Shown one piece after another: positions 1-30,363 of a stretch of DNA of 30,363 bases. Origin of the DNA: a virus. A program made the translations under genes and the position numbers. Position 1 is the first letter of the stretch. Each line of letters begins with the position of its first letter. The notes beneath the pieces are model-generated. The model worked only from the letters and a program-made list of their open reading frames with translations. It had not been told where the DNA came from and ran no database searches. The DNA lies in the IMG/VR virus record IMGVR_UViG_3300010148_000071, positions 1-30,363 of that record; one strand, given 5' to 3'.

Positions 1-2
1 CA

Positions 3-911
3 GATATAGATGCAAATATAGCTATAGGCAATTATGTATTAGATGATGTTGGAAGTGCTGGAGTTTGGGCGTGTGTAGGAATAGGACATAATTCACTTTC
101 AGCAGTAAATAGTGCTTTGGCTTTCGGAACAACAGCTATGGGGTATTATTCATTAACAAACAACACATCTGGAGCTGGGAATACTGCATATGGCTATCAA
201 TCTGGAAGGTATGTTACAACTGGTGGAAGTAATACTTATGTGGGTTATGAGGCTGGAAAAGGCGTAGATGGAACACCTCAAACTGCTGGTAACAATGTTG
301 CTATCGGACAAGGTGCTGGAACTCTTTTACAAGGTTCTGCTGTATCAAATACTTTTGTGGGAACTGCCTCTGGCGATGTAGTTACAACTGGTACTAAGAA
401 TGTCATTATTGGAACATTAGCAGACCCCAATACTGCGACTGGAACAAATCAAACTGTTATAGGATATAATGCAGTTGGACAAGGAGACAATACAGTAACA
501 TTAGGTGATTCTAATGTGACTCATGTTTGTTTAGGGCATGAAGGTACAACTGCTATGGCTAAAGCTGGTGGTGAGACTATTCAAGGTTCTGGTAATGAAA
601 CAATGTGGAGGGTTGTTAATAACACAATGGCTCAAAATACAGAATGGGACACTGGAATAGATACTTCTCATTCATTTATGGCTTTCGTAGGTGTTATTGA
701 ATCAGACAACACTAATGGAGATACTGCTATTATTAAATGTTCTGGTGGGACTATAGCAACTGTTGCTACAAGTCAAGGATATATAGAAGTTAATAGTTCT
801 AGCGTTTCTGCTAACAGAACTGGATTTTATGCAACTAGCAATACTTTAAGAGTAAAAGGCACTTGGGCTAATGGAGTTGATGTCTCTATTTCAATTATGA
901 GTGCTACTTAA
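3..911 (+). CDS. Tail fibre / receptor-binding protein, C-terminal part (5' end missing)
   Basis: The frame is open from base 3 to the stop at 909-911, and no start is visible, so this is the 3' part of a longer gene. The first ~150 residues carry repeated short units such as NTYVGYEAG, NNVAIGQGAG and NTFVGTASG. This is the pattern of YadA-like head repeats, which fold as trimeric left-handed beta-rolls and are common in phage fibres. The last ~110 residues lack the repeats and look like a beta-rich tip domain rich in T, S, N and G. A start at the ATG at 138 is unlikely because the repeats already begin upstream of it. It is probably the continuation of the fibre gene that leaves the right edge of the window. 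The fibre would bind the host surface at the virion tail. The family call is from repeat pattern only. Confidence 0.8.
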   Translation, partial: DIDANIAIGNYVLDDVGSAGVWACVGIGHNSLSAVNSALAFGTTAMGYYSLTNNTSGAGNTAYGYQSGRYVTTGGSNTYVGYEAGKGVDGTPQTAGNNVAIGQGAGTLLQGSAVSNTFVGTASGDVVTTGTKNVIIGTLADPNTATGTNQTVIGYNAVGQGDNTVTLGDSNVTHVCLGHEGTTAMAKAGGETIQGSGNETMWRVVNNTMAQNTEWDTGIDTSHSFMAFVGVIESDNTNGDTAIIKCSGGTIATVATSQGYIEVNSSSVSANRTGFYATSNTLRVKGTWANGVDVSISIMSAT

Positions 912-939
912 TATAAATAAAATAAATAGGAGAATCAGA

Positions 940-1266
940 ATGAACTGGTCAGAATACAAAGCAAAAAAAGGTAAAACAGTTAATTTTGCAAAAAAAGAAA
1001 AAGATCTTTCTCCAGCTAAAAAAGAAATTAAAAATGAAGCTGGTGATGTAGTTCAAGCTAAAACAGATGCAATAAAAAAAAATTATATAGCTATGGTTCA
1101 AAAGGCTTGGAATCCATTAACTGGAGAAAAGCTAAATGACCAAGAGCATGAATACTCATTATCTGAGCTTGAATCAGAAAAGAAAAGATATGATGATGAA
1201 ATGGCTAGAGCTAAAGCACAATCAGATGGTCTTGCACTTGCTATAGAAGATTTTAAAAAACTTTAA
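940..1266 (+). CDS. Small charged hypothetical protein following the fibre
   Basis: This encodes a 108-residue, lysine- and glutamate-rich protein. I chose the ATG at 940 because AGGAG lies at 928-932 with ideal spacing; an in-frame GTG at 901 would overlap the fibre stop and lacks such a site. A tryptophan-containing stretch (QKAWNPLTGEKL, about residues 56-67) precedes a C-terminal helix-forming region beginning EYSLSELE. There is no membrane segment or signal peptide. The position directly behind a fibre gene suggests a fibre-associated protein or assembly chaperone, but nothing in the sequence proves it. Confidence 0.75.
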   Translation: MNWSEYKAKKGKTVNFAKKEKDLSPAKKEIKNEAGDVVQAKTDAIKKNYIAMVQKAWNPLTGEKLNDQEHEYSLSELESEKKRYDDEMARAKAQSDGLALAIEDFKKL

Positions 1267-1286
1267 TTAACTAAAAAGGAAACACA

Positions 1287-1541
1287 ATGGCAAAAAAACA
1301 AAAAGACAAGCCAATGTTAAATCTCGATGGTAAAGAATACGCTATTGAGGATATGACAGACGCTCAAAAAGAACTAGCAAACGAAGTGGCTAGGAATCAA
1401 AATCACGTTAATGACTTAAACAACAAACTAGCGACAAATCTGCACGTAAATGAGCAGTTGAGTGCTACGTTGAAAGTATTTAATGAAAAGCACCAGCAAG
1501 GCGTTAAAGAGCTTAAAAAAGCTATGGAGCCTACTGAATAA
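1287..1541 (+). CDS. Small coiled-coil protein
   Basis: This encodes 84 residues and is preceded by AAAAAGGAAACACA. An N-terminal LNLDGKEYAIEDM segment is followed by a long predicted helix (about residues 27-80) rich in N, Q, K, L and E with heptad-like spacing. The short 'GKEY..ED' strand followed by a helix resembles the small DUF6447-like proteins seen in marine phages, but this is recalled from memory and untested. It is close-packed with its neighbours and its role is unknown. Confidence 0.7.
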   Translation: MAKKQKDKPMLNLDGKEYAIEDMTDAQKELANEVARNQNHVNDLNNKLATNLHVNEQLSATLKVFNEKHQQGVKELKKAMEPTE

Positions 1542-1542
1542 A

Positions 1543-1821
1543 ATGGTAGTTCGTAAATGCGCTCATAATCACAACGTAGTGATTCATTTAAATAATAAAC
1601 CTAATATGATTAAAAAATTAAGTGAATCTAAAACATTGAAATATCCAAATAGTAAAAAATATTTTCTAGTAGTAAATGATATAATTAAAACTAAATCTGA
1701 TTCATTTAAGACTATTGAAAACGCTTTTGTTGACGAGTGTGCAAAGCTACACGATTCTGGTAATGGGCGCATTGACATTGTTAAACATAAATTAATTGAT
1801 AACAAAGTAGTGCTAAGATGA
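1543..1821 (+). CDS. Hypothetical protein, 92 aa
   Basis: The ATG at 1543 starts just after the upstream stop (1539-1541). An in-frame upstream ATG at 1483 lies inside the preceding gene and is less likely. The protein is basic, begins MVVRKCAHNHN and has no membrane segment. The stop TGA overlaps the start of the following lipoprotein gene (ATGA), which implies translational coupling. I do not recognise the family. Confidence 0.65.
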   Translation: MVVRKCAHNHNVVIHLNNKPNMIKKLSESKTLKYPNSKKYFLVVNDIIKTKSDSFKTIENAFVDECAKLHDSGNGRIDIVKHKLIDNKVVLR

Positions 1822-1973
1822 AATTAATTTATACAATATTAATATTATTATGTTTTAACGCTTGTGAAGGGTGGTATATAGCTGGATATGAGCTTGAGCC
1901 TAATAGTAACGAACCAGAAGAATTTAACGACCTTATTCATAAAGATTCTACAAATTATTGGGAGATACAGTGA
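1818..1973 (+). CDS. Small lipoprotein, candidate outer-membrane spanin subunit
   Basis: This encodes 51 residues. The N-terminus is a short signal peptide, MKLIYTILILLCFNAC, with a cysteine at position 16 after a hydrophobic core, which fits a lipobox (F-N-A-C). The mature part is only ~35 residues and acidic. This matches the size and layout of Rz1-type o-spanins. The next gene (1970) encodes a one-helix membrane protein with a coiled coil, as an i-spanin would. The lysis role is inference; the lipoprotein signal is visible directly. It overlaps both neighbours by 4 bases. Confidence 0.65.
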   Translation: MKLIYTILILLCFNACEGWYIAGYELEPNSNEPEEFNDLIHKDSTNYWEIQ

Positions 1974-2296
1974 ATGAAAAGCCTAAAACTGCAAGGTCTT
2001 ATCGTGCTAACGTTTTTGATGATAATGCTGTCATTTCTATTAATCTCAAATGGTTGGGTCAGATATTCGTATTGTTTGGCAGTCTTGTGTACGCTTATTA
2101 TAGGATTGAAACCAGAATTGGAACACTCGAAAACGAACTTTTGGTTGCAAATACAGAGATTAGGAGCTTACTTGCTAAACATAAGCTGGAGGAAGCTAAA
2201 TCCCTTGAAGAACTGGAAAAAAAATTGAGCTTTTACGAAAAAGAATTACAAATAAATTTAAACCCTATGAGTTGGGGTAAAAGGAAAAAGAAATAA
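1970..2296 (+). CDS. Membrane protein with coiled coil; i-spanin or holin-like candidate
   Basis: I place the start at GTG 1970, 5 bases after GGGAG (1960-1964); a TTG at 1958 would place the site inside the gene. The product has 108 residues: ~25 polar N-terminal residues, one membrane segment (about 28-44), then a charged heptad-rich coiled coil (about 48-95) and a basic tail GKRKKK. This topology fits an inner-membrane spanin subunit beside the upstream lipoprotein, though small marine phage membrane proteins of unknown role share it. The stop (2294-2296) abuts the next start. Another open frame (1974-2228) lies inside it; see the findings. Confidence 0.7.
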   Translation: MNEKPKTARSYRANVFDDNAVISINLKWLGQIFVLFGSLVYAYYRIETRIGTLENELLVANTEIRSLLAKHKLEEAKSLEELEKKLSFYEKELQINLNPMSWGKRKKK

Positions 2297-2614
2297 GTGG
2301 ATTTTTTAGCTGTTTATTCAGAAGCTGGTATGATTGGAATTGTTGGAATTATGTTTGTATATCTAGTAATGTCATTATCCAAGAAAAGCGAAGCCCAACA
2401 ACAGGCATTAGAAAATTTAAAAATTGAAAATAAAGGTCAATCTGAAACTTTAGAGAATATGGAAGGCATGATAATAAAGCTTATAAATAGATGGAATGTT
2501 TCAGATGATAAGTTAGATAGAAAATTTGATGCGCTTACAAAAGATGTTAATTCAGTTGATAATCAAATTTCAGAAGTCAAAGGTTCTTTAAGTAGAATAA
2601 ACGGGAGGCATTAA
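2297..2614 (+). CDS. Holin-like membrane protein (BhlA/UviB type)
   Basis: This encodes 105 residues and starts at GTG directly after the previous stop; AAGGA lies at 2281-2285. One N-terminal membrane segment (about residues 10-27, G- and I/V-rich) is followed by a long polar helix with many Q, E, K and N residues. The arrangement of a short N-terminus, one membrane helix and an amphipathic or coiled C-terminus is that of BhlA/UviB holin-like proteins. It lies about 1.1 kb upstream of the lysin gene. The topology is seen directly; the holin role is inferred. Confidence 0.65.
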   Translation: MDFLAVYSEAGMIGIVGIMFVYLVMSLSKKSEAQQQALENLKIENKGQSETLENMEGMIIKLINRWNVSDDKLDRKFDALTKDVNSVDNQISEVKGSLSRINGRH

Positions 2615-2686
2615 ATGGTAATGTTTACTTTAATATTTGTTATGTTTTTAGGAGTTTTATTTATGGTTGAACAAAAAAATGGATAG
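2615..2686 (+). CDS. 23-residue membrane peptide
   Basis: A strong GGGAGG at 2603-2608 precedes ATG 2615. The peptide MVMFTLIFVMFLGVLFMVEQ is almost wholly hydrophobic with a short polar end. Its stop overlaps the next gene. It is too small to assign but well placed in a lysis and membrane cassette. Confidence 0.45.
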   Translation: MVMFTLIFVMFLGVLFMVEQKNG

Positions 2687-2813
2687 TCTCAAAATCGCTT
2701 CAATTAGCTTTAGTAATTACTTAGTACACCTTTCAGGTATTCACGAGTTTTTACAAGTGATTGTGGCTCTTTTAAGTATATTTTTATTAATAAAGAATCT
2801 AAGGAATAAATAA
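2679..2813 (+). CDS. Small membrane protein, 44 aa
   Basis: It starts inside the end of the preceding peptide gene and its stop overlaps the next ATG (TAATG at 2811-2815). A hydrophobic helix (VIVALLSIFLLI) lies near the C-terminus and is followed by a basic tail NLRNK. It could be a second holin-like or antiholin-like peptide. The family is not recognised. Confidence 0.5.
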   Translation: MDSLKIASISFSNYLVHLSGIHEFLQVIVALLSIFLLIKNLRNK

Positions 2814-2962
2814 TGGAATGGCTAAGCAATAATTGGGAGTGGGTTTTATTAGCTTTTATGGTTTTAGAAAAAGTTGTAAAAATGTCCCCTAGCGATAAAG
2901 ATGATATTTTATTAGATGTTGTTTTTAACGGATTAAAACAAATGTTAAAAAAGGATAAATAA
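2813..2962 (+). CDS. Small hypothetical protein, 49 aa
   Basis: The product begins MEWLSNNWEWVLLAFMVLEK: a tryptophan-rich, partly hydrophobic N-terminal helix followed by a charged SPSDKDD turn and an amphipathic, lysine-rich C-terminal helix. It is translationally coupled on both sides through 1-base stop/start overlaps or abutment. It could be membrane-associated. No family is recognised. Confidence 0.5.
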   Translation: MEWLSNNWEWVLLAFMVLEKVVKMSPSDKDDILLDVVFNGLKQMLKKDK

Positions 2963-3121
2963 ATGAGTATGTTATCAAGCTATGTTAAAAGGCAAATAAA
3001 AAAAATGGGCGTTAAAGGTTTTATTATGAAAGTTTTAGATATAATTGTAAAACTAACACCAAGTAAAAAAGATGATGAAATGGTTGTAAAAATTAAAAAA
3101 GTAATAAAGGAATTTAAATAA
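2963..3121 (+). CDS. Small basic protein, 52 aa
   Basis: ATG 2963 directly follows the previous stop, and its stop shares a base with the next ATG. The product is lysine-rich with an amphipathic middle (VLDIIVKLTPSKKDDE). The phrase 'SPSDKDD' in the preceding gene product and 'TPSKKDDE' here resemble each other, hinting at a local duplication. The function is unknown. Confidence 0.5.
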   Translation: MSMLSSYVKRQIKKMGVKGFIMKVLDIIVKLTPSKKDDEMVVKIKKVIKEFK

Positions 3122-3318
3122 TGACACATTCAATAATAATTCTCTTAACAACAATAACCCTTAGTAATGAGCCTCTAGATTCTAATGACAAACATTTAGA
3201 TCAATATGCTATGATGGAAGAAGTTAAAAAGAAAAAGAAAAAAGGTAAGAAAATTGGTGGCAATAAAGGAAAGAAATCTAAAAAAGGCTTTTTCTCTAAA
3301 ATATTTGGCAGTAAATAA
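3121..3318 (+). CDS. Short protein with signal-like N-terminus and lysine-rich tail
   Basis: This encodes 65 residues. The hydrophobic N-terminal stretch MTHSIIILLTTITLS resembles a signal or membrane anchor. It is followed by an acidic middle and an extremely lysine/glycine-rich C-terminus ending GFFSKIFGSK. Its stop overlaps the next gene's ATG at 3318. Such tails suggest contact with nucleic acid or phospholipid. No family is recognised. Confidence 0.55.
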   Translation: MTHSIIILLTTITLSNEPLDSNDKHLDQYAMMEEVKKKKKKGKKIGGNKGKKSKKGFFSKIFGSK

Positions 3319-3596
3319 TGGCTAGAGATCCACGTTTAAAAAGGTTTGGTTTGAAAGGTTTTAATAAACCTAAAAGAACACCAAGTCACGCTACTAAATC
3401 TCACGTTGTATTGGCTAAAAGTGGATCAACTATTAAACTAATTAGGTTTGGACAACAAGGAGTCAGAGGTGCTGGAAAAAGACCTAAAACTGCTGCACAA
3501 AAAGCTAGAAGGAAATCATTTAAAGCAAGGCATAGAAAAAATATTGCAAGAGGAAAACTCTCTGCTGCATATTGGGCAAATAAGGTGAAATGGTAA
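3318..3596 (+). CDS. Conserved basic phage protein (MARDPRLKRFG family)
   Basis: This encodes 92 residues, very rich in K and R. It begins MARDPRLKRFGLKGFNKPKR and ends KLSAAYWANKVKW, with an internal IRFGQQGVRGAG segment. From memory, near-identical N- and C-terminal signatures recur in proteins from many marine tailed phages, with no assigned function. The basic composition suggests nucleic acid binding or a virion-internal role. It sits between lysis-type genes and the lysin, coupled on both sides through TAATG-type overlaps. Confidence 0.75.
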   Translation: MARDPRLKRFGLKGFNKPKRTPSHATKSHVVLAKSGSTIKLIRFGQQGVRGAGKRPKTAAQKARRKSFKARHRKNIARGKLSAAYWANKVKW

Positions 3597-3724
3597 TGGC
3601 TAAAAAAGTAAGTTGGACATGGCGAGGAAAAAGATATAGTGGAACATTTATAAGGGAAACAAAAAAGCATATTTTTGCTAGAACTAAAAGTGGTAAAACT
3701 AAAAAAATAGTCAAAAGAAAATGA
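3596..3724 (+). CDS. Very small basic protein, 42 aa
   Basis: The start overlaps the previous stop (TAATG) and the stop overlaps the lysin start (ATGATAA). The product, starting MAKKVSWTWRGKRYSGTFI, is about one third K and R with aromatic residues, like a short beta-hairpin nucleic-acid binder. No family is recognised. Confidence 0.5.
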   Translation: MAKKVSWTWRGKRYSGTFIRETKKHIFARTKSGKTKKIVKRK

Positions 3725-4197
3725 TAAATAAACAACAAATATTAAAAGTAATTAAAACGACTTTAAAAAAATTAGATGCTAAATATTATTCTGATCAAGC
3801 AGTTGATTTAATTTACAATACAGGTTTAGTTGAATCTAATTATCAATATTTAATGCAATTAGAAGATGGTCCAGCTAGAGGATTTTTTCAAATGGAACCT
3901 GCTACTGCAGTTGATATATGCAAAAATTATTTATGCTTTAGACCAAAACTATTAACAGAAATAGAAAGTATTTGTTTTTTAAATTCTTATATTTTAGTTG
4001 CAGCAAAATCAGAAGAATTAAAATTCTTATTAGCAACAAATGTAGCGTTACAAATTATTTTTTGTAGAATACATTACAGACGAGTGCCAAAACCTTTACC
4101 ATATACCCTAGAAGATCAAGCTGTATATTGGAAAGCATATTATAATAGCCATTTAGGGAAAGGCACTGTTGAAAAGTTTATAGAGATATGTAAATGA
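3721..4197 (+). CDS. Lysin: lytic transglycosylase / muramidase-like endolysin
   Basis: This encodes 158 residues. The motif GLVESNY (Glu38 is the likely catalytic acid) followed by ARGFFQMEPAT (about residues 52-62) is the E-S/G-x-Q-M-E-P pattern of phage peptidoglycan transglycosylase-like lysins, and YNSHLGKGT near the C-terminus fits the same phage group. It would cleave cell-wall glycan strands at the end of infection. There is no signal peptide, so export would depend on a holin; the small membrane proteins at 1970-2813 are candidates. The stop overlaps the next gene by 4 bases. Confidence 0.75.
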   Translation: MINKQQILKVIKTTLKKLDAKYYSDQAVDLIYNTGLVESNYQYLMQLEDGPARGFFQMEPATAVDICKNYLCFRPKLLTEIESICFLNSYILVAAKSEELKFLLATNVALQIIFCRIHYRRVPKPLPYTLEDQAVYWKAYYNSHLGKGTVEKFIEICK

Positions 4198-5246
4198 TAA
4201 TTAAAGAAAAAAATGAAAATTTATATGATAAAAACAAAAACATATTAAGTTGTGTTTATTGTAATTCTATGCAAATCCATAAAGATGGAAAAACTAAATA
4301 CGGAAAGCAAAGATATTATTGTTTAAGCTGTAAAAGGAGAAGTGTAAAAACAAACACTATTTATAATAAAGACTTTAACCAAGAAAAAAACCCTCCTAAT
4401 AAAGAAATGGATATTGAGGAGTTAATTAAATACAGAGTTAAAAAGTTTAAAGTAAAACAAAAAAGAGATTTTTATGAAAAATTAGTAAATATAAATATTA
4501 ATCTTGATGGTCCAATAGGAATTGCTCATTTTGGCGATCCTCACGTTGATGATGATGGTACAGATTTATCTGAAATATTTGCTATTACAAATTTAATTAA
4601 CAAAACCGAAGGAATGTTTGCTGGTAATTTAGGCGACATTCAAAATAACTGGATAGGCAGACTGGCTAGGTTATACGCTAATCAAACCACAACTGCGAAA
4701 GAATCTTGGTTATTATCAGAGCATTTTGTTAAAAGCTTAGAATGGCTTTATTTGGTAGGGGGAAATCACGATGTTTGGTCAGGAGATGGCGATCCTCTAG
4801 AATTTATAATGAGAAATAGTGAAACTGTTTATAGCAACCACGGTGTTAGAATAAATTTAAAATTTCCTAATAAAAACCAAGTTAGGATAAACGCTAGGCA
4901 TCAATTCAAAGGAAATTCAATGTGGAATACTGCTCACGCTATTAGTAGAGCAATTCAAATGGGTTGGCGTGATCATATTTTAACTGCAGGGCATATACAC
5001 GTTTCTGGATACCAAGTTTTAAAAGACCCTAGTTCAGGGTTAATTTCTCATGCGTTACAAGTAGCAAGTTTTAAAAGAATGGACGAATATGCAAATAAAA
5101 ACGGAATGGATGATAAAAATATATTTAATTGCCCTGTAACTATTATCGATCCTAAATATTCGGCTGATGATAATAGGTTAATTACAACAATTTTTGATCC
5201 ACATGAAGGTGCAGATTATTTAACATGGAAAAGATCACAGAAATAG
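4194..5246 (+). CDS. Zinc-ribbon calcineurin-like metallophosphoesterase
   Basis: This encodes 350 residues. Residues 20-46 form a C-x2-C...C-x2-C ribbon with GKQRYYCLSC, as in the zinc ribbon of IS1-type InsA transposases. A basic linker (about 75-100) leads to a calcineurin-like phosphoesterase domain with metal-ligand motifs GDPHVDD (114-120), GDIQNN (147-152), GGNHDVW (189-195) and GHIH (266-269). The substrate is unknown; family members cleave phosphomono- or diesters, including nucleic acids. A similar phosphoesterase is frequent in tailed phages near structural genes. The ribbon suggests it is brought to DNA or RNA. It sits between lysin and neck genes, which is an odd place for a nucleic acid enzyme. 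Confidence 0.85.
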   Translation: MIIKEKNENLYDKNKNILSCVYCNSMQIHKDGKTKYGKQRYYCLSCKRRSVKTNTIYNKDFNQEKNPPNKEMDIEELIKYRVKKFKVKQKRDFYEKLVNININLDGPIGIAHFGDPHVDDDGTDLSEIFAITNLINKTEGMFAGNLGDIQNNWIGRLARLYANQTTTAKESWLLSEHFVKSLEWLYLVGGNHDVWSGDGDPLEFIMRNSETVYSNHGVRINLKFPNKNQVRINARHQFKGNSMWNTAHAISRAIQMGWRDHILTAGHIHVSGYQVLKDPSSGLISHALQVASFKRMDEYANKNGMDDKNIFNCPVTIIDPKYSADDNRLITTIFDPHEGADYLTWKRSQK

Positions 5247-5449
5247 AAACAACATTAGACACTGACTATAACGCTTTTGAAGTTATATGTAGATGTAAAG
5301 AGATTGCAGAACACTTAGATGTAACAAATATTATAATAGATAATCAATGTTATGAAGAAAAAGAAATGTTGTTGGAATTAATAAGTAAAATTAAAAGTTT
5401 AGAATTAGAAATAATTGACTATCCTATAAAACCAGAGGCAGAAGCATGA
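5225..5449 (+). CDS. Small acidic hypothetical protein, 74 aa
   Basis: The start overlaps the phosphoesterase end by 22 bases and the stop overlaps the next ATG by 4. The product is acidic with an alternating helix/strand pattern and two cysteines in VICRCKEIAEH. No ribosome site stands out, so expression probably relies on coupling. It is not recognised. Confidence 0.55.
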   Translation: MEKITEIETTLDTDYNAFEVICRCKEIAEHLDVTNIIIDNQCYEEKEMLLELISKIKSLELEIIDYPIKPEAEA

Positions 5450-6432
5450 GTACATACTACGAATCATATTGCAACACAACCACAGACTTATCGTTTGTGG
5501 AGCCATATTTAAGTGAATACGACCATAAAAAAGTTTTAGCTAGTAACTTTACCACTACGGACACAACGAACCTCTATCAGCTTAATAATACAGGGTATAT
5601 TTCTCAACTTTACAAAGATGGCGTTGAGATGACTTCCGTAACAGATACGCCAAACGCTGATAATGAATATAATTATTCTAGTAGCACCGATTCTTTTCAG
5701 TTTTTTCTAGCATCTTCATCTGTATCGGCATTAAATAGCGCAGTTTTTGAAGCATCTAGAGATTGGAGTGATTTAAAAACAGAAGCAGTAAAAAGAGCAA
5801 GTGATTTTATTCGTTCATTATTGCCGTTTCCAATTTATAAAAACAAAGGTGTTGGAACTTCTGACGCAGTAGCAAATGACTATCCAGAAATAATAGTGCG
5901 TAGTACGGCAGTAATGGCTGTAGAATCGCTGATCAGACCTTATGACATAGAGAAAGCTAACCAAATAAAAAGTCAGGCTATAAACGACCAAAATACAGGT
6001 TGGTTGGATATGCTAAGAAAGGGTGAAATTACATTATATTCTAGCGAATCAGAACAAAAATACAAAGGGATATTAAAAGACGTATCTGTAAACGCAAATA
6101 CAACTGGTGGAATTGTAGATGTAAAAGGTCGAGCTAGTACACAATGGGATGCTATAAAAATTATTATATCAGCTGGGGGAACAATTACAGCAGGTTCTGC
6201 AAATACAAGCGTGACATATTCTAGTTTTACTAGAAATGAAAAAGGTTTAAAAATGAACCAAGATACAACTGAAGAAATTATTGATTGTGGATGGCAATCC
6301 GTAGGACATGATATGTGGGTAAGATTTTCACCTGGAGTATATACTACAAACGATGAATATGAATTAGAAGTTAGTGGCGTTGTAGATCAAGCTTTTACGC
6401 CTGTTAAAACAGTAAGGACAAGCAGATATTAA
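5446..6432 (+). CDS. Neck / head-tail adaptor protein
   Basis: This encodes 328 residues. Residues ~100-190 are helical (RDWSDLKTEAVKRASDFIRS, then VMAVESLIRPYDIEKANQIK), resembling the helical core of gp6-like head-tail connector proteins. The C-terminal third is beta-rich (sugar/lipid-free, T/S/G rich). It lies directly upstream of a tail-terminator-like gene and the tail tube gene, the usual place for an adaptor that docks on the portal. The assignment rests on order plus the helical pattern rather than a catalytic motif. Confidence 0.6.
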   Translation: MSTYYESYCNTTTDLSFVEPYLSEYDHKKVLASNFTTTDTTNLYQLNNTGYISQLYKDGVEMTSVTDTPNADNEYNYSSSTDSFQFFLASSSVSALNSAVFEASRDWSDLKTEAVKRASDFIRSLLPFPIYKNKGVGTSDAVANDYPEIIVRSTAVMAVESLIRPYDIEKANQIKSQAINDQNTGWLDMLRKGEITLYSSESEQKYKGILKDVSVNANTTGGIVDVKGRASTQWDAIKIIISAGGTITAGSANTSVTYSSFTRNEKGLKMNQDTTEEIIDCGWQSVGHDMWVRFSPGVYTTNDEYELEVSGVVDQAFTPVKTVRTSRY

Positions 6433-6433
6433 T

Positions 6434-6856
6434 ATGGCAATAACTTTTACAAATACAATACATGATAAAATAATAGATAGTTTAGCAACTATTATTCATA
6501 ATGAATTTAATATTCCTGTTAAGTATAGCGAACACAGAGGAAATCAATCTTTCTTATTAACGCCAGAATCAGATGCCTTTATTGAACATTTAAACAGTGG
6601 AATAACACGAGAATACACTGTAAATATAGAATATCAACTAAAATCAGCAGGAGAATATTCTCTAAATAATTTAAAACAAGTTAGTAATATTATGGAAAGA
6701 TTTAAAAGGTTAGTTTTTAATAATATTAGCTATTCAAACGGAGATGTTTGGTTTGATGCTAGAGTAACAAGTATTGAGTACATTCAAGATGAAGATGATA
6801 AAACTCTTTTAAAAGGTCTTGCTGTATTTAATTGCACCAATATAGAAATAATATAA
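6434..6856 (+). CDS. Tail terminator / tail completion protein
   Basis: This encodes 140 residues, starting 2 bases after the adaptor stop. It has alternating strands and helices: an N-terminal helix (HDKIIDSLATIIHNEF), a central strand (TREYTVNIEYQL), a helix (LNNLKQVSNIMERFKRLVF) and C-terminal strands ending in LKGLAVFNCTNIEII. This size and fold pattern fit gpU-like tail terminators, which cap the tail tube and join it to the neck. The tail tube gene follows after one small gene, which supports the call. No diagnostic motif exists. Confidence 0.6.
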   Translation: MAITFTNTIHDKIIDSLATIIHNEFNIPVKYSEHRGNQSFLLTPESDAFIEHLNSGITREYTVNIEYQLKSAGEYSLNNLKQVSNIMERFKRLVFNNISYSNGDVWFDARVTSIEYIQDEDDKTLLKGLAVFNCTNIEII

Positions 6857-6866
6857 GGAATCTATA

Positions 6867-7046
6867 ATGAAGAATAAAAAAAAATACAAGGCAACTTCAA
6901 CGTTTAATGTAGATGCCTTTGATAATTACAAAGGGTTGGGCAACGACAATCATGCAAAGCTATGCAAAGGTAAAATTGTTGAGCTTGATTTTGAACCAAC
7001 TGAATTACTTAAAAATAAAATGCTTAAAACAGTAGGAGAAAAATAA
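6867..7046 (+). CDS. Small hypothetical protein, 59 aa
   Basis: TAAGGAATCTATA precedes ATG 6867, and the TAA stop overlaps the tail tube ATG. The product is basic at the N-terminus (MKNKKKYKA) and ends with a short helix (EPTELLKNKML). Its C-terminal half (LCKGKIVELDFEPTELLKNK) reads like a small tail accessory protein. The role is unknown, but its placement between terminator and tube suggests tail assembly. Confidence 0.6.
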   Translation: MKNKKKYKATSTFNVDAFDNYKGLGNDNHAKLCKGKIVELDFEPTELLKNKMLKTVGEK

Positions 7047-8059
7047 TGGCAACATATTCAGGAAATCAATTCCTTGTCTATATAGGTCAGCATGCAGCAA
7101 ATCAAGGTATCTTAACTCAAAACAGTGATAATGCTCTACATAGATGGAATTTAGAAACAGTAAATGATATAGACTTTAGTGCAGGAGTTACACAAGAGTT
7201 TATCCCAAGAACTGGTCAAAAAGTTTTTAGGGAAGAAGATTTATTCATAACTCAAAATGGCGGCTCTTATACAATGGCTTTTGATTACTTAGTGGATTCA
7301 GAAGAAATACTGCAATTATTACTAAGATCAGCAATGGAAGTAGATGGAACCACAGGGCTTTGTCATATGACTGGAAATCAAGGGCATTCTGCTCAATACG
7401 CTTATAACACTTCTGCTCCAGACTTTTCATTACAAGTTAGTATTGTAAATCCAGACTCTGATCAAACTCGATTATTGCACTCTGCAGTAGTTACAGAGCT
7501 TACTTTGTCAATGGACACTGGTACAAATGGTGGTAGGTTAAGAGCAAGTGGAACAATCTATTCTGGATATAGACCTACTGTTGGAACAAACGCAGTTTCT
7601 GATGGTTCTACAGCTTCAAATACAGATTACGCTTTTGGATTATTTGATTGTCACGCAGTTGAAATTGCTGGAACTCAAGTTACGTGTAAATCTTTTTCTG
7701 TAACTATTTCAAACCCAGCAGAAAGAGTTGGTTATCAAATTGTAAATAGTATAGATGGGGAACCAACTGATTACATAAGGAATCGAGCTGATGTCACTGG
7801 CTCTATAAATGTAAAAATGGATGATACTTCTGTAGCTCAATTACCATTTTATCTAGCTGGTACTTCAAAAGGTATTCTAGTTGGAGATGAAGGAACTTCA
7901 GGTGGTGGTAGTGCATCAGATATATTTATAGAAATACCAACTGCAAAATACACTGGACATAATGTTGATTTAGGTTCAGAAGGTGGTGTTTTTATTGAGT
8001 TACCATTTCAAGCAACTGCTACTGGAACAAATAAACTAATAACAGTTTTAGCAACTTAA
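7046..8059 (+). CDS. Major tail tube protein
   Basis: This encodes 337 residues, beta-rich, with an N-terminal MATYSGNQFLVYIGQ and a segment DIDFSAGVTQEFIPRTGQK. An immunoglobulin-like or domain-swapped C-terminus is suggested by T/S/G-rich strands. It sits immediately before the G/GT chaperone pair and tape measure, the defining position of the tail tube gene in long-tailed phages. The start is supported by GTAGGAGAAAA just upstream. Hexamers of this protein would stack to make the tail tube. No sheath gene is present, so the tail is non-contractile. Confidence 0.7.
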   Translation: MATYSGNQFLVYIGQHAANQGILTQNSDNALHRWNLETVNDIDFSAGVTQEFIPRTGQKVFREEDLFITQNGGSYTMAFDYLVDSEEILQLLLRSAMEVDGTTGLCHMTGNQGHSAQYAYNTSAPDFSLQVSIVNPDSDQTRLLHSAVVTELTLSMDTGTNGGRLRASGTIYSGYRPTVGTNAVSDGSTASNTDYAFGLFDCHAVEIAGTQVTCKSFSVTISNPAERVGYQIVNSIDGEPTDYIRNRADVTGSINVKMDDTSVAQLPFYLAGTSKGILVGDEGTSGGGSASDIFIEIPTAKYTGHNVDLGSEGGVFIELPFQATATGTNKLITVLAT

Positions 8060-8077
8060 TAAATAGGGAGGATTAAA

Positions 8078-8353
8078 ATGATAGTAAATACAAAGCATGG
8101 TGATTTTGAATGTAAAGATATTACAAGAAAAAAAAGGCGCAGTTTATATAGGAAAGTAAAAGAAGTATTTGCTGACCTAGAACAAACTAAAGTTCATGAT
8201 CTTGCTGATGAATTTGCATTAATCGCTTTTGGAACAGAAGAAAAAGCAGAGGAGAGATTAAAAGGATTATCTGCATTGGCTGAAGATGAAGTTTTAATGG
8301 AAATTATAAACTCTTATATGGGTTTTAATTCGGGAAACATAACTGGCGATTGA
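8078..8353 (+). CDS. Tail assembly chaperone G (short, unshifted product)
   Basis: This encodes 91 residues from ATG 8078 behind a strong GGGAGG. It is a helical, charged protein (DITRKKRRSLYRKVKEVFADLE; FGTEEKAEERLKGLSALAEDE). It lies between tail tube and tape measure, where lambda gpG-like chaperones lie. Near its 3' end is the heptamer G GGA AAC in the correct phase (8332-8338) for a -1 shift into the next open frame. As in lambda, the short protein would coat the tape measure while the longer G-T fusion recruits tube subunits. The stop is TGA at 8351-8353. Confidence 0.75.
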   Translation: MIVNTKHGDFECKDITRKKRRSLYRKVKEVFADLEQTKVHDLADEFALIAFGTEEKAEERLKGLSALAEDEVLMEIINSYMGFNSGNITGD

Positions 8354-8391
8354 GAACAGCAGTCTGGTTCTCCCAATATGGTCTGCCAGAC
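8332..8391 (+). promoter_or_regulatory. Programmed -1 ribosomal frameshift site with possible pseudoknot
   Basis: The heptamer GGGAAAC (8332-8338) fits X XXY YYZ in the zero frame (GGA AAC) of the upstream gene; lambda G/GT uses GGGAAAG. Thirteen bases downstream, GAGAAC (8352-8357) pairs with GTTCTC (8367-8372). Five bases of the 9-base loop, GTCTG (8362-8366), can pair with CAGAC (8387-8391), giving an H-type pseudoknot with loops of 4 and 14 bases. A further ATT/AAT extension (8349-8351 with 8375-8377) would shorten the spacer to 10 bases. The pairing is seen in sequence; function is inferred. Confidence 0.75.
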
Positions 8392-8745
8392 GTTGAGTAT
8401 TTCCTCCCATACAAAGCTCGGTCGCCAGTATTATTAAGGGTTTTAACTTATCAAAATAAAGGAGATTTATTTGATGAAATTGATAGATTACTTAAAGATA
8501 AAGGCACTCACAAATTTGGAGTTGGTCAAAGTCTTTTTTATCAATTGCCCTTATTTTGTAATCCTAGTGTACTTATCCCTAATTGGTGTTGGGAAATGAT
8601 AAACGATTATCAAAGCGTAAAAAAGTTTCATATTCCTATCGCTAAGAGCTTAGATTCTGCTAATGCTTGGCAACTTGATTGCTTTAATATAATAGATCAA
8701 GAAATAACAAGAATTAAAAACCACGAGAGAATAAAAAATGGCTAA
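8350..8745 (+). CDS. Tail assembly chaperone T portion, made as a G-T -1 frameshift fusion
   Basis: This frame is -1 relative to the upstream gene and is open from 8329. The only independent start would be TTG 8350, overlapping the upstream stop with no ribosome site. Slippage at 8332-8338 would resume at 8338 (HNWRLRTAVWFSQYGLP...) and give a fusion of about 222 residues ending at 8745, where it overlaps the tape measure start. It contains several aromatic residues and cysteines and is likely the tube-binding T domain. The fusion prediction rests on frame, slippery site and gene order. Confidence 0.75.
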   Translation: MRTAVWFSQYGLPDVEYFLPYKARSPVLLRVLTYQNKGDLFDEIDRLLKDKGTHKFGVGQSLFYQLPLFCNPSVLIPNWCWEMINDYQSVKKFHIPIAKSLDSANAWQLDCFNIIDQEITRIKNHERIKNG

Positions 8746-10837
8746 AAATGTAGTTTTAAAAATATCTCAAAAAGGTGCTAAGAAAACAACAACTGCTCTT
8801 AAAAATGTAGGTGGAGCATTAACAAGTATTGGAACAAAAGCTGGAATTGTTACGGCTGGTTTTGGAATTTTATCTGTTAAATTAGCTGGAGACTTTCAAA
8901 AGAGCCTTCTAGAGGTTAGTACATTATTAGATAAAACGAACAAAAGAACTCTACCAGAAATGAGCAGAGAGCTAAGAAATGTTGCATCTGCTAGTGGTTT
9001 AGCTCTTAGTTCTATCAGTAAAGCCAAATATGATATTGTTTCAGCTGGATTTTCTAAAGCATCGGATTCAGCTAAAGTTTTAAATGCTTCTTCTAAATTA
9101 GCAGTTGGTGGAGTTACCAGTGCAGCAGAAGCTGCAGACCTTCTTACAACTGCATTAAACGCTTATGGAAAATCAGCAGAAGAAGTTGACGCAGTTTCAA
9201 ATACTTTATTCACAACTGTTAGGCTAGGTAAAACTACAATGGGCGAACTTGCTGGAAGTTTAGGCAGGGTGCTTCCTTTTGCTAAGTCTATGAATTTAAG
9301 TTTAGATGACGTTGGTGCATCAATGGCAACTCTTACTGCTGCAGGTATAAATACAGCAGAAGCAACAACAGCTCTTACTAGTGCAATTACATCTTTATCT
9401 GCTCCTGGAGATGCAGCAAAAGAAGCTATGGAATTGGCTGGGGTTGAAGTAAAAAAGTTTGATGATGGAACTGTCGATCTTGTCAAAACAATAGAACAAT
9501 TCCAAGGACTAGATCAAGAAACAATTAAAAAGTTTATTCCTAATATTCGTGCTATTGCAGCGATACAGACAATGGCTAATAATTTTGGAACTTTAGAAAA
9601 TAACGTTGTAGAGTTTAACAGAGCTGCACAAGAATCAAACGCAACTGAAATCGCTTTTAATAAAATGACAAGTGCTTTTAATACTCAATTTGCTATGTTG
9701 AGAAATAATTTTCAAGGTATAATGATTGAAATTGGCAATGTTATTATAGAAACAATACAACCTTCTATCGAACAAGCCAATAAAGAATTTGAAAAGTTAG
9801 GAGATATAGGTTGGGATAATATAGGAAAAGCAATACAAGAAAGACTCCCAGCAATAGCAGTTCTTTTACAAGAAACAATGCGAATTGCTTTTGAACATAT
9901 TGAAGGCAGAGCTAGTATTATGGGACTAACAATTAAAGAGCATATAAAAGATGCGATTCCTTTTGTTGAAGGAGATTTTGAATCATTAAAGCAAATGAGT
10001 GACGATTTAACAAAAAAAACTAGCGAAAATACAGCAGAACTAAAAGAGCTATATACTAAAGCCTATAATGGTATTTTAGAAAAAGCTCAAGAAAATCGCG
10101 ATGCTCAAGTAGAAGTAAACAAACAACTCTTAGAGCAACAAAATGCAGATTTAGAAGAAAATGAAGAGAAGAAAAAAGAAATTGAAGATGCTTCAAAAAA
10201 TAAAAAAGCTGAAGATGTTGCAGAAGCAATAAAATTTATATCTATGGAACAATTTGAAAGAAATAAAGGCATTGCATTAATAAATAAAGAAGCAGAAGAG
10301 ATGAAACGTGCTGGAGTTTCAGAGATTGATGTAAAAACATTTATTGCTAAGAAAACTGTAGACCTAGAAAGAGTAAAAAGAGCTGCACAAGCATCAACTG
10401 TTTCTTCATTAGTTGGAGCTTTAGGACAAGCAAATACTGCATTTAAAGGCTCTGCGCTAGTATCAAAAAGACTTGCTCAAGTACAAGCAGTAATAGATAC
10501 TTATGCTGGAGCAAATAAAGCATTAGCTGCATCGCCACCACCTTTTAATTTTGTTGCTGCAGCTGCAGTAGTTGCTGCAGGACTTACGAATGTTGCCACA
10601 ATAGAATCTCAAAACTTTGCTTCTGGTGGTATTGTTCAAGGCGCAGGAAATCAAGATACTGTCCCAGCAATGTTAACTCCAGGTGAGTTAATTCTTAATC
10701 AAGCACAACAAGAAAATCTAGCAGGTAATTCGGGAGGTGCAATTACGCTTAATATTTCTGCTCCGTTAGTAGATGAAACAATACTAGATACAATTATACC
10801 GGCTATTGAAAAAGCTAAATCAATGAATATAGCATAA
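8738..10837 (+). CDS. Tail tape measure protein
   Basis: This encodes 699 residues. The N-terminal third has the TP901-type tape measure core: residues ~60-230 alternate A/S/G/L-rich helices (DLLTTALNAYGKSAEEVDAV; TTMGELAGSLGRVLPFAKSM). Hydrophobic segments lie at about 28-48 and 595-615 (FNFVAAAAVVAAGL). A charged coiled coil occupies about 430-500. The C-terminus has the recurrent FASGGIVQGAG...VPAMLTPGELILN signature of phage tape measures. It would set tail length and help DNA entry. At 699 residues it predicts a tail of about 100 nm by the usual 1.5 Å per residue rule (inference). It overlaps the chaperone upstream by 8 bases. Confidence 0.9.
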   Translation: MAKNVVLKISQKGAKKTTTALKNVGGALTSIGTKAGIVTAGFGILSVKLAGDFQKSLLEVSTLLDKTNKRTLPEMSRELRNVASASGLALSSISKAKYDIVSAGFSKASDSAKVLNASSKLAVGGVTSAAEAADLLTTALNAYGKSAEEVDAVSNTLFTTVRLGKTTMGELAGSLGRVLPFAKSMNLSLDDVGASMATLTAAGINTAEATTALTSAITSLSAPGDAAKEAMELAGVEVKKFDDGTVDLVKTIEQFQGLDQETIKKFIPNIRAIAAIQTMANNFGTLENNVVEFNRAAQESNATEIAFNKMTSAFNTQFAMLRNNFQGIMIEIGNVIIETIQPSIEQANKEFEKLGDIGWDNIGKAIQERLPAIAVLLQETMRIAFEHIEGRASIMGLTIKEHIKDAIPFVEGDFESLKQMSDDLTKKTSENTAELKELYTKAYNGILEKAQENRDAQVEVNKQLLEQQNADLEENEEKKKEIEDASKNKKAEDVAEAIKFISMEQFERNKGIALINKEAEEMKRAGVSEIDVKTFIAKKTVDLERVKRAAQASTVSSLVGALGQANTAFKGSALVSKRLAQVQAVIDTYAGANKALAASPPPFNFVAAAAVVAAGLTNVATIESQNFASGGIVQGAGNQDTVPAMLTPGELILNQAQQENLAGNSGGAITLNISAPLVDETILDTIIPAIEKAKSMNIA

Positions 10838-13365
10838 TGGCTTTTTCTAGTAATATAAAAAAATCTAATATATCAGAAAACTGGTTGTTCCAACTAGAAT
10901 ATTATAATGGAGATTCTCAAGGAGATGGGGGAGGTGGATTTGATCAGATATTTAGAAGTGATGGCATTACTGCTAATTTAATAAATGAAGCTTTTGATGA
11001 TACTGATACAAGTCTTTTAGTTGATAACAATACAATGTTTGAGGCTGGAGACTTTATTAAAATAGATAGTGAAATTATGTTAATTACAGAGGTAAGCTCT
11101 GGTGCGCCTGTAATAACAGTAGTCAGAGGGGCAAAAGGAACTACTGCAGCATCGCATAGTGATAACAGTATAATGTTTTGGGATAATTATTTACCTATTT
11201 CTTTTTCTGATTTTTCTTATAATAATGTTTTTTATCATGGTGTAATTACAAACAATCCTTCAATCAGAGAGTCTATTGATTTAAAAAAATGCACCTCTAA
11301 ATCTTCAAATATTTCTATAACTATACCAGATTTTAAATACAAGGGAAGCCCTATATCTGATGAATTATTTGGTACACATAAATATATAAATAGAGTTGCA
11401 ACTGTTTACTCTGTTATTGATGGCCAAGCTTTAAACAAAATAGCATCTTTTAGAGTTTCTGATATACAAAGTAATGGAATAAAAATCACAATTAATTTAG
11501 TAAGTCATAGACCGTGGGATAACATTAGCGTTCCTCAAGTTAAAACTACTACAAATCAAAATTATTTTCCTATTGTTTATGGAAAAGATTTTACAGGGAG
11601 TTCTAGCTCGTATGCTTCGCCTTCTTACATTGAAACTTTTAGCAAAAAATTATGGCCAGTAAAAATAGATAAATACAGTTACTTTTTTCAATGTTTATTA
11701 CATGAAGATTTTTCAGCTGGGACATCTATCAGATTGCGTTATTACGAAAAAGGATTTGATGCTTTTGTTCCTCTAGAAACTGCTCTTGATTCTGAAAGCT
11801 ATGAAAACGGAATTAGTGTTAGGACTTATTTTCATTTAAGGAGGCATTTTAAATTCAAGCCTACTGCAGCAATTTCTAAAACATTTTCTGATGTTGCTAA
11901 TATAATTGATGGAACTGCAGATCAAACTATTAGTGATACTTTTGCAGAAATGCCTATGGATAAAAATAGTGCTGGGGTTACTACCACCCTTACAAAAGAC
12001 AATGTTTTTAATTTTCCAGCTTTTGATGATCCTCCAGATATTACTTCTGATTCTAGTACAAATTTTGGTTTTGTTATAGAGATAAGATGGAAAATGATAG
12101 ATTTCTATGGAACCACAGGTGACAGTAATGGTCTTACTGCAAATAGCGTTACAGTAAGTAATAACAGTAGGTATACCACAGGTAATATAAGCGACTCGGT
12201 TGCTGGAGGTACAACCTTTGCAACAAACGGAACTTTTAATACTGTAAACGCTTCAACTGGAAGTAGTAATGCTGTAACCATAAATGAAACAACTTCATCA
12301 ACAAATGGTGCAACAACAGCAACTGAATTTACATCTTTTCCTTATCAAAACGGATTATCAATTAGGTTTACAAGATTAGTAACCTCTGCAACAGACGGAA
12401 CTGGAACTGCATCGTCTGGAATTAATTCAGATTTACAAGTTGCTGATTTAAGGTGCAAGGTAACTTGTAGAATAGATAAGTTTAATACAACCACAGATGG
12501 CTTTGCTAGGATTAGAGATATAGACAGATTATACTGCGCAAATGATGGATTAGATAATGGTATTACAGGGTTAAGTGGTCAAGTTGAAGAAATACACCAA
12601 GCGCATTTAGATTTATTAAATAGATTTTGTGACGTTGATGTTGCAACAAATCCCAATACAAATATAGATGGTTACAGTGGATTAGATTCTGCAAGGAATA
12701 ATTGGGATATAAGATACTGGATTGAAGAACCAGAGTCATTAGAAAAAGTTTTAAATAAATTACAATTTGAAGGTCAGTTTGTTTTTAGATTTAAGCAGGG
12801 AGATTTTACTCAACCACAATATGTATTTGTTCCAGATTCTCCAAGCTCTATTTTAACATTATCAAAAAACGATATATCAGATGTTGATCTAGAGGTTTCA
12901 AATCCAACAGATATTGTAACAAAAACCACAGTTAATTACGATAAACACCCAGCTCTAGGAACTTATCAAAATACAGTTACTGGCGTAAATAGTACATCAA
13001 GAAAAAATAATAATATACAATCAAAAGAAAATATAAAAGAAATAAATCTAGATGCTCTTGTTAATAATATAGGTGACACTGATCCAACTGGAGAAGATAA
13101 GAATGATAATTTCTTGGCTTACATAAACGCTTTATTTGGTGATATATACTTGAATATTTCATTAGATATAGTAAACCCTAGCAAGTGGGTTGATTCAAGC
13201 TTAGATCCAGTTGAAGTAGGTGATATAATTGATTTTAATAATGATAATATGTTTCCTGTTTCGCCTTTAGGTTTTAATTCTAATTCTTGGAATGGTTTAA
13301 ATTTTATTATTGTAAGTACAAAAAGAAGTTTAGGGAAATTATCAATTAAAGCAAGGAGCCTATAA
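10837..13365 (+). CDS. Tail tip / hub protein
   Basis: This is the largest gene (842 residues), following the tape measure with a 1-base overlap. Residues ~45-110 hold a segment common in phage tail tip proteins (EAGDFIKIDSEIMLITEV, then VVRGAKGTTAASH). Residues ~150-250 look like a hub domain, and a long T/S/N-rich beta region follows (about 420-540). The C-terminus (about 640-842) again looks like a folded tip domain. It probably combines distal tail and tail-associated functions at the tip that meets the cell. No lytic motif was seen. The start choice is fixed by tight packing. Confidence 0.65.
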   Translation: MAFSSNIKKSNISENWLFQLEYYNGDSQGDGGGGFDQIFRSDGITANLINEAFDDTDTSLLVDNNTMFEAGDFIKIDSEIMLITEVSSGAPVITVVRGAKGTTAASHSDNSIMFWDNYLPISFSDFSYNNVFYHGVITNNPSIRESIDLKKCTSKSSNISITIPDFKYKGSPISDELFGTHKYINRVATVYSVIDGQALNKIASFRVSDIQSNGIKITINLVSHRPWDNISVPQVKTTTNQNYFPIVYGKDFTGSSSSYASPSYIETFSKKLWPVKIDKYSYFFQCLLHEDFSAGTSIRLRYYEKGFDAFVPLETALDSESYENGISVRTYFHLRRHFKFKPTAAISKTFSDVANIIDGTADQTISDTFAEMPMDKNSAGVTTTLTKDNVFNFPAFDDPPDITSDSSTNFGFVIEIRWKMIDFYGTTGDSNGLTANSVTVSNNSRYTTGNISDSVAGGTTFATNGTFNTVNASTGSSNAVTINETTSSTNGATTATEFTSFPYQNGLSIRFTRLVTSATDGTGTASSGINSDLQVADLRCKVTCRIDKFNTTTDGFARIRDIDRLYCANDGLDNGITGLSGQVEEIHQAHLDLLNRFCDVDVATNPNTNIDGYSGLDSARNNWDIRYWIEEPESLEKVLNKLQFEGQFVFRFKQGDFTQPQYVFVPDSPSSILTLSKNDISDVDLEVSNPTDIVTKTTVNYDKHPALGTYQNTVTGVNSTSRKNNNIQSKENIKEINLDALVNNIGDTDPTGEDKNDNFLAYINALFGDIYLNISLDIVNPSKWVDSSLDPVEVGDIIDFNNDNMFPVSPLGFNSNSWNGLNFIIVSTKRSLGKLSIKARSL

Positions 13366-14402
13366 TGGCAAATATGGATGTAAAAATACCACGATTTTAT
13401 CCAGATTTAATAAACCATATTATGTCAAGAGGTGTAGCTCAAACTGATGTAGCAGATGTAATTACTGGAACTAATTTAATTGGCGTTCAAAACGGAACAG
13501 AAGCCGAATTATTTGACCTTAACCCTTTAAATCAAGTTGACTTTAATACAAGCGCAGATGATGATGGCCACGTATTAATTAATATAGACACTCAAAACCA
13601 ATCTAAAAGAATTAATTTTATTGCGATTTTAAACCATAATATGGTAACAGCTGGAGCAGAGTTTATTGCAGCGACCTCTAATACTGAAAGCCATATAAAT
13701 AATGTAGATTTTGCAAGTGGCCATGCAGATATTGATGGTACAGAAATAGTAAATGCAGATGATATTGAGTCAAGTGGAACACATGCTGTAACTCCAGGAA
13801 CAAACGGATCAACAATTATAAGGTTTGCCGAAACTTCTCATCAACATATAGGAATACAATTTCAAGGCTCTGATGGAACTTTTACAGCTACGGATTTAAA
13901 AATAGGCTGTATAATAGTTGGTGAATATTTCGATATGCCTTTTGCTCCAGATTTATCATTAAAGCGATCTATTGTATATGACTCAAATAAAATACAGGAA
14001 TCATTAGGTGGTCAAAAATATAGTACAATGGTAAACCACGGTAGAAAAACTTTTGGAGCTGGAAATATATCTCCGTTTAGTATTACTACTGTAAATCACG
14101 ACCTTTATGGAGGAAGAATAATATATGATTTAAACTTTAGTTTTTTAAATAGCGATAAAATAATGCCCGAAGAATATTCTAATCACGAAGATGACTCTGG
14201 AGATGATCAAGTTATTACTGATGTTTGGGAAGTTACAAACGGAAATCATCTACCTTTTATTTTTAGCGTTGATAATACTAGCGAAGGAGACGAAGCCGAA
14301 TCAGAACATATATTCGCTAGATTTGGACAAGACTCACTAGATATGACTCAAGTAGCTAATGGAGTTTATTCGTTAAGTATGAAGATTGAAGAAGAATTTT
14401 AG
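13365..14402 (+). CDS. Tail tip-associated structural protein
   Basis: This encodes 345 residues and overlaps the upstream gene by one base; AGGAG lies at 13354-13358. It is beta-rich and acidic, beginning MANMDVKIPRFYPDLINH, and ends in ...YSLSMKIEEEF. The repeated-domain look (two halves split near FDMPFAPDLSLKRS, about residue 190) suggests two beta domains. It is the last gene of the tail module before the main terminator. I do not recognise a named family; a minor tail or tip role is inferred from position. Confidence 0.6.
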   Translation: MANMDVKIPRFYPDLINHIMSRGVAQTDVADVITGTNLIGVQNGTEAELFDLNPLNQVDFNTSADDDGHVLINIDTQNQSKRINFIAILNHNMVTAGAEFIAATSNTESHINNVDFASGHADIDGTEIVNADDIESSGTHAVTPGTNGSTIIRFAETSHQHIGIQFQGSDGTFTATDLKIGCIIVGEYFDMPFAPDLSLKRSIVYDSNKIQESLGGQKYSTMVNHGRKTFGAGNISPFSITTVNHDLYGGRIIYDLNFSFLNSDKIMPEEYSNHEDDSGDDQVITDVWEVTNGNHLPFIFSVDNTSEGDEAESEHIFARFGQDSLDMTQVANGVYSLSMKIEEEF

Positions 14403-14430
14403 TTTCTTATAAATATATGTATTAAATTAT

Positions 14431-14525
14431 ACCCTATAATGGGGGATGTTATACTGACTTGCTCCGTCAGTTTTATTAATCACACTATAAAAGCATCCTC
14501 CATTCCCCTCTTCTTTATATAGGGT
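14431..14525. repeat. Nested inverted repeats around the terminator
   Basis: ACCCTATA (14431-14438) is the exact reverse complement of TATAGGGT (14518-14525). AATGGGGGATG (14438-14448) pairs with CATCCTCCATT (14494-14504) through 11 pairs including one G-U. The hairpin at 14453-14471 is enclosed by both. A further hairpin, AGGGTT/AACCCT (14521-14526 with 14531-14536), competes with the outer stem. The G-rich versus C-rich arms make this the least AT-rich stretch of the intergenic region. Confidence 0.6.
14453..14477 (+). terminator. Rho-independent terminator ending the late/tail operon
   Basis: ACTGAC (14453-14458) pairs with GTCAGT (14466-14471) around a 7-base loop and runs into TTTTATT. 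It lies 50 bases after the last tail gene. The stem is short, but it is enclosed by a second stem (14438-14448 with 14494-14504). Confidence 0.6.
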
Positions 14526-14530
14526 TATTA

Positions 14531-14586
14531 AACCCTTAAAATAATTTAAAATAAGTGTTTACTCGTATTGTTTTATTATGTATATT
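14531..14586 (+). promoter_or_regulatory. Sigma70-like early promoter P1
   Basis: The -35 box is TTTACT (14558-14563), the spacer is exactly 17 bases, and the -10 box is TATATT (14581-14586). AACCCTTA at 14531-14538 lies 19 bases upstream of the -35 box. The whole unit recurs almost identically at 21404-21458, including the leader GTGATTAAT...AACGGAG before the first gene. Duplication of spacer as well as hexamers supports real promoters read by host polymerase. Confidence 0.75.
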
Positions 14587-14631
14587 ACTTATGTGATTAA
14601 TACTAATAATAAAATAAACAACGGAGTTAAA

Positions 14632-14865
14632 ATGAACATTAAACATAAAATAGCGATTAAAGATTACAGAAAGCCATTTATCCAAGACGCATTAGAAAGA
14701 GAGATAAAAACAAACGAGTGTAAATGTGATTATTGTGACCAAAACGAAGGTGATACATGTGGAAAATATTATGGCTTTTATATAAAAGTTGTAGAAAAAA
14801 ATAATAAATACATTTCTTGGGTTTTTGCTGATGACCTAAATACTTTTTTTCAAGGGGGGAAGTAA
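14632..14865 (+). CDS. Early hypothetical protein, 77 aa, cysteine-rich
   Basis: ATG 14632 follows AACGGAG with good spacing, so it is preferred over an in-frame ATG at 14578 that lies inside the promoter. Residues ~24-43 contain C-x-C-x2-C...C (ECKCDYCDQNEGDTCGKYYG), which could bind zinc. It is the first gene behind promoter P1, a usual place for host-takeover or regulatory proteins. The family is not recognised. Confidence 0.65.
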   Translation: MNIKHKIAIKDYRKPFIQDALEREIKTNECKCDYCDQNEGDTCGKYYGFYIKVVEKNNKYISWVFADDLNTFFQGGK

Positions 14866-14866
14866 C

Positions 14867-15271
14867 ATGACTAAACATATAATGAATTTTACACAATTTA
14901 CTAATTATGTAGAAAATGGAGTTGATGGACACCCAGATGAATTAAGTTTAGGGGATTGGGCAATGAGAGATTTACATCAAATAAAAGATTTAAATATTGT
15001 CCACGATATTCTTAGAAAAAACAATAAAGGTTGGAACCCTTGTAATGAGTTTTCAGATTATAATGATTTTATTGAGGGGGTACTTGGACAATCTTGTATA
15101 GTTGGCGCTGAAAAATATTTAAAAGTAAATGTAATTGAATCCCTTTTAAAAGAATTATGGAGACAATATTATAATCCAGATATGTGGAGTTTAGGAGAAA
15201 AGCTTGATAAGTGGATTCTATTATATCAAATGGGGAAAAAAGATAAAATTAGATTTAAATGGTCAGATTAG
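14867..15271 (+). CDS. Early hypothetical protein, 134 aa
   Basis: It starts 1 base after the previous stop behind GGGGGGAAG. It is tryptophan-rich (GDWAMRDL, NKGWNPC, EKLDKWILL) and mostly helical, without membrane segments or known motifs. A terminator follows 20 bases after its stop, so P1 mainly drives this gene and the one before it. Confidence 0.65.
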   Translation: MTKHIMNFTQFTNYVENGVDGHPDELSLGDWAMRDLHQIKDLNIVHDILRKNNKGWNPCNEFSDYNDFIEGVLGQSCIVGAEKYLKVNVIESLLKELWRQYYNPDMWSLGEKLDKWILLYQMGKKDKIRFKWSD

Positions 15272-15291
15272 AAACAATATAGAAACCAATC

Positions 15292-15313
15292 AGCCCCTTA
15301 AATGGGGCTTTTT
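15292..15313 (+). terminator. Rho-independent terminator
   Basis: AGCCCC (15292-15297) pairs with GGGGCT (15304-15309) around TTAAAT, followed by a T run to 15313. It closes the first short early operon; read-through would be needed for downstream genes unless another start exists. Confidence 0.75.
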
Positions 15314-15321
15314 GGGTATAA

Positions 15322-15340
15322 GTGATTAATAATAAAATAA
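15322..15340 (+). repeat. Third copy of the early leader element
   Basis: GTGATTAATAATAAAATAA here matches the leader found downstream of the -10 boxes at 14593 and 21464. No good -35 box precedes it (only TATAAG at 15318 as a -10-like hexamer). It may be a translational or operator element or the remnant of a third promoter copy. Confidence 0.5.
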
Positions 15341-15349
15341 GGGTTGATA

Positions 15350-15553
15350 ATGACTAAAAATAATATTATAAAAAACCTCCCTCCTTACTTAACGGAAAAA
15401 GAAAAAGCAGAGATGGAAGATAAAGAGCAAGAAATAAGAGATACTGCTTTTGGTTTAGCCAATATAATAGAAAGCTTTTATGAAGAGTATAATTTAAATA
15501 CTTATAAAGAAATAATCCAATACTTTCAAGATAAAGAGAAAGAGATTAAATAA
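15350..15553 (+). CDS. Early hypothetical protein, 67 aa
   Basis: I use ATG 15350; a TTG two codons upstream is a worse start. AAGGG at 15339-15343 may serve as ribosome site. The product is helical and strongly acidic/basic (LTEKEKAEMEDKEQEIRD). The stop overlaps the next start by one base. It is not recognised. Confidence 0.6.
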   Translation: MTKNNIIKNLPPYLTEKEKAEMEDKEQEIRDTAFGLANIIESFYEEYNLNTYKEIIQYFQDKEKEIK

Positions 15554-15864
15554 TGTATTGCGTTCAATGCGATAATAAATTTTCAGCTCAACAATATAAT
15601 TCTTACTTAAAAATGTGTAATTATTGTTCTGGAAAACAAAGGTTTAGTATGGAAGTAGAGTTTGAGCACCCCACGTTAGATTTTGGGGTGCTTTTATCTG
15701 ATACCCTAACAAGGTTATGCCTAGAATTTAAAGAGGCTAAAAGCGAAGGATTTCACCCTAGTTTAGGAGCTTGCCCTAGAATTAAAATATTAAGTGCTAA
15801 AGATAATTTTACAGGAGAATTAATTAACCCTAATTTGATAAACAAAATGTTGGAGAAAAAATGA
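15553..15864 (+). CDS. Small zinc-finger-like protein, 103 aa
   Basis: The N-terminus MYCVQCDN...CNYCSGK (residues 3-25) has two C-x2-C pairs and looks like a treble-clef or ribbon zinc site. The rest is mixed and ends in a lysine-rich tail. An intrinsic-terminator-like hairpin lies within the coding sequence (15665-15695). No family is recognised; regulation or nucleic acid binding is possible. Confidence 0.6.
   Translation: MYCVQCDNKFSAQQYNSYLKMCNYCSGKQRFSMEVEFEHPTLDFGVLLSDTLTRLCLEFKEAKSEGFHPSLGACPRIKILSAKDNFTGELINPNLINKMLEKK
15665..15695 (+). terminator. Terminator-like hairpin inside a coding sequence
   Basis: AGCACCCC (15665-15672) and GGGGTGCT (15685-15692) form a perfect 8-pair stem with a 12-base loop, followed by TTTT. 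It falls 37 codons into the zinc-finger-like gene, where it could act as an attenuator. Function is inferred from form only. Confidence 0.5.
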
Positions 15865-16241
15865 GACATTCAGAAAGACAGTATTTGGAATTAGAAACTA
15901 ATTTTATAAATTTGTTTAATGCAGTTGAATCGCTTTTAACTATTACAGAAGGCGAAAATTTAGATAGCGACCAATTAAAAGCTAGGCATCTTGGGGCGTT
16001 ATCTATTAGATTAAATGATATATCAGAAAGATTTTCAAAAATTAAGCAGGAGGTTGTTAGTAACATGTTCAAAGAGGACTCCGTTAATCACACCTTGAAA
16101 CCTCCTGTATCTTTAAAAGAAGAAGAATCGAAAAAACTAATAGAGTGCGTTGAGCATTTTATTTGTATGTGGGAAAAAGTAGACGACCCTATGCCATATA
16201 GGGATATATTAAATAAATTGACAGGAGTGAATAATGACTAA
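15861..16241 (+). CDS. Early hypothetical helical protein, 126 aa
   Basis: The start overlaps the previous stop (ATGA). The product is largely helical with a coil-like middle (LSIRLNDISERFSKIKQEV) and a C-terminal WEKVDDPMPYRDILNKL segment. It has no membrane segment and no motif that I recognise. Its stop overlaps the following small gene. Confidence 0.6.
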   Translation: MRHSERQYLELETNFINLFNAVESLLTITEGENLDSDQLKARHLGALSIRLNDISERFSKIKQEVVSNMFKEDSVNHTLKPPVSLKEEESKKLIECVEHFICMWEKVDDPMPYRDILNKLTGVNND

Positions 16242-16407
16242 ATCGAAACAAGCTAAAAGACTTAAAAGGCAAAAAGCAAAAAGAAAAAACGCCAATATGC
16301 AACAAAATGGATTGTCTTACAATAAAAAACAGGAGCTAGAAAAAAGCAAAAAATATAGTAAAATAAGACCTCAAAAAAAATACGGGATTAATAATGAGTC
16401 AAAATAA
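16234..16407 (+). CDS. Very basic small protein, 57 aa
   Basis: ATG 16234 follows ACAGGAGTGA closely. More than a third of residues are K or R (MTKSKQAKRLKRQKAKRKN...), with no hydrophobic core, so it is probably disordered and nucleic acid-binding. It overlaps genes at both ends. Confidence 0.5.
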   Translation: MTKSKQAKRLKRQKAKRKNANMQQNGLSYNKKQELEKSKKYSKIRPQKKYGINNESK

Positions 16408-16624
16408 AGAAATAAAACATTATCTTAATAGTGGTTATAGCATTACGCCATTAGAGGCTTTAAAAAAGTTTGGTTGCATGAGATTAGCCGCAGTCATTTA
16501 TGATTTAAAAAATGAAGGAATGTTAATAGGTACTGAAACAATCACTTCGGATAATGGTAAAAGGTTCGCTAAATATTACGCTTTACAACCTCAAGCTAGT
16601 AAAAATCAATATAAATTATTTTAG
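16394..16624 (+). CDS. Winged-helix/HTH DNA-binding protein
   Basis: This encodes 76 residues. The pattern ITPLEALKKFGCMRLAAVIY followed by DLKNEGMLIGTETI and a terminal beta wing (KRFAKYYAL) is that of the small helix-turn-helix family (HTH_39-like) common in phages: 'IT..EAL..FG..RL...I..L...G'. It probably binds DNA as a transcriptional regulator of phage or host genes. The start is supported by GGGATTAATA at some distance; coupling to the upstream overlapping gene is likely. Confidence 0.65.
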   Translation: MSQNKEIKHYLNSGYSITPLEALKKFGCMRLAAVIYDLKNEGMLIGTETITSDNGKRFAKYYALQPQASKNQYKLF

Positions 16625-16633
16625 GAGGTTATA

Positions 16634-16801
16634 ATGATATTTGCATTAGATATTTATGAATGGATTTTAAACTTTGCAATGCTTGGTATTGCTAGTTGCT
16701 TTTGGGCATTGTTTATTATTTTATGTATTTTTATTTATTTTTGTGTCATAATGGGTATTCAAATAACTTTATCAATGTTTAAAAAAGGAGGTTTAAAATG
16801 A
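16634..16801 (+). CDS. Small membrane protein, 55 aa
   Basis: AGGAGG (16623-16628) precedes ATG 16634. Nearly the whole of residues 11-48 is hydrophobic, probably one long or two short membrane helices, ending in a KKGGLK tail. The codons for that tail (AAAGGAGG) double as the ribosome site of the next gene, and the stop overlaps its ATG. Confidence 0.6.
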   Translation: MIFALDIYEWILNFAMLGIASCFWALFIILCIFIYFCVIMGIQITLSMFKKGGLK

Positions 16802-16983
16802 GATATTACTTTGAAGCTTTGTTTAGCGCAGAGTATTTTCCATATTGGGAATTTAGTCAATTATGTATATTGTTTTTTGTTTTAAGAGTTTTGACACTAT
16901 TATATAAAATAATAAATAATCAAAAAGAAATTAAAAAAACTTTACAAACTATATTAGAAACAAGGAGATATTATGATGCTTGA
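16798..16983 (+). CDS. Small membrane protein, 61 aa
   Basis: An aromatic N-terminus (MRYYFEALFSAEYFPYWEF) leads into one membrane helix (about residues 20-38), then a polar helix with KEIKKTLQTILE. The AAAGGAGG site lies in the preceding gene. It is the second of three consecutive small membrane genes. Confidence 0.6.
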   Translation: MRYYFEALFSAEYFPYWEFSQLCILFFVLRVLTLLYKIINNQKEIKKTLQTILETRRYYDA

Positions 16984-17101
16984 TTTTATTGATAATTTTA
17001 TTGACTTATTAGAGTATTATTTAATTAAGTCTATAAGAGCATGGTTAATTGTTTTAACATTAATAGTTATATATAATTTTTTAATAACACAAGGAGTATA
17101 A
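16973..17101 (+). CDS. Small membrane protein, 42 aa
   Basis: AAGGAGATATT precedes ATG 16973, which is in the same frame as a second ATG at 16976. The product has an amphipathic N-terminal helix (FIDNFIDLLEYYLI) followed by one membrane helix (WLIVLTLIVIYNFLI). Its last codons supply AAGGAG for the next gene. Confidence 0.55.
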   Translation: MMLDFIDNFIDLLEYYLIKSIRAWLIVLTLIVIYNFLITQGV

Positions 17102-17102
17102 A

Positions 17103-17741
17103 ATGGCATTTTTAACATTAAAAAAAGAACATCACATGGATAAACCTATAATAATAGAACTTACGCAATCCCCGGGTGAAATTATAGGACAAAAAAATAA
17201 ATATTATGATAAAATTGAGTTTATTATAAAAGTTATAAATATTGGAAGTGAGTATTTATGTGCACCAAAAAATGATTTAGAACCTTACAAAATAAATATT
17301 AATCAAGAATTTGATTTTATAATGACTGAAACTTTATTTTCAAAAATTAATAATTTTGAAAAAGGTGAAAAAGTTTTTATAAATATGGCTCCTGGATCAA
17401 AAGGGATGGTTTGGGTAGTGCAATTAGCAACTGAAAATGACATTAATAAATTAAGAATCAAAACGCCTGACTATGTATTAAATAAAAATAATAAAAATGA
17501 TAGAGGTTTAGAAATAAAATGGGGTATGGCCTTTAATAATGCAACAAAATTAGTAGCTCAAACAACTACAAGTATTGATCAAAAAGATATGGTTAAAGAA
17601 ATTAAAAGAATAATTGCACCTATGTTTCAAGTTGCATGCGGCATGGAAAAAACAATTGATTTTTTAAATAAAAAACAAAAACCAGTAGAAAAACCAATTG
17701 AAGAAAAAACAAAGGAAGAAATTGAAAATGAGCTATTCTAA
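17103..17741 (+). CDS. Hypothetical protein, 212 aa, possible single-strand DNA-binding type
   Basis: AAGGAGTATAAA precedes ATG 17103. Residues ~15-120 are mostly beta strands (IIELTQSPGEIIG; YDKIEFIIKVINIG; KVFINMAPGSKGMVWVVQL), which could form an OB-like barrel. A helical region (WGMAFNNATKLVA; VKEIKRIIAPMFQVA) and an acidic, lysine-rich tail ending EEIENELF follow. A beta barrel plus an acidic tail, next to replication genes, is reminiscent of phage ssDNA-binding proteins, but no sequence motif confirms it. The C-terminal acidic tip overlaps the next gene. Confidence 0.5.
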   Translation: MAFLTLKKEHHMDKPIIIELTQSPGEIIGQKNKYYDKIEFIIKVINIGSEYLCAPKNDLEPYKININQEFDFIMTETLFSKINNFEKGEKVFINMAPGSKGMVWVVQLATENDINKLRIKTPDYVLNKNNKNDRGLEIKWGMAFNNATKLVAQTTTSIDQKDMVKEIKRIIAPMFQVACGMEKTIDFLNKKQKPVEKPIEEKTKEEIENELF

Positions 17742-17931
17742 AAGAAAATTTACAAAAAGAGAAAAATATGGAAGTTATAGCGCCGAATTGCAAAGCAAGT
17801 TTGGAGTCATAAACATTTATAGAAAAATGTTAAAAGATGGAAAAATAAAAAAAGGTGGTTCAGCGCATAATAGAATGAATAAATTATATATTCAAATATA
17901 TGAAGAAAGTTCAAAAAAAGAAACTGCATAG
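17728..17931 (+). CDS. Small basic hypothetical protein, 67 aa
   Basis: ATG 17728 with AAGGAAG upstream is preferred over an in-frame TTG at 17698. The product is lysine-rich (MSYSKRKFTKREKYGSYSAE) and helical in the second half. It sits between the ssDNA-binding candidate and the HNH nuclease and overlaps both. No family is recognised. Confidence 0.55.
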   Translation: MSYSKRKFTKREKYGSYSAELQSKFGVINIYRKMLKDGKIKKGGSAHNRMNKLYIQIYEESSKKETA

Positions 17932-18262
17932 TTTAGTTAGGCAAATTGTAATTGCTAGAGATAAAGTATGTTTAAGATGCAAAAAATCTACAAACTTGCA
18001 TGCCTCTCATATTTATCCAAGAGGGAAATATCCTAAAATGCAATTTGATCCACTCAATGTTAAGGTTTTGTGTTTAGGTTGTCATCTTTATTGGTGGCAT
18101 AAGCACCCGATAGAAGCTAAAGAATGGGCACAAAAAACTTTAGGTGGGAAAAGATTAAACAAACTAAAAAGACAAGCAAATACAATAAATAAAAGCTTGT
18201 GGGATTTTGAAGAAATAAAAAAACAACTACAAAAGGAGCTGGAGCAATATGGCAATGACTAA
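17900..18262 (+). CDS. HNH endonuclease
   Basis: This encodes 120 residues. C24-x2-C27 and C58-x2-C61 form the structural zinc site. The HNH elements are ASHIYP (His37), the DPLN segment (Asn53) and CHLYW (His62). This is a compact HNH domain typical of phage-encoded nucleases. In many phages an HNH protein beside the terminase helps packaging, but here it lies among replication genes, so recombination or replication processing or a free-standing homing role are possible. It does not interrupt any gene. The start overlaps the previous gene by 32 bases. Confidence 0.8.
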   Translation: MKKVQKKKLHSLVRQIVIARDKVCLRCKKSTNLHASHIYPRGKYPKMQFDPLNVKVLCLGCHLYWWHKHPIEAKEWAQKTLGGKRLNKLKRQANTINKSLWDFEEIKKQLQKELEQYGND

Positions 18263-18470
18263 AGGACTTGTTAATCAAATAATAGAGATAATGGGCAGAA
18301 ATACTGATACTTTTAAAGAGGCCGTGGAATGTTATGTGGATATAAAAAAAGAAATAATAACAATAAAAGACAGGCTATACAAGTTACATGATATGAAAAA
18401 AGAAATAAAAGCAATAAAAAACACACAGATTGATATTTTAAAAATGATAAACAAAATGGAGCAAAAATAA
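18249..18470 (+). CDS. Small coiled-coil protein, 73 aa
   Basis: GGAGCAAT precedes ATG 18249. From about residue 10 the product is one long helix with heptad hydrophobics (DIKKEIITIKDRLYKLHDMK). It is coupled to the replication-initiator-like gene through TAATG. It could be an accessory to the replication protein; the family is unknown. Confidence 0.6.
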   Translation: MAMTKGLVNQIIEIMGRNTDTFKEAVECYVDIKKEIITIKDRLYKLHDMKKEIKAIKNTQIDILKMINKMEQK

Positions 18471-19378
18471 TGGCAAAACGATTTATAGATACTAAAATAT
18501 GGGATAAAGCCTGGTTTAGAAAGTTATCTTCAAAAAATAAACTTTTTTGGATTTATTTATTAACTAAATGTGATCATGCTGGAATATGGGATGCTGATTG
18601 GGAAGCAGTAGAATTTTTAATTGGTGAATGGGTTAGTTTTGAAGAATTACCAACCGAAATAACTTCTAAAATGAATTATATAAAAGGAGATAATCAGTAT
18701 TTTATACCAGCTTTTATTGAGTTTCAATATGGAAGTTTGAGAGAAAATTCAAAACCTCATTTAAGTGTTATTAAAAGACTAACAGAAAAAGGGTTGCTAA
18801 ACCCTAAGGAAAGTGTATCTAATACCCTTAAAGATAAAGATAAAGCTAAAGTTAAATTAAAAGATAAAAAAAAAAGAGGCGAAGAATGGACATTAAAAGT
18901 AGTTAAGATTGCAAAACAATTAAAATTAGATGGAAAGATTACAATTGCTTTTGTTAATTACTGGACAGAATCAAATGAAAACGGTAGAAAAATGAAATAT
19001 GAAATGCAAAAAACGTTTGATATTAAAAGGCGATTAATAAAATGGCGAGATAATAACACAGAATGGACAAATAATAAGATTAATACAAGAAAATCTTTTG
19101 AATCTAGTTTTACAAAATTAAAATCTGGAATAGGCTACAAAGCTTGGTGTTCTAAATGTGGAAAGAAAGAAATGCCTGCAGACTTTTTTGCTATTAAAAA
19201 AGGTTCTAGTTGTTGTGCAGTTGATTATCTTAATAAAGAACTAAATATAAAAAATAAAAAAACAACTATTAAAAATAATTTAAATCAAAGTGATGAAGAA
19301 TTTATTGATTTTAATAGTTTTAAAGAAAAAAATCCAGGAGCTAAAGGGTTAAATCATTTAAGTAAATATTTAAAATGA
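18470..19378 (+). CDS. Replication-initiator-like protein (winged helix, with zinc-binding C-terminus)
   Basis: This encodes 302 residues. The N-terminus (RFIDTKIWDKAWFRKL, then FWIYLLTKCDHAGIWDADW) is the recurrent start of phage replisome-organiser or gpO-like proteins, with a winged-helix domain over about residues 1-110. A lysine-rich linker (about 115-135) and a helical middle follow. Residues ~223-248 hold WCSKCGKKE...SCCAVDY, a probable zinc site. It would bind the phage origin and recruit host helicase. No helicase, primase or polymerase is found nearby. It is coupled to genes on both sides. Confidence 0.65.
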   Translation: MAKRFIDTKIWDKAWFRKLSSKNKLFWIYLLTKCDHAGIWDADWEAVEFLIGEWVSFEELPTEITSKMNYIKGDNQYFIPAFIEFQYGSLRENSKPHLSVIKRLTEKGLLNPKESVSNTLKDKDKAKVKLKDKKKRGEEWTLKVVKIAKQLKLDGKITIAFVNYWTESNENGRKMKYEMQKTFDIKRRLIKWRDNNTEWTNNKINTRKSFESSFTKLKSGIGYKAWCSKCGKKEMPADFFAIKKGSSCCAVDYLNKELNIKNKKTTIKNNLNQSDEEFIDFNSFKEKNPGAKGLNHLSKYLK

Positions 19379-19650
19379 AAAAAAAAGAAAATATAATTGA
19401 ATATATATTAAGGACTCAAGAGTATTTTAGATATCGAAAGTTTGAAAGAAAAAAATACAAATGTAGAACTGAAAATGTAGATGCTTATATTTTTTTATGT
19501 AATGAATGTAACAGCTTATGGTCTTATGTTGAATCATATATAAATACAAGAAAATGGTTAAAATACTCTGAACAAATAATGCCTAAGTTAGGAAAAAAAA
19601 ATAAAACTTGTCCAGATTGTAAAAGGAAAATAAATAATGAAAATATTTAA
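19375..19650 (+). CDS. Small zinc-ribbon protein, 91 aa
   Basis: It starts inside the previous stop (ATGA). It has two cysteine pairs, CNECNSLW and CPDCKRK, about 37 residues apart, and a basic N-terminus. It is probably a zinc ribbon that binds nucleic acid. Its last codons overlap the dUTPase start. The family is not recognised. Confidence 0.6.
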   Translation: MKKKENIIEYILRTQEYFRYRKFERKKYKCRTENVDAYIFLCNECNSLWSYVESYINTRKWLKYSEQIMPKLGKKNKTCPDCKRKINNENI

Positions 19651-20074
19651 AACTAAAAAAGTAAAAACGCCTGAAAGAAACGGTAAAAATGCAGGTATTG
19701 ATTTTTTTATACCAAGTAATTTTAAAGATACTATTTTAAAACCAAATAAATCAATTGTAATTGAGTCTGGAATTAAAGTTAGATTGCCCGATAATTATTG
19801 TTTAATAGCTTTTAATAAGAGTAGTATAAGTTTAAAAGACATTATTACTGGAGCTTGTTTAATAGATGAAAATTATACTGGTCAAATACATTTTAATTTA
19901 ATAAATGTTGGAACAAATTTTTTTGAATTAAAAGCAAATCAAAAAATTGCACAATTTGTTTTAATAAAACAAAATTATTATGCGATTAAAGAATGTTTTA
20001 ATGAACAGGAATTATATAAAAACTTTAATATAAAAGAAAGGGGAGAAAATGGATTTGGATCAACAAATAAATAA
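19637..20074 (+). CDS. dut: dUTPase (deoxyuridine 5'-triphosphate nucleotidohydrolase)
   Basis: This encodes 145 residues. All five trimeric dUTPase motifs are present in order: AGIDFF (motif 1), NKSSIS (2), GACLIDENYTGQI (3, with catalytic Asp and stacking Tyr), KIAQFVLI (4) and RGENGFGSTNK (5). It converts dUTP to dUMP and diphosphate, keeping uracil out of DNA and supplying substrate to the adjacent ThyX. Motif 2 has NKSS where GRSS is usual. It overlaps the ThyX gene by 26 bases. Confidence 0.92.
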   Translation: MKIFKTKKVKTPERNGKNAGIDFFIPSNFKDTILKPNKSIVIESGIKVRLPDNYCLIAFNKSSISLKDIITGACLIDENYTGQIHFNLINVGTNFFELKANQKIAQFVLIKQNYYAIKECFNEQELYKNFNIKERGENGFGSTNK

Positions 20075-20705
20075 AAATGTAGTTACAATAAAAGTAAAAT
20101 TATCATCGTATAGCATAGATCCAATAAAATCTATGTGGTCTGCTGCTAGAAATTGCTATTATAGAGGAGATTTTTGTGATTTAGAAAAAACATATATTCA
20201 CGAAAAAGCAGTTGATTTATTAAAAAGAATAACGAAAAGAGGCCATTTATCAATTTTAGAGCAATGTTTTTTTCAATTTCAAATTTCAGGCATTAGTAGA
20301 AGTTGTTTAGCTCAATTTACCAGGCATAGAGTAGGATGGACATTTGCTGTACAATCTCAACATTATCAAAAACATGATGATTTTACTTACAAAGATTTAG
20401 AAAAATATATTGATAATAATCATAAAAAAGAATATTATGATTTAATGGAGCAAATTAATAAATTTTATAAAAAAAGTTTTGAAAATGAAATTCCTAGATA
20501 TATAGCACGGGAAGTATTACCAAATTCAACAAGTGTTCATTTAGTAGCAGCTGCTAATTTATCTTCTTTAAAACATTTCTGGGCGTTAAGAATAGCAAAA
20601 GGTAATACACCTGAAATAAGAAAACTGGCTTTTATGATGTATAACGCAGTGATTAATAAATTCCCAGACATTTCTAAAATTTTGCAAACTAACTACGAGG
20701 TATAA
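20049..20705 (+). CDS. thyX: Flavin-dependent thymidylate synthase ThyX
   Basis: This encodes 218 residues, starting at ATG 20049 behind AAGGGGAG. RHRVGWTFAVQSQHY (Arg92-His93-Arg94, Ser103) matches the ThyX signature RHR-x7-8-S. GHLSILEQ (65-72) and the C-terminal AREVLPNST...HFWALR...EIRKLA region also fit. It makes dTMP from dUMP using FAD and methylenetetrahydrofolate. Its place between dUTPase and dCMP deaminase makes a complete route to dTMP. Family and residues are clear. Confidence 0.93.
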   Translation: MDLDQQINKNVVTIKVKLSSYSIDPIKSMWSAARNCYYRGDFCDLEKTYIHEKAVDLLKRITKRGHLSILEQCFFQFQISGISRSCLAQFTRHRVGWTFAVQSQHYQKHDDFTYKDLEKYIDNNHKKEYYDLMEQINKFYKKSFENEIPRYIAREVLPNSTSVHLVAAANLSSLKHFWALRIAKGNTPEIRKLAFMMYNAVINKFPDISKILQTNYEV

Positions 20706-20706
20706 A

Positions 20707-20994
20707 ATGTCTTTAAATTTTGATGAATATAAAAAAATACATAAAGAATGCTTAGAATTATCTATTAATAAAAATAAAGATTATGGAAGTCAATCTTTAG
20801 TTAAATATAAAGAATTAGGAATGCTTATACGAATTTCAGATAAAATAGATAGGTTGGATAACTTAATATTTAATAAACAAAAAATTAATGTTTCAGATGA
20901 AAAAATTGAGGATACTCTTAAAGACGTAATTAATTATAGCACCTATATTATTATGTATCAAAGAAACAAATTAAAAAATGAAAAAACGGATTAA
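20707..20994 (+). CDS. DUF1599-like (nucleotide modification-associated domain) protein
   Basis: This encodes 95 residues, behind GAGGTATAAA. The patterns KNKDYG (about 23-28), RISDKIDRLDNLI (about 43-55) and the C-terminal EDTLKDVINYSTYIIM match DUF1599-type proteins, an all-helical family related to MazG-like nucleotide pyrophosphatases and common in phages. The conserved D/E residues would hold metal ions. It probably acts on a nucleotide in the same pathway as its neighbours; its substrate is unknown. Confidence 0.6.
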   Translation: MSLNFDEYKKIHKECLELSINKNKDYGSQSLVKYKELGMLIRISDKIDRLDNLIFNKQKINVSDEKIEDTLKDVINYSTYIIMYQRNKLKNEKTD

Positions 20995-21379
20995 TATAAA
21001 TAACTATGCTTTAGAGTTAGCAAAAGTTGCAGCGCTAAGAAGTGAAGATCCTTATGTTAAGGTAGGTTGTTGTATTATAAGACATGATAAAAGTGTTGCT
21101 AGTTTAGGATATAACGGGGCACCAGCTGGAATAGAATTAGATTGGTCTGATAGAAAAAAAAGAAGAACAAAAGTCTTACATGCAGAAGTAAATGCCTTGA
21201 GATATATAAAACCAGGAGAAGCGGCTTTGCTAGCTTGTACTTTATTACCTTGCAATTCATGTATAAAAATGATTACAGCTTATAATATTAAAACAATTGT
21301 ATATAAAGATATATATAAACTAGATCAATCAGCAATAAAGTTATGTAAAGAATGGAATATAAATCTTATACAAATTTAA
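20978..21379 (+). CDS. Deoxycytidylate (dCMP) deaminase family protein
   Basis: This encodes 133 residues. The zinc and catalytic motif HAE (68-70, Glu70 as proton shuttle) with PCNSC (Cys92, Cys95) defines the cytidine/dCMP deaminase fold. GYNGAPAG (44-51) is the typical substrate-loop motif of dCMP deaminases. It would convert dCMP to dUMP, feeding ThyX. It is the last gene before the second early promoter; no terminator stem is obvious between them. Confidence 0.88.
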   Translation: MKKRININNYALELAKVAALRSEDPYVKVGCCIIRHDKSVASLGYNGAPAGIELDWSDRKKRRTKVLHAEVNALRYIKPGEAALLACTLLPCNSCIKMITAYNIKTIVYKDIYKLDQSAIKLCKEWNINLIQI

Positions 21380-21403
21380 AAAGTAATTATATAACCCTTA
21401 CAC

Positions 21404-21458
21404 AACCCTTATAAAAAAAAAATAAACTGTTTACTTGTATTGTTTTATTTTGTATATT
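21404..21458 (+). promoter_or_regulatory. Sigma70-like early promoter P2, near copy of P1
   Basis: TTTACT (21430-21435), a 17-base spacer and TATATT (21453-21458) repeat P1 with only two changes across the 29-base core. AACCCTTA at 21404-21411 lies 18 bases upstream (19 in P1), and a second AACCCTTA lies at 21393-21400. The leader GTGATTAATAATAAAACAAC and ribosome site ACGGAG follow. Confidence 0.75.
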
Positions 21459-21493
21459 ACATCGTGATTAATAATAAAACAACGGAGACAAAC

Positions 21494-21655
21494 ATGAAAA
21501 ACTCAAAAAAAGTAGATAGAAATTCAGAATGGTGGAAACAATTTTCTGCAAAAGTTAAATCGCAAGACAAAGCCTGGAATAAAGCCGTAAATAAAAAAAC
21601 AGTTGGTTGTTCTTCTAAAGCTTTCTTTAATGGTTTTAAAGTAGAGGTTAAGTAA
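21494..21655 (+). CDS. Early hypothetical protein, 53 aa
   Basis: ATG 21494 follows ACGGAGACAAAC. An in-frame start at 21440 lies within the promoter and is rejected. The product is basic with several tryptophans (NSEWWKQF, DKAWNKAV). It is the first gene after P2. No family is recognised. Confidence 0.6.
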   Translation: MKNSKKVDRNSEWWKQFSAKVKSQDKAWNKAVNKKTVGCSSKAFFNGFKVEVK

Positions 21656-21656
21656 T

Positions 21657-21860
21657 ATGATAAATAAAGAAATAAAATTTGGCGATAGACTAGAATTAAA
21701 CTGGGAACATGATAATATTACAGTAGAGGTTATAGATATAGATGTTTGTGAAGAAAAGGGTAGGGGGAATATTTACAGTTTTATTTTAGGTGGAAGTGCT
21801 GGTTTTTATAGTTATGCTTACGAAAACCAAATTGTTAAAGTAAACGGAATAAGGAGATAG
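21657..21860 (+). CDS. Early hypothetical protein, 67 aa
   Basis: It starts one base after the previous stop. It is acidic and beta-rich (FGDRLELNWEHDNITVEVIDI; SFILGGSAGFYSY), like a small SH3- or Tudor-like barrel. No motif identifies it. Confidence 0.6.
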   Translation: MINKEIKFGDRLELNWEHDNITVEVIDIDVCEEKGRGNIYSFILGGSAGFYSYAYENQIVKVNGIRR

Positions 21861-21864
21861 TAAA

Positions 21865-22035
21865 ATGAAATATGATTCCAAAATACATTGTTACGATTGC
21901 TTAGACGAAGATGAAAATGATTTAACTATTATTACAAAAGGTAAATTTAAAAATAAATTGTTTTGTTCAGATTGCTTAGAATGGAGAAGTATTGCAACTA
22001 AATTTGTAAAATTAGCAAAAAAAGTTTTAAACTAA
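21865..22035 (+). CDS. Small zinc-finger-like protein, 56 aa
   Basis: AAGGAG at 21851-21856 precedes ATG 21865. Two C-x2-C pairs (HCYDCLDE and LFCSDCLEW) lie 24-27 residues apart, indicating one zinc site, followed by a basic helix. It is a likely regulator or binding protein; the family is unknown. Confidence 0.6.
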   Translation: MKYDSKIHCYDCLDEDENDLTIITKGKFKNKLFCSDCLEWRSIATKFVKLAKKVLN

Positions 22036-22040
22036 TAATT

Positions 22041-22532
22041 ATGAATATTTTTATATTAAATAAACATCCTCAAATATCAGCTAAAATGCAACATAATAAA
22101 CATGTAGTTAAAATGGTTTTAGAATCTACTCAAATGTTATGTGGAGCATTTGATTTAAAATACAAGCCCCCATATAAAAGAACGCATTACAACCATCCGT
22201 GTTCTATATGGACTAGAGCAAGCAAAGAAAATTATATGTGGCTATTAATACACGCTTTTAGTTTAGCAATAGAATACACGCATAGATATAACAAAGTTCA
22301 CGCATCTCAAAAAGTTATAAACTGGTGTTATAAAAACATAGACAAAATAGATTTTCCAGAGCAAAAAAGAACTCCATTTGCTCTAGCTATGCCAGATCAA
22401 TATAAAACAAGCGATGCCGTAGAATCATATATTTATTACTATATAAGCGAAAAACTACAAAACGCTCAATGGAAAAATAGAGAAAAACCATTTATATTTA
22501 ATAAAGATACTTTAGCACTAATAAACAACTAA
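22041..22532 (+). CDS. Conserved phage protein of unknown function (KHVVKM...FALAMPD family)
   Basis: This encodes 163 residues. It begins MNIFILNKHP, then NKHVVKMVLEST (20-31), YNHPCSIWTRAS, then FALAMPDQYK and a C-terminal WKNREKPF. From memory this exact series of motifs recurs across many phages of several hosts, with the histidines, tryptophans and an HPC triad conserved, but I know no proven function. Conserved H, C, D and W residues suggest an enzyme. It is the last gene of the P2 operon; a strong terminator follows. Confidence 0.7.
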   Translation: MNIFILNKHPQISAKMQHNKHVVKMVLESTQMLCGAFDLKYKPPYKRTHYNHPCSIWTRASKENYMWLLIHAFSLAIEYTHRYNKVHASQKVINWCYKNIDKIDFPEQKRTPFALAMPDQYKTSDAVESYIYYYISEKLQNAQWKNREKPFIFNKDTLALINN

Positions 22533-22590
22533 ATACCTTAAAAGCCTTATGGCAAAGTTGAAATGAAACAAATAGGCGTTTAGCAAAATT

Positions 22591-22620
22591 GGGATAACAC
22601 CGCATCGTTGTCCCTTTTTT
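22591..22620 (+). terminator. Strong rho-independent terminator after the early region
   Basis: GGGATAAC (22591-22598) pairs with GTTGTCCC (22607-22614, one G-U) around an 8-base loop, followed by six T's, G and five more T's. It separates early from late genes. Confidence 0.85.
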
Positions 22621-22634
22621 GTTTTTAATATATA

Positions 22635-22656
22635 GCTATTTTATTAAGTATAGTAT
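22635..22656 (+). promoter_or_regulatory. Candidate late promoter element
   Basis: GCTATTTTAT (22635-22644) followed by TATAGTAT (22649-22656) lies between the terminator and the packaging genes. The same two words occur upstream of the scaffold gene (27068-27077 and 27091-27098), though with 13 rather than 4 bases between them. No convincing -35 box is seen. Weak. Confidence 0.35.
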
Positions 22657-22694
22657 CATATCTAAATTATAACGAAAAAATCTAAGGAGTTATT

Positions 22695-22781
22695 ATGCCA
22701 TACGGAAAAGGTACATACGGAAGTAAAGTAGGAAGACCAAAGAAAAAAAAGAGCAAGATGAAACGTGTTAAAAGAAAATAA
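22695..22781 (+). CDS. 28-residue glycine/lysine-rich peptide (MPYGKGTYGSKVGRP)
   Basis: A perfect TAAGGAGTTATT site precedes ATG 22695. The product MPYGKGTYGSKVGRP plus a tail of mostly K and R strongly resembles a tiny peptide I recall from many marine phages, always near head genes. Its size, Y/G repeats and basic tail suggest a DNA- or capsid-binding virion peptide. Too short for automatic gene callers; the function is unknown. Confidence 0.6.
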   Translation: MPYGKGTYGSKVGRPKKKKSKMKRVKRK

Positions 22782-22947
22782 AGGAGTTACTCTTGATGTC
22801 GAATTAGTAGGGATTAAAAACTTAAAGACTACTCATAATTATAGATTAGAGTTTGACGTTTTTGAAGTAGACACGCCAAGAGTTAAAGAGCTAATTGATA
22901 AATTAAATAAAGTCTTTGCTATGGCTTTAGTGGAATATGACCAATAA
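22765..22947 (+). CDS. Hypothetical protein, about 60 aa
   Basis: The frame is open with a GTG at 22765 inside the preceding gene. An AAAGGAG site at 22780-22785 lies after that GTG but has no in-frame ATG, GTG or TTG at a normal distance, so the true start is uncertain. The product reads like a small ferredoxin-like fold (THNYRLEFDVFEVD, then a helix VKELIDKLNKVF). It sits just before the small terminase candidate. Confidence 0.5.
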   Translation: MLKENKGVTLDVELVGIKNLKTTHNYRLEFDVFEVDTPRVKELIDKLNKVFAMALVEYDQ

Positions 22948-23278
22948 ACAAACGCAGAAGAAACGCTCAAATCATAAGCCTAATGGCAGTTTTGCTAAAG
23001 GGAATAAATTAGGTAATCGCTGGAAGAAAGGCGAGTCTGGAAACCCTAATGGAAGGCGAAATGCTTATACTGATTTAATTAAAGATTATAGTTTTACCAA
23101 AATAGGCGAAAAAGAGCGCAGGGAGGTAGTAGTATCAAAACTATTTAATCTAGCTGAGAGAGGCGATTTACGAGCTATACAATTCATTGTGGAACGCTTG
23201 GAAGGAAAAGCATTAGAACGTATGGAAACAACTAACAAGTCTGAACCAATACAGGTAATGGTTATTGATGAAAAATAA
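22937..23278 (+). CDS. Small terminase subunit candidate (DUF5681-like)
   Basis: This encodes 113 residues. The motif GNRWKKGESGNPNGRR (about 26-41) is the 'KGxSGNPxGR' signature of DUF5681-type phage proteins. The rest is helical (REVVVSKLFNLAERGDLRAIQFIVERLEG). It lies just upstream of the large terminase, so a DNA-recognising small terminase role is the natural inference. It overlaps the preceding gene by 11 bases. Terminase partnership is not proven by motif. Confidence 0.6.
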   Translation: MTNKQTQKKRSNHKPNGSFAKGNKLGNRWKKGESGNPNGRRNAYTDLIKDYSFTKIGEKERREVVVSKLFNLAERGDLRAIQFIVERLEGKALERMETTNKSEPIQVMVIDEK

Positions 23279-23366
23279 AACAATTAAAATTATAAAAGTA
23301 AAAGATCAATATTGGACTTATACAACTTTATATAAAAATGATAAAATGGTCATTAAATACAACTAG
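23268..23366 (+). CDS. Possible tiny gene, 32 aa
   Basis: ATG 23268 lies inside the end of the small terminase candidate and the stop lies inside the large terminase start. The product MKNKTIKIIKVKDQYWTYTT is basic and beta-like. It would fill the 59-base gap and could couple the two genes. There is no ribosome site, so confidence is low. Confidence 0.3.
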   Translation: MKNKTIKIIKVKDQYWTYTTLYKNDKMVIKYN

Positions 23367-24540
23367 AAAAGAAATATTACACAACCCCGCTAGATTTAAA
23401 GTTATTGTTGCTGGTCGCAGATGGGGTAAAACAATATTGAGTTTAATGTATTTATTAAAAGATGCATTTAACCCTGGAGAGCGCAGATGGTTTATCACGC
23501 CAACATATAGGCAAGGAAAAATGATTGTGTTTCCAATATTAAGACAAATGTTTGCTGGATTTAAAGGTGCTAAATTAAACGAATCTGAAATGCTAGTATC
23601 TTTTGACAATGGCGCAGAATTAAGCGTAAAAGGAGCAGATAACGAACATAATCTTAGAGGTGTTGAACTAACTAAATGTGTAATGGATGAAATGGCTTAT
23701 ATCAAACCACACGTATGGGAAGAAATTATTTATCCTATGTTAGCAACCACTCAAGGAGAAGTTTTATTTATTGGGACACCAAGTGGATATGATATTATGT
23801 ATGACCTGTATTCAAAAGGGCAAGGTGAAAAAGATTGGCAAAGCTGGAAATTTACTACAGTTGAAGGTGGCTTTGTACCATTAGAAGAAATAGAAAGGGC
23901 TAAAAAAACTATGGACGAAGTCATATTTAGGCAAGAGTTTGAGGCTTCTTTTGAAACAACTGGTAATAGGGCTGCATATAATTTTGATCGCGATGTTAAT
24001 TGTTTTAAGGCTAAAGAACTTTCTAATAACTTATGGTGGGGAGTTGATTTTAATGTGGACTTTATGACTGCAGTTTTAGCCTGTGAATATACAGATGGAA
24101 CTATACACTTTTTTGATGAGCTTAGATTAAAAAATAGCAACACTGAAGAGTTATCTATTAAAATGAAAAAGGTTGCTCCAAATATCGAGTGTTATCCAGA
24201 CCCTGCAGGTAAAGCTAGAAGCACCACCAGTAGGAGGTCTGATCATCAAATATTAAGAGACCACGGGTTTTTAATACGCGCTAAAAAATCGCACCCAAGT
24301 CACATAGATAGATTAAACGCTTTAAATAGAAAATTAAAAGATGCAGAAGGTAAAGTTGGAATGACCATTGATCCTTCTTGCACTTATTTAATAAAAGATT
24401 TAGAACAATGCCAAAGAGATAAATATGGAAAGCTAGATAAAAAAGATATGCAATTAACACACGCACTTGACGCATGTTCTTATGCTATTAGCCATAAATT
24501 TCCTATTCGTAGAATGGTTGGCTCAACAATAAACTGGTAG
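23338..24540 (+). CDS. terL: Terminase large subunit (packaging ATPase/nuclease)
   Basis: This encodes 400 residues. Walker A is AGRRWGKT (25-32), Walker B is CVMDEMAY (Asp117, Glu118), and the coupling motif region is FIGTPSG (about 143-149). The RNase H-like nuclease begins at WWGVDFNVDF (Asp237, Asp241) with later acidic residues at YPDPAG and ALDACSYA. It pumps DNA into the procapsid through the portal and cuts the concatemer. At 400 residues it is short but complete, with no insertion. No clear ribosome site precedes ATG 23338, so translation may be coupled from upstream. Confidence 0.93.
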   Translation: MIKWSLNTTRKEILHNPARFKVIVAGRRWGKTILSLMYLLKDAFNPGERRWFITPTYRQGKMIVFPILRQMFAGFKGAKLNESEMLVSFDNGAELSVKGADNEHNLRGVELTKCVMDEMAYIKPHVWEEIIYPMLATTQGEVLFIGTPSGYDIMYDLYSKGQGEKDWQSWKFTTVEGGFVPLEEIERAKKTMDEVIFRQEFEASFETTGNRAAYNFDRDVNCFKAKELSNNLWWGVDFNVDFMTAVLACEYTDGTIHFFDELRLKNSNTEELSIKMKKVAPNIECYPDPAGKARSTTSRRSDHQILRDHGFLIRAKKSHPSHIDRLNALNRKLKDAEGKVGMTIDPSCTYLIKDLEQCQRDKYGKLDKKDMQLTHALDACSYAISHKFPIRRMVGSTINW

Positions 24541-24556
24541 AAATAAGGAAAATATA

Positions 24557-25912
24557 ATGTATAATTTTGGCAAATCCGTAAACAAAGTAATTATTCCAGA
24601 CCTTGCAGAAACAGCTGTTATTGATAGCGTTGCAAACGCATCTAAGGAATATTTTCAAAAACAAGATACTAATAAACTAGAGTCAATAGATTATTATTAT
24701 AATCAAAATTTAGATAATCATTTAGAGCAATGGTTCGCTTCCGATAGCTTAACACAAGTTCCTCCATTTATTTCTAGTTGCGTTCCTAGATTTGCTAAAG
24801 CTAGAATGATGTTATATAAAAATGCGCCGCAAAGATTAATAGCAGGTGAATCTAATGAAGATTATAATGCATTGACTTTTAAATTAAATAGCCATACAAG
24901 AGAATTTGCAGAGTTGAGTTGGTTATTAGGTCAATGCTGGATGAAGTCTGTTTATAATGAAAGGCGTGAAAGATTAGAATATGAAATTTTACCAGTGGTT
25001 CAAGAGTATTTTATTTATGGAGAAAGAGAACCATACGGATATAGTTATGAAATAGAATCTATTGATGTTAATAGGCGTTTTGTATTCTGGAGCGAATCAA
25101 GAGAAGGTATCCCTGGAATGCATTTTGAGTTTAATAATAAAGGGCAAAGATTTGCTATAATGGGTAATGAAGATATGTTAAACCCTTATGGGATAAACCC
25201 TATTAGTTCTGTTGCTTTTAATTCAGACGCATATGACGTTACAAGAGCATCTCTACATATCGCTATGGCTATGACTGAAATCGCTTTATCTGTTAGGTCA
25301 AGATTAGGTCAGCCTGTATTTACAGGAATCGAAGAAGGGCAAAGCAAAATTAAATCTGGTATTGATAATGCAATTATATTACCAGAAGGAGCGACATTTG
25401 ATTATAAATCACCTGCTGGAAATTTAAATGAATTAATTGATGCTGTTAAATCTATGGCAAATCAAACAGCAGAAAATAATCAATTAAGAATTAGATGGGG
25501 TGAGTCAGGTGGTAATACACCAAGTGGTGAAGCTCTTAGGATATTAGAAATTGAAAACCTTGAAGCTAGAAAAAGTGATGAAGGTTTATTTAGGGAATGG
25601 GAAAGCTCAAGATATGAAATTGATAGGACTATATTAGAAACACATAACAAGATAACATTATCAGAAGATTACTCTGTTGACTTTGGTGAAGTAAGCTATC
25701 CGATGTCGCCAGAGCAAGAAAGAGCGTGGCTTGATTGGAAACTAGAAAAAGGTATAATGACTCAAAAAGAGCTTTTATTATACTTTAACCCTGATATGTC
25801 CGATAATGAAATAGATTCTAAGCTTAATGAAGTAAGAGAAGAAACAAGGGCAAATACAGAAGCGACAACACCACAATCAACCTTTCAAAGATTAGTAAAC
25901 GCCAATGCCTAA
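24557..25912 (+). CDS. Portal protein
   Basis: This encodes 451 residues, behind AAGGAAAATATA. It follows the large terminase and precedes the Mu-F-like gene, the invariant order for portals. SSCVPRFAKARMMLYKNAPQ (about 75-94), PYGINPISSVAFNSD and the helical MANQTAENNQLRIRWGESG resemble portal wing, stem and crown elements. A conserved-looking acidic helix and a polar C-terminus follow. The dodecameric ring would form the DNA gate of the capsid. The call is from order, length and composition. Confidence 0.8.
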   Translation: MYNFGKSVNKVIIPDLAETAVIDSVANASKEYFQKQDTNKLESIDYYYNQNLDNHLEQWFASDSLTQVPPFISSCVPRFAKARMMLYKNAPQRLIAGESNEDYNALTFKLNSHTREFAELSWLLGQCWMKSVYNERRERLEYEILPVVQEYFIYGEREPYGYSYEIESIDVNRRFVFWSESREGIPGMHFEFNNKGQRFAIMGNEDMLNPYGINPISSVAFNSDAYDVTRASLHIAMAMTEIALSVRSRLGQPVFTGIEEGQSKIKSGIDNAIILPEGATFDYKSPAGNLNELIDAVKSMANQTAENNQLRIRWGESGGNTPSGEALRILEIENLEARKSDEGLFREWESSRYEIDRTILETHNKITLSEDYSVDFGEVSYPMSPEQERAWLDWKLEKGIMTQKELLLYFNPDMSDNEIDSKLNEVREETRANTEATTPQSTFQRLVNANA

Positions 25913-26597
25913 TGTTCAACCAGCTGTTGATAGATTTATAAATGAAATTGAAAGACTAGAAAGAAAATTTGAAAAAGACTTAAATAAATTAGTTGTTCAG
26001 TTAAGTAGGATGTCAGATACTGAAGTAATTAGAGCAACTAGAGAATTAAATTTTTTTCAAGAATTAACAAACAGTGGATATGGAAAAGCTTTAGATAATT
26101 TTGATGAAAGCTATGCTGTTATGTTACAAGCTGCAATTAGGGAAGGAAATAAAAGAGGAATCCCTGCATTAGCTGGAGCATCTGTTGAATCGCTAGAAGT
26201 TTTAAAAGATATGGATTTTGAAAGACTCTTAGGCAGAGCGAGTATATATTCGAATGAATTAGAGATACAGCTTTTTAGAGGTGTTTTTGGAGGTGTAAAT
26301 CCTAAAACAATTAGCGATAACTTAATAAATACACGATTAGCGAGTCATCAACTAAATGTTGTGGCTTATGACGGATTAAAAATATTTGATGATATGGCTA
26401 GATATAAAGTGTTTGAAGGTCAAGATGTAAAGTGGGTTTATATTGGACCACAAGATGCTAACACTAGAGATGAATGTAGAGCAACAAAAGATAACGAACC
26501 AAAAGAAGGTTATACAGAATCAGAAGTTGGTTCTAGCGATACGCCATTTGGAGTTCGTGGAGGTTTTAATTGCAGGCATAGTTGGATGGTAAGATGA
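25905..26597 (+). CDS. Minor head protein, Mu F / SPP1 gp7-like
   Basis: This encodes 230 residues. The C-terminus has the head-morphogenesis signature: DANTRDECRATKDNEP, then TPFGVRGGFNCRHSW (about 210-226), i.e. D-x-x-T-x2-x-C...G-x-N-C-R-H. The N-terminal half is helical (VDRFINEIERLERKF). Such proteins are injected or capsid-internal and help DNA ejection and head assembly. It overlaps the portal gene by 8 bases and the next gene by 4. Confidence 0.8.
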   Translation: MPNVQPAVDRFINEIERLERKFEKDLNKLVVQLSRMSDTEVIRATRELNFFQELTNSGYGKALDNFDESYAVMLQAAIREGNKRGIPALAGASVESLEVLKDMDFERLLGRASIYSNELEIQLFRGVFGGVNPKTISDNLINTRLASHQLNVVAYDGLKIFDDMARYKVFEGQDVKWVYIGPQDANTRDECRATKDNEPKEGYTESEVGSSDTPFGVRGGFNCRHSWMVR

Positions 26598-27064
26598 AAT
26601 CAAAAGACTTAGTTAAATTTAAAAAAAGTCAATGGCTAAAGCTTGGTGGTAAATTAGCAACTAGAATAGTTGAAGATGCTGACAAAGGAATAAGTCAAGA
26701 TGGTGATGGTGTTAAATTTCCTGCATATAGTACGGATTATTCATTAAAAAAAAGAATAGGTAAAGCTACACCAAAAGGTGTCAGTGCAAGTAAACAAACA
26801 AACCCTCCTAATTTAAGATTAACAGGTACAATGCTTAATTCTTTAAAAGTTCAAAAAGCTACAACAGAAAGCGTTGAAATAAATTACAGAGATGGGGAAA
26901 AAGTCATAGGTCATTCTAGAAAAAGAGGAAACAAACCTAAGAGAAATATATATGGCTTAAATAATAAAAATTTACAATTCGTTCAAGATTTTATTAACGA
27001 CAATATTAATGATAATATTAAAAAGTTTAATAAGAAAGATATAATAATTGACGTTAAAATATAG
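26594..27064 (+). CDS. Virion morphogenesis / tail completion-like protein
   Basis: I take ATG 26594, overlapping the upstream stop (ATGA); an in-frame TTG at 26582 is unsupported. The product has 156 residues and is basic, with NPPNLRLTGTMLNSLKV (about 76-92), typical of the phage virion morphogenesis (gpG/gp10-like) family: 'LxxTGxLxxSI'. It also has FPAYSTDYSLKKRIGK near residue 45. Such proteins act at the head-tail junction. Its position within the head module rather than beside the neck genes is unusual. Family from motif, role from inference. Confidence 0.6.
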   Translation: MKSKDLVKFKKSQWLKLGGKLATRIVEDADKGISQDGDGVKFPAYSTDYSLKKRIGKATPKGVSASKQTNPPNLRLTGTMLNSLKVQKATTESVEINYRDGEKVIGHSRKRGNKPKRNIYGLNNKNLQFVQDFINDNINDNIKKFNKKDIIIDVKI

Positions 27065-27066
27065 TT

Positions 27067-27101
27067 GGCTATTTTATGAAAGTTTATTTTTATAGTATAT
27101 T
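27067..27101 (+). promoter_or_regulatory. Candidate promoter upstream of the scaffold gene
   Basis: The 60-base gap has TATAGTAT (27091-27098) and TATATT (27096-27101) as -10 candidates, preceded by GGCTATTTTATGAAAGT (27067-27083), which resembles the sequence upstream of the packaging genes (22634-22649). There is no clear -35 box. AAGAGGA (27114-27120) is the ribosome site of the next gene. Confidence 0.35.
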
Positions 27102-27124
27102 AACTAAAATAATAAGAGGACAGA

Positions 27125-27709
27125 ATGTCTGAAGAAACAAATACACAGGGCGTGGAAAACCAACCAAAGGCTTACGTTGAGAGACCAGTGGTGGAAAAAC
27201 CTATATCAACAGAGATGGCAACTGAAAGCCAGGAAAAAGACCTTGAATTACCTGATTATGGTCAATTAGTGCAGGAAAGCAAAAAGTACAGGAAACGTGC
27301 TCAAGAATCAGAAGCAAAACTTGAAAAGCTAGTTAAGAAAGGCGAAGCAGAAAGAACAAAGCAAATGGAAGAACAAAACCAATGGCAACAACTAGCTGAA
27401 GAAAGAGCTTTAAAAATTCAAGAACTAGAACCTATTGTAGAGCAATTTAAAAAAGATGAAGCTCAACAAAGAGATTCTATATTGAGTACACTAAGCGAAG
27501 AAGATCGAGAGCAGTTTGGTGATTTACCAATTACAAAGCTCAGAATCTTAGCAAATAAATTAAACCCTAATGAAAAAAGCGTTCCTAATACAAGTGGAAC
27601 TCCAGCAAGAGCTGTTAATCCTTCTAATAAAAATTGGACTACAATGACCGATAATGAAAGAAGATCGAACTGGGCAGATATTGTAAAGGGTTATGCGCTT
27701 AGAAAATAA
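27125..27709 (+). CDS. Scaffold protein
   Basis: This encodes 194 residues, highly charged and almost entirely helical: a disordered acidic N-terminus, a long coiled coil (about 45-115, e.g. KKYRKRAQESEAKLEKLVKK), LSEEDREQFGDLPI, and a C-terminal basic helix (RRSNWADIVKGYALRK) that would bind coat subunits. It lies directly upstream of the coat gene, where internal scaffolds lie. It directs procapsid assembly and is then released. No protease motif was seen. Confidence 0.8.
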   Translation: MSEETNTQGVENQPKAYVERPVVEKPISTEMATESQEKDLELPDYGQLVQESKKYRKRAQESEAKLEKLVKKGEAERTKQMEEQNQWQQLAEERALKIQELEPIVEQFKKDEAQQRDSILSTLSEEDREQFGDLPITKLRILANKLNPNEKSVPNTSGTPARAVNPSNKNWTTMTDNERRSNWADIVKGYALRK

Positions 27710-27719
27710 GGAGTCTTAA

Positions 27720-28604
27720 ATGGCTGATTATCACGGTTTTTCGGGTGATGTAACCCAAAAATCTGACATTGATGTATTCGTTCCTGAACTATGGGGTGAC
27801 GGAGTACTTCGATATTTTGAAAAGTCTTTAGTTTTTAAACCATTCTTTGATGATTATTCTAGTTTGGTTCAAGGGCGTGGAGACGTTTTACACATTCCAA
27901 CAATGCAAGAAGTTGCAAGTGCTACAAAAGATGCAAATGATTCAGTAGATTATACTGCTAACGTTGAAACAGATATTGATTTAGCAATAGATCAACACGT
28001 TTATGCAGCTAAGCTATTTGAAGATATTGCAATGGTACAAAGCAACGAACAGCTTTTTGATAAGTATGCTCAATCTATGGCTTATGCTCTAGGAAAAGCA
28101 GTTGATACAAAAATAGAAGCATTATTGCAAACTATTGGAACAACTCAAACTCTAGCTGCAGACAACACAATGTCAAACGCTGATGTTGAAACTGCTCTAG
28201 GCACTTTAATGGCTAATGATATACCAGCTGATGAATGTGCTTTTTTTGTTAATCCTCTTATTTATGCTGACTTAATGAACTCAAAGGCATTTGTAACGAA
28301 TAACTCTGGCGCAGGTGTTGGTTTTGGTAATGATAACGCAGTAATGCAAACTGGTCTAGTTGGAAACCTTTTTGGTATTCCAGTAATGACTAGCTCTTTA
28401 ATTCCTACAACAACTTCAACAGGAATTGAAGCTGCATATTTAGTACATAAATCAGCTATAGCAGTAGCAGTTCAGCAGGATATAAGAGTACAATCTGAAT
28501 ACGATGTATCTTATCTAGGAACTAAAGTTGTGGCTGACATCATTTATGGTGCAGTAATTACTACATCAAATCATGTTAAAGGAATAGAATTTTTAAATCC
28601 TTAA
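27720..28604 (+). CDS. Major capsid protein
   Basis: This encodes 294 residues, behind AAGGAGTC. It starts MADYHGFSGDVTQKSDIDVF; features typical of the HK97 fold are the long helix (AMVQSNEQLFDKYAQSMAYALG), ECAFFVNPLIYADLMNS (P-domain/A-domain strand-helix) and the C-terminal IYGAVITTSNHVKGIEF. It belongs to the P22/T7-like coat type without a proteolysed delta domain, since a separate scaffold is encoded. A terminator-like hairpin right after it fits high-level expression. Order and length support the call. Confidence 0.85.
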   Translation: MADYHGFSGDVTQKSDIDVFVPELWGDGVLRYFEKSLVFKPFFDDYSSLVQGRGDVLHIPTMQEVASATKDANDSVDYTANVETDIDLAIDQHVYAAKLFEDIAMVQSNEQLFDKYAQSMAYALGKAVDTKIEALLQTIGTTQTLAADNTMSNADVETALGTLMANDIPADECAFFVNPLIYADLMNSKAFVTNNSGAGVGFGNDNAVMQTGLVGNLFGIPVMTSSLIPTTTSTGIEAAYLVHKSAIAVAVQQDIRVQSEYDVSYLGTKVVADIIYGAVITTSNHVKGIEFLNP

Positions 28605-28622
28605 ACCTTGAAAAAAAATATT

Positions 28623-28647
28623 GGGTGGTGTTAATTCGCCACCCTTT
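28623..28647 (+). terminator. Terminator-like hairpin after the coat gene
   Basis: GGGTGGTG (28623-28630) pairs with CGCCACCC (28637-28644) with one G-U pair and a TTAATT loop, followed by TTTA. The T run is short, so it may only attenuate reading into downstream genes. Confidence 0.65.
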
Positions 28648-28661
28648 ATTAAAAGGAAGTT

Positions 28662-28823
28662 ATGATAATACTTAAAAAAGATAAACATTACGAACATACC
28701 CTAGATACTGATAAAGCTTCAAAAATGGTTCAAAATGGCTATGAAGTTGTAAAGGGTAAGACTATATTAGACAAAGCAAAAAAAGAAGTAAAAACAAAGA
28801 AAAAGCCTATTAAGAAAAAGTAA
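28662..28823 (+). CDS. Small lysine-rich protein, 53 aa
   Basis: AAAAGGAAGTT precedes ATG 28662. It starts MIILKKDKHYEHTLDTDKAS, then KMVQNGYEVVKGKT and a tail rich in K. The N-terminal part resembles the small 'xxxxDxDKAxxMxxxGYExV' phage proteins found next to coat genes; the role is unknown. It follows the coat terminator and so is probably expressed at a lower level. Confidence 0.6.
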   Translation: MIILKKDKHYEHTLDTDKASKMVQNGYEVVKGKTILDKAKKEVKTKKKPIKKK

Positions 28824-28877
28824 CAAAAATATGGCTCGTTCACGGTTAACCATTAACCTTAGAGATTAGGAGAATCA

Positions 28878-29162
28878 ATGGCAACATCAAATCTACACAA
28901 TTATACAACTCAAGAAGCTCAAAATAGACTCGGTGGTGGTGGTTACGATTATGTAACAAACGCAACTGTAAACTCTCATACTTATGTGGCAATTCAAGCA
29001 TTATCAGTTGATTGCGTAGTTACAGCCACGTCAGTTGATACCGATATTTGGGACACATTAACAAGCGTAACAATTTTAGCAGGTCAAACTATTTATGGTG
29101 AATGGTCAAGCGTAGCAGTAGCCAATGGTGATTTTGCTTTAGTATATAGAAAATCTAGCTAG
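28878..29162 (+). CDS. Small virion-type protein, 94 aa (paralogue of the next gene)
   Basis: TAGGAGAATCA precedes ATG 28878. It begins MATSNLHNYTTQEAQNRLGGGG and is beta-rich after that, ending VILxx-like strands (TSVTILAGQTIYGEWSSVAV). The N-terminal NLHxxxxQEAxN motif recurs in the next gene. The beta-rich domain with 'VTILAGQTIYG' is typical of small phage head-decoration or fibre-adaptor proteins. Position between coat and fibre fits such a role. The family is not named. Confidence 0.65.
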   Translation: MATSNLHNYTTQEAQNRLGGGGYDYVTNATVNSHTYVAIQALSVDCVVTATSVDTDIWDTLTSVTILAGQTIYGEWSSVAVANGDFALVYRKSS

Positions 29163-29170
29163 AGGATAAT

Positions 29171-29515
29171 ATGGCAAATCTACATAAAAGATCGGTTCAA
29201 GAAGCATTAAATGCGACAGTTGGAGGTAATTGGACAGTAAATTCTGCTGGTACTGCAGGTTCAAGTGCTAGTACAGGAAACACAACTCATTTAGCTCTAG
29301 CCACTATGACTTCAACAATCGGAATACATTCCGCAGTAGAAATTTATTTTAATTTCACAACTACTGCTACTGATGTAAACGCTTCAAATGATATGATAAT
29401 TCCTAAGAATACCCTTACTTTTTTAACAGTTCCAAGGGGATTAGGAAATACAGTATATCTAAATTATAATTCAACTAGCACAACGACTGGTGCTGTAAGA
29501 GTAGTGGAGATATAA
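29171..29515 (+). CDS. Small virion-type protein, 114 aa (paralogue of the previous gene)
   Basis: GAGGATAAT precedes ATG 29171. It begins MANLHKRSVQEALNATVGGN, sharing NLH-x4-QEA-x-N with its neighbour, and continues with T/S/N/A-rich strands (THLALATMTSTIGIH; TFLTVPRGLGNTVYL). It is likely a trimeric or beta-sandwich virion surface protein. Its stop overlaps the fibre ATG (TAATG). Two N-terminally matching genes side by side suggest proteins that dock at the same virion site. Confidence 0.65.
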   Translation: MANLHKRSVQEALNATVGGNWTVNSAGTAGSSASTGNTTHLALATMTSTIGIHSAVEIYFNFTTTATDVNASNDMIIPKNTLTFLTVPRGLGNTVYLNYNSTSTTTGAVRVVEI

Positions 29516-30363
29516 TGCAAAGTTCAATGCTAAGAACTATTGTCGAAGATTTCGGTAATGGTGGAACAATAGATGGCGATCTAGTAATCACAGGTGATCT
29601 GCAAGTTGATGGTGGTGGATCACTTAGCTTTGATGAGATAATTACAGGTACGCAACAAATAAAAGTTACAGATACGTCTGCTTTGCTTGTTGAAAAAGCT
29701 GATGGAACCGATATATTCATTGTGGACACTACTAATTCAGAAGTAGATGTAATTGGTAAATTAAAAATTGATGCAAATGCTACTTCTGGAACAGCAATCG
29801 AAATTGATTCTGAAACGCAAGATGGTCAAGGCATTTACATGGATATTAGCCAACAAACAAGTGGCTATGGAATTATTTTAAATGATGTAGGTACAAGCAG
29901 AACAACTGGAGGAATATTATACATAAACTCTAATCAATCTGGTACTGGCACTAGAAATCTAGTTGAAATAATAAACAATCATACTAATGCAACTGGCACA
30001 ACTGCTTTAAAGATTAAACAAGATTCTGCTCAATACGCTATGGCTATTGACCAAAATGGAAACGCCAATGCAATTAGAATTGACTCTGATGCAACTACAA
30101 ATGTAGGTGCAATTCAAGCTCATGTGGATTCTTTAACTACTGGAAGAATTGCATATTTTTATTCTAATTCTGCCGATACATCTACTAGAGGATTAGTTAA
30201 AATTGTTAATGACAACGCAGATGCAACTGGTACAACAGCTTTAGAAATACAACAAGATTCTACTGGGTTAGGAGTACATTCAACTGGTACGATCCTTATA
30301 GACCAATCTGCTGGTACATCTAATTCAGCAGTTTTAAGACTTGAAGCAGATAGAGGTAGTGCA
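29515..30363 (+). CDS. Tail fibre protein, N-terminal part (runs off the right edge)
   Basis: ATG 29515 overlaps the upstream stop and the frame stays open to the last base (283 codons). The N-terminus MQSSMLRTIVEDFGNGG precedes DGDLVITGDLQVDGGG, the start of a typical marine phage fibre shaft. A 78-residue repeat, marked by ATGTTALKIKQDS (29989 onward) and ATGTTALEIQQDS (30223 onward), fills the rest. The shaft probably forms a trimeric beta-helix. The C-terminal YadA-like part at the left edge of the window likely belongs to the same gene. Confidence 0.8.
   Translation, partial: MQSSMLRTIVEDFGNGGTIDGDLVITGDLQVDGGGSLSFDEIITGTQQIKVTDTSALLVEKADGTDIFIVDTTNSEVDVIGKLKIDANATSGTAIEIDSETQDGQGIYMDISQQTSGYGIILNDVGTSRTTGGILYINSNQSGTGTRNLVEIINNHTNATGTTALKIKQDSAQYAMAIDQNGNANAIRIDSDATTNVGAIQAHVDSLTTGRIAYFYSNSADTSTRGLVKIVNDNADATGTTALEIQQDSTGLGVHSTGTILIDQSAGTSNSAVLRLEADRGSA
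29986..30363 (+). repeat. 78-residue repeat in fibre shaft
   Basis: The N/D-ATGTTAL-K/E-I-K/Q-QDS unit begins at 29986 and again at 30220, exactly 234 bases (78 codons) apart. The intervening S-A-T/N-rich strands recur with partial similarity. The repeat continues to the window edge and marks modular shaft growth. Confidence 0.7.

Follow-up and report, generated by a model that had tools for sequence, protein, structure and literature searches.

A conserved long-range RNA stem at a probable −1 frameshift site between tail-chaperone-like genes of uncultured phages

The DNA analysed here, referred to throughout as the window, is a stretch of 30,363 bases covering positions 1–30,363 of the IMG/VR virus record IMGVR_UViG_3300010148_000071. 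It contains a pair of overlapping genes on the plus strand that is flanked, according to protein family matches, by a tail tube gene (7046–8059, Phage_tube_2) and a tape measure gene (8738–10837, PhageMin_Tail). This order, tail tube – G – T – tape measure, is that of phage lambda, and the neighbourhood is the one that characterises G/GT gene pairs. No relatives of G or T were found among the 50,697 records of cultured phages or in bacterial and archaeal genomes, and the AT-rich, uncultured metagenome contigs give the impression that the source phages are a family of uncultured marine tailed phages. Elsewhere the window encodes a phosphoesterase-like protein (4194–5246), matched in PHROG to a DNA repair exonuclease, whose N-terminal zinc ribbon is similar to the InsA transposase domain (Pfam E 3e-4, which falls short of the curated threshold). 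It also encodes a ThyX thymidylate synthase (20049–20705; PF02511, E 2e-41), which lies in a region of mostly small open reading frames that separates the tail genes from the large terminase gene (23338–24540).

The upstream member of the pair is a G-like gene (8078–8353, plus strand), an open reading frame whose 0-frame product of 91 amino acids is a predicted tail assembly chaperone. The downstream member is a T-like open frame in the −1 register on the same strand (8329–8745), which we propose is expressed as a G-T fusion. Close to the end of G lies the heptamer G_GGA_AAC (8332–8338, plus strand), which is read as TCG GGA AAC in the G frame and is therefore in the exact X_XXY_YYZ phase for tandem slippage. 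The −1 reading frame runs open from 8329 to a stop at 8745, so that slippage at the heptamer would generate a fusion of 222 amino acids. A preliminary description of this DNA had proposed a −1 frameshift between tail-chaperone-like genes on the grounds of the heptamer phase, the open −1 frame with its fusion of about 222 residues and the lack of a ribosome site for the downstream frame; all three observations were borne out, and the proposal itself is strongly supported by the comparative data below. The window also contains a second in-phase heptamer, GGGTTTT (8320–8326), which is useless there because the −1 frame has a TAA stop at 8326–8328. Four related loci (L054, L066, L082 and L083) have a longer open −1 frame, with GGGTTTA at the corresponding place.

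The only start codon near the beginning of the −1 frame is a TTG at 8350, which overlaps the G stop codon (TTGA) in the window and in many relatives, and the T-like frame might thus be translated separately through termination and reinitiation. However, the TTG is not preceded by a Shine-Dalgarno sequence in the window, neither a start codon nor a Shine-Dalgarno sequence is conserved for this frame across the relatives, and seven loci (L009, L020, L023, L029 and L105–L107) have no ATG, GTG or TTG there at all. Reinitiation would also leave unexplained why an in-phase heptamer is conserved while its letters change, and why the spacing to the core of the stem described below is fixed at 12 nt. 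We therefore regard reinitiation as very improbable, and independent initiation of T as unlikely.

AlphaFold gives a confident model for G, consisting of a beta hairpin and four helices (pLDDT 90.7), and a confident fold is likewise predicted for the residues of the T-like frame from 8332 on (pLDDT 92.3). Neither window protein has a significant Pfam or PHROG match to a named chaperone family, which we count against the reading given below; among 43 homologues a single one reaches Phage_TAC_7, at E 0.07. Comparison of the folds with those of named chaperones gives weak matches (E about 1 or worse), matches to the Protein Data Bank are too weak to name a fold for either protein, and the closest viral fold entries are unnamed. 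The predicted G fold (8078–8350) aligns to 5ir0, which is ORF19 of a Vibrio cholerae PICI-like element, with Z 6.6 over 83 residues, a value below the trusted level for a helical protein.

An in-phase heptamer would occur by chance in about 10% of overlaps of this length, so the significance of the site has to come from its conservation, and relatives are needed to judge it. Using the T protein and the proteins of the tail tube and tape measure genes as queries against viral contigs, we obtained 79 distinct junction regions, and G homologues lie at the corresponding place in related loci. The expectation of the preliminary description that homologues would retain the heptamer held, as a canonical heptamer is present at the junction in 74 of the 79 distinct loci. 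The types differ by clade (GGGAAAC, CCCTTTA, CCCAAAT, CCCAAAA, AAAAAAA and AAAAAAG), meaning that the letters vary among relatives while the X_XXY_YYZ pattern is maintained. These types cluster on the tree, where the clade of the window, which has moderate support, appears to have switched heptamer more than once. The remaining five loci are L105–L107, which have CCCTTCT, L036, a weak and doubtful homologue, and L126, which is cut by the end of its contig. The A-runs of some relatives (AAAAAAA) are sites at which RNA polymerase can slip, and the shift could accordingly be transcriptional, or a mixture of transcriptional and ribosomal slippage. In the window and in most members of its clade, however, the heptamer is GGGAAAC or CCCTTTA, neither of which is a homopolymer, and the conserved RNA stem lies downstream at a spacing typical of ribosomal shifts, as would suit a translating ribosome. 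Transcriptional slippage is in our view the least probable of the explanations considered.

Downstream of the heptamer the RNA can form a long-range outer stem of 13 base pairs between the plus-strand arms ACTGGCGATTGAG (8342–8354) and CTCGGTCGCCAGT (8417–8429). The 62-nt loop of this stem encloses an inner hairpin in which GTCTGGT (8362–8368) pairs with GCCAGAC (8385–8391), both on the plus strand, and the stop codon of G (TGA, 8351–8353) lies inside the 5′ arm of the outer stem. This stem is absent from the preliminary description, though it is far stronger than the pseudoknot proposed there. The window strand from 8332 folds with a minimum free energy of −39.3 kcal/mol (z −3.75 against dinucleotide shuffles). 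When the downstream codons were recoded 2000 times using the codon usage of the window itself, no recoding reached the window energy (z −5.8) and only one formed all 13 outer-stem pairs. The 3′ arm is made of codons that are locally rare, with CGG accounting for 0.9% of Arg and TCG for 5.3% of Ser codons in the window. The window fold also includes a predicted third arm, which would make a three-way junction. The element has no match in Rfam, even at E values up to 1.

We compared the structure across an alignment of 47 sequences. The outer stem is retained in almost all relatives. In this alignment 87.6% of outer-stem cells are paired, and the whole structure is 85% paired compared with 31–44% for slid versions. 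The conserved core of the outer stem begins 6 nt after the heptamer in all 47 sequences; two core pairs are G-C throughout, the one after them reads C-G in 36 sequences but G-C in 11, and other pairs alternate between U-G, U-A and C-G. Parsimony on one quick tree gives approximate counts of compensatory double-change events, seven for the outer stem and five for the inner hairpin. The clearest single fact for the stem is provided by the serine codon that precedes proline in the 3′ arm. It is TCG in 36 of 36 loci with a 5′ arm CGA or CGG and TCC in 8 of 8 loci with GGA or GGG, a choice that is synonymous in T; over pooled genes these codons make up 1.3% and 4.1% of Ser codons respectively. All 70 distinct loci fold below their codon-matched mean energy (mean z −3.0), 58 of them below −2. 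The inner hairpin, with 80% of its cells paired and compensatory changes at the third pair, is more weakly conserved than the outer stem. In the relatives 48% of third-arm cells are paired, which does not amount to a conserved three-way junction.

The preliminary description had attributed stimulation to an H-type pseudoknot, with stem 1 formed by 8352–8357 (plus strand) and 8367–8372 and stem 2 by 8362–8366 and 8387–8391. All 11 pairs are present in the window, but the conserved role does not stand: stem 1 has its six pairs in 13 of the 47 sequences and both stems are complete in only 4. The pseudoknot fails the covariation test that the description had itself proposed; 63.8% of stem 1 cells are paired and each of the two loop-closing pairs of this stem is broken in 33 of 47. 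Stem 1 shares three bases (8352–8354) with the outer stem, meaning that the two compete, and its energy alone is −5.8 kcal/mol compared with −29.7 kcal/mol for the outer stem with the inner hairpin. The pairing of stem 2 is real, but it is part of the ordinary hairpin nested in the outer stem, and its 3′ side falls within the 3′ arm of that hairpin. Stem 1 does start 13 nt after the heptamer, a spacer that the description had found unusually long, but the anomaly vanishes once the core of the outer stem, at 6 nt, is taken as the stimulator. H-type layouts of such size arise by chance at 21.5% of random window sites if G-U pairs are allowed and at 1.4% with Watson-Crick pairs only. We also looked for helices in which the inner-hairpin loop would pair with other parts of the element to form a crossing; none outranked the outer stem with the inner hairpin, in a set partly chosen by the stem pattern and therefore biased upward for the outer stem, and the next-best helix overlaps stem 1. 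The pseudoknot could in principle form within a shortened outer stem; conservation (4 of 47) and energy led us to reject it as the conserved stimulator, and we give it very little credence.

The link between stem and heptamer was also seen when 2.9 million viral contigs were searched with a pattern that described just the outer stem and left out the heptamer. The search matched 66 contigs, 59 of them in a G/GT context, and in all 59 a heptamer lies exactly 12 nt upstream of the matched stem. Of these matches 22 are on contigs that had not been used previously, adding the heptamer types GGGAAAT and GGGAAAA, while the other seven stem matches have unrelated contexts and no heptamer at that place. 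In eight loci (L145, L151, L174, L183, L189, L193, L194 and L198) the outer-stem arms are nearly self-symmetric, and the pattern matches both strands.

A second group of loci (L108–L140), with T proteins approximately 40% identical, uses the heptamers AAAAAAA or CCCAAAA. Its outer stem, AGGACTTTGT/ACAAAGTCCT, starts 7 nt after the heptamer and has the same layout with unrelated sequence, and an inner hairpin of 12 bp occupies the same place. An unrelated stem sequence at the same place indicates that the layout persists while the sequence does not. Covariation within this group is uninformative because its stem hardly varies; synonymous-site identity is 0.84–0.93 over codons 1–32, which span the element, and mostly 0.5–0.8 downstream, with some higher patches.

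Several loci depart from the common arrangement. L105–L107 keep the stem, TGGGGACTGAG/CTCAGTCCCCA, with CCCTTCT at the shift place (L105:1492-1498, L106:1489-1495 and L107:1489-1495), where a non-standard slip of the P-site codon from CCU to CCC may occur. Two members of the AAAAAAG clade (L011:4804-4918 and L013:1107-1215) have a 9-bp stem, GGGTGGGGC/GCCCCACCC, whose start lies 38 nt downstream of the heptamer, too great a distance for a classical stimulator; in L014 a related stem follows the heptamer at 12 nt, and L012 shows no clear outer stem. Across this clade the 3′ arm is fixed at Ser-Pro codons and the 5′ arm moves. We count the CCCTTCT sites of L105–L107, the 38-nt distance in L011 and L013, the lack of a clear stem in L012 and the weaker inner hairpin against the reading given below.

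Judged from sequence, we put at roughly 0.9 the probability that this is a programmed −1 frameshift signal with a stem stimulator, yielding a minor G-T tail-chaperone fusion. The phase of the heptamer, the conservation of the overlapping frames and the conserved, covarying stem are direct observations, and from them we infer the frameshifting itself and its efficiency, the pausing role of the stem and the function of the proteins. A ribosome holding GGA in its P site and AAC in its A site would meet the long-range stem enclosing the inner hairpin, which would slow it at the heptamer, and some tRNA pairs would then re-pair on GGG AAA. Very probably the ribosome thus slips back by one base, aided by the stem, to make a longer tail-building protein. 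Translation would continue in the −1 register beyond the stop codon of G, which lies inside the stem, and produce the 222-residue fusion, while unshifted ribosomes would stop at 8351–8353 and release the 91-residue G protein. By analogy with lambda, the fusion may recruit tail tube subunits to the tape measure. Stimulators generally start 5–8 nt after the slippery site (PMC4066793), a range that includes the 6-nt core spacing found here. G_GGA_AAC is a low-efficiency motif in Escherichia coli, likely used by IS elements (PMC4066793); this low efficiency counts against the frameshift reading, and it would also explain the need for a strong stimulator.

The frameshift is a further case of the known G/GT kind, and what looks new for it is the long-range stimulator. 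G/GT frameshifts are among the commonest recoding events known. The literature surveyed, which was covered in part, contained no description of such an element in tail genes and no phage tail-chaperone frameshift with a covariation-supported RNA stimulator. We think it likely that a long-range stem of about 10–14 bp with an inner hairpin represents an undescribed class of stimulator, one that is ancient and conserved in the tail-chaperone frameshift of a large group of uncultured phages, and that its layout has been kept while its sequence and even the heptamer have been replaced. The two groups, the several heptamers and the codon evidence together offer a natural series on the matching of a weak slippery site, G_GGA_AAC, to a strong stimulator, and on how the ratio of fusion to chaperone stays right. 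The stem could also be used as an RNA signature with which to search unannotated viral contigs for tail chaperones.

Among known systems the haloarchaeal virus HCTV-1 has the same heptamer, G_GGA_AAC, as its reported G-T shift site, but its host is archaeal and no such stem is described in the consulted part of the source (PMC5009743). H-type pseudoknots such as that of IS3 are likewise 3′ stimulators of −1 frameshifting within the mRNA, whereas we found no conserved crossing pairs in the window element. The three-way-junction stimulator of the bacterial element IS911 (Rettberg 1999, cited in PMC5009743 and PMC4066793) resembles the window element in layout. Both have a closing stem just after the slippery site that encloses further hairpin structure, but the window element has one conserved inner hairpin only, its third arm being 48% paired, has no clear upstream Shine-Dalgarno sequence, and lies in a phage tail gene rather than a transposase gene. 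The tail assembly chaperone frameshift of lambda G/GT (Levin 1993; Xu 2004, as cited in PMC5009743) remains the appropriate precedent, as the preliminary description had suggested, given the gene order and the conserved in-phase heptamer. In lambda a minor G-T fusion arises from −1 slippage close to the end of G, and the same is proposed here for the window. The heptamer of lambda, G_GGA_AAG, is one base apart from the G_GGA_AAC of the window. In contrast to lambda G/GT, no relation of the window proteins to named chaperone families could be detected in sequence, and the window carries a strong, conserved long-range stem downstream.
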